A DNA stretch of 45,016 bases. Origin: a virus. The notes beneath the pieces are model-generated. The model saw only the letters and a list, made by a program, of their open reading frames with translations, was not told the DNA's origin and ran no database searches. The translations under genes and the position numbers were made by a program. The DNA lies in IMG/VR virus record IMGVR_UViG_3300022542_000176, positions 1-45,016 of that record. One strand, written 5' to 3'. The stretch's first letter is position 1. Every line of letters starts with the position of its first letter. Of the stretch, positions 1-45,016 are shown piece by piece.

Positions 1-500
1 GCTATATATCTTAACCGTACCTGTTCGGCTACAAGCGGTAATATTTATGGTCTTAGAATGTTTGTGTCAGGTACAGGAACTTCTTCGGGAGCGTGTAGAG
101 GGATTAGGTGCGAAGCGGATATGGGCGACAGTGCGACGGCTTCCCTGCTTGAGGCTGGTTTATTCACAGCCAAGGTATCAAGCGGGAGTGCTACAGTAAC
201 CAATATTCGAGCCCTGACTGGGCATTTATCTATCGGCTCTAGTTTAACCGTGTCTGGCGATGTTGTTTGCGTCAATGCTCATATGCAAACAAGGAGTGAT
301 GAATCAATTTCAGGTACTCACGCCACAGTCTATTGCAAAAATGAAGCAGTAGGTGGAAGTGGTTTGAAAATGGATGCGTTCATCTATTGTACTACAGCTA
401 GTCTTGGTGGTAGTGCTAAGGGGGCTGATTACTTAATAGATGGGGGAACTGACACAGATTTGCTGGCAACAGCATTTCTACGAGTACCAGACGATGCTGC
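1..500 (+). repeat. Left copy of an imperfect 500-bp direct terminal repeat
   Basis: Compared base by base with 44517-45016: the first 50 bases are identical, then about 56 substitutions over the remaining 450, with no gaps, giving about 89% identity. The substitutions fall mainly at third codon positions. An exact terminal repeat would be expected for a simple circular assembly overlap; this one is diverged. Confidence 0.9.
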
Positions 501-600
501 AACGGCAGATGCAGATGGAGGAAGCACGGCTGACGGTTGGATAAAAGTTGTGATAGGAACACAGACAACCTATATTCCTACTTACAACACGGCTCATTAG
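1..600 (+). CDS. Tail/head fibre protein, C-terminal part (5' end cut by the window edge)
   Basis: The frame is open from base 1 to a TAG at 598-600. The protein is Ser/Thr/Gly/Ala-rich and beta-type, as in phage fibres. Its first 500 bases align without gaps, in the same frame, to 44517-45016, where the gene that begins at 44166 runs off the right edge. If the two ends are joined, the complete protein would be about 316 residues. Most differences between the two copies are silent, so both copies look functional. The specific fibre family is not recognised. The next gene follows after 9 bases with a GGAGA ribosome site. Confidence 0.8.
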   Translation, partial: AIYLNRTCSATSGNIYGLRMFVSGTGTSSGACRGIRCEADMGDSATASLLEAGLFTAKVSSGSATVTNIRALTGHLSIGSSLTVSGDVVCVNAHMQTRSDESISGTHATVYCKNEAVGGSGLKMDAFIYCTTASLGGSAKGADYLIDGGTDTDLLATAFLRVPDDAATADADGGSTADGWIKVVIGTQTTYIPTYNTAH

Positions 601-609
601 GAGATTTAT

Positions 610-759
610 ATGATTACCAAAGAATTGCTCTTGAAACGAATACAGGAATATAAAGAAACAGCACAGCGATTAAACGATGATTCAAAAGCCCATTTGGGTG
701 CAGCAATGGCTTTGGAGCAACTATTACCCGAACTCGAAGAGGAAAATAAACAGGAGTAA
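610..759 (+). CDS. Small alpha-helical phage protein (49 aa)
   Basis: ATG at 610 is preceded by GGAGA at the right distance, and the TAA lies 3 bases before the next ATG. The product is charged and likely all helical, with residues 1-25 rich in Leu/Lys/Arg/Glu and an acidic tail (LEEENKQE). No family recognised. Its place between a fibre gene and the connector suggests an accessory morphogenesis role; this is inferred from position only. Confidence 0.65.
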   Translation: MITKELLLKRIQEYKETAQRLNDDSKAHLGAAMALEQLLPELEEENKQE

Positions 760-762
760 GAC

Positions 763-1845
763 ATGGCATTATATAGTGAATATGAAAAAACAATACGGCA
801 GAGATTATCTAGGATGATGGATGATTGCGTTCTAGCTACAGTATCGGCTGGGACTGCGTCTACAGCTACCTTAGCCACAACTAACCCACCTCAATTCTAT
901 GGGAAAGCTGATGATTACTTTAATGAGCATCAATATGAGATTTATTGCTATAGCGGAACGAATATTGGGACTTCAAATCTGGCAAGCGATTTTGCCTCTT
1001 ATGTAGTGACTGTTACCCCTGATGCTACCTCGTCTTATGACACTAGCTCGTTATTGGAATTTCATTGGTTATTCTATGTTATTGAATTAAGAGATGCTAT
1101 CAATCAGGCGATTGCCCTTTATGCTAAGAAATACTATGTTGACTTAGCTGATTCAACCACTATTACACTTACTAGAACAGAAAGAAACGATGTTACGGGT
1201 AGCTATATCAATACTTATGAATATGCACTCCCGACTGATGCTCTGTATATCTGGAGAGTAACAACTGAGAATTCTGTGTCTGGAGTGAAACTTACAGGCA
1301 CAATCTCAGACACATTTACTTTAGGTGAACAAGTAGTGGGAAGTTCCTCTAGTGCTACAGGATTAGTAAGTTATTCGGGTTCTACTTATATTAGAGTAAG
1401 AGAGGTTGACGGAACATTTGAAGAGGCTGAAACTGCTACTGGGCAGACAAGTGAAGAGACTTGTGGCACAATAACTGCTGTAGATTCTGAAACAGCAGGA
1501 GATGGCAAGTTTCCGATAGGGAATATAGTCTCCTCCCAAGATTACACAATACTTAAAGCCTATGCACCAAAGATAAAGTTTAATGAAAGACAATATGATG
1601 TAGTGGAGGACTTAAGGATTAAATTGGAATATCAGGGTAGTCAAGCTGCTATTACTGCCGATACGGATAACATCTTTCTTCCCCCGCATGAGCTTGTAGA
1701 AGTAGCTGCTACCTTTTTACCTTTCTCTAAAATAGAGAGTAATAATTTAACTGCAACCTTTAACAAATGCTTGGAGACAAGAGCTAGGCTTATGGTACGA
1801 TCACCAGTACATCCATATGCCAACTCAAGGAATGTGATTGAATAA
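763..1845 (+). CDS. Probable head-tail connector/adaptor protein with an inserted beta domain
   Basis: The 360-aa product has a helical N-terminus (YSEYEKTIRQRLSRMMDD), a middle part resembling podovirus adaptor or neck proteins (helix near 105-125, then a beta strand pair) and a C-terminal helix. Residues about 170-240 form a Gly/Thr/Ser-rich insert (FTLGEQVVGSSSSATGLV, then FEEAETATG) like beta-rich repeats often inserted in virion proteins. The stop overlaps the next start (TAATG at 1843-1847), so it is co-translated with the large tail protein. The connector assignment is inferred from gene order and overall architecture; a tail protein is the alternative. Confidence 0.5.
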   Translation: MALYSEYEKTIRQRLSRMMDDCVLATVSAGTASTATLATTNPPQFYGKADDYFNEHQYEIYCYSGTNIGTSNLASDFASYVVTVTPDATSSYDTSSLLEFHWLFYVIELRDAINQAIALYAKKYYVDLADSTTITLTRTERNDVTGSYINTYEYALPTDALYIWRVTTENSVSGVKLTGTISDTFTLGEQVVGSSSSATGLVSYSGSTYIRVREVDGTFEEAETATGQTSEETCGTITAVDSETAGDGKFPIGNIVSSQDYTILKAYAPKIKFNERQYDVVEDLRIKLEYQGSQAAITADTDNIFLPPHELVEVAATFLPFSKIESNNLTATFNKCLETRARLMVRSPVHPYANSRNVIE

Positions 1846-3620
1846 TGGGACAGGTTTTACTTGATAGCAAATACTATACAGTCAAAGATGGAACAATTCA
1901 ACGAAGGAACATCAACCCTAGGGCTGCTCGTTTTGAAACGGGAGTACCTGGGTATTCTTCTTTTACAAGAGGCTCGGCAGAGGCATGGAGTGGATTGCGT
2001 GGTGGAATAGGGCACAAGTACCAGAAATCTTCAGGAACAGAAGAATGTTACTGGTCTGAAAGTTTGGATGGCTCACATGAGATGGGGATTGTTCTAGGCC
2101 CCAAAGTTAATACAGCAGGTACTTTTGGAGCAGCACCCGTAAGGATATTCGACTTTGAGAGCAAAACATATGCTGTTGGGGCTAGTAAGATTTCAGAGTG
2201 GAGTGGTTCAGCGTGGACTCCAAGAGAAACTGGTATCGCTAGTCCGCTAGATGCGATAGTGGTTACGGATTCCACTGATACATACGCAGTGGTCTCTGAC
2301 GCTACGAGTGCTAAGAAGTCTATGGATGGTACAACGTGGGGTGCATTGACGGGGTGCATGGGGTATCTAACCTTACATGATAATAAGCTCTATGGTTTTT
2401 ACGGAACAACGCTAAATTATTCTCCTGCAAAGGATGTAGATGGCACATGGGATTCCTGCGAACTCTTTGAGGACTTCGGGACAGTACACGGTTTATTTAC
2501 AGCCAGGTCACAGAGAACAGATGAACCCTTGCTCTGTCTCCATTCTACTAATGCTTTATGGACAATAGACCCATGGGTGAATGAGGTTTACCCGTATCTT
2601 AAATTAACAGGACACAGCAACGCTGGAAAGGCGGGCTTGTTCTGGAACTCTTATATCTTTGTCTCCACATTAGGAGGCATAAAGAAAATCGCAGGTACTT
2701 TAGTTACCGACATAGGGCCAGACCAAAATGACGGATTACCCTCTGGCTATCAGGGATATGTAAGTGATATGTGTGTAGCGGGTGATGGCAGCTGGATGGT
2801 TTTCAGTGTCAATGGTGGCTCTGCGAACAAAAGTTCTATTTTCAAAATACACGGTACGACAGGTGGTATTCAGCAGATTTATACTACATCGGCTATCAAT
2901 ACCCCTATAAACTGTGTTCACTATTCACCTTCTCATTTATATACAAACGGAAGATTGTGGTGGGGAGAAAGCACAAGTGTGAAATATTGCATGATGCCCG
3001 ATTACAATGCTGATGTAACAGAAATCGGGAGTTATGAGTTCGTTACAACTTCAGGGAAATTGGTTTACACTGTATTCCGTCCTTTGGAAACGCACAACAA
3101 GACTGCAATCAGGTTAAGAGCAACTACCAAGGGGTGTGATACTAATAAGAAATTTAATATAAACTACCGAACCAACGCTAATTGTGCCACAGCAGTAGGC
3201 TCAAACTGGACATCGTTAGGTTCGTTTGCTAGTTCACCGAGTCCGACAGATTTGGAGTTTGGCTCTAGTGCTGGGATAGAATTCAAATCTATCCAATTCG
3301 CTGTAGATGGTGCTACCAACAGTTCCACTGCGACACCTGAATTAAAGTCCTTAGAGTTTGACTATGATGTGGGGACTAAGAGAATAAGAGGATGGACATT
3401 TAATGTCGTGGTCGGAAAGGCTGATTCAAAGACAATCATGGGTAACCTGCATACATCGCAGGATAGAGACACTATGCTTCTATTCTATCCTTCGGGAGAC
3501 TCGGTGCACGGTGATTCTTACCGTGTAAAGATAGCCAATATAGCTGAGAATGTAGAGTGGGCTATGCTTCGTAGGACTGGCACAGTACAAGTGGCTGTCG
3601 AGGAACTCATACGTGGTTAA
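1845..3620 (+). CDS. Large tail protein, possibly beta-propeller tail tube/nozzle component
   Basis: The 591-aa protein is almost entirely beta-type, with recurring blades of the form 'W/Y-x-S-x-D-G-T' (SMDGTTWGALTG, YSPAKDVDGTWDSC, FSVNGGSANKSSIFKI). Blocks of 40-50 residues resemble the propeller fold of podovirus tubular tail proteins. The N-terminus (residues 10-40, KDGTIQRRNINPRAARFETG) is basic. It follows the connector directly and precedes the fibre genes, the usual position of the tail hub/nozzle. Function is inferred; I did not recognise a named family. Confidence 0.5.
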   Translation: MGQVLLDSKYYTVKDGTIQRRNINPRAARFETGVPGYSSFTRGSAEAWSGLRGGIGHKYQKSSGTEECYWSESLDGSHEMGIVLGPKVNTAGTFGAAPVRIFDFESKTYAVGASKISEWSGSAWTPRETGIASPLDAIVVTDSTDTYAVVSDATSAKKSMDGTTWGALTGCMGYLTLHDNKLYGFYGTTLNYSPAKDVDGTWDSCELFEDFGTVHGLFTARSQRTDEPLLCLHSTNALWTIDPWVNEVYPYLKLTGHSNAGKAGLFWNSYIFVSTLGGIKKIAGTLVTDIGPDQNDGLPSGYQGYVSDMCVAGDGSWMVFSVNGGSANKSSIFKIHGTTGGIQQIYTTSAINTPINCVHYSPSHLYTNGRLWWGESTSVKYCMMPDYNADVTEIGSYEFVTTSGKLVYTVFRPLETHNKTAIRLRATTKGCDTNKKFNINYRTNANCATAVGSNWTSLGSFASSPSPTDLEFGSSAGIEFKSIQFAVDGATNSSTATPELKSLEFDYDVGTKRIRGWTFNVVVGKADSKTIMGNLHTSQDRDTMLLFYPSGDSVHGDSYRVKIANIAENVEWAMLRRTGTVQVAVEELIRG

Positions 3621-3960
3621 TGGAATCTATGAATTCCTTTCAGCCCTAGAGAAGAAAGTTTACGACTGGCTCGCAAAAAACAAAATCCCTTTTGAATCTC
3701 AAGAGACGATGTTTGGCATTGCTGGGGAAGTGGGGAGTGCGACCATAGACTTTATTCTTCCACTACAGAACATTGCCCTAAGAATTATGGGTTCTTATTA
3801 CCACAGTTCGTTTGAGGCGAAGGCTAGGGATGAACTAGGTAGGGAAAGACTCGTAAATGATGGCTATATTGTCGTGGATTTACATGAGGAAAACCTGACT
3901 GACGAAAAGGTAGAGGCAACTATGCAGGCTGCCATACGTGGCGAGGAAGTTCTAAGATGA
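3613..3960 (+). CDS. Small PD-(D/E)XK nuclease-like protein (Vsr/DUF559-like)
   Basis: The 115-aa product starts at GTG 3613, overlapping the previous gene by 8 bases. Layout fits the very-short-patch-repair/DUF559 fold: N-terminal helix (EKKVYDWLAKNKIPFESQE), a core strand with the expected acid (ATIDFILP, about residues 42-49), a second strand (IALRIMGSYYH), a helix (ARDELGRERLVNDG) and a final strand (YIVVDLHEENL). The usual catalytic second strand motif (E/D-x-K) is replaced by RIMG, so activity is uncertain. A nuclease within a tail-gene run is odd; it could be a homing-type enzyme or a packaging/entry factor. Confidence 0.5.
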   Translation: MVNGIYEFLSALEKKVYDWLAKNKIPFESQETMFGIAGEVGSATIDFILPLQNIALRIMGSYYHSSFEAKARDELGRERLVNDGYIVVDLHEENLTDEKVEATMQAAIRGEEVLR

Positions 3961-6119
3961 CAGGAAGTGGAACTGTAGGCGACCCCTATATTATCTCTGA
4001 TGTAGATGACCTCCAAGCTATGGAAGATGACCTTGATGCTCATTATGAACTTGCCAATAATATAGATGCCTCTGCTACATCAAGCTGGAATAGTGGTTTA
4101 GGCTTTGACCCTATTGGAACTTCTGTAACTACATATTATACGTATATATTACCAACAGACGACCTCCGTATTGAAGGTGATTATGTTTATACATATCCTG
4201 ACGATGGTGTCTATTGGGATAAAATAGACGACGCTGTGGGTTCACCTGATGAAGATGCTACCTACAATAGACAAAACATAGGAAATGCCTCTTGGTTTGT
4301 GTACGAGGCATCTTCCCCAACCGTCTATGTTGATCATGATGCCTCTGATATAAGTGTACGTTTATACATCCGTAGCAAAAGAAGTGGTACTAATAGGCAT
4401 TACGGTGTGTTACGAGTAAACTCCGTTGATTATGCAACGGGGGATTATATACTTCCCAATACATCATACGCCACTAAATATTGGACTATTAACACAAATC
4501 CAGCAACCGAAGTAGTCTGGACAGTTGGGGATATAAATGCTGGCATCAAAGGATTCGGCTGGCATACTCATTATGGTAATGGTTGGATTAGGACAACACA
4601 AGTTTATATAAGAGTCAGTTACACACTTGACCGTAAGTTTACGGGAACCTTTGATGGTAAGGGATATACCATTTCCGATTTATACATAAATAGACCGACT
4701 GAGGATGAAGTCGGTTTATTTGGCTATACAGATGGGGCTACTATCGAGGATGTTACATTGTCTAGCCCTGATATTACTGGAGATGATTTTGTTGGTGGAT
4801 TTATTGGGACAGCCGATGATACAACGATTACAGATGTTCCCCTAACGAATATTAGTATAACAGGTGATGATAATGTAGGGGGGGTCATTGGTTATCTTGT
4901 CATAACTACAGCAACGCTTTCCAACTTAACGGTAAGCTCTGGGGTTGTTTTAGGGGGTGACCTTTGTACTGGTGGGATTGTAGGACTTATTGGGAGTGGA
5001 GGTATATGTACGCCTATATTTGATTCATGCTCCTGCGGAGCATCCGTTACTGGGGGAACTGGTGCTTTAAGCGGAGTAGGGGGATTTACGGGTGAGGATA
5101 TGAGCGATGGGACGACATATACTAATTGCTATGCTACTGGTAATGTATCAGCTGCAGGTAATTCCTACTATATTGGTGGTTTTATGGGATATACACGTGA
5201 GGCAAATACAACCTTCACTAGCTGTTATGCATCAGGAGATGTTTCGGGTTATAGGGCTGTAGGTGGATTTGTGGGGGAGAGTGATATTGACACAAGTGAT
5301 AGTGAAACAAACTATAGTAAATGTTATGCAACAGGCGATGTAACGGGTGATAGATATGTTGGAGGCTTTGGGGGAGAATTAGAGGGAACGTGTACAAACT
5401 GTTATGCAAGAGGAGCAACTACAGGAACGGGTACAACTTATGTGGGTGGGTTTGCAGGATGGTCTGATGTATTAGTTAATTGTTACTCAACTGGAGTTGT
5501 TACTGGAAGTGGGAGTTATGTTGGAGGTTTCATTGGACGCAACTATGTTTCCGCAACAAATTGTTTCTGGGATACTCAAACCTCTGGACAGGCTTCAAGC
5601 GATGGTGGTACTGGGAAAACCACTCAACTGATGAAGTCGCTCGGCACATTCCATAATGCTAGTTGGGACATAGTTCAATCCACGACAGACCGAAATGACG
5701 GCTATCCGTTTCTCTCTTGGGAGATTGATGAGAGCGATTCAATCTGGAAGATTTATGGTGGAGTGGGTGGCGAAGATGGTTATTATTCACTTGATTTCCC
5801 AGACCTAATGGATGACCACGGTAGAAGACCCAAGAGTGCAAGGGTTAGAGCTATTAGAACTGACACCCATCAGGTTATTGAGGAGGAAAGAACAGACCAA
5901 AATGGGACTTGTACTTTTGATGAACTCCCCGTAGGGCAAGATATAGTTTTCCATGCAATATGGGGAGGTGTTACTTCAGCCGAGAAAGAAGAATGGTTCT
6001 TTCTTAGAGTGAACGAGATAGAAGATGGGGGTACAGGTGCAGGGTCAGCAGCCACCGCAAGGGATAATCTTGGTGTAAACGCTGCTGCAATTCTTTGGGA
6101 ATTAGTACTAGGAGATTAA
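3957..6119 (+). CDS. GLUG-repeat tail fibre/adhesin
   Basis: The 720-aa product starts at ATG 3957, overlapping the previous stop (ATGA). Residues about 270-530 carry repeated GLUG-type units, each with YVGGFxG followed by a Cys-containing strand (CYATGDVTG, CYASGDVSG, CYARGATTG, CYSTGVVTG), as in bacterial adhesins and some phage fibres. The unit ends in NCFWDTQTSGQ, a typical GLUG-array terminus. Residues about 617-720 form a separate module ending in GGTGAGSAATARDNLGV and LWELVLGD, nearly repeated in the next gene. Expected role is host-surface binding on the tail. Confidence 0.75.
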   Translation: MTGSGTVGDPYIISDVDDLQAMEDDLDAHYELANNIDASATSSWNSGLGFDPIGTSVTTYYTYILPTDDLRIEGDYVYTYPDDGVYWDKIDDAVGSPDEDATYNRQNIGNASWFVYEASSPTVYVDHDASDISVRLYIRSKRSGTNRHYGVLRVNSVDYATGDYILPNTSYATKYWTINTNPATEVVWTVGDINAGIKGFGWHTHYGNGWIRTTQVYIRVSYTLDRKFTGTFDGKGYTISDLYINRPTEDEVGLFGYTDGATIEDVTLSSPDITGDDFVGGFIGTADDTTITDVPLTNISITGDDNVGGVIGYLVITTATLSNLTVSSGVVLGGDLCTGGIVGLIGSGGICTPIFDSCSCGASVTGGTGALSGVGGFTGEDMSDGTTYTNCYATGNVSAAGNSYYIGGFMGYTREANTTFTSCYASGDVSGYRAVGGFVGESDIDTSDSETNYSKCYATGDVTGDRYVGGFGGELEGTCTNCYARGATTGTGTTYVGGFAGWSDVLVNCYSTGVVTGSGSYVGGFIGRNYVSATNCFWDTQTSGQASSDGGTGKTTQLMKSLGTFHNASWDIVQSTTDRNDGYPFLSWEIDESDSIWKIYGGVGGEDGYYSLDFPDLMDDHGRRPKSARVRAIRTDTHQVIEEERTDQNGTCTFDELPVGQDIVFHAIWGGVTSAEKEEWFFLRVNEIEDGGTGAGSAATARDNLGVNAAAILWELVLGD

Positions 6120-6458
6120 ATGGCAACAAGAAATCTTACAACACCTGACTTATATGATGGTAGTGGACGAGTACCAAGCGAAGCTAGGATAAGAGCTTTT
6201 CGTTGTGATACCCATGCTTATATAGATGAACAAAGAATAGACGATTATGGACAGGCTACATTTACAACTATCCCTACGGAAACGGATACTGTCTATCATG
6301 TCATGTGGGGTGGTGTTACAGGAAATGGACATTATCAATGGTTTCCTATTCGATTTATGGAGATTACGGATGGAGGAACAGGAGCTTCAGACGCAGCAAC
6401 AGCTCTGGATAATTTAGGAGTGCATGGGGCTGCGATGCTGTGGGCTTTAGTTTTGTAA
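6120..6458 (+). CDS. Stand-alone copy of the fibre C-terminal module
   Basis: The 112-aa product begins one base after the preceding stop. It parallels the last ~105 residues of the GLUG fibre: D-x-x-GRxPxxARxRAxRxDTH, then WGGVT, then EITDGGTGASDAATALDNLGV and LWALVL. The two copies clearly descend from one domain. It may be a fibre tip, chaperone-like cap or an exchangeable receptor-binding piece. The GGTGA...A-DNLGV string is common near the ends of phage fibres. Confidence 0.7.
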   Translation: MATRNLTTPDLYDGSGRVPSEARIRAFRCDTHAYIDEQRIDDYGQATFTTIPTETDTVYHVMWGGVTGNGHYQWFPIRFMEITDGGTGASDAATALDNLGVHGAAMLWALVL

Positions 6459-6468
6459 GGGGATAACT

Positions 6469-6831
6469 ATGCTCGCATTAGATAACGCAGACAAAATACA
6501 AGGGAGCACAACTACAGCCGCTAAAGTGGACTATGTAATACATGGGGTTGTAGGAACGACCTTAACTCAATTAGCAGACGGGCAACTTGCCAGTTCAATA
6601 GGAGACCTTTACACCTCTGGTGCAGATGCTACAGTAATAGCCTCAATGACGTTTGTGAACACGAATTCCTCTACTGAGGCTGTGAATCTTTATCTTTTAC
6701 CTAGTGGGGGAACAGCGAGGAGGCTCGTACCACAAAACATGGATTTAGCAGCAGATTATATGCTTATGTTTGACGGGAATAAGATGTTTGTTATAGACGA
6801 TACAGGACAAATCATGTCGAGGTCAATATAA
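6469..6831 (+). CDS. Small tail/fibre-associated beta protein, copy 1
   Basis: The 120-aa product is preceded by AAGGGGATAACT, a plausible ribosome site. Its whole length matches the N-terminal ~115 residues of the next protein (LDNxDKxQGxTTTAxKVD, IHGVVGTT, QLADGQLASS, NLYLLPSGGTAR). It is beta-rich, probably a trimeric fibre head or attachment domain. It ends in TAATG shared with the next gene. Confidence 0.7.
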   Translation: MLALDNADKIQGSTTTAAKVDYVIHGVVGTTLTQLADGQLASSIGDLYTSGADATVIASMTFVNTNSSTEAVNLYLLPSGGTARRLVPQNMDLAADYMLMFDGNKMFVIDDTGQIMSRSI

Positions 6832-7853
6832 TGCTTGTTTTAGATAATGGGGATAAACTACAGGGCGATACTACAACCGCTTCTAAAGTGGATTTTACAA
6901 TACATGGCGTTGTTGGCACTACGATTACGCAACTAGCCGATGGACAACTAGCTAGTTCAAAGGGTGATTTATACACATCATCGGCTGATTCTACAGTGGT
7001 TGCTGCTATTACTCTAGTTAATACCAATACTTCGGCAGAGGCTATTAATCTCTATCTTCTCCCAAGTGGAGGCACGGCACGAAAAATACTGCCTCAAGAT
7101 TTAAGTCTAGGGATAGATTATTCGTTAATCTTTGATGGGAATAGAATAGCAATCTTTGATGATAGTGGGCGGATTTTGCAGAGTTGTGCTGGCTTAATTA
7201 AAGCAGATGGTTCTGTGGCATTTTCAGGTTCTACTGGTGTAAATGACGATGTGTTCTTCAAATTTGGTGGTGCTGCCTTTCTGGGTTGGGAGACGGCAGA
7301 TGCAAATGCTAACGCTCTGATTCTAGCACTTCCTGACGGTGGAGCTACGGATGTTCCAGTGTTTGTAATAGGAGATCAGAGTATTCTTAATGCCGACTTG
7401 GGTGAATTTAATGGCTATACTGCCCCAACAGTTGTAATTTACAATGCCCTTGGGGATGCTTATGCTGCACTAGGTTCAGGCGATAGTGTTGATACTTCTT
7501 ATGGGGTATACTTTTCGCCAGCGACAGATGAGGATGTAAATATATTATTTATAGGTGTGTCTGGTTCCCCTACTATTTTCTGGGATGAAAGCCTTAATAG
7601 GTTTAGTTTTAATAAGGGCATCGCAGTTACATCGGGTGGTATAGCCATCGGTGTAAATGCAGTTTTGCATACTGGTAATGTAGATGATACGCCTGTGAAC
7701 GGAGCGACTGCTGCTCCTGTATCTTCTAATTGGGCTTATGACCATGTTGCTACTGGGGCACATAGTTATACGATTTGGGATGCTGGTGTTGTATCAGAAG
7801 AAACAGCACCTGATAATGCAAGACTAATTTTTAGCTCAGGAGATTCAACATAG
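6831..7853 (+). CDS. Fibre protein with N-terminal module duplicated from the preceding gene
   Basis: The 340-aa product starts at the ATG overlapping the previous stop. Residues 1-115 are a paralogue of the preceding 120-aa protein. Residues 120-290 are a new beta-rich region (GLIKADGSVAFSGSTGVNDDVFFKFGG). Near residue 280 it has AVTSGGIAIGVNAVLHTGN, a phrase common in phage fibre stalk/tip regions, followed by a SSNWAYDHVATGAHSY tail. It likely forms part of the receptor-binding apparatus. Confidence 0.7.
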   Translation: MLVLDNGDKLQGDTTTASKVDFTIHGVVGTTITQLADGQLASSKGDLYTSSADSTVVAAITLVNTNTSAEAINLYLLPSGGTARKILPQDLSLGIDYSLIFDGNRIAIFDDSGRILQSCAGLIKADGSVAFSGSTGVNDDVFFKFGGAAFLGWETADANANALILALPDGGATDVPVFVIGDQSILNADLGEFNGYTAPTVVIYNALGDAYAALGSGDSVDTSYGVYFSPATDEDVNILFIGVSGSPTIFWDESLNRFSFNKGIAVTSGGIAIGVNAVLHTGNVDDTPVNGATAAPVSSNWAYDHVATGAHSYTIWDAGVVSEETAPDNARLIFSSGDST

Positions 7854-7863
7854 GAGGTTCAAT

Positions 7864-9984
7864 ATGACTACTTCATTTCAACAAAGAAGGGATACGGCAG
7901 CTAATTGGACATCAAATGACACTGTTCTTTTGGCAGGGGAATGGGGGCTAGAAACTGATACCAATAAAGCCAAGTTTGGCGATGGCACTACTGCTTGGAC
8001 ATCGCTCGGATATTCAGCTATGGCAGGGGTTGATACAAGTGGAACACCCGTAGATAACGACTTTGCAAAGTTTACTGATGCCGATACAATCGAGGGGAGG
8101 TCTTATGCCGAAACCCTATCAGATTTAAGTGGGGAAGCCACATCCGCTTTTGACATAAACGGACAGGATATAACAAACGGCGGTGTTATATTCCTTACAG
8201 AACAAGCTGATGCTGAAGCCGATGTAGAAGGGAAAGGACAGGTTTGGGTAAATACCGCAACCCCTAATGAGTTATGGTTTACTAACGATGCTGGTACGGA
8301 TGCCCAGTTAGGCGTTGCTGGTGGTGCTCATGCTATTCTTGATGGTTCAACGCATAACGATTCTGTAGCTGATGCTGTAACCAGGGGTTCTATTATCATT
8401 GGTAACGCTACCCCTAAATGGGATGAGTTGGTTGTTGGTACTAACGGGCAGGTGTTGACTACAGACGGTACGGATATTTCCTGGGGGGCTGCTGGTACTG
8501 GGGATGTATCTAAGGTAGGCACTCCTGCTAATGACCAAGTTGGTGTTTGGACAGGAGATGGCACAATAGAGGGGGATGGCGACCTTACATTCGCTGGGCA
8601 AACCCTGACTGTTGGTACGGTTGATACTGACGAGGGCATATTAGTTCTCAATGCGGATGCTGACGCCGGAGGGAAGATACAACTCCACGTAGAAGGCGAC
8701 TCAGATGCGACTATTGCGAGTTTTGATATTGCACCTGTGGATGATGATTTACATATCGGGCCTTCCACTGACACGGATATGCTGAAGTTCAATGACTCAA
8801 CTTCGATACAAGCCACGAAACCCTTTATAGGGACTGAGATTGATGCAACTTCTGATTTTACTGTTGATGGACTAGTTCTAACCGCTGATACAGTTACCAA
8901 TGACGCAGCCCTGACTATCACTACAGGGGCAGGCGATATTCTTTTGACCCCCGCTGCTGCTGGAGATGTGAACATTCCTGTAAACATAGGCCTGGAGTTT
9001 GCAGGTGCGGAAAAGATAGAGTCTGACGGCACTGATTTGAATATAACAGTTGGTGCTACGGGCGATATTAACATAGGTGCTGATATAGGATTGACCTTTG
9101 GGGATGACGGAGAAAAGATAGAAGGCAATGGTACTGACCTTACCATAGCAGGTAATAATATCAATCTGACTGCTGCGGCAGACGTTATCGTACCTGTAAA
9201 TATAGGAGTTAAATTTGGTGATGGTGGAGAACATATTGAGACTGATAATACCGACTTCACTATTACCTCTGGCGGAGAACTCAATCTTACAGCAGCCTCA
9301 GATGTTGTAATCCCTGTTAATATAGGATTACATCTTGGAGATGGGGCGGAGAAGATTGAAAGTAACAATACAGACCTGACCATCAATTCAGGGGTTGACA
9401 TCAACCTTACCGCAACCGATGATGTTAATATCCCCTCTGCTGTCGGTGTCACATTTGGGAATGACGGGGAAAAGATTGAGGGCGATGGTACGGACATGAC
9501 CATAGCCTCCAGTGGTATCCTAAACATATCAGCCACGAATCATGTTCTTCTTGCGGAGGATACGTGTATCCAACTAGATACCGTTCTGAGTGCCGATGCC
9601 CATTTCTCAGGAATAATAGAATATGGTACGGCAGGAGCAACATTGGCTATTGGAGATATAGTCTATCTCCAAACGGCAGATACTAGATGGGAACTAGCGG
9701 GTTCTGACGATGGTGCTACGGGACACAACTTCAAGCTGGGAATGTGCGTCAAAACTGCTGCCAGTGATGGCGATGCCACGCTGATTCTATTATACGGCAA
9801 GATAAGGTCGGCAACGCTTCCTGCTTTAACAGTAGGTGCTCCAGTTTACCTGGGGACAACACTAGGAGATGTTCAAGTAGCTGCACCTTCTGGGTCTACA
9901 GATATAGTCAGGATAGTCGGTTATGGAAACACAGCCGAAGATTTGTTCTTCTGTCCTGAGAATGATTGGATAACACTTGCATAG
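7864..9984 (+). CDS. Large repetitive tail fibre (706 aa)
   Basis: AGGAGG lies 6 bases before ATG 7864. Residues 1-50 (FQQRRDTAANWTSNDTVLLAGEWGLETDT, KFGDGTTAWTSLGY) match the N-terminal domain shared by phage fibres and the major-tropism-determinant family. Residues about 365-570 hold five tandem ~35-40-residue repeats built as IPVNIGLxFGDGxEKIExDxTDLTI followed by INLTAxxDV. The C-terminus is a beta-rich domain (GAPVYLGTTLGDVQVAAPSGSTDIVRIVGYG) typical of fibre-end domains. A long trimeric stalk fibre is the likely role. Confidence 0.8.
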   Translation: MTTSFQQRRDTAANWTSNDTVLLAGEWGLETDTNKAKFGDGTTAWTSLGYSAMAGVDTSGTPVDNDFAKFTDADTIEGRSYAETLSDLSGEATSAFDINGQDITNGGVIFLTEQADAEADVEGKGQVWVNTATPNELWFTNDAGTDAQLGVAGGAHAILDGSTHNDSVADAVTRGSIIIGNATPKWDELVVGTNGQVLTTDGTDISWGAAGTGDVSKVGTPANDQVGVWTGDGTIEGDGDLTFAGQTLTVGTVDTDEGILVLNADADAGGKIQLHVEGDSDATIASFDIAPVDDDLHIGPSTDTDMLKFNDSTSIQATKPFIGTEIDATSDFTVDGLVLTADTVTNDAALTITTGAGDILLTPAAAGDVNIPVNIGLEFAGAEKIESDGTDLNITVGATGDINIGADIGLTFGDDGEKIEGNGTDLTIAGNNINLTAAADVIVPVNIGVKFGDGGEHIETDNTDFTITSGGELNLTAASDVVIPVNIGLHLGDGAEKIESNNTDLTINSGVDINLTATDDVNIPSAVGVTFGNDGEKIEGDGTDMTIASSGILNISATNHVLLAEDTCIQLDTVLSADAHFSGIIEYGTAGATLAIGDIVYLQTADTRWELAGSDDGATGHNFKLGMCVKTAASDGDATLILLYGKIRSATLPALTVGAPVYLGTTLGDVQVAAPSGSTDIVRIVGYGNTAEDLFFCPENDWITLA

Positions 9985-10002
9985 ATTGATAGGAGATAGA
10001 CT

Positions 10003-11034
10003 ATGGCATGGCTTACAAATTGGACATACCGTAAAGAAATAACAGTAACAAACGAAAATGCGGATTACCAGACAAAGGTTCTAGTTGGTGAATCCTCTGG
10101 GGCATCAGGTGAAGAGGTTGATTGTGGTGGTCATGTTGCTGCTGACTTTGACGATTTGAGATTTACCGCTGCTGATGGCTCAACATTACTTGATTATTGG
10201 ATTGAGAGTATAACAGGCACTACTCCTAATGGACTCGCTACTGTCTGGGTGCAGAATAACGCCACACCTGACGCTACATTATATATGTATTATAGTGGAA
10301 CAGAAACCGCAGTCACTGATGGAGCAGCTACCTTTATAGTCTTTGATAATTTTGAGCGAGGTAATGATGGTGATGAAATAGGAGGAAGTTGGACTGAGGT
10401 ACAAGGCGTTGTAGAAATTTCTACAGGACAAGACATAGGAGATGTAACTGGATATACAGGTACTCGAAGTATGAAATTAGAGGGGGGTGCAACTCTACCA
10501 ATAGTTTCTATCCCTGCCACTGCAAGTGATAACATTGCTATTCGCCTTCGGGCATATAAAGAGGATGCCTCTAAGTTTTATTGGATTCATGGGAATGGCA
10601 CTTATCATACACAGGTTGTTTATGACACAGATGAAGATATAGAGTATTACGATACTGGATGGAATGATACGGGAGATAATATAGTTGCAGACACATGGCA
10701 ATTAGTTGAATTTAATGACTTTTCTTGGGCTACGCCCAATTTTGATATATGGCACAATGATGCAGAAATACAGGCAAATGCTACGATGGTGACTGCATCA
10801 ACTTATGAGAATGAAGTTCGATTCCTTGGTACATCTAGTGGACTAGATACATGGATAGATGATTTTATAGTCCGCAAATGGACAGCCACAGAACCCTCTT
10901 TTGCTTTTGGGAGTGAGACAACAGAAGGTTGGGCTAACATCTCTCATATCAAAGGCATTGCTGCTGCTTCTATATCTCATAAAAAGGGGATAGCTGTAGC
11001 AAGTATATCTCATGTGAAGGGAGTAGCAGTCTAA
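10003..11034 (+). CDS. DUF2341-type/lectin-like fibre protein with C-terminal short repeats
   Basis: The 343-aa product has an N-terminal DUF2341-like segment (TNWTYRKEITVTNENADYQTKVLV ... DLRFTAADGSTLLDYWIES ... VWVQN ... LYMYYSG), a domain seen in secreted and surface proteins. Residues about 120-305 resemble a concanavalin-like jelly roll (FDNFERG, SGLDTWIDDFIVRKW). The last ~35 residues are three near-repeats of ISHxKGIAxAS. Last gene of the structural operon, followed by terminators. Probable carbohydrate-binding tail component; the role of the repeats is unknown. Confidence 0.7.
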   Translation: MAWLTNWTYRKEITVTNENADYQTKVLVGESSGASGEEVDCGGHVAADFDDLRFTAADGSTLLDYWIESITGTTPNGLATVWVQNNATPDATLYMYYSGTETAVTDGAATFIVFDNFERGNDGDEIGGSWTEVQGVVEISTGQDIGDVTGYTGTRSMKLEGGATLPIVSIPATASDNIAIRLRAYKEDASKFYWIHGNGTYHTQVVYDTDEDIEYYDTGWNDTGDNIVADTWQLVEFNDFSWATPNFDIWHNDAEIQANATMVTASTYENEVRFLGTSSGLDTWIDDFIVRKWTATEPSFAFGSETTEGWANISHIKGIAAASISHKKGIAVASISHVKGVAV

Positions 11035-11294
11035 AAGAAAAGACTTTGATTGGTTAAAGAGATATTAGGGATTTGCTCTAATCACGCCCTGAGAGACTGC
11101 TTAGAGGGCATTGGCAGCATAAGACATAGAGAGATGTATCAAGGGGGCATCCAACCCTCATTAAATCAAAAATTAGCTATGAGCATAAATGAAACTCAGG
11201 AAAATAGGAGGGATTAAGTCTGGAACTATATGGATTTTACTAAACATCAAAAGTTATTACATTAAATTGACTCTTTCTTGGCATTTTAATAAAT
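11035..11294 (+). other. Gene-free interval downstream of the structural operon
   Basis: About 260 bases without a credible ORF on either strand. A GGAGGG at 11207-11212 leads only to tiny ORFs (12 codons or fewer). Short possible stems (GCCCT/AGGGC around 11086-11110) are present but weak. A -35-like TTGACT lies at 11267-11272 with only a poor -10, so a promoter for the following RNA modules is possible but unproven. Confidence 0.5.
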
Positions 11295-11355
11295 CTTGAG
11301 GACACGGAAATCAGCCTCAAGTGTAACCCAACCGTAAGGTTGGGAATATTTTTTT
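11295..11355 (+). terminator. Two-hairpin module 1 ending in a Rho-independent terminator
   Basis: Hairpin A is CTTGAGG (11295-11301) with CCTCAAG (11315-11321). Hairpin B is CCCAACC, loop GTAA, GGTTGGG (11327-11344), a perfect 7-bp stem with a GNRA-type tetraloop, followed by AATA and seven T. Hairpin B is a textbook intrinsic terminator and would end transcription from the structural operon. Confidence 0.85.
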
Positions 11356-11361
11356 ATGCCC

Positions 11362-11436
11362 TATGCTCCAAATAATGAGTATGAGTCCCAAACTTTGAGC
11401 ATAAGCCGAGCCAGAAGGTTCGGCAATCTTTTTTTA
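11362..11436 (+). terminator. Two-hairpin module 2 ending in a second terminator
   Basis: Hairpin A pairs TATGCTC (11362-11368) with GAGCATA (11397-11403), extended by AAA/TTT across a one-base bulge. Hairpin B pairs GCCGAGCC with GGTTCGGC (11405-11424, one G-U pair) around loop AGAA and is followed by AATC and eight T. The arrangement copies module 1: an upstream hairpin plus terminator. It separates late from early transcription. Confidence 0.85.
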
Positions 11437-11486
11437 TTTTCTTTTTTGCCGATGACTTTACGAACAGAATAGCTTTAATATGGCTA

Positions 11487-11515
11487 TTGACAGGCATTTT
11501 TATAGATGATAAACT
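11487..11515 (+). promoter_or_regulatory. Sigma70-type promoter for the rightward early operon
   Basis: TTGACA at 11487-11492 (perfect -35), a 17-bp spacer, then TAAACT at 11510-11515 (4/6 match to TATAAT). Transcription would begin near 11522, just before the first early gene and just after two terminators. A second TTGACA at 11517-11522 has no matching -10. Confidence 0.7.
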
Positions 11516-11527
11516 ATTGACAAGCAA

Positions 11528-11713
11528 ATGAATAAAAGGGAACAGATGCTTTATTTGAAATACAGGCCACCTTATAAAAGGTGGACGTATGCGGAAATGG
11601 GGATTTTCTTTGGTGGGATCTCTCGCCAAAGAGTTCATCAGATAATAAGCAACCATAATTGGACAGGCAAGCGGGGGCGACCAAGGAAAAGTGAACTACC
11701 TTGGGAGGTATAA
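11528..11713 (+). CDS. Small sigma-region-4-like HTH regulator
   Basis: The product of up to 61 aa contains a helix-turn-helix of the sigma70 region-4 kind (RWTYAEMGIFFGGISRQRVHQIISNH, in two pieces around residues 18-43) followed by a basic AT-hook-like KRGRPRK. The ATG at 11528 would lie only ~6 nt from the predicted transcription start and has no ribosome site; the in-frame ATG at 11546 (AAAGGGAACAG upstream) may be the real start. First gene of the early operon, so a transcription regulator role is plausible. Confidence 0.65.
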   Translation: MNKREQMLYLKYRPPYKRWTYAEMGIFFGGISRQRVHQIISNHNWTGKRGRPRKSELPWEV

Positions 11714-12154
11714 ATGAGAGAGATTAAACTCAAAGCGTGGGATAAAGAACGCCATAAATTTATACCTTTTGTGGCAAGGGCAGAAAATGGAGACTTACTT
11801 CAAATTAACGGAGGCTGGATAAACACAGAAAGAATAGAGTGGATATTATACACAGGACTCTCCGACAAGAATAGTGTTGAGATATTTGAGGGGGATATTC
11901 TCAAATATACCTATCCTGCTGGCTATGCCTTGTGTGAAGTTAGATTTGGTAAATGGGATAATGGCGAAACCTATGAGGATTATGAAGGTGGATATGGTTG
12001 GTTTATCAAGGAATACGCACACTATAAATTTAAAGATAGCAACCGAGAAACCATTGAAGTTAGATTGAGTGGCATAACAGGATACCCTCTTAATCAGCAT
12101 AAGCATGAAGTCATCGGTAACATAAAGGAAAATCCCGATTTACTGGAGGTGTAA
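11714..12154 (+). CDS. YopX-family phage protein
   Basis: The 146-aa product has the YopX signature: N-terminal REIKLKAWDKERHKF, then ILYTGLSDKNSVEIFEGDIL near residues 45-65, and C-terminal HEVIGNIKENPDLLEV. Members are common in phages of Firmicutes and others; their biochemical role is not known. It directly abuts the HTH gene (GGGAGGT ribosome site within it) and its TAATG overlaps the next start. Confidence 0.85.
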   Translation: MREIKLKAWDKERHKFIPFVARAENGDLLQINGGWINTERIEWILYTGLSDKNSVEIFEGDILKYTYPAGYALCEVRFGKWDNGETYEDYEGGYGWFIKEYAHYKFKDSNRETIEVRLSGITGYPLNQHKHEVIGNIKENPDLLEV

Positions 12155-12393
12155 TGAATTGGCTAGAAGGTTTTCCTTTTAGAAGAAGAATAATCTCTAA
12201 GGAAAACCCATACCATTTCATTCCTATGATTGATTTTGTCCCTGGTGGTATCCAAGGTGCTGATTTCTACTTCACGGAAGAAGATGGTATTACAAAGGTT
12301 GATGTAGAAACTCATTACATAGAAGGAAAACTCTATTATGATTTACCAGTGGGTAAGCCGTTTTATATTTACTATAAGAAGGGGGCGAAATGA
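12154..12393 (+). CDS. Hypothetical small protein (79 aa)
   Basis: Starts at an ATG overlapping the previous stop. Alternating beta-type sequence with many aromatics (PYHFIPMIDFVPGG, ADFYFTEEDGITKVDVETHYI, KLYYDLPVGKPFYIYYKKGAK). No family recognised. The next gene overlaps it by 4 bases. Confidence 0.65.
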   Translation: MNWLEGFPFRRRIISKENPYHFIPMIDFVPGGIQGADFYFTEEDGITKVDVETHYIEGKLYYDLPVGKPFYIYYKKGAK

Positions 12394-12572
12394 TAGAAAA
12401 CGAAACTCTTATAGCTGAGAACGTAGAAGTTGACATAGAGACTCTAATTAACGCCCAATCTCACCCTAGTATGCACGCAATAAGTAAGGCGAAGGATAAG
12501 GTTGTAGAAGCCTTTATAGATGCACTTTACCCTGAAGATAGAGAAAAACTAGAGGCGTATAAGAACCAGTAA
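12390..12572 (+). CDS. Hypothetical small acidic helical protein (60 aa)
   Basis: ATGA overlap with the upstream stop and a GGGGGCG site before it. Sequence is helical and acidic (IENETLIAENVEVDIETLINA ... KDKVVEAFIDALYPEDREKLEAYK). No family recognised. Confidence 0.65.
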   Translation: MIENETLIAENVEVDIETLINAQSHPSMHAISKAKDKVVEAFIDALYPEDREKLEAYKNQ

Positions 12573-12583
12573 GGGAGGGAGAA

Positions 12584-12790
12584 ATGATTTGCCCATTCAA
12601 GTTTGGTAAAAATACGACTTTTGATGGCACACTTCTAATACCTTATTGCCAATGCGAGGAAGAAGAGTGTGCGTGGTGGAGTAAGCAGTATAAGGCGTGT
12701 TGGATAGCTGTTGAATCATACGAGGAGCGGGCTAGGCTATCCTGTCAAATGGCATTAAAGCAGAAAAGGAAGAGCGATGACCATACTTAA
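12584..12790 (+). CDS. Cys-rich small phage protein (68 aa)
   Basis: AAGGGAGGGAGAA precedes the ATG. Cysteines at residues 3, 23, 28, 39 and 53 in a CPFKF ... YCQCEEEECAWW ... ACW arrangement suggest metal binding. This type (CPFKF, then CECEKExCAWW) recurs in phage early regions but has no known function. Confidence 0.65.
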   Translation: MICPFKFGKNTTFDGTLLIPYCQCEEEECAWWSKQYKACWIAVESYEERARLSCQMALKQKRKSDDHT

Positions 12791-13046
12791 ATTTGATACA
12801 GAAGGAATAACCTCTTGCCCGATGAATGAGACAGCGACAAAGAAAGAATGTTGGGACTGTAAATATTACAAAGAAATAAAAACGGGTAGGTTTGGCTTAT
12901 CGGGAGTTACTTGGTATATGCCGACTTGTACCTATAAAGATGTATTCCTAGAGAAGGAAGAGGTAGAGACAGTAGATAGTATTATGCCCTATCCTAACCA
13001 TTATAGTTCTGGACAACCCGCACCCTTTTGTAAACCAGGTGAATGA
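12777..13046 (+). CDS. Cys-rich small protein (89 aa)
   Basis: Overlaps the previous gene by 14 bases. Cysteines occur as CPMNE, CWDCKYYKE, CTYKD and FCKPGE, an arrangement compatible with one zinc site. The stretch KECWDCKYYKEI resembles short phage proteins beginning 'CxxCKYYxxx'. No function known. Confidence 0.6.
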   Translation: MTILKFDTEGITSCPMNETATKKECWDCKYYKEIKTGRFGLSGVTWYMPTCTYKDVFLEKEEVETVDSIMPYPNHYSSGQPAPFCKPGE

Positions 13047-13055
13047 GGAGAAAGA

Positions 13056-13235
13056 ATGAACGAGATAAGATTCTGCCGAAATTGTATCCAGTGGCACACA
13101 ACAAGAGCGTGGAAAGGGAATTGTAGGGAGCATCCTTGGGAGAGTGATAAATATAGCCAAGAGGCTAGTGCGGGTGATTGCCCTGATTATGTTGATAAAC
13201 ACGCTAAGTATAAAGTAGCTTTGAAGGAGGGCTAA
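13056..13235 (+). CDS. Cys/His-rich small protein (59 aa)
   Basis: ATG 13056 has GAGGAG 6 bases upstream; the TAA at 13233-13235 directly abuts the next ATG. Contains CRNCIQWH, NCREHP and DCPDYV, plausible zinc ligands. Related in style to the two preceding Cys-rich genes, perhaps a local gene family. Confidence 0.65.
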   Translation: MNEIRFCRNCIQWHTTRAWKGNCREHPWESDKYSQEASAGDCPDYVDKHAKYKVALKEG

Positions 13236-13499
13236 ATGAAGCTAAAGGATAAAGCAATATCTCTTATTGAGACATTGGTTTCCGATGATCTTTCCGAGAG
13301 ATTGGAATATGATACAGTTATGGATAGGCCAATCCACTTACCCCCTGAAGATATAAGGGTGTTAGCAAATAAGTTAAGCACTATTTATAAAATAGCTCAT
13401 TCGGTGCGGGAAGATGCTATCTGTTATGAAGTTCATGGTGATTGGCGGGAAGAGATAAGTAAGCTGTATCGCCGATACAAAAAGGCTAAACTAATTTAA
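13236..13499 (+). CDS. Hypothetical helical protein (87 aa)
   Basis: GAAGGAGGGCTAA precedes the ATG. Mainly helical and charged (KDKAISLIETLVSDDLSERLEYD, then LPPEDIRVLANKLSTIYKIAHSV and EEISKLYRRYKKAKLI). No family recognised. Confidence 0.65.
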   Translation: MKLKDKAISLIETLVSDDLSERLEYDTVMDRPIHLPPEDIRVLANKLSTIYKIAHSVREDAICYEVHGDWREEISKLYRRYKKAKLI

Positions 13500-13510
13500 G
13501 GAGATTTAAA

Positions 13511-13930
13511 ATGAAGGTATTAAACATCGAAGAGCTAAAGAAAACAGATGGTAGTTCATACTGGCAAGTAACTATACCCAAGAAGGATGGCACACCATCT
13601 GGAAGCCCTCTAGTAGAATGGACTAAACCCACTTATCTAAAAGGCGATGAATTGCCCTTTGAAGTGGAATTGATGAAACCTGTGAAGGAGAGATGGTATT
13701 ACAAGAGAAGGGAAGCTGCGATTTCACCGTCTGGGGAAAAAGCCCAAAGTAGTGAAACTAGACCTCGCTATTCCAAGAACGATGATGCCATTCTGCAAGC
13801 AGTAGCCTTTAAGGGTGCTATTGAACTAGAAAAGCACCATTATGTTCCTGAAGGAAAGGTAGATACAGATAGAGTATTAAGGGCTACCAAGGCGTTCTTT
13901 GACGGACTAAAGAAAATGTTAGCAGATTGA
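13511..13930 (+). CDS. Phage early protein, possible single-stranded-DNA-binding type
   Basis: The 139-aa product has a beta-rich N-terminal half (SYWQVTIPKKDGTPSGSPLVEWTKP, EVELMKPVKERWYYKR), a short Ser/Gly linker (SPSGEKAQSSE), then a helical C-terminal domain (KNDDAILQAVAFKGAIELEK, RVLRATKAFFDGLKKMLAD). A beta domain plus linker plus C-terminal helices near the replication genes would fit a DNA-binding accessory protein, but this is an inference from shape and position only. Confidence 0.55.
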   Translation: MKVLNIEELKKTDGSSYWQVTIPKKDGTPSGSPLVEWTKPTYLKGDELPFEVELMKPVKERWYYKRREAAISPSGEKAQSSETRPRYSKNDDAILQAVAFKGAIELEKHHYVPEGKVDTDRVLRATKAFFDGLKKMLAD

Positions 13931-13945
13931 GAAAAGGAGACTAAA

Positions 13946-14086
13946 ATGGAATATGTAAAAGGGACTCAGGATTTAATAAAGATTACCCAAAATGCCCGTA
14001 GGAAAGTGGCGAAATGGCCTAGATGGAAGCGAGCCTTAAAATTAACTAAGTATTCCACTGGCTTTATCGTTCTGGGTAATTTATAA
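13946..14086 (+). CDS. Small basic protein (46 aa)
   Basis: AAAAGGAGACTAAA precedes ATG 13946. Strongly basic in the middle (NARRKVAKWPRWKRALKLTK). Could bind nucleic acid. No family recognised. Confidence 0.55.
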   Translation: MEYVKGTQDLIKITQNARRKVAKWPRWKRALKLTKYSTGFIVLGNL

Positions 14087-14109
14087 ACTGCTAGAAAAGG
14101 AGAAGGAAA

Positions 14110-14385
14110 ATGGATGAATATGAAAAGGCAAGAGAGGAGATAGCAATTCAAATCTGTGACGAGTATGGAGGCGACAACTGGACAGACTTGCCAGAGGGGG
14201 AAAGACAAGACATATATCAATTAGCCACCCAAATCCTCTCCCTTGTAGAGATAAAGTCAGATGACCAGAGCTTGCCCTACCTCTACGAGAGGGACTACGA
14301 AGGTTTTAAGGGAGCATCTTCAAAAGCCCAAGAGGCTATGCTCAAGGTAGGCTTTGTTAAAGTAATCCCCCATGAAAGAACATAA
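14110..14385 (+). CDS. Hypothetical acidic protein (91 aa)
   Basis: GAAAAGGAGAAGGAAA precedes the ATG. Helical, acidic N-terminus (DEYEKAREEIAIQICDEYGG) and middle (QDIYQLATQILSLVEIKSDDQ). Overlaps the next gene by 14 bases. No family recognised. Confidence 0.65.
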   Translation: MDEYEKAREEIAIQICDEYGGDNWTDLPEGERQDIYQLATQILSLVEIKSDDQSLPYLYERDYEGFKGASSKAQEAMLKVGFVKVIPHERT

Positions 14386-14575
14386 ACACCACTATAGGTT
14401 AGACAGCCACAGCTTCGGCAGGTGTATGTACGAAGGCTGCGATGCTACGAAACAGTTTCCTATTGATACCCCGAAGTGGAGAGCCAGTGAAGTTAGAGAT
14501 ATTGAGAACTTACCACCTATCCAGGGTGTTGATACTTATTCTCTAGGAGGAATGCCTGAAGTAAAAAGGGGGTAG
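14372..14575 (+). CDS. Short His/Cys zinc-binding-like protein (67 aa)
   Basis: N-terminal HKHHYRLDSHSFGRCMYEGCDATKQFP (in two parts: HKHHYRLDSHSF, then GRCMYEGCDA) matches small phage/bacterial proteins whose His and Cys pairs form one zinc knuckle. The rest is unstructured and ends LGGMPEVKRG. Role unknown. Confidence 0.6.
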   Translation: MKEHKHHYRLDSHSFGRCMYEGCDATKQFPIDTPKWRASEVRDIENLPPIQGVDTYSLGGMPEVKRG

Positions 14576-14576
14576 T

Positions 14577-14858
14577 ATGAATTTTGAATCTTACGAAGGG
14601 AGGGTTGTATCTGTTTTAATCATGGGCAAGGATAACCAGCAGGAAAATTATGTAGGGGTAGTCTGTATAGTTGAGGATGGGTTTATGGTGCTAGATGTAT
14701 CAGGAATTCATTCATTCCTTGACGAGGTCAATTTCCGCACAGAATTAATACAGAGCATTTGGGTATATCGTGAGTCTGATATAAAAAAGATGACAAAGGG
14801 CAGAAAGGTACAAGTCCGAGATAAGTATGAACTTGGGTATGGGCGTAAGCTAAAGTGA
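14577..14858 (+). CDS. Hypothetical beta-rich protein (93 aa)
   Basis: The ATG follows the previous TAG by one base, with AAAAAGGGGG upstream. Beta-type sequence (YEGRVVSVLIMGK, NYVGVVCIVEDGFMVLDVSG) resembling a small SH3-like or OB barrel, with a basic tail. Last gene before the putative origin. No family recognised. Confidence 0.6.
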   Translation: MNFESYEGRVVSVLIMGKDNQQENYVGVVCIVEDGFMVLDVSGIHSFLDEVNFRTELIQSIWVYRESDIKKMTKGRKVQVRDKYELGYGRKLK

Positions 14859-14968
14859 TAAGATATTACTATAAGATAGTAATTAGGGATGGGAGGGGAT
14901 ATATTATTTAAGCTCCTATCTTTTAAGGAAATTTATGAGCGGAAGCGTTACAGGGGCGTTATAAGAAA

Positions 14969-15004
14969 GTGACTGACAGTTACAAATCGTTACAAAGCGT
15001 GACA
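14969..15004 (+). repeat. Iteron cluster 1: four GTKAC-type repeats at 10-bp phase
   Basis: GTGACT at 14969, GTTACA at 14979, GTTACA at 14989 and GTGACA at 14999 start at exact 10-bp steps. Because 10 is not a multiple of 3, the pattern does not come from repeated amino acids, so it is a DNA-level signal. The first unit includes the GTG start codon of the ATPase gene. An extra GTTACA lies at 14947. Confidence 0.85.
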
Positions 15005-15973
15005 GGGATAAGAAATGTTCTTTGGAGGTTTAGGACTGGTGGTATTGATATTCGGGAGGCCGTGGATATTGTGGGAGCAATAGCAGACCTTTACCAAGTT
15101 AATAGAGTTGATGCCTTGGCTTGCGTAGAAGAGGTATATAGCTCAGCGGATGGAACAACTCTCTCAGAACGCATCGGTGATTTTATAGGTACTACTCAAG
15201 GATACTTTAGCGTGACGGAGTGTGACAAGGAGTTACATACCGTGACAGATGGAGATAAAACAAACAGACGGCAGATTTTACATCGCCTTGTTCGCAAGGG
15301 GGTTTTGCAAAGGCATCCTTCCAAGAATGGAGTGTTTAGGCGTATAGAACACGACTCACCTGTGATTGAGTGGGAGATTGCGGATATATCTGATGTGTTC
15401 AAGATAAGCTGGCCTTTCGAACTTGAGAATTATGCCCTTATGTATCCGAAGAATATCGCTGTTATTGCAGGTAGCCCGAATGCTGGCAAGACAGCTTTTC
15501 TTTTGAACTTAATTAAACTCAATATGGCTAACCATATGATTCATTACTACTCTTCGGAGATGGGGCCAGAGGAACTGAAGTTACGGTTGTCTAAGTTTGA
15601 GAACACGGACAAGTGGGTTTTTGATGCAAGGGAACGCTCAATGAACTTTGCTGATGTCATCTATCCAGACGATATAAACATCATTGATTATATTGAGATT
15701 GTGAGCGGTGAGTTCTTTAAGATTGCGGAAGAGTTGAGGGCGATATTTGACAAGCTAAATAAAGGTATTGCGGTGATCGCACTTCAGAAGAAACGAGGTG
15801 CTGAGCTAGGTAGAGGTGCAGAATTTAGCTTAGAAAAACCTCGCTTGTATTTATCCCTTGATGCAGGCTCGTTAAAGATTATCAAAGCAAAGAACTGGGC
15901 TGTCGAGGGTCAAAACCCTAACGATATGGAGTTCAAGTTCAGTCTAGTAAACGGGGCAAAATTCGTTTATTAA
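14969..15973 (+). CDS. Replication-type RecA/DnaB-like ATPase with winged helix
   Basis: The 334-aa product starts at GTG 14969 (the frame has no better start; ribosome site weak). Residues about 85-115 resemble a winged helix (NRRQILHRLVRKGVLQRHPSKNG). A Walker A motif sits near residue 168 (GSPNAGKTAF), followed by YYSSEMGPEELKLRL like the DnaB/RepA superfamily and a late strand with IAVIALQKKRG. It lacks the C-terminal length of a full DnaB, so it may be an origin-bound ATPase or helicase loader rather than a replicative helicase. The gene contains the iterons, as in lambda O. No DNA polymerase gene accompanies it, so host enzymes are likely recruited. Confidence 0.7.
   Translation: MTDSYKSLQSVTGIRNVLWRFRTGGIDIREAVDIVGAIADLYQVNRVDALACVEEVYSSADGTTLSERIGDFIGTTQGYFSVTECDKELHTVTDGDKTNRRQILHRLVRKGVLQRHPSKNGVFRRIEHDSPVIEWEIADISDVFKISWPFELENYALMYPKNIAVIAGSPNAGKTAFLLNLIKLNMANHMIHYYSSEMGPEELKLRLSKFENTDKWVFDARERSMNFADVIYPDDINIIDYIEIVSGEFFKIAEELRAIFDKLNKGIAVIALQKKRGAELGRGAEFSLEKPRLYLSLDAGSLKIIKAKNWAVEGQNPNDMEFKFSLVNGAKFVY
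15212..15247 (+). repeat. Iteron cluster 2: four GTKAC-type repeats at 10-bp phase
   Basis: GTGACG at 15212, GTGACA at 15222, GTTACA at 15232 and GTGACA at 15242, again in exact 10-bp steps, inside the coding region between the N-terminal part and the winged-helix part of the ATPase. Confidence 0.85.
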
Positions 15974-15984
15974 GGAGGGTAAGA

Positions 15985-16260
15985 ATGGAAGCTAAAGAAC
16001 GGATATTACCAGATTGGAAGCTAATAGATATAGCGGAAACACTTTATAACTTTCGTAATGCTATGGACATTGAAGGCATTAAAAATACTTTATGGCAACT
16101 AGCCAAACAACAGGATAATGTCTCCCTCAAGGCAGGGATAAAGGAAGTGGTAGAGTGGGTATTAAGTGAATCAGATTATGATTGCGGACACTTTATTTTT
16201 GACATAGACCAAGAGATATGGAATTCTAAGTTAAAAGAGTGGGGAATAAAGGAGGATTAA
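15985..16260 (+). CDS. Small phage protein, 'KEVVEWV...KEWG' family, copy A
   Basis: AAGGAGG precedes the ATG. The 91-aa product shares its start (MEAKE) and the core GIKEVVEWV plus C-terminal W-N-x-K-L-x-E-WGI with the protein at 20045, so the two are paralogues. Role unknown. Confidence 0.65.
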   Translation: MEAKERILPDWKLIDIAETLYNFRNAMDIEGIKNTLWQLAKQQDNVSLKAGIKEVVEWVLSESDYDCGHFIFDIDQEIWNSKLKEWGIKED

Positions 16261-16395
16261 ATGAACTGTCCAGTTTGTAGAACGCCTATGGTATTTGTAG
16301 ATTTAGTACGCGGTGAAAGTTGGTGGTATTGTCCGAGCTGCAATAATCCCAAACTGGGTTATCCAATTATTGAAAAGAAAGAGGAGGATAAATGA
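16261..16395 (+). CDS. Zinc-ribbon miniprotein (44 aa)
   Basis: ATG follows the previous stop directly (TAAATG); ribosome site AAAGGAGG. Two CxxC pairs (CPVCRT near residue 3, CPSCNN near residue 24) with a WWY between them form a typical zinc ribbon. Ends with ATGA overlapping the next gene. Confidence 0.7.
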   Translation: MNCPVCRTPMVFVDLVRGESWWYCPSCNNPKLGYPIIEKKEEDK

Positions 16396-16631
16396 AAGAG
16401 AAGCCACCTGTGATGAGTGATAAAGATATAGAGAAGTTTATGCTGGAGTTATATAACAGACCAGTTTTGCTAGTGAGGCTTGCAAAATTTGTTATCCAGA
16501 TAGCAAGGCAGGAGACGGGAGCAGAGTTGATGGGTAAACTTATTGAAGAAGGCGTGGATAGAGTTCTTGTAGGTGAATCATGGTGGAAAGAACTCAAAAC
16601 CAAATACCCAAGTAAAACTGAGAGGGTATAA
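16392..16631 (+). CDS. Hypothetical small protein beginning KEKPPVMSD (79 aa)
   Basis: GAGGAGG site before the ATG. Helical, charged. Its N-terminus (EKPPVMSDKDIEKF) parallels the next gene (EKPPMLSDEQMSAV), suggesting a shared N-terminal segment. Role unknown. Confidence 0.65.
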   Translation: MKEKPPVMSDKDIEKFMLELYNRPVLLVRLAKFVIQIARQETGAELMGKLIEEGVDRVLVGESWWKELKTKYPSKTERV

Positions 16632-16642
16632 AGGAGGATTAA

Positions 16643-16981
16643 ATGAACAAAGAGAAGCCACCTATGCTAAGTGATGAGCAGATGAGTGCAGTTAAGTTTG
16701 ATATGGGTTCGCCTTGGGGTCTTGTGGATAGATATACAGTGGGAAAGGCGGTAGCCCAAGCCCAGCTCGATGTCTGCGTAGCCCATTATGAGCCTATTGT
16801 CCAGCAGGCAAAGGAAAATGTGGCAGAAGATATTGGTAGTTTAGCTTGCTGTCTCATAGGGAATTTGATGTTGGAAGATATGGAAGCTGGCGACCTCTTA
16901 GGTTCTCAACTAGAACCGCTAATAAACACTATTAAGTTGAGATACCTTCCTCATCTGCCTAGAAAGGAATTGGTTAAATGA
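16643..16981 (+). CDS. Hypothetical helical protein beginning KEKPPMLSD (112 aa)
   Basis: AAAGGAGG site. Helical sequence with AVAQAQLDVCVAHYEPIVQQAKENV near the middle; the AQAQLxx string also occurs in the protein at 17675. Such proteins are common in phage early regions. Overlaps the HNH gene by 4 bases. Confidence 0.65.
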   Translation: MNKEKPPMLSDEQMSAVKFDMGSPWGLVDRYTVGKAVAQAQLDVCVAHYEPIVQQAKENVAEDIGSLACCLIGNLMLEDMEAGDLLGSQLEPLINTIKLRYLPHLPRKELVK

Positions 16982-17415
16982 AAGTAAAGGAACCACTAAA
17001 AAGGTTTATGGCTAAGGTCATAGTGCAACCTTCTGGTTGCTGGGAGTGGCAAGGATTTATTACCTCTCAGGGTTACGGACAATTCTACCTCAATGGGAAA
17101 TTAGTCACAGCTCATCGTTTCTCTTATGAGCAAGCTAAGGAAGCTATCCCAGATGGCATGACGCTTGACCACCTTTGCAGAAACCGCAAATGTGTTAATC
17201 CTGACCACCTAGAAGTCGTTACGCTACAGGAAAACATATTGCGTGGCATTGGCAATGCAGCCACAAATTTTAGGAAAACTCATTGTATATATAGGCATTC
17301 TTATACGTCTAATAATACCCACATTGCCCCAAGCGGTGAACGTGTCTGCCTAACTTGTAAGCATAGGCGGTACTTAGAATATAAGGAAAGGCAATTATTG
17401 AGTCTAAATACCTAA
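16978..17415 (+). CDS. HNH endonuclease (homing-type)
   Basis: The 145-aa product has the phage HNH_3 layout: CWEWQGFITSQGYGQFYLNGK, then TAHRFSYEQAKEAIPDGM, then the HNH core LDHLCRNRKCVNPDHLEVVT (residues ~62-81; His-Asn-His ligands and a Cys). A C-terminal CxxC-type end (HCIYRH ... CLTCKHRR) adds a zinc site. These are usually free-standing homing enzymes inserted between phage genes. Confidence 0.85.
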   Translation: MKVKEPLKRFMAKVIVQPSGCWEWQGFITSQGYGQFYLNGKLVTAHRFSYEQAKEAIPDGMTLDHLCRNRKCVNPDHLEVVTLQENILRGIGNAATNFRKTHCIYRHSYTSNNTHIAPSGERVCLTCKHRRYLEYKERQLLSLNT

Positions 17416-17438
17416 AGGAATGATAAGGAGAAGATGAA

Positions 17439-17519
17439 ATGAAGTGTATTAAGTGCGGACAGGAATTTATACAACCCGATAAGAACACTATTATCTGTGG
17501 TAATTGTGCCGATGATTAA
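17439..17519 (+). CDS. Zinc-ribbon peptide (26 aa)
   Basis: ATG 17439 has AAGGAGA upstream. Contains CIKC and CGNC 18 residues apart, a complete minimal zinc ribbon. Small but with two CxxC pairs and a proper ribosome site, so probably real. Confidence 0.5.
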   Translation: MKCIKCGQEFIQPDKNTIICGNCADD

Positions 17520-17537
17520 AGGCAGGAAGATGATGCT

Positions 17538-17645
17538 ATGGTAATGGCTGCTGAGGCTGAAGCACAACACATAATGTTCGAGATGAATAAAGAGGCTTAT
17601 GAGGAAGCACAGCGTGAAAATAGATTGGATTATAGATATATGTAG
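17538..17645 (+). CDS. Small helical peptide (35 aa)
   Basis: ATG 17538 to TAG 17643-17645; helical Ala/Glu-rich sequence (AAEAEAQHIMFEMNKEAYEEAQRENRLDY). Weak ribosome site (AGGAAG). Possibly real. Confidence 0.4.
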   Translation: MVMAAEAEAQHIMFEMNKEAYEEAQRENRLDYRYM

Positions 17646-17674
17646 CTAATCCCTAAGAGCCCATGGAGGTTAGT

Positions 17675-18034
17675 ATGACAGAACAGGAATTAAGAGAGAA
17701 GATAATTGGGATATTAAAAAACCGTAAGGTTGATACTCTTTTTAATGAACATGTAGCAAGTGTTTACGGTAAGGAAGATGCTCCTAATTGTGAAAACTAC
17801 TTAATTATTACTGCTAACCTAATCCTTGCTGCCATCAAAGAGAACTATGTAAGCAAAGAGGAAATAGAGAAGCTGGAAGTGATAGGGGATGAGCAAATAG
17901 GTGAACTAATATATGTAAAGGACACGGAGAAACTTCTACCAGGAATATGGCTAGAGTTTTTAGAGATGTTAAGAGGAATAGCCCAAGCCCAACTCCAAGA
18001 TGTTAAGGATACTCTATTGGGGGTAAAGAAATGA
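17675..18034 (+). CDS. Hypothetical protein (119 aa)
   Basis: The ATG at 17675 is chosen over 17663 because GGAGG (17665-17669) lies 5 bases before it. Starts MTEQELREKIIGILK, has ITANLILAAIKENYVSKEEIEKL in the middle and ends AQAQLQDVKDTLLG. Related in style to the protein at 16643. Overlaps the next gene by 4 bases. Confidence 0.65.
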   Translation: MTEQELREKIIGILKNRKVDTLFNEHVASVYGKEDAPNCENYLIITANLILAAIKENYVSKEEIEKLEVIGDEQIGELIYVKDTEKLLPGIWLEFLEMLRGIAQAQLQDVKDTLLGVKK

Positions 18035-18237
18035 TAAAACCTACACTACGGGAATTGTTCATCAAATATTTAACAATAGATAGTGCAACCAATGATGTGA
18101 GGCGGAAGGAATACAATCAATCTATCTTCGATGGCAAGGATGGGTGGGCAGTTTTTTGCAGGACAGACTTAGATATGGTATTGGAAAAATTTGATAAAGC
18201 TATTAAGGAATTTACTCTATTAGGCAAGAAAGGTTGA
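18031..18237 (+). CDS. Hypothetical small protein (68 aa)
   Basis: ATGA overlap with the upstream gene. Mixed sequence (RELFIKYLTIDSATNDVRRKEYNQ, AVFCRTDLDMVLEKFDKAIKEF). No family recognised. Confidence 0.6.
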   Translation: MIKPTLRELFIKYLTIDSATNDVRRKEYNQSIFDGKDGWAVFCRTDLDMVLEKFDKAIKEFTLLGKKG

Positions 18238-18266
18238 GTTATGAAAATAGAAAGGAGGAAATGCAA

Positions 18267-18452
18267 ATGATAATTTCTTTGGAGTTAATACAGGAATGGA
18301 AAACCTCACGGAATTTGCTTGATTATCTCCGATTGCTTGCAAGAACACTTGAGCGTATTTGTGAGATGGAAGCAGATGCGCCCGCAGATTGGTATTTTAG
18401 AATTACAGAAACAGGCGAGGGTGAATACAAAATAGAACTCACTCACCTATAA
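18267..18452 (+). CDS. Hypothetical small protein (61 aa)
   Basis: Start placed at ATG 18267 because AGGAGG (18253-18258) lies 8 bases upstream; the frame is open further to 18234 but lacks a site there. Sequence IISLELIQEWKTSRNLLDYLRLLARTLERI then a beta hairpin with WYFRITETGEGEYKIELTHL. No family recognised. Confidence 0.6.
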   Translation: MIISLELIQEWKTSRNLLDYLRLLARTLERICEMEADAPADWYFRITETGEGEYKIELTHL

Positions 18453-18463
18453 GTGGAGTTACT

Positions 18464-18886
18464 ATGATTAAGAAACCCAAGCGTAAAAGCGTAGCGAAGT
18501 TGAAGAAGGAAGTTTGGGAAATTTTCAGCAAATATATCCGTATGAGGGATTGCTTGAGGACAACGAACTGTGCTAGTTTCGGGCTTTGTATTACCTGTGG
18601 AAAGAGGTATCATTTTAAGCTACTTCAAGCGGGACACTTTATTCCTGGTCGGCATAACGCTAATCTATTCTCAGAAGACGGGACACACGCCCAGTGTTAT
18701 AATTGCAATATAAATCTTAAAGGTAATACCCTGGAATATCGCCGCCAGATAGTAAGTCTATATGGCGAAGGAAAAGATGTGGAACTAGAGGAGATAGACA
18801 AGGAGATAAAGAAGTTTAATGCGGCTGAGCTAACCAAACTCAAAGAGTATTATACTCAGAAGATAAAACAACTTGAGGAGGTATAA
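18464..18886 (+). CDS. ninG: NinG (Rap) recombination protein
   Basis: The 140-aa product matches the NinG family: KLKKEVWEIFSKYIRMRDC at residues ~10-30, CITCGKRYHF near 41-50, the GHFIPGRHNANLF motif near 57-69, and HAQCYNCNINLKGN near 75-88. Phage lambda NinG/Rap targets recombination intermediates (Holliday junction/D-loop) and is found in phage recombination modules. The Cys residues form a zinc site as in HNH-like nucleases. Full length for the family. Confidence 0.9.
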   Translation: MIKKPKRKSVAKLKKEVWEIFSKYIRMRDCLRTTNCASFGLCITCGKRYHFKLLQAGHFIPGRHNANLFSEDGTHAQCYNCNINLKGNTLEYRRQIVSLYGEGKDVELEEIDKEIKKFNAAELTKLKEYYTQKIKQLEEV

Positions 18887-19023
18887 ATGAAAAAGCAGTA
18901 ATAGCACTAGGACTTTTATGCCTTGGCGAAATTACCCTTCCTCTATTTCTAGTTAGCAAGCGTTACCAAGGATGGTTTCTGCCTAGATTTAACAAGTATT
19001 GGGCTGCAAGTAAAAAGATTTAG
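18887..19023 (+). pseudogene. Small membrane protein gene with an apparent one-base frameshift near its start
   Basis: ATG 18887 has GAGGAGG upstream but reaches a TAA after four codons (M K K Q). Shifting one base back after the A-run gives MKKAVIALGLLCLGEITLPL and FLVSKRYQGWFLPRF to a TAG at 19021-19023, a 45-aa protein with one hydrophobic segment. A missing A in the run of five A's is the simplest cause (true loss or a sequencing/assembly error). Programmed -1 slippage is possible in principle. Confidence 0.55.
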
Positions 19024-19034
19024 AAGGAGGTATA

Positions 19035-19337
19035 ATGAGAGAACGGATAGCTTGTAAAACCTGCAAATTGCGGGATAAATGTAATGACTTATATCCCATT
19101 GTTGGGGTAACGCCTGTGGATAAAGGGCGGCCAAGAATGGATATTTGCGAAGAACAACTCAAAGAAGCTGATAATCTTCTTACCCTAATATGCGAGGAGA
19201 TAGAAAAAGTGGAGAATCCTTATATGGGTAGTAGAAGCCCTAAACATATTGACTATGGAATATCTCAGCAACCTGAGTTTGGAGCATTTGAGGATTGTCG
19301 GTTAGAGATTCTCTCCCTACTTCGTTCTGAGGAATAG
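19035..19337 (+). CDS. Small Cys-rich N-terminal protein (100 aa)
   Basis: GAAGGAGG precedes the ATG. Begins CKTCKLRDKC, then helical EEQLKEADNLLTLICEEIEKVE and a loop with GISQQPEFGAFEDC. Three early Cys and two later ones might bind a metal. No family recognised. Confidence 0.6.
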   Translation: MRERIACKTCKLRDKCNDLYPIVGVTPVDKGRPRMDICEEQLKEADNLLTLICEEIEKVENPYMGSRSPKHIDYGISQQPEFGAFEDCRLEILSLLRSEE

Positions 19338-19422
19338 CAGTATTATTTACTACGATGACAGTAAATTTTACTACAATAGGAAGTTACTAAACTAATGTTT
19401 AGTTCGCAGGCAACATAGGGAA
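19338..19422 (+). other. Short gene-free interval
   Basis: 85 bases of A/T-rich sequence between two early genes, holding TTTACTAC in two places; nothing else recognised. Confidence 0.3.
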
Positions 19423-19602
19423 ATGACGAAACTCTGGGAAATGCTATCTAAAGAGAACAAAGAGAAACTAGGTCTGATTTATGAAAAACTTACAGGTAAG
19501 AAGTGGATACCACCTAAGCAGAAGTCTAAAGATATTCAAATCGAGAACTTAGCAGAGCTTAGCAAGATTATGAAGGAGAAGCCTCGTTCTGGGAAGAAAT
19601 GA
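19423..19602 (+). CDS. Small basic protein (59 aa)
   Basis: ATG 19423 preceded by ATAGGGAA. Helical, Lys-rich (LWEMLSKENKEKLGLIYEKLTGKK, LAELSKIMKEKPRSGKK). Stop overlaps the next start (AATGAG). No family recognised. Confidence 0.5.
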   Translation: MTKLWEMLSKENKEKLGLIYEKLTGKKWIPPKQKSKDIQIENLAELSKIMKEKPRSGKK

Positions 19603-20012
19603 GAAGAATAGAAGGAGAGGATTTACCTTACCCTTGGGAAATACATTTTAGCCAATGGCAAACGCGATGGATGTTAAAACCTGGTCATTGGAATATTATC
19701 AAGGAAGGGAAGTGGCCGTTCTCTATCAAAGAAGATGTAATGAGCCGTGCTGGTGTAAGCCATCACGCAGCTTTTGAGATGATTAGTATGGTTAAAGTTG
19801 AGCTAGAGATGAGGTTGGAAAGCGTTGGCAAAGATGGGTTTTTATGTTTAGCTCGGTATTATGATGAGTATGAGGATGAGCGTATTGCCAGGATGTTTAA
19901 TGTCCCTTATGAAAGAGTTAGGAAAAGAATTAAGAGAGCGATGCGTTATATTTCGGGGAGAAGAAAGAGCGTTGCATATAGCCAATGGATAAGTAATGGA
20001 TGGAAAGAATGA
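19599..20012 (+). CDS. Probable transcription regulator with sigma-region-4-like HTH (ArpU/RinA-type position)
   Basis: The 137-aa product ends in GFLCLARYYDEYEDERIARMFNVPYERVRKRIKRAMRYISGRR, in which YEDERIARMFNVPYERVRKRIKRA is a sigma70 region-4/HTH pattern. Similar small proteins regulate late transcription in other phages. It sits in the middle of the early operon, consistent with a switch to later genes, but no target promoter is visible. Confidence 0.6.
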   Translation: MRRIEGEDLPYPWEIHFSQWQTRWMLKPGHWNIIKEGKWPFSIKEDVMSRAGVSHHAAFEMISMVKVELEMRLESVGKDGFLCLARYYDEYEDERIARMFNVPYERVRKRIKRAMRYISGRRKSVAYSQWISNGWKE

Positions 20013-20044
20013 AACCTTACTATTAAGACAAAAAGGAGGAATAA

Positions 20045-20326
20045 ATGGAAGCTAAAGAAAATTTACTGGATACAATGGATGGGAAAAGGTGGAGTGAGGA
20101 GTTTTGCCAGCGATTCCCACAATGTGAGATAGATGATGTCTTGGGGTGGTTTTGCAACGCCATTATGGTTGGCTATGATGGGGGTAGGAAAGTAGGGATA
20201 AAGGAAGTGGTGGATTGGGTGAGGCATAATCAATTTCTTTGCCATAAGGTCGAGGGCTTTTATCGTACTGTAGGGGTTGATATTGATGAATGGAACGCCC
20301 AGCTCCAAGAATGGGGTGTTGAGTAA
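20045..20326 (+). CDS. Small phage protein, 'KEVVEWV...KEWG' family, copy B
   Basis: AAAGGAGG precedes the ATG. 93 aa; shares GIKEVVDWV and the C-terminal W-N-A-Q-L-Q-E-WGV with the protein at 15985. Role unknown. Confidence 0.65.
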   Translation: MEAKENLLDTMDGKRWSEEFCQRFPQCEIDDVLGWFCNAIMVGYDGGRKVGIKEVVDWVRHNQFLCHKVEGFYRTVGVDIDEWNAQLQEWGVE

Positions 20327-20408
20327 GCCCGACACGTATGCGTATTTTAGGGAACTCTCGCTACGGAATTAAGGAATAGACGTTTATAGCTAAAAAGGAG
20401 ATAATAAA

Positions 20409-20825
20409 ATGACAGAACAAGAGAAACAAAAACTGAATGAGTAGTTGGCGAAGTGGGTGGGGGATATAAAGCATGATTGGACTGATGAAATCTGTGGTTA
20501 TAAGACTACTGACTCTTTTTGCGAGAATTGCCACAGGGCAGGAGGTTATGTTCCATTCCCTTGTATTCCCGACTTCACCGATTCCCTTGATGCCTGCTTT
20601 AAGTGGCTTGTGCCGAAGATACAATCAGAGTATGAAATCTCCATAGTTACTGATGATAGCTTTCGGAATAGGGGAACAACTAGAATAACACTAACTCATG
20701 TAACTAAGGGAAGTCATGGGGTAGATAAGTTCTACCCTCTTGAGTATTTGGGAATGGATAACAATCCAGCCCTAGCCCTTTGTCTAGCCATTGAGAAGGT
20801 AATAGATGGACTGTCCGTTTATTAA
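20409..20825 (+). pseudogene. Phage ABA-sandwich-like protein with an in-frame amber at codon 12
   Basis: ATG 20409 (AAAGGAG upstream) encodes MTEQEKQKLNE, then TAG at 20442-20444, then LAKWVGDIKHDWTDEICGYK in the same frame to TAA-ended 20825. The rest resembles the phage ABA-sandwich domain (FTDSLDACFKWLVPKI, FYPLEYLGMDNNPALALCLAIEKVIDG). One base change (e.g. GAG or CAG to TAG) explains the stop. TAG is an ordinary stop in other genes here. A TTG restart at 20445 could also give a shorter product. Confidence 0.65.
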
Positions 20826-21078
20826 AGGAAAACCCGAAAACGACACTGAAGAGGATAAAGAGATATGTCGTAACTGTCCTTATCCTGAATGTATCCATGT
20901 GTTTGAGAGAAGCAGAGGAAAGTCTCAAGCCTCAATTTCAGCTATGAAGGCTCTAAGAAATGCCAAGATTAAAGAACAAGCTAAGGTTAGGACTATTAAA
21001 GAACTGGCAGAGGAATTTAACCTCAGTAGAAGGACTATTCAGGGGATAACGCAGAAAAATGCTAGAAAAGTTGCGTAA
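20806..21078 (+). CDS. Zinc-knuckle plus HTH regulator-like protein (90 aa)
   Basis: ATG 20806 overlaps the previous gene. N-terminal Cys cluster (CPFIKGKPEND ... ICRNCPYPECIHVFE) is followed by a C-terminal helix-turn-helix (VRTIKELAEEFNLSRRTIQGI). Combining a metal knuckle and HTH suggests a small DNA-binding regulator. Confidence 0.65.
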   Translation: MDCPFIKGKPENDTEEDKEICRNCPYPECIHVFERSRGKSQASISAMKALRNAKIKEQAKVRTIKELAEEFNLSRRTIQGITQKNARKVA

Positions 21079-21396
21079 TATCTTATTCGTGGTAAAATTG
21101 ACAACGGGTATATCGTTATGCCGTGTGCTGGTGGCGAAATTCATTAAAGACGCAGTAATGGGCACTACGCTTGGGAAGTACGCCGCAGACCTGAGCGTCT
21201 CAAGGTGGAAGTCCTTGAGCCAGCACCGAATCTTCCTCGTCATTCCCTGTGGGGAATTGGCGAGGTTTGTTATGAGGGGCTTATCCTTGGGATTTATTCT
21301 AGGGAACACCCCTCTCTTAACTTGGAGTTATTACTATGGAGGGAGGCGACACTTTGTGAAGTCTCTCTTCCTTATTCTAGGAGATTAAATGGATGA
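21079..21396 (+). pseudogene. Degenerate or dual-frame coding stretch
   Basis: In frame with the preceding gene, an open stretch reads through RGKIDNGYIVMPCAGGEIH, a TAA at 21145-21147, then YAWEVRRRPERLKVEVLEPA and HSLWGIGEVCYEGLILGI to a TGA at 21394-21396. It shows the G-first codon bias of real genes. An uninterrupted alternative frame (21059-21388, 109 aa) exists but looks less natural. Most likely a coding gene with an internal stop. Confidence 0.4.
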
Positions 21397-21472
21397 CATA
21401 TTGATAGAAGAAGAATATGAATATCCTGACGAGTGGACGAATTTTACGGGAGACATAAATGGAAATAGTTGA
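21389..21472 (+). CDS. Acidic mini-protein (27 aa)
   Basis: ATG 21389 with AGGAG 5 bases before it; encodes a very acidic peptide (MDDILIEEEYEYPDEW). Overlaps the next start. Small; moderate confidence. Confidence 0.4.
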   Translation: MDDILIEEEYEYPDEWTNFTGDINGNS

Positions 21473-21701
21473 AGTGGTATGGGAAGATGCTTGGAGTGAA
21501 TCGGCGAGTTTAAGACAGGAAGCGATTGATAATTTAGAGCCGATTCTACGCTCAGATGTTGGTTATTTAACAAAGAAGAATAAGAGGGTAATGGTTATTT
21601 CAGGTGGAACAATAAAGAAAGGTTCTGATGGCAAGGATACTTTCACGGACAATAAAATATTCCCAATGGGGATAGTGAAGAAGGTATTTTCAAGAAAATG
21701 A
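21459..21701 (+). CDS. Hypothetical phage protein (80 aa)
   Basis: GGGAGACATAA precedes the ATG. Pattern EDAWSESASL, then LRSDVGYLTKKNKRVMVISGG and FPMGIVKKVF resembles a widespread small phage protein built around 'DVGYLxxxxxxxVVLS' followed by a short C-terminal strand. No function known. Confidence 0.6.
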   Translation: MEIVEVVWEDAWSESASLRQEAIDNLEPILRSDVGYLTKKNKRVMVISGGTIKKGSDGKDTFTDNKIFPMGIVKKVFSRK

Positions 21702-21718
21702 TTGGCTGGGGGTAGAGG

Positions 21719-21952
21719 GTGAAGCATAGTATAAACGAGACAAGGAAAAGATCGCTGCTAAAGGCTATATCCTTTCGTATGCTAGAGGTTGGCCTGTCCA
21801 CACTCGTGTTAGACCGCTGGGCAGGACTAGACATTCAGGTTGCCTTCGGCTTTGCGGTTTTAATTGAATTTTCTTGTTTCGCATTACATTTCCTGTTTGA
21901 AAGAGTTTGGAACAAAATCCAATATGGTAGATATATTATAGAAGATAAATAG
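21719..21952 (+). CDS. DUF2061-like small membrane protein
   Basis: Starts at GTG 21719. Matches the DUF2061 pattern: ETRKRSLLKAISFRMLEVGLSTLV, a hydrophobic segment QVAFGFAVLIEFSCFALHFLFERVWNKI (in pieces), and a basic end (QYGRY). Bacterial members are small inner-membrane proteins of unknown function. Two hydrophobic stretches are visible. Confidence 0.7.
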   Translation: MKHSINETRKRSLLKAISFRMLEVGLSTLVLDRWAGLDIQVAFGFAVLIEFSCFALHFLFERVWNKIQYGRYIIEDK

Positions 21953-21958
21953 CTTACT

Positions 21959-22813
21959 GTGGAAGCCATAAATAAAGTAATTGAATATAGCCGACCTGAC
22001 AAGTTCCCCTTTTATGGGTTAGGTGATAGTCATGTTGGGCCGATACACTGCCATGAAGAGTTATTAAAGGCGAAGGTTAAAGAGATACAAGACGATCCTA
22101 ATGCCTTATGGCTAGGTATGGGCGATTATGCCGACCTTGTTACCCCCTCCGATTTTAAGCGGTGGGATGGGGCAATACTAGCCCCTTGGATGAAAGGGAA
22201 TGAGGATAATATCGGGCCAACGCAGCTTGAGAAATTAGATGAAATCCTATCGCCAATTTGGGATAAATGTGTTGGGCTAATCGAGGGAGGGCATGAGGCA
22301 TCCATTCGTAGGTATAATCATTATGATATGATGAAGGAACTCTTGAAAAGGGCGAATGGGAAAACATCTCCACCTTGGGATAAAGTCCCTTATGCTGGTG
22401 TTCAATGTATGCTACGGCTTAACTTCAGGCGTGGCACTGAAACTCACGATTATATAATTCACGCTAGACATGGCGAAGGCTCTGCAAGGACTCCAGGAGC
22501 AAGAGCGTTAGCAGTTCTTAGACTGGCGATGACCTTTGTAAATGCTAACATAGTCTTAATGGGTCATTTGCATGGGCAGGAATCGCCAGATATACCAGAA
22601 CGGCTAGTCTTGAAAGGTGGAAGGATTAAGAGCTTTGAAACTATCGCCACAATGACAGGGGCTTGGCTGCGAGCTTATATGCAGGGAGTTCCGCCTTGTT
22701 ATTTGGAACGATGGGGGACACCACCAAGCACTTTAGGTTGTCCCCGAATAGTTATAGACCCAGACAATCACGAAATGACTTTAGAGAAGTCTCGGAAAAC
22801 AATGACAATGTGA
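21959..22813 (+). CDS. Calcineurin-like metallophosphoesterase
   Basis: 284 aa from GTG 21959 (weak ribosome site). Motifs in order: GLGDSHVG (~residue 21), LGMGDYADL (~52), EGGHEA (~107, a variant of the usual GNHE), HARHGEG (~170) and LMGHLHG (~200). These are the metal-binding blocks of the family. Phage members are placed near repair exonucleases or are of unknown substrate. The N-to-G change in the third block is unusual and might alter activity. Confidence 0.8.
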   Translation: MEAINKVIEYSRPDKFPFYGLGDSHVGPIHCHEELLKAKVKEIQDDPNALWLGMGDYADLVTPSDFKRWDGAILAPWMKGNEDNIGPTQLEKLDEILSPIWDKCVGLIEGGHEASIRRYNHYDMMKELLKRANGKTSPPWDKVPYAGVQCMLRLNFRRGTETHDYIIHARHGEGSARTPGARALAVLRLAMTFVNANIVLMGHLHGQESPDIPERLVLKGGRIKSFETIATMTGAWLRAYMQGVPPCYLERWGTPPSTLGCPRIVIDPDNHEMTLEKSRKTMTM

Positions 22814-22820
22814 GGTAGAA

Positions 22821-22982
22821 ATGTGTATATGTAAAAGGTGTGGCAAACCAAATGATGATTGCGAGTTTGCCGTTTGTACAAATTGCTACCTTGAAATGAC
22901 TGAAGATGAGGTAGTTAAAGATATGGTTATGGGTGGGCGTTTTAATCGAGAGAAGCTAGAAAAGGAGAGCGAGAATGTTTAA
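22821..22982 (+). CDS. Zinc-ribbon small protein (53 aa)
   Basis: ATG 22821, GAGGTAGAA upstream. CICKRCGK, then CEFAVCTNCY form a zinc ribbon, followed by a helical tail (EMTEDEVVKDMVMGG). Overlaps the next start by 8 bases. Confidence 0.6.
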   Translation: MCICKRCGKPNDDCEFAVCTNCYLEMTEDEVVKDMVMGGRFNREKLEKESENV

Positions 22983-23154
22983 GGAAAATGCTAGACCATT
23001 AGCAATGGTGCTGCTGGTGATTGGGTTAGGCGGACTCGCTGTGGGTGAGGCTTGTGGTTATACTTCGGTTGAGTGGTTTCGTATCTTCGCGATTAGTGTT
23101 GTAGGTGAGTGGTTTATAGAGCGAGGTATTAGAAAAACAAAAGGCGCAGAATGA
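22975..23154 (+). CDS. Small membrane protein (59 aa)
   Basis: Starts at an ATG inside the previous gene (AAGGAGAGCGAGAATG). One clear hydrophobic helix (LAMVLLVIGLGGLAVGEACG) and a second weaker one (FRIFAISVVGEWFI), then a basic end. Holin or holin-like function is possible but not shown. Confidence 0.5.
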   Translation: MFKENARPLAMVLLVIGLGGLAVGEACGYTSVEWFRIFAISVVGEWFIERGIRKTKGAE

Positions 23155-23651
23155 TTGAGACATTGGCTTGGGTATTACCCAGACCCAATAAGAGTAAATA
23201 TATTGGTAGTTTCCCTCTACATTTTGAAGGGAAGTTACTAAAGCTACTCGATATAGACCCTAAAAGAGACAGGATACTACATCCATTTGGGGGTAAAGCT
23301 GAGTTTGGTATCAGGGGTGATATTAACCCTGAAGTTCAGCCTGATTGTGTTTGTGATGCTCATAATTTGCCCTTTAGGAATAATGGATTTGATTTAGTTA
23401 TTTTAGACCCGCCCTACAATGAAGATTATGCCAAAAGGCTTTACAACACGGGTAAATTAAAGTTCAAAACTTATGTGGCAGAGGCAGTGCGAGTGTGTAA
23501 GGAAATGGGATTTGTGGTTATGTATCACTACCTCGCTACTCCTCGCATTGAAAATACTATCTTGGTAAAAAGGATTTTAATGGAAACTAGGGTCTGGCAT
23601 AAGGCTCGGATAATTCATATTCACCAAAAGAGAAGTGAGCTATGGTTATAA
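23151..23651 (+). CDS. SAM-dependent DNA methyltransferase
   Basis: 166 aa; ATG overlaps the previous stop. Catalytic DPPY-type motif (DLVILDPPYNEDYAKRLY, ~residues 79-97), preceded by HPFGGKAEFGIRGDINPE (glycine-rich SAM-binding region) and DAHNLPF. Small for a free methyltransferase but complete in pattern. No partner restriction gene is nearby, so it is likely an orphan DNA methylase protecting phage DNA; target specificity unknown. Confidence 0.75.
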   Translation: MIETLAWVLPRPNKSKYIGSFPLHFEGKLLKLLDIDPKRDRILHPFGGKAEFGIRGDINPEVQPDCVCDAHNLPFRNNGFDLVILDPPYNEDYAKRLYNTGKLKFKTYVAEAVRVCKEMGFVVMYHYLATPRIENTILVKRILMETRVWHKARIIHIHQKRSELWL

Positions 23652-23661
23652 AAGGAGAAGA

Positions 23662-23790
23662 ATGAAACATTGGAAGTTAATAGCATCAGGTATTATGGTG
23701 GTAATCGGAGTGGTATTTATCTTCCGTTTTGGGTTTGTTGCTACTGGTAATGTCTGGATAGTCGGTGCTATATTATTGGCTTGGAAGTAA
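23662..23790 (+). CDS. Small membrane protein (42 aa)
   Basis: AAAAGGAGAAGA precedes ATG 23662. Almost entirely hydrophobic after a short basic start (KHWKLIASGIMVVIGVVFIF). One or two membrane helices. Confidence 0.5.
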   Translation: MKHWKLIASGIMVVIGVVFIFRFGFVATGNVWIVGAILLAWK

Positions 23791-23792
23791 TA

Positions 23793-24020
23793 ATGCTAAA
23801 GGGTATCAATTTTCGGGAATTTCTCAGTGACCACAAAGAGTGGCATGCATTTGTCGAAGGGTTCTGCGATGGCTTTTGTGTGTGGAAAGTAAGATACCCT
23901 ATGTCTGACGAGTTAAAAGAAAGCACAAGCAAAGAACACCATTATTACAATGGGGGTCGTGTTGTAGGGTTTATAGGTTTAGTCTGGTTCTGGATAGGAG
24001 TATATAAGGCGGTAACATGA
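23793..24020 (+). CDS. Hypothetical protein with C-terminal hydrophobic segment (75 aa)
   Basis: Start at ATG 23793 rather than the TTG at 23781 in the same frame. Aromatic-rich N-terminus (FREFLSDHKEWHAFVEGFCDGFCVWK) and a C-terminal VVGFIGLVWFWIGVYKAV hydrophobic helix. No family recognised. Confidence 0.5.
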   Translation: MLKGINFREFLSDHKEWHAFVEGFCDGFCVWKVRYPMSDELKESTSKEHHYYNGGRVVGFIGLVWFWIGVYKAVT

Positions 24021-24211
24021 AAACCACAGTGAGAATACCAGAGGATATAAAATTAGTGAATAGTCCAGATTCAGGTTCTAGTTTAATTTCATTACGAGAA
24101 TGGTATATAGCATCCGACAAGTTATGCACAAATTGGACTATAACTAACTCACTCTTGCGTTATCTAGGAGCTAAGCCAATGAAACAGGAGCCAAAAAGAT
24201 ATAGCTTATGA
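24017..24211 (+). CDS. Hypothetical small protein (64 aa)
   Basis: ATG overlaps the previous stop by 4 bases. Contains SGSSLISLREWYIASDKLC and a basic C-terminus. No family recognised. Confidence 0.5.
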   Translation: MKTTVRIPEDIKLVNSPDSGSSLISLREWYIASDKLCTNWTITNSLLRYLGAKPMKQEPKRYSL

Positions 24212-24347
24212 ATGTGGGAAATGCAAGAAGATTATTACTGACGAGCCTCAATGGAGATATAGATATTATATCTACAAGGAGAGAAAGGTAATAACTATGC
24301 GATTCCCAGTCTGCGAGGAGTGCCAATGCCAGGAAAGAAATACCTAA
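24201..24347 (+). CDS. Zinc-ribbon protein with an apparent ATA start codon (48 aa)
   Basis: AGGAG (24186-24190) lies 10 bases before ATA 24201, after which the frame encodes AYECGKCKKIITDEPQWRYR and ends RFPVCEECQCQERNT, two CxxC pairs. No ATG/GTG/TTG fits; upstream in frame is a TGA at 24180. Either the ATG has mutated to ATA (gene damaged) or initiation is at a rare codon. Confidence 0.4.
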   Translation: MAYECGKCKKIITDEPQWRYRYYIYKERKVITMRFPVCEECQCQERNT

Positions 24348-24517
24348 CAGAAGAAAAGTTTGAGGAATGGAAGAGTAACGATTTTCAGCACGTCTCAGAG
24401 ACTTGCTTCCGCATATCTAAAAAGGTGGCTAGAATGGAGGGTGTGGTTTGGATATTAGTACCTCTAACGATTGCCATTTTAGCGATGATAGTCCACATAT
24501 TGAAGAACGGGATATGA
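24326..24517 (+). CDS. Small XhlA-like/holin-associated membrane protein (63 aa)
   Basis: Start at ATG 24326 because GAGGAG (24315-24320) lies 5 bases upstream. A charged coiled N-terminal part (EEKFEEWKSNDFQHVSETCFRISKK) is followed by one C-terminal membrane helix (GVVWILVPLTIAILAMIVHIL). This shape resembles XhlA/holin accessory proteins, but no endolysin is nearby. Confidence 0.5.
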   Translation: MPGKKYLTEEKFEEWKSNDFQHVSETCFRISKKVARMEGVVWILVPLTIAILAMIVHILKNGI

Positions 24518-24543
24518 AGGGGAGCTATTTCTAACTCCCCTTC
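24516..24543. terminator. Bidirectional hairpin between convergent operons
   Basis: A perfect 9-bp stem GAAGGGGAG/CTCCCCTTC with a 10-base loop sits exactly where the rightward early operon and leftward operon meet. No long T-run on either side, so termination may be partial. Confidence 0.55.
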
Positions 24544-24833
24544 CCTTCGGCTTTGGCTAGAGCATGAGCAGCTTGGAATCTTGCGTTTTTATAGGAACAC
24601 CAACATATTCCAACATCGTGGTCGCATTCTTCAACAACCAAAAGGTCAGTTTCAGCTAGTAGGTTCTTCAACGCCTCATACATATCTGAATAACTATTAA
24701 GGATTTGGCATAAACGCTCAGCGTTTTTTAGTGTCTGAGTTGTGAAGATTACCCCGCCACTCTGAGTTACTTCTATCTTGCCATTAGGGTCTAGTGGATC
24801 AAACTGCCACTTCCATTCTCCTTTTGTGTACAT
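24531..24833 (-). CDS. Phage early protein of the 'SAAPDMYEAL' type (100 aa)
   Basis: Start at the ATG on the minus strand at 24831-24833, 8 bases from GGAGG. Begins MYTKGEWKWQFDPLD and has CQILNSYSDMYEALKNLLAETD and HALAKAEGKG, the pattern of a common phage protein in which 'DMYEAL' is a conserved helix. Function unknown. Last gene of the leftward operon. Confidence 0.7.
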   Translation of the reverse strand: MYTKGEWKWQFDPLDPNGKIEVTQSGGVIFTTQTLKNAERLCQILNSYSDMYEALKNLLAETDLLVVEECDHDVGICWCSYKNARFQAAHALAKAEGKGS

Positions 24834-24868
24834 TTTAATACCCTCCTTTCCTTTAATGGTTGCTACTA

Positions 24869-25066
24869 TCATTTTGTTTCCTTTGTTAATCTGTCTATTA
24901 GTTTTTTCAGGGTTGATATTTGAGCATCCTGTATTATAATGATAATTACAGCTAACGTAGCTCCGATAGCCCAACCTAAGCCTCTCCAATTGTGGTATAT
25001 GGCATTTGAAACTATGCCTATGCCACCGAAGGTTAGCATTAAGCTAAATAATATCCTATTTTTCAT
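24869..25066 (-). CDS. Small two-helix membrane protein with coiled tail (65 aa)
   Basis: Start at the inner ATG (25064-25066) because GGGGGAG lies 4 bases before it. Two hydrophobic segments (ILFSLMLTFGGIGIVSNAIY, WAIGATLAVIIIII) and a charged coil (STLKKLIDRLTKETK). Possible holin-like protein. Confidence 0.55.
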   Translation of the reverse strand: MKNRILFSLMLTFGGIGIVSNAIYHNWRGLGWAIGATLAVIIIIIQDAQISTLKKLIDRLTKETK

Positions 25067-25194
25067 TTCTCCCCCTTTGGCCAGACATTTCCACACCGAT
25101 TGCAGATATAGGTATTCTTATTCTGTCCGTTCTTATCCTGTAAGCGGTATCTAGCACAGGTACTCCCACATTCAGGACATTTTGGTTTGTTCAT
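25063..25194 (-). CDS. Zinc-ribbon protein (43 aa)
   Basis: Start at 25192-25194 on the minus strand; two CxxC pairs (CPECGSTCARY near residue 6; CNRCGN near residue 32). Overlaps the next gene's start by 4 bases (ATGA). GGAGGTAAACT precedes the start. Confidence 0.65.
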   Translation of the reverse strand: MNKPKCPECGSTCARYRLQDKNGQNKNTYICNRCGNVWPKGEK

Positions 25195-25384
25195 AGTTTA
25201 CCTCCTTATCTCGTAATGCTTCAACTTCGGTAGTAATTTCATCTATTAACTCTCTTAGCCATTGACGCATTGACGACCAATTATCTGCCTCGTATTGGCT
25301 ATCGGACAATGCTTCGTGAGCCTCATAATTCCCATCTTCGTAGTGATTAACTTTTAGGTCTAGCCAACTCTCTGTAATTTTCAT
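25172..25384 (-). CDS. Hypothetical acidic protein (70 aa)
   Basis: GGAGGTAGAAA precedes the start. Acidic and helical (YEDGNYEAHEALSDSQYEADNW, LRELIDEITTEVEALRDKE). No family recognised. Confidence 0.6.
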   Translation of the reverse strand: MKITESWLDLKVNHYEDGNYEAHEALSDSQYEADNWSSMRQWLRELIDEITTEVEALRDKEVNYEQTKMS

Positions 25385-25463
25385 TTTCTACCTCCTTCTT
25401 TTGATTTTGCTTACAGACTTTACAGGTTTCGGGATGCTTCCAGAGACAAGTAGCACAGGTCAT
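25347..25463 (-). CDS. Cys-rich mini-protein (38 aa)
   Basis: Minus-strand ATG at 25461-25463; CATCLWKHPETCKVC is a two-pair Cys cluster suggestive of a zinc knuckle. Overlaps its downstream neighbour by 38 bases and has only a weak ribosome site, so moderate confidence. Confidence 0.4.
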   Translation of the reverse strand: MTCATCLWKHPETCKVCKQNQKKEVENENYRELARPKS

Positions 25464-25645
25464 TTTAACTTCTTGCCTTTCTGTTGTGCATAACCTGTGG
25501 GGATTGATGTTCCCTCTGTTCTTTGAGATAGTATCACAAAAAACCTAACTATCTGTAAAGCATTGGAAAGAACATCCTTTGACTCCTCAGTATCAAAATC
25601 CTCAAAGGTAATCTCGACACTATTGCTCTTGGTTGTAAATATCAT
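25460..25645 (-). CDS. Hypothetical protein (61 aa)
   Basis: GGAGGGAAGA precedes the start. Starts MIFTTKSNSVEITFEDFDTE, then a helix ESKDVLSNALQIVRFFVILS and a basic tail. No family recognised. Confidence 0.6.
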   Translation of the reverse strand: MIFTTKSNSVEITFEDFDTEESKDVLSNALQIVRFFVILSQRTEGTSIPTGYAQQKGKKLK

Positions 25646-25656
25646 TCTTCCCTCCT

Positions 25657-25851
25657 TTAATTCTGTATTGAGATTCTATTGTAACCTCTAAACATCTGAT
25701 TATAAGACTCGTGGGTTTGCTCTCGACCTAAAGCAATCCCGATATTGATTGCTAGACTAAGAGTAGTCATAAAAGTCTCCAAGTCTCGGCAATCCTTGTG
25801 TAGTTTAGGAATAGGGCGGTTCATTAGTTTAGATATTTCAAGATTAGTCAT
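25657..25851 (-). CDS. Hypothetical helical protein (64 aa)
   Basis: Begins TNLEISKLMNRPIPKLHKDC and continues LETFMTTLSLAINIGIALG. Weak ribosome site (AGAAGAT). No family recognised. Confidence 0.5.
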   Translation of the reverse strand: MTNLEISKLMNRPIPKLHKDCRDLETFMTTLSLAINIGIALGREQTHESYNQMFRGYNRISIQN

Positions 25852-25864
25852 AGTTTATCTTCTT

Positions 25865-26224
25865 TCACCTATAATAATATACTTGACCATCAAACTCTAC
25901 CTCAGAGTAGTCCATTCTGAGTTCATTGGCTGCCTCTTCCCAATCTATACAAGTGGCGGGCCAACCCATATCTCTAGGAATAGCACCAATGTCTATGGCG
26001 AATTCCTGTGCGTAATCTTCAAAGTAGTCTTCATGGATTAAGGTCATGCCATCTTCGGGGCTATCGCCACCACAATCTCTCAACTCTTCAATTAAGGCTT
26101 GGAGCTTTGACAGTTCTGCTTTGTCCTCACTAGCAAGCTCATCGTCAGCTTCCAATTCCTCAATTCTTTCGAGAATGTCCCGACTGTCAATGATGTCTTG
26201 GGTGTTACTTATTGCATTTGTCAT
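25865..26224 (-). CDS. Acidic protein with ArdA-like C-terminus (possible antirestriction)
   Basis: 119 aa, strongly acidic (ILERIEELEADDELASEDKAELSKL). The C-terminal part DYFEDYAQEFAIDIGAIPRDM followed by CIDWEEAANELRMDYSEVEFDG resembles the end of ArdA-type antirestriction proteins (EEFAEE ... YIDYExMARDLE ... V-E-D/G), which mimic DNA. The high acidity agrees with DNA mimicry. GGAGAGAGAAA ribosome site. The match is partial; treat as hypothesis. Confidence 0.55.
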   Translation of the reverse strand: MTNAISNTQDIIDSRDILERIEELEADDELASEDKAELSKLQALIEELRDCGGDSPEDGMTLIHEDYFEDYAQEFAIDIGAIPRDMGWPATCIDWEEAANELRMDYSEVEFDGQVYYYR

Positions 26225-26264
26225 TTTCTCTCTCCTTTCCTGCCTATTAAGACAGGTTTATGGG

Positions 26265-26432
26265 TTATTTGACTTGTTCTAATTCTTTATGATAATGCCT
26301 TTCATACTCCTTTCTAATCCAGTCTTCATAGTTAGTTTTCGACCAATGTTTTGGAAAGGTGTCTTGCTTTGTTCCCCTAACAAGTGCGACTGATGCTAGG
26401 GCATTGCTTCTGAATTGTAGAAAACTTATCAT
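26265..26432 (-). CDS. Hypothetical protein (55 aa)
   Basis: Minus-strand ATG at 26430-26432 with GGAGGTAAAGGAA upstream. Encodes MISFLQFRSNALASVALVRG and ends KEYERHYHKELEQVK; basic/helical C-terminus with YEDWIRKEYERHYH. No family recognised. Confidence 0.6.
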   Translation of the reverse strand: MISFLQFRSNALASVALVRGTKQDTFPKHWSKTNYEDWIRKEYERHYHKELEQVK

Positions 26433-26492
26433 TTCCTTTACCTCCTTTCTTTTAGTTTTGAAGCTGATGCCTGGACTGGTAATTTAGTTTAT

Positions 26493-26858
26493 TTAGCAAT
26501 CGCAGGCTTCGCTGAACCATAGGGGATAAATTATTGACCCTATATTTCTGTCCTGCCAATCTTCGCCTGGGTGTGTAACTATTCCTGCTGCTTGGATTTT
26601 AGTTCCCTCTGGTAGTGAGTCAAAGAAAGTTCCGTGTGCGTGCCAACAAGCGTTTATCAAGTGGCGGCGATTCCCTCTATTTGTTATTGACTGCCCTAAT
26701 CTAGCACCTTTGCCCTTTGAACTTTTGACTCGTAGAGTAACCCTGTGCCTTGTGTCTGATAACCTCTGAAAGTTATTGAACTCTAAGTTGTTATCAAGCT
26801 CTTGATTAGCTTGGGTTAATGCCTTCTGGATGTCCTCATGTGTAGCGTTTATTATCAT
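26493..26858 (-). CDS. Conserved phage hypothetical protein (121 aa)
   Basis: First gene of the leftward operon. Recognisable pattern VTLRVKSSKGKGARLGQSI, NACWHAHGTFFDSLPEGTKI and DWQDRNIGSIIYPLWFSEAC, seen in many tailed-phage early regions without known function. GGAGGCAAC ribosome site; ~70 bases downstream of the promoter. Confidence 0.75.
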   Translation of the reverse strand: MIINATHEDIQKALTQANQELDNNLEFNNFQRLSDTRHRVTLRVKSSKGKGARLGQSITNRGNRRHLINACWHAHGTFFDSLPEGTKIQAAGIVTHPGEDWQDRNIGSIIYPLWFSEACDC

Positions 26859-26935
26859 GTTGCCTCCTCTACCAGCCCAGGAATCAACCTCAAAACATTA
26901 TTTAATTGTTAAGGTACAAATTGTTTAATGATATG

Positions 26936-26964
26936 AGTATAAACTATCTCTCTATCTCTGTCAA
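26936..26964 (-). promoter_or_regulatory. Near-consensus sigma70 promoter for the leftward operon
   Basis: On the minus strand: TTGACA (complement of 26959-26964), a 17-bp spacer, then TATACT (complement of 26936-26941). Six of six and five of six matches. Transcription would start near 26929 and enter the gene at 26858. Confidence 0.85.
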
Positions 26965-27029
26965 TACCCCTTCACTCATAAAACAGGTAAAATATAGCTA
27001 CGGTTTATTCGTAAATCAAAAAGAAAATA

Positions 27030-27050
27030 TCAAGGGTTAAATCCCTTTGA
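27030..27050. promoter_or_regulatory. Imperfect palindrome in the divergent control region
   Basis: TCAAGGG at 27030-27036 and CCCTTTGA at 27043-27050 form an inverted repeat (one extra T) between the leftward promoter and the first rightward gene. Possible operator or attenuator. No clear rightward -35/-10 pair was found in this interval. Confidence 0.4.
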
Positions 27051-27063
27051 GTATAAAGGAGGC

Positions 27064-27129
27064 ATGATGATTTACTTAATGCCCTCTCTAGGGCTTCTAA
27101 GGTGCTTATTAAGTTATTGGAGGATATAA
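27064..27129 (+). CDS. Possible leader peptide (21 aa)
   Basis: ATG 27064 (AAAGGAGGC before it) reads MMIYLMPSLGLLRCLLSYWRI and its stop overlaps the next ATG (TAATG). Short, hydrophobic; may be a leader for translational coupling. Low confidence. Confidence 0.3.
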   Translation: MMIYLMPSLGLLRCLLSYWRI

Positions 27130-27293
27130 TGCCAGTAAGAATAAAGAAAGTTAATGGTTATAGAGTATCAACGCCGGGAGGAGTTAAAGCAAAGAGTACC
27201 ACAAAGAGAAAAGCCGAAGCTCAAAAGAGACTATTATATGCAGTCGACCATGGGTGGAAGCCTAATGGGAAGCCTGTTAAAAAGAAAAAATGA
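27129..27293 (+). CDS. Small basic phage protein (54 aa)
   Basis: Start at ATG 27129 (GGAGG 5 bases upstream). Reads MPVRIKKVNGYRVSTPGGVK and continues with Lys-rich STTKRKAEAQKRLLYAVDHGWKP. This 'RVSTPGGVKA' type recurs as a small basic protein in phage genomes; role unknown, perhaps nucleic-acid binding. Confidence 0.65.
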   Translation: MPVRIKKVNGYRVSTPGGVKAKSTTKRKAEAQKRLLYAVDHGWKPNGKPVKKKK

Positions 27294-27396
27294 AGGGGGA
27301 AAGAGTTAAGGGGGGTAGGGGGAATAAGTAATAGAGGGATGTCCTATTTATTAGATTATTATTATATCCTCTTATTATCCCCTCCTCTTATTAGTT
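27294..27396 (+). other. Purine-rich then pyrimidine-rich gene-free interval
   Basis: 27296-27340 is G/A-rich (runs of 5-6 G) and 27365-27390 is T/C-rich; the two halves could pair imperfectly. This lies just upstream of the small terminase, where a packaging signal might be placed. Confidence 0.35.
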
Positions 27397-27429
27397 AATC
27401 AAATTAATTAGCTTTAAGCTAGTTTGATT
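27397..27429. promoter_or_regulatory. Nested palindrome just upstream of the small terminase gene
   Basis: AATCAAA (27397-27403) pairs with TTTGATT (27423-27429) around an inner TAGCT/AGCTA stem (27409-27413 and 27417-27421). It ends 13 bases before the small-terminase ATG, which has no Shine-Dalgarno. May be a terminase recognition site, operator or translational control hairpin. Confidence 0.5.
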
Positions 27430-27442
27430 GTAGTATGTAATT

Positions 27443-27862
27443 ATGGCAGGTATTAAAGGTAAATCTGGAGGTAGACGTTCTGGTGCTGGTAGAAAGAAAG
27501 AACCTAGTACACAGCTAAAGGACGCAATAGGGGAAGTAAACCTCCCTAAGATTGTCAAAAACCTTGAGAGATGGTCTGAAGGCAAAGAGGTTGTCTGCCC
27601 TAAATGTGCAGAGAGAACAGGAGTCTATGTACCAGATACAGTAGCCTTGCAGAGTGCTATAGAGCTTCTTAATAGGAGACTAGGTAAAGTACCCCAACAG
27701 GTTCAAGTGGACATCACAGAGAAGGTACAGTTTACTGCTGACCAGATAGACACAATTCTTAATAGATTACTTGCTAGTCCTGAAGGGATAGAGTTCCTAA
27801 GACTACATATGAGGGCATTATTGCCTGAAGCCGTTGACGCTGAATATAAAGAAGTGGTATAA
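27443..27862 (+). CDS. terS: Small terminase subunit-like protein
   Basis: The 139-aa product begins GIKGKSGGRRSGAGRKKEPSTQ, the N-terminal basic tag common in phage terminase small subunits, and has helical segments (TVALQSAIELLNRRLGKVPQQVQV) then an acidic coiled end (EGIEFLRLHMRALLPEAVDAEY). A CPKC knuckle (VVCPKCAER) lies near residue 52. Precedes the large terminase by ~2.5 kb. Would bind the packaging site and guide TerL. No ribosome site upstream. Confidence 0.7.
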   Translation: MAGIKGKSGGRRSGAGRKKEPSTQLKDAIGEVNLPKIVKNLERWSEGKEVVCPKCAERTGVYVPDTVALQSAIELLNRRLGKVPQQVQVDITEKVQFTADQIDTILNRLLASPEGIEFLRLHMRALLPEAVDAEYKEVV

Positions 27863-27877
27863 TAGAGGGGGAGGTAA

Positions 27878-28036
27878 GTGAGCAAGGTTAATTTAATCCA
27901 ATTATCCTTTGAGATAAGAGGGCTAGAGAGACATCAATCTCTGTACAGAGTATTGAAGAGCGAACTCTCCAGGCTAGGTTATTGGAAGAACAAAAAGAGG
28001 GGTAAGTTACCATTAACTCGCCTAATTGGTAGATAA
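27878..28036 (+). CDS. Hypothetical protein with GTG start (52 aa)
   Basis: GTG 27878 follows GGGGGAGGTAA. Basic helical sequence (FEIRGLERHQSLYRVLKSEL, RLGYWKNKKRGKLPLTRL). Its TAA overlaps the next potential ATG. Confidence 0.5.
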   Translation: MSKVNLIQLSFEIRGLERHQSLYRVLKSELSRLGYWKNKKRGKLPLTRLIGR

Positions 28037-28052
28037 TGGAGTCTAATTCATA

Positions 28053-28073
28053 TTATACTCAGTTGAATAGGAG
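28053..28073 (+). repeat. Copy 1 of a 21-base motif (TTATACTC + RGTTGAATAGGAG)
   Basis: Matches 29138-29158 at 20 of 21 positions (only A/G differs at position 9). Its last part, GTTGAATAGGAG, also occurs at 28304-28315. It lies just before a small ORF. Confidence 0.7.
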
Positions 28074-28080
28074 AGTTGGA

Positions 28081-28212
28081 ATGGGGAAGCAAACAGATAC
28101 CAAAATTAAGGAAACTATAATTGCTATTTGTCTTTATTATGGCGATTGCTCAATAAAGAAAGCTAAGGCAATTACTGCCAAAATTCTTTCTGTTTATCCC
28201 CAGCTGAAATAG
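28081..28212 (+). CDS. Hypothetical protein (43 aa)
   Basis: ATG 28081 has AGGAG 8 bases upstream within repeat copy 1; the frame is open from ATG 28036 (58 aa) but that start has no site. Reads MGKQTDTKIKETIIAICLYYG with a Lys/Ala-rich end. Possibly an HTH-like small regulator; not recognised. Confidence 0.45.
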   Translation: MGKQTDTKIKETIIAICLYYGDCSIKKAKAITAKILSVYPQLK

Positions 28213-28220
28213 GAGGTGTA

Positions 28221-28259
28221 ATGCAATATCCAGGAACACCAAACCCTGGCTATCAGTAA
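28221..28259 (+). CDS. 12-residue mini-ORF with a strong ribosome site
   Basis: AGGAGG lies 6 bases before ATG 28221; the peptide is MQYPGTPNPGYQ. Pro-rich and short; may be a leader peptide or attenuator, or chance. Low confidence. Confidence 0.3.
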   Translation: MQYPGTPNPGYQ

Positions 28260-28302
28260 AAACTGGGGGGCTAACCGAGCCAGTATAACCAACGAGCTAG
28301 TT

Positions 28303-28315
28303 AGTTGAATAGGAG
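28303..28315 (+). repeat. Partial copy of the GTTGAATAGGAG motif
   Basis: AGTTGAATAGGAG here is shared with 28061-28073 and, with one base changed (GGTTGAATAGGAG), with 29146-29158. Here it supplies the ribosome site of the next ORF. Confidence 0.6.
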
Positions 28316-28320
28316 GGATT

Positions 28321-28509
28321 ATGAGTAAAAGATATGTGTGTAAAGATAATGAGACTAACTTGAATGAGATTGTGGCAAGGCTACAACCAGATACTGAGAC
28401 AATTCTTTTAGGCCCTAGGGAATATACCATTACTCCTCCCCTTGTTATACCTGACAATGTAACATTGATGGGGCATGATAGTGGATTATCCTCTATCCGA
28501 ATGGGCTGA
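28321..28509 (+). CDS. Short beta-helix-like fragment protein (62 aa)
   Basis: AGGAGGGATT precedes the ATG. Contains LGPREYTITPPLVIPDNVTL and MGHDSGLSSIRM, the entrance pattern of right-handed beta-helix proteins (tailspikes, pectate lyases), but stops after one coil. It may be a truncated remnant or a small capping domain. Confidence 0.55.
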   Translation: MSKRYVCKDNETNLNEIVARLQPDTETILLGPREYTITPPLVIPDNVTLMGHDSGLSSIRMG

Positions 28510-28567
28510 TAACTCTCTTCCTTATAACAACATCTAATACCAACACACCATAGCAATAAAAACAACA

Positions 28568-28660
28568 ATGAGCAATACCGATAAACTGCCTAAATATAGT
28601 GGCGAGGCTAGAATTGGAAAAGGGGTTTATGTAAAGGAGGATAAATGCCAGGAAACATAA
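28568..28660 (+). CDS. Doubtful mini-ORF (30 aa)
   Basis: ATG 28568 to TAA 28658-28660: short, hydrophilic (MSNTDKLPKYSGEARIGKG), no ribosome site, overlaps the next gene. Low confidence. Confidence 0.2.
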   Translation: MSNTDKLPKYSGEARIGKGVYVKEDKCQET

Positions 28661-28902
28661 TATCAATAAACGATTGGGCTGATTTTTATGTAGGGGATAG
28701 TAAAATGTCTGGGCTTATCGCCTATTTAGATGAGCAAGGGCTACCAGAGAACGAGGCAGCCAAGGAACTTTTGCAAGAGGAGAAGGGGGAAATACCGATT
28801 GCTTCAATTATAATAACTCGAAAGCAGCTAGCTAAGCACGTTAGGAAGGTTCGCCCTGGAATTACTATACTAAGCGGTAAATTATCCCAGAACCCGAAAT
28901 AG
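28645..28902 (+). CDS. Hypothetical protein (85 aa)
   Basis: AAAGGAGGATAA precedes the ATG. Reads MPGNIISINDWADFYVGDSK, then LPENEAAKELLQEEKG and QLAKHVRKVRPGITILSGK. Mixed alpha/beta, no family recognised. Confidence 0.6.
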   Translation: MPGNIISINDWADFYVGDSKMSGLIAYLDEQGLPENEAAKELLQEEKGEIPIASIIITRKQLAKHVRKVRPGITILSGKLSQNPK

Positions 28903-28928
28903 TATTTATGTAAAGTAAGAGAGTATAA

Positions 28929-29048
28929 ATGGCTACAATCAGAGAGAGTAAAAGTTTAGAAGCACTCATAAAGTATCAGATAAAGACTATTAAACTCTTA
29001 AGGCAAAGAATTGCAGATTTAGAGGCTCGGTTAAATAAAAAGAAATAG
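28929..29048 (+). CDS. Coiled-coil mini-protein (39 aa)
   Basis: ATG 28929 to TAG 29046-29048; helical heptad-like IKYQIKTIKLLRQRIADLEARL with a basic tail (NKKK). Possibly a small assembly or regulatory peptide. Confidence 0.4.
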   Translation: MATIRESKSLEALIKYQIKTIKLLRQRIADLEARLNKKK

Positions 29049-29137
29049 GAGGGAATAGCTGCGGTGTAGGTGCATAGTTTGGGTGATAGGTGAAATAGCT
29101 GAAGCCCAATCAGGAGTTAGAGCGTAACTAGCCAGCC

Positions 29138-29158
29138 TTATACTCGGTTGAATAGGAG
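29138..29158 (+). repeat. Copy 2 of the TTATACTC + RGTTGAATAGGAG motif
   Basis: 20 of 21 bases match 28053-28073. Its 3' end abuts the 5' end of the tRNA gene, so it may be a promoter, processing or recombination signal. Confidence 0.7.
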
Positions 29159-29244
29159 GGTGAACGCCAGAGTTGGAGAGCTGGGGTAGACTGTAAATCT
29201 ACTGCTTCAGGGCTAAGTAGGTTCGAATCCTATCTCACCCACCA
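29158..29244 (+). tRNA. tRNA-Tyr (anticodon GTA)
   Basis: 87 nt with encoded CCA. Acceptor GGGTGAA with CTCACCC (A7/C66 mismatch), D stem CCAG/CTGG, anticodon stem GTAGA/TCTAC with loop CTGTAAA, a long class II variable arm (TGCTTCAGGGCTAA), T arm GTAGG/CCTAT around TTCGAAT, discriminator A then CCA. The long variable arm is typical of bacterial tRNA-Tyr. The mismatch at the base of the acceptor stem might lower its quality. Confidence 0.92.
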
Positions 29245-29280
29245 ATCTGCTTCCTTCTAACGAACAACCACAAGAGATAA

Positions 29281-29409
29281 ATGAACACACGCAATGGCAA
29301 TCCGCAATGTAAGCGCAAATGGATACACGCAGAAGGATACATAATTTGTGAGAAATGCGGGAGGGTAGAAGATAATGCACAAATCACACATAACAAGCAG
29401 CGAAGCTAA
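29281..29409 (+). CDS. Zinc-knuckle mini-protein (42 aa)
   Basis: ATG 29281, TAA 29407-29409. Contains CKRKW and CEKCGRVE; a small zinc-binding peptide similar in style to others here. Ribosome site weak (GAGATAA). Confidence 0.4.
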   Translation: MNTRNGNPQCKRKWIHAEGYIICEKCGRVEDNAQITHNKQRS

Positions 29410-29423
29410 ATCACGGGGATGGA

Positions 29424-29450
29424 GTCGAATCCCCTCACCTGCCATTCAGC
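29424..29450 (+). repeat. Left arm of a 27-bp imperfect inverted repeat resembling a tRNA 3' end
   Basis: GTCGAATCCC then CTCACCTGCCATTCAGC. Inverted copy at 30125-30151 matches 23 of 27; the inner 17 bp (29434-29450 with 30125-30141) match 16 of 17. The first part looks like the T-loop/acceptor end of a tRNA (TCGAATCC ... TGCCA). Confidence 0.7.
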
Positions 29451-29485
29451 GAGAAACTAAAAAACAGGAGGTTGGTAGTGCATAT

Positions 29486-29917
29486 ATGAGTACAAATTAT
29501 CTCAATGTAAGTGCAAGCGATTGTTGCGATAGCTCTAGTGATGTTACACTTGCTTACTCAACTGGAACTAATGCGTATTATCCCTATCAGACATGGGTTT
29601 CAGATTGGACTTACTGGAGCGATGACGACATCAAAAAACTAATAAACACAAGGGAGGTGACACAGATGAACCAACGAACTCTTTTTAAGGTTTATGTCGT
29701 AGACCCTAGAAAGAATGGCAAGGTTCTCTTAGACGGCTTTTTAGTTATAGCTGTTAATGAGAACCAGGCTATGCTCAAAGCGGGCGTAGCGGATATAGCC
29801 GATGCAGCGAGCTTAGACTTAGAGCAGGTTGATGTCTATGTTCAGACTATCGGCACATTTATTCGCCCTCGCAAAGAAACTCAAAGAGTCAAGATGGTGA
29901 AAGGAGAGGAGGATTGA
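29486..29917 (+). CDS. Hypothetical phage protein; alternative strong start at 29666
   Basis: The frame from ATG 29486 encodes 143 aa: an N-terminal Ser/Tyr/Trp-rich part (STNYLNVSASDCCDSSSDV, YPYQTWVSDWTYW) then MNQRTLFKVYVVDPRKNGK and LLDGFLVIAVNENQAMLKAG to EED. A perfect GGAGGTGA (29653-29660) sits 5 bases before ATG 29666, which would yield an 83-aa protein. Two products from one frame are possible. No known family. Confidence 0.6.
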   Translation: MSTNYLNVSASDCCDSSSDVTLAYSTGTNAYYPYQTWVSDWTYWSDDDIKKLINTREVTQMNQRTLFKVYVVDPRKNGKVLLDGFLVIAVNENQAMLKAGVADIADAASLDLEQVDVYVQTIGTFIRPRKETQRVKMVKGEED

Positions 29918-30117
29918 TGCAACTAGAAGTTACATCACATACTCTTCAGGGTAACAGCGACTTGCCACATTCTAGGCTAGAAAGAATTGCGATGACTCCC
30001 CTAGCAGAGAACTCACAAGAGATAGTTTTTCTACAATTTCTCAGGGAACAACCAGAACTTCTCGTTTTTACACTAGCTGATGTTGAAGGCGAGTGGCGAC
30101 TAAAGAAAACTAAATAA
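29917..30117 (+). CDS. Hypothetical small protein (66 aa)
   Basis: ATG 29917 follows GGAGAGGAGG; overlaps the previous stop by one base. Reads QLEVTSHTLQGNSDLPHSRL then EIVFLQFLREQPELLVFTLAD. No family recognised. Confidence 0.6.
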   Translation: MQLEVTSHTLQGNSDLPHSRLERIAMTPLAENSQEIVFLQFLREQPELLVFTLADVEGEWRLKKTK

Positions 30118-30124
30118 ATTCCTT

Positions 30125-30151
30125 GCTGAATGGCAGATGAGAGGATTTAAC
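30125..30151 (-). repeat. Right arm of the 27-bp inverted repeat
   Basis: Reverse-complement of this stretch reads GTTAAATCCT then CTCATCTGCCATTCAGC. Together with 29424-29450 it brackets the two ORFs at 29486-30117 (674 bp between the arms). Confidence 0.7.
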
Positions 30152-30198
30152 TTAAAAAGGAGGTTAAAGACCGCCTTTGCACATTTTAAGGAGGACTA

Positions 30199-30363
30199 AT
30201 GTTAGCAAAAGACCTCAAAGAGAAAGAACTAATAAGACCAAATGACTTTCATGTGATAGCATTTGACCCAGGAGATAGGAAGTATTGGTGGCATGTCCAT
30301 GACGGTGAAGAAGTTCCTGAGGATTGGGCATTAAAGCCATTTCCTAATCAATTTCCGAGATGA
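30199..30363 (+). CDS. Hypothetical protein (54 aa)
   Basis: AAGGAGGACTA precedes ATG 30199. Reads FHVIAFDPGDRKYWWHVHDG then EEVPEDWALKPFPNQFPR. Its TGA overlaps the large-terminase ATG (ATGA), implying translational coupling. No family recognised. Confidence 0.6.
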   Translation: MLAKDLKEKELIRPNDFHVIAFDPGDRKYWWHVHDGEEVPEDWALKPFPNQFPR

Positions 30364-31820
30364 TAGATACAAAAGAACTCCCAGTTATAGAACAAATCGG
30401 TCAAAAGATAGACATATTAGATCCACTCAAGTTCTTTGAGCATGTTAAGATACTGGATGCTACGTCTAATCAGGTTATCAAATATGAGATGTGGCCTCAC
30501 CTTGTGGAGTTCATTAAGGCGATTTTCGAGCATCCGCAGGTAATCGTCCTTAAAAGTAAACAGGTAGGGATTTCGTGGACTCTGGCAGCTTTAGCTTTAT
30601 GGTGGTGTTATAAGACAGGTGGGAATGTGGTTATGATTTCCAAAGGGGAAAATGAAGCTGTCGAATTGTTAAGAAAGGCGAAGTTCATCTATTCTCAACT
30701 GCCGAAATACCTTCAATTAGAGACATTGCAAGCTGGGGCAGAGCAAATATCATTTAAGAGTAAGCACTCTAGGATACATACATTACCTTCAACGGAATAT
30801 GCGGGTGTGGGAGAAACCGCCTCTTTAGTGATTTGGGATGAGAACGAGTTTCACCCTAACGATAAAGAGAATTGGGCACACCTGAAACCCACGATAGACG
30901 CTGGTGCACATGGGATTGTAGTCTCTACCGCTGACCCTACAACTATTGATTCGCATTTCAAGATTTTATGGCGAGAAGCCAAGGCAGGGAATAATAACTT
31001 TTATCCTATTTTCATCCCCTGGGATGCTGTTCCTAACAGAAACGAAGAGTGGCTAGAAAGAGTCAAAAGAGACTATTACCTAGAATGGCAGTTTAAGGCA
31101 GACTATCCTGAGACAGAAGAAGAGGCTCTAAGCCCGATTTCTGGTAGAGTAGTCTTTGACCCTGTGGTTTTGCAGAGGTTAGAGCGAGAAGCTCTTAAAG
31201 AAGAGGAAATTAGACAGGGAGTTATCCATATTTATCACCGTCCTCGGACAGGAATACAATATATAGCAGGTGTTGATATGGCAGAGGGGCGTGGTGGAGA
31301 CCATTCGGTGACATGGATAGAGGGAAGAGACGGGTTAAGTAGGGAGTTGGTTGCCGTTATCCACTCAAATCATATCTTACCCGATACATTCTCGTATATG
31401 AGCTACGAACTCTTAAAAGAATACTATAGTCCGAGGGTTATCGGTGGTGCTGACCCCTTTGGGATTATGTTCTTCAATGTTTTGCTATCTTTTGGCTACG
31501 ATAGAGGCAAAATCTACTGTTCTGACAAGAAACGGGAGAAATTAGGCTATATAGAGAGCGGGAACACAAGAGAAAAAGACCTTTTGGAGCTAGAAAAGGC
31601 TATAAGAGATGGATTAAAAATCCACTATAGACCTGCGATTAAGGAATTGTTTGCTTTCCAGTGGAAAGAGGGCAAATCTGGCAAAGCAAGAGCAGAAGTA
31701 GCTGAAGGCTCACACGATGACTTAGTAATGGCTGCGTGTAAGGCTAATTTTGGGTTTACACAATATAAATCAAGTTCTCAGAAGATAACAGTCTCATACC
31801 CTCGGAGTTGGAGAGGCTGA
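30360..31820 (+). CDS. terL: Terminase large subunit
   Basis: 486 aa. ATPase part: Walker A variant LKSKQVGISWT (~63-73), coupling region LPSTEYAGVGETAS, Walker B LVIWDENEF (~153-161), and TADPTTIDSHF near 194. Nuclease part: GVDMAEGRGGDHS (~303-315), then GADPFGIMFF and SHDDLVMAA (~450). This is the motor-nuclease that packages DNA into the prohead through the portal. Size is normal. Confidence 0.95.
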   Translation: MIDTKELPVIEQIGQKIDILDPLKFFEHVKILDATSNQVIKYEMWPHLVEFIKAIFEHPQVIVLKSKQVGISWTLAALALWWCYKTGGNVVMISKGENEAVELLRKAKFIYSQLPKYLQLETLQAGAEQISFKSKHSRIHTLPSTEYAGVGETASLVIWDENEFHPNDKENWAHLKPTIDAGAHGIVVSTADPTTIDSHFKILWREAKAGNNNFYPIFIPWDAVPNRNEEWLERVKRDYYLEWQFKADYPETEEEALSPISGRVVFDPVVLQRLEREALKEEEIRQGVIHIYHRPRTGIQYIAGVDMAEGRGGDHSVTWIEGRDGLSRELVAVIHSNHILPDTFSYMSYELLKEYYSPRVIGGADPFGIMFFNVLLSFGYDRGKIYCSDKKREKLGYIESGNTREKDLLELEKAIRDGLKIHYRPAIKELFAFQWKEGKSGKARAEVAEGSHDDLVMAACKANFGFTQYKSSSQKITVSYPRSWRG

Positions 31821-31821
31821 T

Positions 31822-32262
31822 ATGTCAAGACCGAGAATTTATACTCCAGAAGAGATGGTATTAAGGAATAGGACTAAAGTGAAACGATGGCGAGAACGGA
31901 ATCATGACAAGAATTGGGAAAGTAGCCTTAGGTGGCGTAGGGAAAATCCAGAACGATGGAAAGCTATCAAGCGTAAAAGTGGGCATAAGCGGAATGTGGA
32001 ACTTCGCAGGAAGGTAATTGCCTTATTTGGCGGTAAATGTGCTCATTGTGGTTATGATAAAGACCCAAGGGCTTTTCAAATTGATCATATAAATGGTGGG
32101 GGTTGGGCAGAAAGGAAGATTTATATAACAGGGATTAAACTCGCAAAGCACGTATTGGAAGTAAATGGTGAGGGCTATCAGTTATTGTGTGCTAATTGCA
32201 ACCAAATTAAACGATTTGAGAACAAGGAAGATTTCACATATAAAAGTGAACCGTGTGTTTAG
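31822..32262 (+). CDS. HNH endonuclease between terminase and portal
   Basis: 146 aa; Arg/Trp-rich N-terminus (RTKVKRWRERNHDKNWESSL) then an HNH-type core with CAHCGYDKDP, FQIDHINGGG and YQLLCANCNQIKR (CxxC ... DH ... CxxC). HNH genes adjacent to terL are common in tailed phages and may support packaging or act as homing enzymes. Starts 1 base after the terL stop. Confidence 0.85.
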   Translation: MSRPRIYTPEEMVLRNRTKVKRWRERNHDKNWESSLRWRRENPERWKAIKRKSGHKRNVELRRKVIALFGGKCAHCGYDKDPRAFQIDHINGGGWAERKIYITGIKLAKHVLEVNGEGYQLLCANCNQIKRFENKEDFTYKSEPCV

Positions 32263-32270
32263 GGGCTGAA

Positions 32271-32384
32271 ATGACAAAGGGGCAATCGCAAAGGAAATGG
32301 CATTATAGTTGGAAGTATCGGAAAGGATTATTTAATAAATCAGGTAAGGATAGAAGATTAGACTTCCAAAGGAATAAAGCATGA
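32271..32384 (+). CDS. Basic mini-protein (37 aa)
   Basis: ATG 32271, ATGA overlap with the portal start. Very basic (KGQSQRKWHYSWKYRKGLF). Could bind DNA; no family. Confidence 0.5.
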   Translation: MTKGQSQRKWHYSWKYRKGLFNKSGKDRRLDFQRNKA

Positions 32385-34021
32385 GAGATATTGAAGCTAT
32401 TAACGACAAAGTAGAAAAACGGAAAACACAATTACAAGCATTATTCACTAAAGACAGAGAAAATTATGACTTGTGGGCTGGTAAAGAACATAAATTTGAC
32501 GACCACCCAATGTCTGTAAATATTACGGGAACAGAGATGACCTCTCTGGGACGTAGAACACAAGCGTCATTAACTCGTTCCCGATTAGATGTTCATGTTT
32601 TGACTCCCAAGCCATTGGAAAATCCTGATGCGGTTAAAACTGCCAATCAGGAAGAACGGATGTACTACCACGGGTTTAATATGGCGGATGAGCGATTATC
32701 TATGCTTGGAGAGGCTAAATTACTACCTGCTACTTCGTGGCAAGCGATAGTCCCAGGTAGAACCGCTGTTAGGGTATTGGTTTATAAGGATGAGGATGAA
32801 GTCATTTGGGATTACTTACCATTAAACCCTACATTCTTGACCTTCAGTTTTGACAGTAAAGGATTAGCGTGGGCGTGTTATGAAACCTTCCGTAGCCCTG
32901 ATAGTATAAAAGCTGAATACGGAAAGGAAGTTACGGAAGATACACAAGGGAAAGGTGTTTCTGTCTCTGACTATTGGGATAGAAAAGACAATGTTACCTA
33001 TCTCGCCAAAGAAAAGGAAACCCTTAAAACACGAAAGAACAAATCTGGCGAAGTTCCTATAATAATTCAGCCTGTAGCTGGTGGTCCGAAAGCCATTGAC
33101 AGCGAAGGCATACAAGTAACCGCATGGGGACAAAGTATCTATGACCATGTGAAGATACCTTTCAGGAATCTTAATATGATGAGGTCAATCGCTGCTACTC
33201 ACGCACACCTTCTAGCGAAGAACCCAATGGAAGTCATACGTCGGAGTGGTTCAGATGAAACGATAGAGGAACAAAATATAGACCGCTACCCAGGGGCACT
33301 TCTTAAACACACAGATGAGTTAGAGTTAAAGCCTCTGGAAGTAAAGGACATCCCAGCAAGTCTTATGGCTATGATGGGAGATATATCAACGGGTATAGAA
33401 AGAGCTACTTATGCCGATCTAAATCCAGACAAGCCTGCACATTCGGGGACTGCTCTTAGAATATTAGGACAAGACAAGCGGGATGTTCTTAATCCTAGAG
33501 TCGAAGCGTTGAACACTATGTATACTCGGATTTGCCGAATGGCTAAGAAGCAGATTTTAGTTCAAGGTTTGACTATTCCTGTAAAAACTGTAGTCAATGG
33601 TGCATACGAAGTTTATGAAATGACACCCGAATTTCTCGGTAATGACTTTTATATAGGTGCTGAATTAGTAAGTCAGGATGTTTATGACGAAGTGGAAGCC
33701 TTACAGACAGCACAGATGAAACTACAACTAGGACTAGCAAGCCGTGAAGATGTTATGGAAGAGGATTTAAGCATACAGGATGTTCCTGCTCGGATGTTCA
33801 AGATAGAGTGGGAAAGGATTAAAGATGCAATTCCTGAATTTAGATTGAAGGAAATGATTAAGGTTCTTGAGGAAGATATGAAATTACCAGAAGAAGCGGG
33901 TATGCTAAAAAAGAAATTGGCTATGCTGGAATTACAGGAACAACAGGCATTGATGGGGGGTAGCCCAATGGGAGGAGAAGCACCTGAAAGCCCAGGCGTA
34001 GTGCCAGGGGCGCCAAGATGA
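32381..34021 (+). CDS. Portal protein (podovirus/P22-like)
   Basis: 546 aa. Has the N-terminal helix DIEAINDKVEKRKTQLQAL, the middle FRNLNMMRSIAATHAHLLAK then PMEVIRRS, the clip-like region and C-terminal helices (FRLKEMIKVLEEDMKLPEEAG) with an Ala/Gly/Pro-rich tail. It follows terL, as expected for the DNA entry portal. Length is in the range of P22-type portals. Overlaps the next gene by 4 bases. Confidence 0.85.
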   Translation: MRDIEAINDKVEKRKTQLQALFTKDRENYDLWAGKEHKFDDHPMSVNITGTEMTSLGRRTQASLTRSRLDVHVLTPKPLENPDAVKTANQEERMYYHGFNMADERLSMLGEAKLLPATSWQAIVPGRTAVRVLVYKDEDEVIWDYLPLNPTFLTFSFDSKGLAWACYETFRSPDSIKAEYGKEVTEDTQGKGVSVSDYWDRKDNVTYLAKEKETLKTRKNKSGEVPIIIQPVAGGPKAIDSEGIQVTAWGQSIYDHVKIPFRNLNMMRSIAATHAHLLAKNPMEVIRRSGSDETIEEQNIDRYPGALLKHTDELELKPLEVKDIPASLMAMMGDISTGIERATYADLNPDKPAHSGTALRILGQDKRDVLNPRVEALNTMYTRICRMAKKQILVQGLTIPVKTVVNGAYEVYEMTPEFLGNDFYIGAELVSQDVYDEVEALQTAQMKLQLGLASREDVMEEDLSIQDVPARMFKIEWERIKDAIPEFRLKEMIKVLEEDMKLPEEAGMLKKKLAMLELQEQQALMGGSPMGGEAPESPGVVPGAPR

Positions 34022-34275
34022 ACAATTCCATTCAGGATATGAGAGATAGATTAACAAAGAGGTTTAGTGGTGTTGCCAAACCTATTGAGGGAGTGAAGAT
34101 AACTCAATTTAGGCCAACAGCTAATAACGCACCAAGATTACCACAATCTACTATTCCTAGCCCTAAAGTGCGATATGATAAAGTAGGGCGACCTGCAAAG
34201 GCAGAAGGTAGACTTCCTGAGAACATTCCTTTAGAGAGAAAGAAACCCAGAGATATTTGGGGAGGATGGTTATGA
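34018..34275 (+). CDS. Hypothetical protein ending in IWGGWL (85 aa)
   Basis: ATGA start overlapping the portal. Pro/Arg-rich (APRLPQSTIPSPKVRYDKVGR, LPENIPLERKKPRD) and ends IWGGWL, a hydrophobic tag shared in style with the large protein at 35571 (IWSKYL, MWSGYL, IWSKYR). Probable virion assembly peptide. Confidence 0.6.
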   Translation: MNNSIQDMRDRLTKRFSGVAKPIEGVKITQFRPTANNAPRLPQSTIPSPKVRYDKVGRPAKAEGRLPENIPLERKKPRDIWGGWL

Positions 34276-35570
34276 AAACATATAGAGCTAAAGACCCTAG
34301 TGGAGAATATATATATCTTCAGGCTGAAACATTAACTAAAGCTAAAGAAGCCTATAAAGCAAGATATGGCAAATATCCTCTTAGCATAGGTAAATATATC
34401 ACTCCGCCAGGGGAAGTTACGCCATCTCCTACTGCTCCTCCAACTACTCCAACTACGACAACTCCCACGCCTACTCCTACACCCACTCCAACGCCGACAC
34501 CTACGCCAACTCCCACGCCTACCCCAACGCCAATAACCCCAACGCTACCTATCACTGGCGGGACATTTAGCTATGAGGCGTTACAATATGGATTAGCGGA
34601 TTGTCAAAGATGGGGTAGCTGTCAAGGAATGACAGTTGAAGAGTACGCTAAGTCTATTGGTGCCACCATAGAAAAGGGTACTGAGCCACAGCAAGGGGAA
34701 TTTAATGACTATATGGCTGCACTCCAAAGTGGATTATACCCGAATCTTCCCAAAATTACAGATATAGACGAATACTGGCGACTCAGAAACCAAATTGTTG
34801 CCAATGAGGAATATTACTTTAGCACAATCAAAGCCTCTTTGGAGCAATGGGCTGAGTATGAACGATTTAAGTCTTTTGCTTCAAAATATGGAGACTTGAA
34901 TGACTATTCTCCTGCAAATTTCGCTGATTATATTAACAATTATGATCAGGCAATAGCACAATTAGATGCATGGGTAACAGAAGCTGGCCCAGAAGCCGCA
35001 GGTTTCACTGACCAACAAATAAGAGAATTTAACGCTTACAAGCAATATTATTACCAATATGGTAAACCTGGTGAGTGGATGCCAGTAGATGTTGGTGATT
35101 TCATTGCAAACTATGATACAGCCCAACAACAATTATCTGTCTGGCAAAAGGAAGCTGGACAAGTTGAACAATATGAAGTAGACCCTGCAGAAGCAGCTAG
35201 AAGGAGAGAGGAATCATATAGAGAAAGTCGGGTTGCAGCACAAGAACGTTATCGGGAAACTCCTAGTTATCCTGAGCCTTTTGCTAGGTGGATAGGGAGA
35301 CAAGGAGATGTGTCACAGGCTCTAAAGGGATATATAGAAAGCCAATATCCTACTTTAAGAACAGAATATCAGGCTGGATTACCACCATTAACAGGCTATC
35401 CCACACCAGAGGCAGCAAGGGCAGAAAAAGCTAGAAGAGAAAGAGGTTTTGAGGCGTGGCTACCAGAAAAACGCCCTGAAGTTAGAGAAGAATATTATAT
35501 GCAAAGACCAGCCGAAAGAGGCGAAAGGTTGTGGATGCAACAGCCAACTTTAAGAGCGGTGAATTGGTAA
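34272..35570 (+). CDS. Structural protein with a long Pro-Thr linker (432 aa)
   Basis: Start at ATG 34272 because GGAGG (34261-34265) precedes it by 6 bases. Residues about 1-45 are a small folded start (YRAKDPSGEYIYLQAETLTK), residues about 46-95 are a (PT)n low-complexity linker (nucleotides roughly 34415-34545), then a helical region with repeated 'Y-x-Q-A/W-x-x-E' segments and a basic C-terminus (AARRREESYRESRVAAQERY). Rigid PT linkers occur in surface-attached virion proteins. Exact role unknown. Confidence 0.6.
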   Translation: MKTYRAKDPSGEYIYLQAETLTKAKEAYKARYGKYPLSIGKYITPPGEVTPSPTAPPTTPTTTTPTPTPTPTPTPTPTPTPTPTPTPITPTLPITGGTFSYEALQYGLADCQRWGSCQGMTVEEYAKSIGATIEKGTEPQQGEFNDYMAALQSGLYPNLPKITDIDEYWRLRNQIVANEEYYFSTIKASLEQWAEYERFKSFASKYGDLNDYSPANFADYINNYDQAIAQLDAWVTEAGPEAAGFTDQQIREFNAYKQYYYQYGKPGEWMPVDVGDFIANYDTAQQQLSVWQKEAGQVEQYEVDPAEAARRREESYRESRVAAQERYRETPSYPEPFARWIGRQGDVSQALKGYIESQYPTLRTEYQAGLPPLTGYPTPEAARAEKARRERGFEAWLPEKRPEVREEYYMQRPAERGERLWMQQPTLRAVNW

Positions 35571-38500
35571 ATGTCTATATGGTCTAAATATTTAACTCCG
35601 ACAAAAACGACACAAACTACTCAACAAGAGGCACAAGCCAGTTGGCAAATGCCTGGTATGGGTTTAATTGAGCAGCCAACTAAGTCACCTCTAGTTACAC
35701 AGGAATTTGGGGCTATACCAGGGTTAGAACGACCTATTCAGGCTGCACAGGCACTCCAAGAAAAACCACCAGATGTTCCCTTTACTCTAACAACAGAGGA
35801 TGGTAAAGACCTAAATCTTGTTTTTAGGTCTTCTGATAGGAAAGTATATTATGAGGGTTATCCCCAAGTTTCTGCAACATTAGTGGGTAGCATTGACGAA
35901 GGTGGTAATTTTATTCCTAGAGACCCGACAACACAGGAAAAGATAGGTTTTGCCACATTAAAAGCAATAGAGTATGTCTTTTATCCATTTACTCTTCTAG
36001 GCATGGCATCTCAAGAGTTACTGGGTGCAGGAATAACCTTGCATCCTGGAGCTGCCCTTGCTGGACTCCCTAAACAGATTAGTGAACTCCGACAACTTAT
36101 AGGTGAAGGCAAAATGCCTGAACAATATCAGCCGCCACGTCCTCTTAGTAAAGAATTACTACCTGGTGGCAAAATATATGAGGAATATCAAAATTTACCG
36201 TGGTGGCAGCAAATAAGTCTTGAAGCACCAGCTTGGATGGCACTTATGGCAACAGGTGGTGCAACAGCAATGAGAGCGAGATTAGCACATACGGCAACTA
36301 AGGGTGGGGTGCCAGGTGTTACTGCTCAAGTTACTAGAGGAGCTTTAGCACCTGTGGCTGCCTCAGAATGGGTTATGGGGCAGGCATTTCGCTATACTAT
36401 TGGGCAACTGCCCAAAATAGGTGTAAAGGTTTCTGAAACTGTAGCGAAGCATAATTTTGCTAACTCCGCTGGTGGGAAGAGGTTAATTGCAATTTGGGGT
36501 AAGGATAGCCCACAATCTAATGCTTTGTATAAGATATGGCGACTAAATCAAAAACCACCACCTAAGGGGCAACCTACTGACTTTTACAAAAAGGTAGCCC
36601 TTAGAGAATTTGCAGAACAATACAGAACAGACCCTATATTCCGACAGGGCGTTAATAAAATAGCTGGAATATCTCCAGAGGCGGGAGCAGCAAGACCTCC
36701 AACGCCACCTACTGCTCCACAGAGACCCACCGCTCTTCCTAGTGGGGTAAGACCAACTCCAACAGTTACGGGCTTACTTCCTGAAACAGTAACAGGAATT
36801 ACACCAACTATTACTGAAGCACCTACAGTAGCTATGGCTGAATGGGGAGTACCTATTGAAGGAGGTACTTTATTTATACCCCCAACATTACCAATTGCCC
36901 CTCCACCAGTAACTCCTGAAGGTAGAATTCTAGGCAGAAGTGAAAATGAGTGGGAAGGCTTTATGGCTGATTTACAAGATGCCGAAACTGTTGCGGATAT
37001 TGCCTTTCGGAATGATATGGTTCGGAAATGGGCGAACAATCTCCCAGGACTCAGAGAGTTCTACAAGATATTAAATCCTAGCGTTATAGCTAATACCCCA
37101 GGAGAGAAAGCTATTATTACCCGTGCCACTCTAAGAGATGAAGGATACCAGAAAACGCAGGGCGTAATGGCTCATCTTCAAGAAGTTGGTGGACAGGATA
37201 AGATATTTGGCGACCTTGATTCTAAGGGGCTTATTAAGAGTGGAGTATTAAAAGGACAGACAATCGGAGATATTGCCCAACAAAGAGCGAAGTGGGAAAC
37301 CAAGTTAACCGATGAACAAAGATTTTGGCTTGATCGTGCCGACACAATAGAAAAATCTGTAACTGGTTTCCTGAAAAGAAACGAGATTGATATAAACCTG
37401 CTCAAACTTGAGGAAGGTGGGCAGTTTGCCACTAGGCGAGTTTGGGGGAAAAGCCTGAATGACGGGACGGTAATTGATGTTGCTTATGTTGGTGCTGGCC
37501 CAGGGCGACCTGGTTCTAGGTTGCCAACGGAAAAACAGAGATATTTCAAAACTGAGGCTGAGGCAATAGAAGCTGGGTATCACTACATACCTTACGAAGA
37601 GGCTTTATATCTAAAAGTATCAGGAGCTTATAACAGAGTAGCTGACAAAAAGATGGCTGATTGGCTATTAACGAAGGTTACTTGGAGAACTACTGGTGCT
37701 CCTGAAGAATTGGTACTTGCTGCCGAAGCTGCCAGATTAAAAATGAGGCATAGCCAAATGCTTTTGGCGGGATTAAATAGAGCAGTTCGGGGAGAGCGTC
37801 TTCCCGATGTTACTATTCGGGCTATTGCCACTTCGTATCCTGACCAAGCCCAAGCATTGAAAGACTTAATACCAAGATTGCAAGCTGCCAAGCCATCCGC
37901 CAAGGAAATTAGAAATCTTACCAATGTAGCAAAGGGCTTAATTGATACTAACAAGATGATGTATTGGAAAGCTGTCAATGCTAGGGTAAAAGCTAGGGAA
38001 AGGGCTATGACAGCAGGGTATGAGGAGGCACAGATTCCTGCCCCTGCATTTTCAGGCAAAATACTTACTGGACCAGAAGCTAAGGAAACTGCACGAACGT
38101 TAAGAGAATCCTTTGAGCCTAGTTTCAACAAGGTATTAGGGGAAGTAAACAAGGCAAATGCTGTAGCTAGGTATTTTATGTTAGCTGGCGACTACAGCCC
38201 ATTCACTATTCAACTTATATTCTTGCTTGGGGAAAACCCTAAGATATATGGTAAGGCTTTTGGTGGAGCTATAAGAGCTATGGTCAATCCCAAGTTCCAG
38301 TCAAAGTTTCTATCTAGGCATAAAGCAACCATAGATAAGCACCCTAATTTATTGATTAGTAAAGGCGGTGCTACTGAGTTCACTGAAGCTATGGCTAGAG
38401 GTGGATGGCTCTCAGGGAAAACTAGCTTTAGACCAGAAGCGGAAGCATATTGGAAATCATTAGGATTATTCCTGCCAAGAGCAGTAGGCAAGGTTGGGGG

Positions 38501-40013
38501 AACGGTTTTAACGCCATTCCAAAGAGTGTTTGAAAGTTCCCTAGATTCAGCAGGTATTTATATGGCGGAGGCGTATGAGCATTTATGTACCACGCCAGAA
38601 AGAACCGCCGATGTTGACCAATTCATAAACGAATTTAGGGGATTAACCTCTAGTGCTCGTATTGGAATAAGTGGGAAGCAACGCCAATTAGAGACATTTA
38701 CCTTACTAGCCCCAAGATACAATCGGGCCATAGCAGGGCTTTTGTTTGATTTATCTAGGGGGAATATAAGAGGGCATTTGGCTAGGAAATCACTTATTAA
38801 AGGTATTGCTGCTCTTTGTGCTATAGCAGTTGCTATCTCGATAGCTCGTGGAGAAGATGAAGAGGAGATTATAGAGCATTTCAATCCCAATTCCTCAATG
38901 TTTTTTACTTGGGATGTAGCTGGGCAAAAGATAGGTCCAGGTTCTAAGGTCAGAAGTCTTATAAAACTTATTGCCCAATCATCTAGCGACCCTGAAGAAT
39001 TATTAGAGTTTTCAATGGATAATCCCGCCTTGCGGTTTGTCAGAGGTAATTTAGCACCTGTTCTTGGTAGTAGTGTTGACCTCATTACAGGACGAAGTTA
39101 TATTGGAGACCCAACTAGAGATGGAATGTTAAGTTTCAGTAAGGAAATTCTAGCTGGAAATCTACTTCCTATTTGGGTTCAATCTACTCTAATGGAGGGG
39201 GGTGATGTGAAAGGTAGAACTTGGAGAGGGTTTGCCGAATTCTTTGGTGGTAGAGCCTATCCTGAACCTTTATGGGACGAAGTAAGAAAGCTTAGGGAGA
39301 AGTATGCCAAGCAAGACTTTGATATAAAGTATGAAGACTTGAATAGGGCACAGATAGACAAATTGAAGGGCAATCACCCTGACCTTAATGAATTAGAAGA
39401 AGAAGCAAGGCTAGAACAGGCGGAAAGAGGAAATGAATTTGAACAGGCGTTTTATCAGATGCGGGAAGAGGCTATAGAAACACGCAATACTAAACTAGAT
39501 GAAGCTGCGACATTACTCCTGAATGACTCAATAAGCAAGTATGATTACGACAAAGAAAGAGGTTATGTTAGACCTTATTATTCAGGTGGAATGAGTGTTC
39601 TTTATGGGCTTCGTGACCGCTTAGATCCTAAAGCTATCAGGGATATACAAGAATGGCTATCAGAAAACCAAAAGCCTGAAGACAAGGCAATGGACGAATA
39701 TCAAGAACATAGAGCCTCTTTAATTGAAAAGGCGGACTTGCCTAGGGATTGGGATGAAATTGAAGCCCAATGCGAGAAGTTTCTCACAAAATATCCTAAG
39801 AAAATACAGGGTTACATAGAAGATAATCTAAGTAGATGGATTAACGATTTACCTGAAAATGCTAAACAGATTGAATTGATGAGATTACAAGGAATAGAAG
39901 ATGAAACTTGGTGGGATGATTATAGGGGGGCTACAACTACACCTGGTAGTATGTGGTCTGGATATTTGGGTGGTGATACAACACAAGGAAGTATCTGGTC
40001 TAAATATCGTTAA
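35571..40013 (+). CDS. Giant virion-associated protein, probable DNA-ejection/internal protein (1480 aa)
   Basis: Begins MSIWSKYLTPT and ends with MWSGYLGG and IWSKYR, so the same motif occurs at both ends. Residues ~150-170 and ~1080-1100 (KGIAALCAIAVAISIARG) are hydrophobic. Long Pro-rich linker near residues 370-450. Much of the rest is helical. Size and place (between portal and scaffold) match ejected inner-body proteins of podoviruses or a polyvalent protein. I recognise no catalytic motif. Confidence 0.6.
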   Translation: MSIWSKYLTPTKTTQTTQQEAQASWQMPGMGLIEQPTKSPLVTQEFGAIPGLERPIQAAQALQEKPPDVPFTLTTEDGKDLNLVFRSSDRKVYYEGYPQVSATLVGSIDEGGNFIPRDPTTQEKIGFATLKAIEYVFYPFTLLGMASQELLGAGITLHPGAALAGLPKQISELRQLIGEGKMPEQYQPPRPLSKELLPGGKIYEEYQNLPWWQQISLEAPAWMALMATGGATAMRARLAHTATKGGVPGVTAQVTRGALAPVAASEWVMGQAFRYTIGQLPKIGVKVSETVAKHNFANSAGGKRLIAIWGKDSPQSNALYKIWRLNQKPPPKGQPTDFYKKVALREFAEQYRTDPIFRQGVNKIAGISPEAGAARPPTPPTAPQRPTALPSGVRPTPTVTGLLPETVTGITPTITEAPTVAMAEWGVPIEGGTLFIPPTLPIAPPPVTPEGRILGRSENEWEGFMADLQDAETVADIAFRNDMVRKWANNLPGLREFYKILNPSVIANTPGEKAIITRATLRDEGYQKTQGVMAHLQEVGGQDKIFGDLDSKGLIKSGVLKGQTIGDIAQQRAKWETKLTDEQRFWLDRADTIEKSVTGFLKRNEIDINLLKLEEGGQFATRRVWGKSLNDGTVIDVAYVGAGPGRPGSRLPTEKQRYFKTEAEAIEAGYHYIPYEEALYLKVSGAYNRVADKKMADWLLTKVTWRTTGAPEELVLAAEAARLKMRHSQMLLAGLNRAVRGERLPDVTIRAIATSYPDQAQALKDLIPRLQAAKPSAKEIRNLTNVAKGLIDTNKMMYWKAVNARVKARERAMTAGYEEAQIPAPAFSGKILTGPEAKETARTLRESFEPSFNKVLGEVNKANAVARYFMLAGDYSPFTIQLIFLLGENPKIYGKAFGGAIRAMVNPKFQSKFLSRHKATIDKHPNLLISKGGATEFTEAMARGGWLSGKTSFRPEAEAYWKSLGLFLPRAVGKVGGTVLTPFQRVFESSLDSAGIYMAEAYEHLCTTPERTADVDQFINEFRGLTSSARIGISGKQRQLETFTLLAPRYNRAIAGLLFDLSRGNIRGHLARKSLIKGIAALCAIAVAISIARGEDEEEIIEHFNPNSSMFFTWDVAGQKIGPGSKVRSLIKLIAQSSSDPEELLEFSMDNPALRFVRGNLAPVLGSSVDLITGRSYIGDPTRDGMLSFSKEILAGNLLPIWVQSTLMEGGDVKGRTWRGFAEFFGGRAYPEPLWDEVRKLREKYAKQDFDIKYEDLNRAQIDKLKGNHPDLNELEEEARLEQAERGNEFEQAFYQMREEAIETRNTKLDEAATLLLNDSISKYDYDKERGYVRPYYSGGMSVLYGLRDRLDPKAIRDIQEWLSENQKPEDKAMDEYQEHRASLIEKADLPRDWDEIEAQCEKFLTKYPKKIQGYIEDNLSRWINDLPENAKQIELMRLQGIEDETWWDDYRGATTTPGSMWSGYLGGDTTQGSIWSKYR

Positions 40014-40030
40014 TTAGAGGTCGAGCGTTG

Positions 40031-40052
40031 GCTACTTACGATTAAAAGTAGC
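40031..40052 (+). other. Hairpin between the giant gene and the scaffold gene
   Basis: GCTACTT (40031-40037) pairs with AAGTAGC (40046-40052) around an 8-base loop, followed by AAAAAGGAGG. Could mark an RNase processing or stabilising site before coat-module genes. No T-run. Confidence 0.5.
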
Positions 40053-40066
40053 AAAAAGGAGGAACA

Positions 40067-40750
40067 ATGGACGAAACCACAAAAGACCTAAAGGACTCTA
40101 CTCAAAAGGAGAAGGCTTCTGAAGGTAAAGAAGGGACTACTTCACAAGTAAAGACTTTCACGGAAGAGGATGTAGAAAAGCTCGTAAGCAATAGGCTTGC
40201 TGCTAAGGGTAGAGACGCTAAATCCCTAGAGACTAGGGAGGCAGTAATCAAAGCCCAAGAGGAAGCTAACAGGGTGGCAAGCATTGAATTAGAGCGACAG
40301 CGATTAGAAACTCAGAGGAAAGAGATTGAGGCTGTAGCTGATGACCCTGACGCTAAGAAAGCACTCCTACGTAGCTATGACTTGGATAAGCGTGAACGTG
40401 GAATTGAGGATAAACGAAAACAAGACGAAGCTGCTGTGGGAAGGATGTTTTCAGATGCCGAGGCTCTAGCCATAGAATACAATCTCAAACCTTCTGACCT
40501 TCTAGTCGCTGCCAATCCTGAAGCCATGAAACTCTTAGCTAAGAACTTAGCCCTAGAGCGTGAATTAGACGCTACGAAAGCTAAGGGACAAACTCCTGAA
40601 AACAAATCAGGTGATGAAACATTCACGCCTGATAGTGGAACTTCTGATGCTGCACCATCTGATTTTAAGCAGCTAGAGAAGAACTTTATCGCAGACCCGT
40701 ATAAGTACGGGAAACAATACAAAGAAGCTCTCGCAAAACGAGGGCAATAA
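40067..40750 (+). CDS. Scaffolding protein
   Basis: 227 aa; very charged and helical: SEGKEGTTSQVKTFTEEDVE, LVSNRLAAKGRDAKSLETRE, QEEANRVASIELERQRLETQ, then DKRERGIEDKRKQDEAAVGR, with a C-terminal DFKQLEKNFIADPYKYGKQY basic/aromatic end. Pattern TFTEEDVEKLVSNRLAA is typical for phage scaffolds. Directly upstream of the coat gene. Confidence 0.8.
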   Translation: MDETTKDLKDSTQKEKASEGKEGTTSQVKTFTEEDVEKLVSNRLAAKGRDAKSLETREAVIKAQEEANRVASIELERQRLETQRKEIEAVADDPDAKKALLRSYDLDKRERGIEDKRKQDEAAVGRMFSDAEALAIEYNLKPSDLLVAANPEAMKLLAKNLALERELDATKAKGQTPENKSGDETFTPDSGTSDAAPSDFKQLEKNFIADPYKYGKQYKEALAKRGQ

Positions 40751-40767
40751 ATTAAACGGAGGTTTAT

Positions 40768-41631
40768 ATGGCTATAACGACTTTAGCACAGTTGCAGGAT
40801 ACTATCCCAACTGTGATTTCTAAGGCCAGATTCACAGAGATGTTCAACTTAACATTGGCTGCCTTAGTGCAGAATATACCCAAAGGGAAGGGGAAAGGTT
40901 CTACTGTGAACATCCCCTATTGGGGAACACTTACTGCCAGTGTCCAGACTGAAGGTGTTGATATGGCTAGTTCCGAGACATTGGTCGACACCAATGTTCC
41001 TGTTACTCTCAATGAGGTAGGAGCCAAGGTTATCTTGACCGACAATCTTATTGAGGATGACCAAGAAGAAGTCAGAGGAGTTGCTGGCACGCTTTTGGGT
41101 AATGCTATGGGAATAAAGAGAGACCAAGATTTGTGGGCTTTATTCGACAATGGTACAAGTCTCGGTAGTGGTAGCACCCTCACAATGGGAGTTATCGCTG
41201 CTGGTCGAGCATTACTACAAGGCAACGCTGTTAGTACTGGTGGGCCATGCCCAGGCCCTTATACAGTATGCCTACATCCATACGTAACTCTCGACCTTGT
41301 GGATGTGGTAACTCCAACTACGCCAGCTACCGAAACTGGTGCAGGAGGTGGGCTGCCTGACGAAATTCTAAGACAATATCAAATCGGCAGGCTTTTCGGT
41401 ATGCGTATCATAGAGGACGGCAATACTGCTCCCGCTTCTGATAAAAGTAAAGGTGGTATCATCGGGCCAACGTCTATAATTCTTGCTACGGCAAGGGAAT
41501 GGAATGTTGAGCCTGAGAGAGACGCCTCTCTTAGAGCATGGGAACTGAATTGTGTCGGACGATATGGTGTTGCAAACTATCTAAATGCTTGGTGCGTGGA
41601 GCTGTACACCGACGCTGCGACTCCTGCCTAA
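40768..41631 (+). CDS. Major coat protein (N4-gp56/HK97-like fold)
   Basis: 287 aa. ITTLAQLQDTIPTVISKARF start, FNLTLAALVQNIPKGKGKGST, AKVILTDNLIEDDQEEVRGV and AMGIKRDQDLWALFDNGTS; later GLPDEILRQYQIGRLFGMRI and YGVANYLNAWCVELYTDA. Shares the style of N4 gp56-family coat proteins. Strong AACGGAGG site and position after the scaffold support it. Confidence 0.85.
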   Translation: MAITTLAQLQDTIPTVISKARFTEMFNLTLAALVQNIPKGKGKGSTVNIPYWGTLTASVQTEGVDMASSETLVDTNVPVTLNEVGAKVILTDNLIEDDQEEVRGVAGTLLGNAMGIKRDQDLWALFDNGTSLGSGSTLTMGVIAAGRALLQGNAVSTGGPCPGPYTVCLHPYVTLDLVDVVTPTTPATETGAGGGLPDEILRQYQIGRLFGMRIIEDGNTAPASDKSKGGIIGPTSIILATAREWNVEPERDASLRAWELNCVGRYGVANYLNAWCVELYTDAATPA

Positions 41632-41664
41632 CGGTAGGGCGAAATACTTTTGGAGGTTAAATAA

Positions 41665-42399
41665 ATGAGTTTTGATGTAACAGGAAGAGCAACTTTTGAG
41701 GGTCTATATGCTGCTCCAACTGAAAACCCTACAGCAAAAATAGGTCAGGTTGCTGAAGACGAAATGGGTGGAAGGTGGAGATATTGCAAGGCTGGTGCTG
41801 CCATAACTGGTCCACTTTTAGGTGCGGGGGCTTATGCTACATACACATCACTCACCCCAGCAATTACTGCTGTTGACTCGCTTACTATGGCTTACACTGG
41901 CTCGGGTGACGCATCTTGTACTGTAGACCAGTACGCTAATGGAACAATCGTCATTGGAGCTGCTGCTGCAAATAGGCGTGTCTACCACATCAAGGGGAAT
42001 ACTGTAAGTTCCGATACGACTGGAACACTAACCTTTTATCATCCAGTACGATACGCAATGGCAGGAACAGAATGGGCTACAATAAACCCCTGTCCTTGGG
42101 CTGATGTACGAAATATGGCTTCAGATGGGTATAGGTCTGTGGTTTGTTTCCCGTTGCAACCAGTCACTAGCGGGTATTACTTCTGGGCTAAGACAAGAGG
42201 TTTATGTTTTGGCACAGTAGCGTCTACGACCCCTGGTGCAGCTGCTGATGATAGGGCACTCGCTTTTAATAGGGATGGTGCTCTTATCTTGGTTGATGAA
42301 ACTTGGAATGCAGGTAATTCCATGCAATATGCAGGTTACTTGATTGAGAAAACTGCTTCAGGTGATGGCGACCAGAGCTTTATGCTCCAACTAGAATAA
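41665..42399 (+). CDS. Capsid decoration/head fibre-like protein (244 aa)
   Basis: TTGGAGGTTAAATA before ATG. Beta-rich: FDVTGRATFEGLYAAPTENP, AEDEMGGRWRYCKAGAAITG, GTEWATINPCPWADVRNM, SGYYFWAKTRGLCFGTVAS. Immediately follows the coat gene, where head decoration proteins usually sit. Exact family not recognised. Confidence 0.65.
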   Translation: MSFDVTGRATFEGLYAAPTENPTAKIGQVAEDEMGGRWRYCKAGAAITGPLLGAGAYATYTSLTPAITAVDSLTMAYTGSGDASCTVDQYANGTIVIGAAAANRRVYHIKGNTVSSDTTGTLTFYHPVRYAMAGTEWATINPCPWADVRNMASDGYRSVVCFPLQPVTSGYYFWAKTRGLCFGTVASTTPGAAADDRALAFNRDGALILVDETWNAGNSMQYAGYLIEKTASGDGDQSFMLQLE

Positions 42400-42410
42400 A
42401 GAGGTTTTAG

Positions 42411-42432
42411 GGGGGAGGGGTAACTCTCCCCC
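42411..42432 (+). terminator. GTAA-loop hairpin after the coat-decoration gene
   Basis: GGGGGAGGG (42411-42419) pairs with CTCTCCCCC (42424-42432) around the GTAA tetraloop, 9 bp with one G-U. No T-run follows, so it may stabilise or partially stop coat-module transcripts rather than terminate fully. Confidence 0.6.
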
Positions 42433-42451
42433 TACCCTCTCAGAAAGAATT

Positions 42452-42898
42452 ATGCAAGATATAAAACAAACGCTTGAACGAGATGGTAGTGCGGTAACCG
42501 ATATACGGGATAAGAAAACAGGTAAACTCCTTGTTAATAACCGCACACCAAGACAATGCTACTATTCACCAGATGGCAGGGAGGAGTTTAAGATACCCCA
42601 ACACCACGAAAGAAAGGATGGGGTAGTCTATGATATCTTTCTGGCTCAAGGTTACACATTAACTCCACCTGAAAACCCCAAACCCTATTGCTCTGGATGT
42701 GACAGATGGCACGACACGCAAGAAGAAGTCGAAACTTGCATCGAAAAGAAAAGTAAATTCATATCATCAATGAATAGAAGGGCAGGGCAGGAGTTAGTCA
42801 AAGAACGGAAAGAGAAGGATACTAAAATATCTGACCTTGAGGCGAGAGTGAATAAACTAACGAAATTACTGGAGGATAAACTTGGGAAAGAGATTTAA
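42452..42898 (+). CDS. Zinc-knuckle plus coiled-coil protein (148 aa)
   Basis: Contains PYCSGCDRWHDTQEEVETC near residues 75-95 (C-x2-C...H...C) and a helical C-terminal part (KERKEKDTKISDLEARVNKL). Perhaps a head-associated accessory protein. No family recognised. Confidence 0.6.
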   Translation: MQDIKQTLERDGSAVTDIRDKKTGKLLVNNRTPRQCYYSPDGREEFKIPQHHERKDGVVYDIFLAQGYTLTPPENPKPYCSGCDRWHDTQEEVETCIEKKSKFISSMNRRAGQELVKERKEKDTKISDLEARVNKLTKLLEDKLGKEI

Positions 42899-43154
42899 CG
42901 AAGAACTAATGACTCTAAGACGGTGGCCAAAGGTTACTGTCAGGGATGCAATGAGAAAATGGAGAGAAAATCATGGACTTATGGGTAGCACGACAGAAAC
43001 GGCAGGCAGTTCTATTACCGATACCAGGAGTGGGGAATATAGCGGTTCCTCTGTACAAGATGGGCAAGAACCAGTTGGAGGAAGTGATAGACTGGCAGCT
43101 AGAGAAAAGCGGAATCCCAAAAGAAGAAAGACAAAAAATAAGAGAGCAAGCTGA
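42882..43154 (+). CDS. Overlapping ORF with TTG start (90 aa, doubtful)
   Basis: GGAGG (42870-42874) precedes TTG 42882. The first third (KRFNEELMTLRRWPKVTVRD, AMRKWRENHGL) looks real, the remainder overlaps the 42973 ORF in another frame and is low-complexity (SSITDTRSGEYSGSSVQDGQ). Either a genuine overlapping gene, or one gene split by a frameshift with the next ORF. Confidence 0.4.
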   Translation: MGKRFNEELMTLRRWPKVTVRDAMRKWRENHGLMGSTTETAGSSITDTRSGEYSGSSVQDGQEPVGGSDRLAAREKRNPKRRKTKNKRAS

Positions 43155-43275
43155 ACTAGATTACGAGGAGAGGATGAAGGTGGGAATGGTAAGAAGGGAG
43201 ATAAGGCGAAGGCTTGAAGGGTCATCGCCCCAGATGAGCAAGAAGGGTGGAAGGTGGACTTTTACTAAACCATAG
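42973..43275 (+). CDS. Hypothetical structural-module protein (100 aa)
   Basis: GGAGAGAAAATC before ATG. Reads VARQKRQAVLLPIPGVGNIA then MGKNQLEEVIDWQLEKSGIP, EERQKIREQAELDYEERMKV and a basic tail. Good codon pattern. May be a neck or head-completion protein. Confidence 0.6.
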   Translation: MDLWVARQKRQAVLLPIPGVGNIAVPLYKMGKNQLEEVIDWQLEKSGIPKEERQKIREQAELDYEERMKVGMVRREIRRRLEGSSPQMSKKGGRWTFTKP

Positions 43276-43317
43276 TTGGAAGGATATAGAACCATGCCTT
43301 CCAAAAGGAGGATTAAA

Positions 43318-43683
43318 ATGGCATATAAAAGAATAGGTAGATGGGTTAGCTTCGAGATAGACATTTCAGACAGCACCACAGTTTCAGACGAGTGTAACCT
43401 TGAGGGATGTTTCCAGTATATGCTACTTGAAGTGCCAACGATTGTTTCAGGAACATTATCAGTTCAGGCATTAAGGGCTACTGCTGGCACGGCTAGAGAC
43501 TTATACAGTACCGATGGCGATGGTAGTGATGCACAGTTACTAGCTGATTCGGGTTCTGGTGCTTTTATGTGGTGCGTACCTATAGGCGGAGCACAATATA
43601 TCAAGGTTACAACAGGCGGAACCCAAACATCCGATGTAACTTTTTACGCCAGAGGCGTAGACCAATACCTAGTGCTGAAATAA
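43318..43683 (+). CDS. Beta-rich virion protein (121 aa)
   Basis: Start ATG 43318 is 7 bases after GGAGG; the frame upstream to 43276 lacks a site. Beta-type: GRWVSFEIDISDSTTVSDEC, LSVQALRATAGTARDLYSTD, AQYIKVTTGGTQTSDVTFYA. Resembles small head/tail-joining or decoration proteins. Confidence 0.6.
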   Translation: MAYKRIGRWVSFEIDISDSTTVSDECNLEGCFQYMLLEVPTIVSGTLSVQALRATAGTARDLYSTDGDGSDAQLLADSGSGAFMWCVPIGGAQYIKVTTGGTQTSDVTFYARGVDQYLVLK

Positions 43684-43685
43684 AA

Positions 43686-43829
43686 ATGCCTATACATGAA
43701 TACATCTGCCCCAAGTGTGGGAACAAAATAGAAACTATAACAGACAAGGCGGAGGCTTTGTGCAAGTGCGGGCAAAAGATGAAAAGAGTTATATCCGCAC
43801 CTGCCTTTCGAGTTTATACAAAGCCTTAA
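43686..43829 (+). CDS. FmdB-like zinc-ribbon protein (47 aa)
   Basis: ATG 43686, 3 bases after the previous stop. MPIHEYICPKCGNKIETI then CKCGQKMKRVISAPAF: the CxxC ... CxCG pattern of FmdB/CxxC-SSSS regulatory zinc ribbons. Such small proteins are frequent in bacteria and phages. Confidence 0.8.
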   Translation: MPIHEYICPKCGNKIETITDKAEALCKCGQKMKRVISAPAFRVYTKP

Positions 43830-43839
43830 AGGAGTAAAT

Positions 43840-44052
43840 ATGGCACAACAAACTAGATTAGTTAGATTAAGATGGGAAAATAATGTTAGCTTTGAAATGG
43901 ATGTTAAGCTCAATGGTGGGGATTGGAATACAGTTAACAAGATGGATGAGAATGGATATTTCGCTGGGCTATGGGAGAAAGGCGTTAAAAATACCTGTAT
44001 GGAATACTTTGAACGAGAACTGAACACCATCGGTGCGGAGATGAAGGCATAA
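43840..44052 (+). CDS. Hypothetical small protein (70 aa)
   Basis: AAAGGAGTAAAT before ATG. Beta start (RLVRLRWENNVSFEMDVKLN) then GGDWNTVNKMDENGYFAGLW and a helix with ELNTIGAEMKA. No family recognised. Confidence 0.6.
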   Translation: MAQQTRLVRLRWENNVSFEMDVKLNGGDWNTVNKMDENGYFAGLWEKGVKNTCMEYFERELNTIGAEMKA

Positions 44053-44156
44053 TGGCAGTAAGAAGAATAGCAGGTGGTCATAAATTTCCCTATAAATTCC
44101 CCTTTAAGTTTTCCGTAACTTTGAACAAAAGAACTATAAAGAATCCAAAACCATAG
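44052..44156 (+). CDS. Basic aromatic mini-protein (34 aa)
   Basis: TAATG overlap with the previous stop. Reads MAVRRIAGGHKFPYKFPFKF with a basic tail. Short; possibly a virion peptide. Confidence 0.4.
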   Translation: MAVRRIAGGHKFPYKFPFKFSVTLNKRTIKNPKP

Positions 44157-44165
44157 GAGTAACAC

Positions 44166-45016
44166 ATGACAAATGAATTTAAGCATAAAACCGTAGGTGA
44201 GGAACAAAGCCAAGCTGAGTTTGAAGCTATTGGTGGGCATATTTTTGATAGTCAATCCACAGGCGATATACTATACGCTAGTTCCTCAACACAGCTATCA
44301 AGGCTTGGGATTGGCTCAACCAATCAGCTTTTAACTATCTCAGGTGGAGTACCTGCGTGGATAACTTCGCTATCGCTCGGTGGAACTCTAACAATCGGGG
44401 AAGATGGTACTGGTTATGATACCAAATTATATAGTGCTACCGCTGGCTCGTATCTGGAATGGGATGAAAGCGCCGACCAACTAAATCTTCATAGCACTAA
44501 ATCCTCTTCGGGGAATGCTATATATCTTAACCGTACCTGTTCGGCTACAAGCGGTAATATTTATGGCCTTAGGATGTTTGTGTCGGGTACGGGGGCTTCT
44601 ACGGGAATGTGCAGGGGAATCAGATGTGAAGCAGATATGGGAGATACTGCCTCGGCTTCCCTATTGGAGGCTGGTTTATTCACAGCCAAAGTATCAAGCG
44701 GGAGTGCTACAGTAACTAATATTCGAGCCTTGACTGGGCATCTATCCATTGGTTCTGGTTTAACTGTATCGGGCGATGTTGTTTGTGTCAATGCTCATAT
44801 GCAAACAAGAAGTGATGAATCAATTTCAGGTACTCACGCCACAGTCTATTGCAAAAACGAAGCAGTAGGTGGAAGTGGCTTGAAAATGGATGCGTTCATC
44901 TGTTGCACTACAACTAGTCTTGGTGGTAGTGCTAAGGGGGCTGATTACTTAATAGATGGAGGGACTGGTACAGATTTACTCGCTACAGCATTTCTAAGAT
45001 TGCCCGATGATGCCAC
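44166..45016 (+). CDS. Fibre protein, N-terminal part (3' end cut by the window edge)
   Basis: ATG 44166 with TAGGAGTAACAC upstream; open to the end of the window. Reads HKTVGEEQSQAEFEAIGGHI then STGDILYASSSTQLSRLGIG and TIGEDGTGYDTKLYSATAGS, a typical fibre stalk start. The last 500 bases match 1-500 in frame at ~89%. Together the two ends give a complete fibre, or this is one of a tandem pair. Confidence 0.75.
   Translation, partial: MTNEFKHKTVGEEQSQAEFEAIGGHIFDSQSTGDILYASSSTQLSRLGIGSTNQLLTISGGVPAWITSLSLGGTLTIGEDGTGYDTKLYSATAGSYLEWDESADQLNLHSTKSSSGNAIYLNRTCSATSGNIYGLRMFVSGTGASTGMCRGIRCEADMGDTASASLLEAGLFTAKVSSGSATVTNIRALTGHLSIGSGLTVSGDVVCVNAHMQTRSDESISGTHATVYCKNEAVGGSGLKMDAFICCTTTSLGGSAKGADYLIDGGTGTDLLATAFLRLPDDA
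44517..45016 (+). repeat. Right copy of the imperfect 500-bp direct terminal repeat
   Basis: Gapless match to 1-500 with about 56 substitutions (first 50 bases identical). The differences include all base types, arguing against adenine-directed variation. Confidence 0.9.

Follow-up and report, generated by a model that had tools for sequence, protein, structure and literature searches.

Two sets of iterons surround an A/T-rich stretch in the SaPIs, whose Rep–ori pairs are element specific. Phage P4 has two separated iteron elements, ori and crr, and the winged helix of its alpha protein is C-terminal. SaPI Rep, a helicase with its own DNA-binding domain, recognises the short iterons of its own origin and seems to do so in the form of two hexamers (PMC7581432). 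In P4, according to work cited in PMC4234260, the single protein alpha primes, unwinds and binds origin repeats by its winged helix. In lambdoid phages, as outlined in the relevant passages of PMC7466680 and PMC3985674, the iterons of ori-lambda lie inside the initiator gene O, with A/T-rich DNA alongside. For PLE RepA/Odn of Vibrio cholerae, the DNA-binding domain of the initiator and the origin covary, and cognate specificity has been tested (PMC8263062).

Here we describe a viral locus, within an analysed stretch of 45,016 nucleotides (the window), in which two arrays of short phased repeats lie at the start of and inside a gene for a winged-helix ATPase. We consider it quite probable that these arrays are iterons bound by the winged helix of the DnaB/RecA-like ATPase that this gene encodes, and that they most likely form a replication origin. 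SaPI Rep, as a helicase reading its own iterons, is the closest functional analogue. However, the SaPI origin lies just downstream of rep, whereas here the arrays are usually inside the gene, in codons of the binding domain, and the predicted initiator has a DnaB/RadA fold instead of being a SaPI Rep-type helicase. As with lambdoid O and its origin, the arrays lie within the gene or at its start, where they presumably serve as the origin, but lambda iterons are 19 bp long while the units here are 10-bp hexamer units, outside the 18–20 bp range. Lambda O is a separate initiator that recruits P–DnaB, whereas the predicted binder here is the ATPase itself, and its PHROG and Pfam matches are DnaB-like (with PrimPol in fused relatives), not O-like. 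For lambda O, the relevant passages of PMC7466680 and PMC3985674 describe no iterons among the codons of the DNA-binding domain itself. P4 alpha uses a Toprim primase, whereas the proteins here either carry PrimPol or lack a primase, and their winged helix is internal or at the N terminus; PLE has intergenic, semi-palindromic iterons of about 30 bp and a RepA_N domain, in contrast to the 10-bp, mostly in-gene units found here. Relative to these systems, the novelty lies in a binder that is DnaB-like or PrimPol-linked, in repeat units of 10 bp, in sites that overlap codons for helix a2 of their reader, and in a residue–base code. Neither iterons in a PrimPol/DnaB-like gene nor hexamer–residue covariation turned up in the open-licence literature that we searched.

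Array 1 (14947..15003, plus strand) comprises six sites, GTTAC at 14947, GTTAT at 14958, GTGAC at 14969, GTTAC at 14979 and 14989 and GTGAC at 14999, at steps of 11, 11, 10, 10 and 10 bp. Array 2 (15212..15246, plus strand) comprises four, GTGAC at 15212 and 15222, GTTAC at 15232 and GTGAC at 15242, at steps of 10, 10 and 10 bp. The initial annotation had reported two clusters of four GTKAC sites at exact 10-bp steps, and every one of these positions was confirmed on the plus strand; the 14947 and 14958 sites, at 11-bp steps, extend array 1 upstream of its GTKAC core (14969–15003). The ATPase gene (14969..15973, plus strand) encodes 334 residues from GTG 14969. This start codon is itself part of an iteron, which places cluster 1 across the beginning of the gene. 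An alternative start, GTG 14999, agrees with the homologues. Both start candidates fall inside iterons and have weak ribosome-binding sites; they are preceded by a possible leader ORF, MSGSVTGAL (14935..14964, plus strand), which as read from the sequence has a good ribosome-binding site and overlaps array 1. In a relative (L063:11700-11895, minus strand), array 1 consists of up to 14 GTAACG sites at 9-bp steps, which encode in-frame SNG repeats, and 10-bp steps.

The pair GTKACN5GTKAC occurs six times in the 45,016-base record, against 0.19 expected, and all six occurrences are within the two clusters. None of 100 dinucleotide shuffles contained six or more such pairs, and no GTKAC array of three or four sites arose in 300 Markov-simulated windows. 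GTKAC as such is not over-represented (115 in the record against 120 expected), so the unusual feature is the phasing: the locus has several direct repeats in phase, as iteron-type origins do. That the arrays are a chance or low-complexity repeat is contradicted by these pair counts and simulations, and by the synonymous-codon signal in 27 of 90 homologues described below, leaving this explanation a negligible probability.

For cluster 2 alone, the probability of all four sites falling in register, given the peptide encoded in the window, was 0.016. Within a single genome this is modest evidence, and the case therefore rests on homologues. The value also means that the peptide helps to produce the pattern, as would be expected if array 2 were a by-product of the conserved winged-helix peptide VTxCDxxLxxVT. 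We therefore assembled 108 homologous loci from scans of viral and prokaryote contigs. About one-third of the ATPase homologues have phased sites at the matching position of the winged-helix coding sequence, and array 2 is absent from about two-thirds. Where present, the DNA at the array-2 position holds a fixed register of 10, 11, 10, 10 and 10 bp, filled by a hexamer that differs between viruses: GTTACA (L001 and L056), GTGACA (L073), TCTACA (L128 and L129), TCGTCA (L208), CTTACA (L209), ACCACA (Methanosarcina virus MetMV), GGGACA (L153), ACTTCA (L217) and others. The encoded peptide follows the hexamer across relatives (SVTECDKELHTVT, SSTNIYNYLQLST, TTTDCHKQLQATT), shifting between SVT, SST, TTT and NLT.

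Constraint beyond the protein sequence was measured in 90 non-redundant homologues by shuffling synonymous codons, which keeps each protein sequence. An excess of identity at lag 10 was found at p<0.01 in 27 of the 90, against about one expected, and z>3 was reached in 21 of 90, against one of 799 control windows downstream in the same genes. Neighbouring lags were flat, with a weaker excess at 20–21. Scans for GTKAC ×4 with periods of 9 and 12 as controls had each returned at least 120 matches, like period 10; these were therefore uninformative about a 10-bp preference and the synonymous shuffle was used instead. A peptide by-product is contradicted by the shuffles, by the changes in the peptide itself, and by the recurrence of the same hexamer in array 1 and in arrays outside the gene, and we regard it as very improbable. 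The initial annotation had argued that protein repetition does not explain 10-bp steps and had proposed aligning homologues to see whether phasing survives codon change. The 108 loci agree on both counts, in that phasing and register are kept while hexamer and codons change, as for a DNA element. Its suggestion that these are iterons in the initiator's own gene is likewise borne out, as far as sequence comparison can indicate, by the phasing in relatives.

The two arrays share one motif. When hexamers were called automatically from array 2 only, in 28 genomes, 12 of the 28 showed a second cluster elsewhere in the locus, in which the genome's own hexamer occurs three or more times, while foreign hexamers gave no cluster in 262 genome-by-hexamer trials. 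The second cluster was nearly always about 245–280 bp upstream of the array-2 region, with a spacing between array midpoints of 268 ± 9.5 bp (18 genomes). Array 1 was not detected in the close relatives L127–L129. In relatives with a PrimPol domain fused to the ATPase, both arrays are deep within the coding sequence. In another relative, L491, two sets of six TCGTCA sites at 9–12 bp steps are 260.5 bp apart, flank DNA of 69% A+T, and lie about 9 kb from the ATPase gene. Since these arrays are outside the gene, the in-gene arrangement is likely to be a portable two-array element. L491 thus shows the SaPI-type trait of two arrays around A/T-rich DNA; in the window, the A/T-rich stretch is upstream of array 1.

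These arrangements bear on what the arrays are for. They could be operators for autoregulation, letting the ATPase repress its own transcription or set its timing, with the origin elsewhere; array 1 of the window is at the gene start, in keeping with this, and the covariation reported below speaks to binding rather than to purpose. We nevertheless consider it unlikely, because both arrays are deep within the coding sequence in the PrimPol fusions, the arrays of L491 flank A/T-rich DNA some 9 kb away, those of L224 are downstream of the gene, and the combination of A/T-rich DNA with four to six phased sites is the anatomy of an origin. The fixed spacing of two arrays, and the rapid diversification of the motif (at least 42 hexamer changes on the ATPase tree, which is poorly resolved), would also suit binding sites for copy control, incompatibility or partition by handcuffing, rather than a start site. 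Such a role is less probable still, given that the A/T-rich flank and a binder fused to primase and helicase domains point to initiation.

The 60 bp at 14851..14910, upstream of array 1, are 73% A+T, within the top 0.7% of the record's 60-bp windows, and are a candidate unwinding element. Within them is a perfect inverted repeat of 19 bp (14865..14883) with 8-bp arms and a 3-bp loop, ATTACTAT-AAG-ATAGTAAT. Both the stretch and the repeat had been noted in the initial annotation and were recovered here. In relatives, the A+T content 40–60 bp upstream of array 1 is 71–75%, compared with 55% in the gene, so that an A/T-rich candidate unwinding element, as expected of an iteron-type origin, adjoins the arrays in the window, in relatives and in L491. 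GC skew, which had been put forward as a further check, did not switch at the arrays when the window was analysed, and hence lends no support to an origin. Elsewhere, at about 24000–27500, GC skew drops and AT skew is negative where minus-strand ORFs form a divergently transcribed block.

The ATPase of the window matches Pfam DnaB_C at E=9e-6, just below the curated cutoff, which relatives exceed, and a PHROG DnaB-like family at E=8e-8. The family profile matches DnaB and RadA in the PDB, the fold of an AlphaFold2 model of the window protein (pLDDT 91) matches those of DnaB and RadA, and the Walker core is of the DnaB/RadA type. The model contains a canonical winged helix, with a1 at residues 65–75, b1 at 79–81, a2 at 82–89, a3 at 94–109 and the wing at 113–125. 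The predicted recognition helix a3 is encoded at 15248..15295 and the predicted wing strands at 15305..15343 (both plus strand). Array 2 encodes residues 82–93, which in the model form helix a2 and the turn leading into the recognition helix. Since array 2 is written into the codons of a2, the same bases serve as the DNA site and encode part of its predicted reader. Many relatives have an N-terminal PrimPol domain fused to the ATPase and one has a DnaG-type primase; the window ATPase has no fused primase, either through loss or because it never acquired one, and the window and the PrimPol fusions have the same arrangement of arrays. The annotated relatives are MetMV and a Methanomicrobiales virus; the MetMV paper makes no mention of replication genes or a replication origin.

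Arg–G, Lys–G (opposite C) and Asn–A are classic protein–DNA contacts. We compared hexamers with protein columns in 54 non-redundant genomes, leaving out the array-coded columns; 24 of the 54 motifs were assigned by eye. The column that best predicted base 1 was K97+4 (R101 in the window); for base 2 it was K97+1 (T98) and for base 3 K97+5 (Q102), each at the top of about 265 columns for its base. In the window, the codons of T98, R101 and Q102 are within 15260..15274 (plus strand), and on the model these residues occupy one face of helix a3 (i, i+3, i+4; pLDDT 91). At base 1, G occurred with Arg in 18 of 21 genomes, T with Ser in 14 of 20, A with Asn or Val in 7 of 8, and C with His, Tyr or Gln in 5 of 5. 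At base 2, C accompanied Lys in 26 of 28 and T in none of 24, and at base 3, G accompanied Lys or Gln in 12 of 13. In the 30 genomes with automatically called motifs, the leading columns were again K97+1 for base 2 and K97+5 for base 3 (family-wise p 0.002 and 0.006, respectively), while K97+1 and K97+4 were the top two for base 1 (both 0.002). For hexamer base 4, no residue column stood out in either the 54-genome or the 30-genome set.

Shared ancestry was addressed with independent pairs supported on the poorly resolved tree. These were few; a sign test gave 6 of 6 for C2 with Lys (p=0.03) and 5:0 for G1 with Arg (p=0.06), with no pair in the wrong direction for either. Within the window's own clade, L128 has switched both motif (to TCTACA) and helix (TNRRQIL to KNLSAIL). 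Held-out genomes follow the rule: L219 (K,S,K) has eight TCGTCA sites, L160 (A,R,M) has GTAAC sites, and in L224 (D,R,K) a long array of GTGAC lies downstream of the gene. In an automatic held-out test, in which the array caller often chose unrelated simple repeats, GTNAC was found in 7 of 16 Arg-type genomes against none of 11 others (p=0.02). Furthermore, scans by DNA pattern only recovered two new family members, L475 (TCTACA) and L491 (TCGTCA), both with the predicted residues. The link between initiator and repeats, a trait of iteron origins, thus appears as strong covariation of the hexamer with the predicted recognition helix. This tracking supports the initial annotation's proposal that the winged helix of the ATPase is the putative binder.

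Arrays of four GTKAC sites at 10-bp steps were also found mid-gene in unrelated phage initiators (L005, L018 and L032 among others), including those of E. coli prophages. Genes of this type are classed by PHROG as replication initiation protein, replisome organizer or O-like, and carry the Pfam DnaT domain; their arrays frequently have 5-bp pyrimidine or CTAGG-like repeats as neighbours. Such arrays may represent a widespread, separate class of origin. The window itself also encodes a NinG-like endonuclease (18464-18886) and a sigma70-r4/Q-like antitermination protein (19599-20012), which suggests late regulation of the lambdoid style.

From the covariation we strongly infer direct binding of the arrays by the winged helix, and from their anatomy we infer origin activity. 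In the mechanism we propose, several ATPase subunits would line up with their winged helices on the phased iterons and, given the 10-bp steps, all on the same face of the DNA; the two arrays so occupied are separated by about 25 helical turns. The A/T-rich DNA close by would then open, and the ATPase, with PrimPol where fused, would start unwinding and priming at the arrays. With somewhat less confidence, though still on balance in its favour, we interpret these viruses as a family in which the origin iterons lie in codons of the reader domain and co-diversify with it by a three-residue code (R101 with G1, T98 with base 2, Q102 with base 3). Such a code would comprise well over a dozen natural specificities, with target sites predictable from protein sequence.

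If this is true, covariation alone would have revealed a natural code by which a winged-helix domain recognises DNA. It would also mean that one stretch of DNA is both an origin and the code for part of the origin binder, so that each change in the site would also alter helix a2 of the reader. Co-evolution of initiator and origin, long discussed for plasmid incompatibility and phage conflicts, would become directly testable across many viruses, and the arrays would mark where the origins of uncultured viruses, those of methanogens among them, probably lie.
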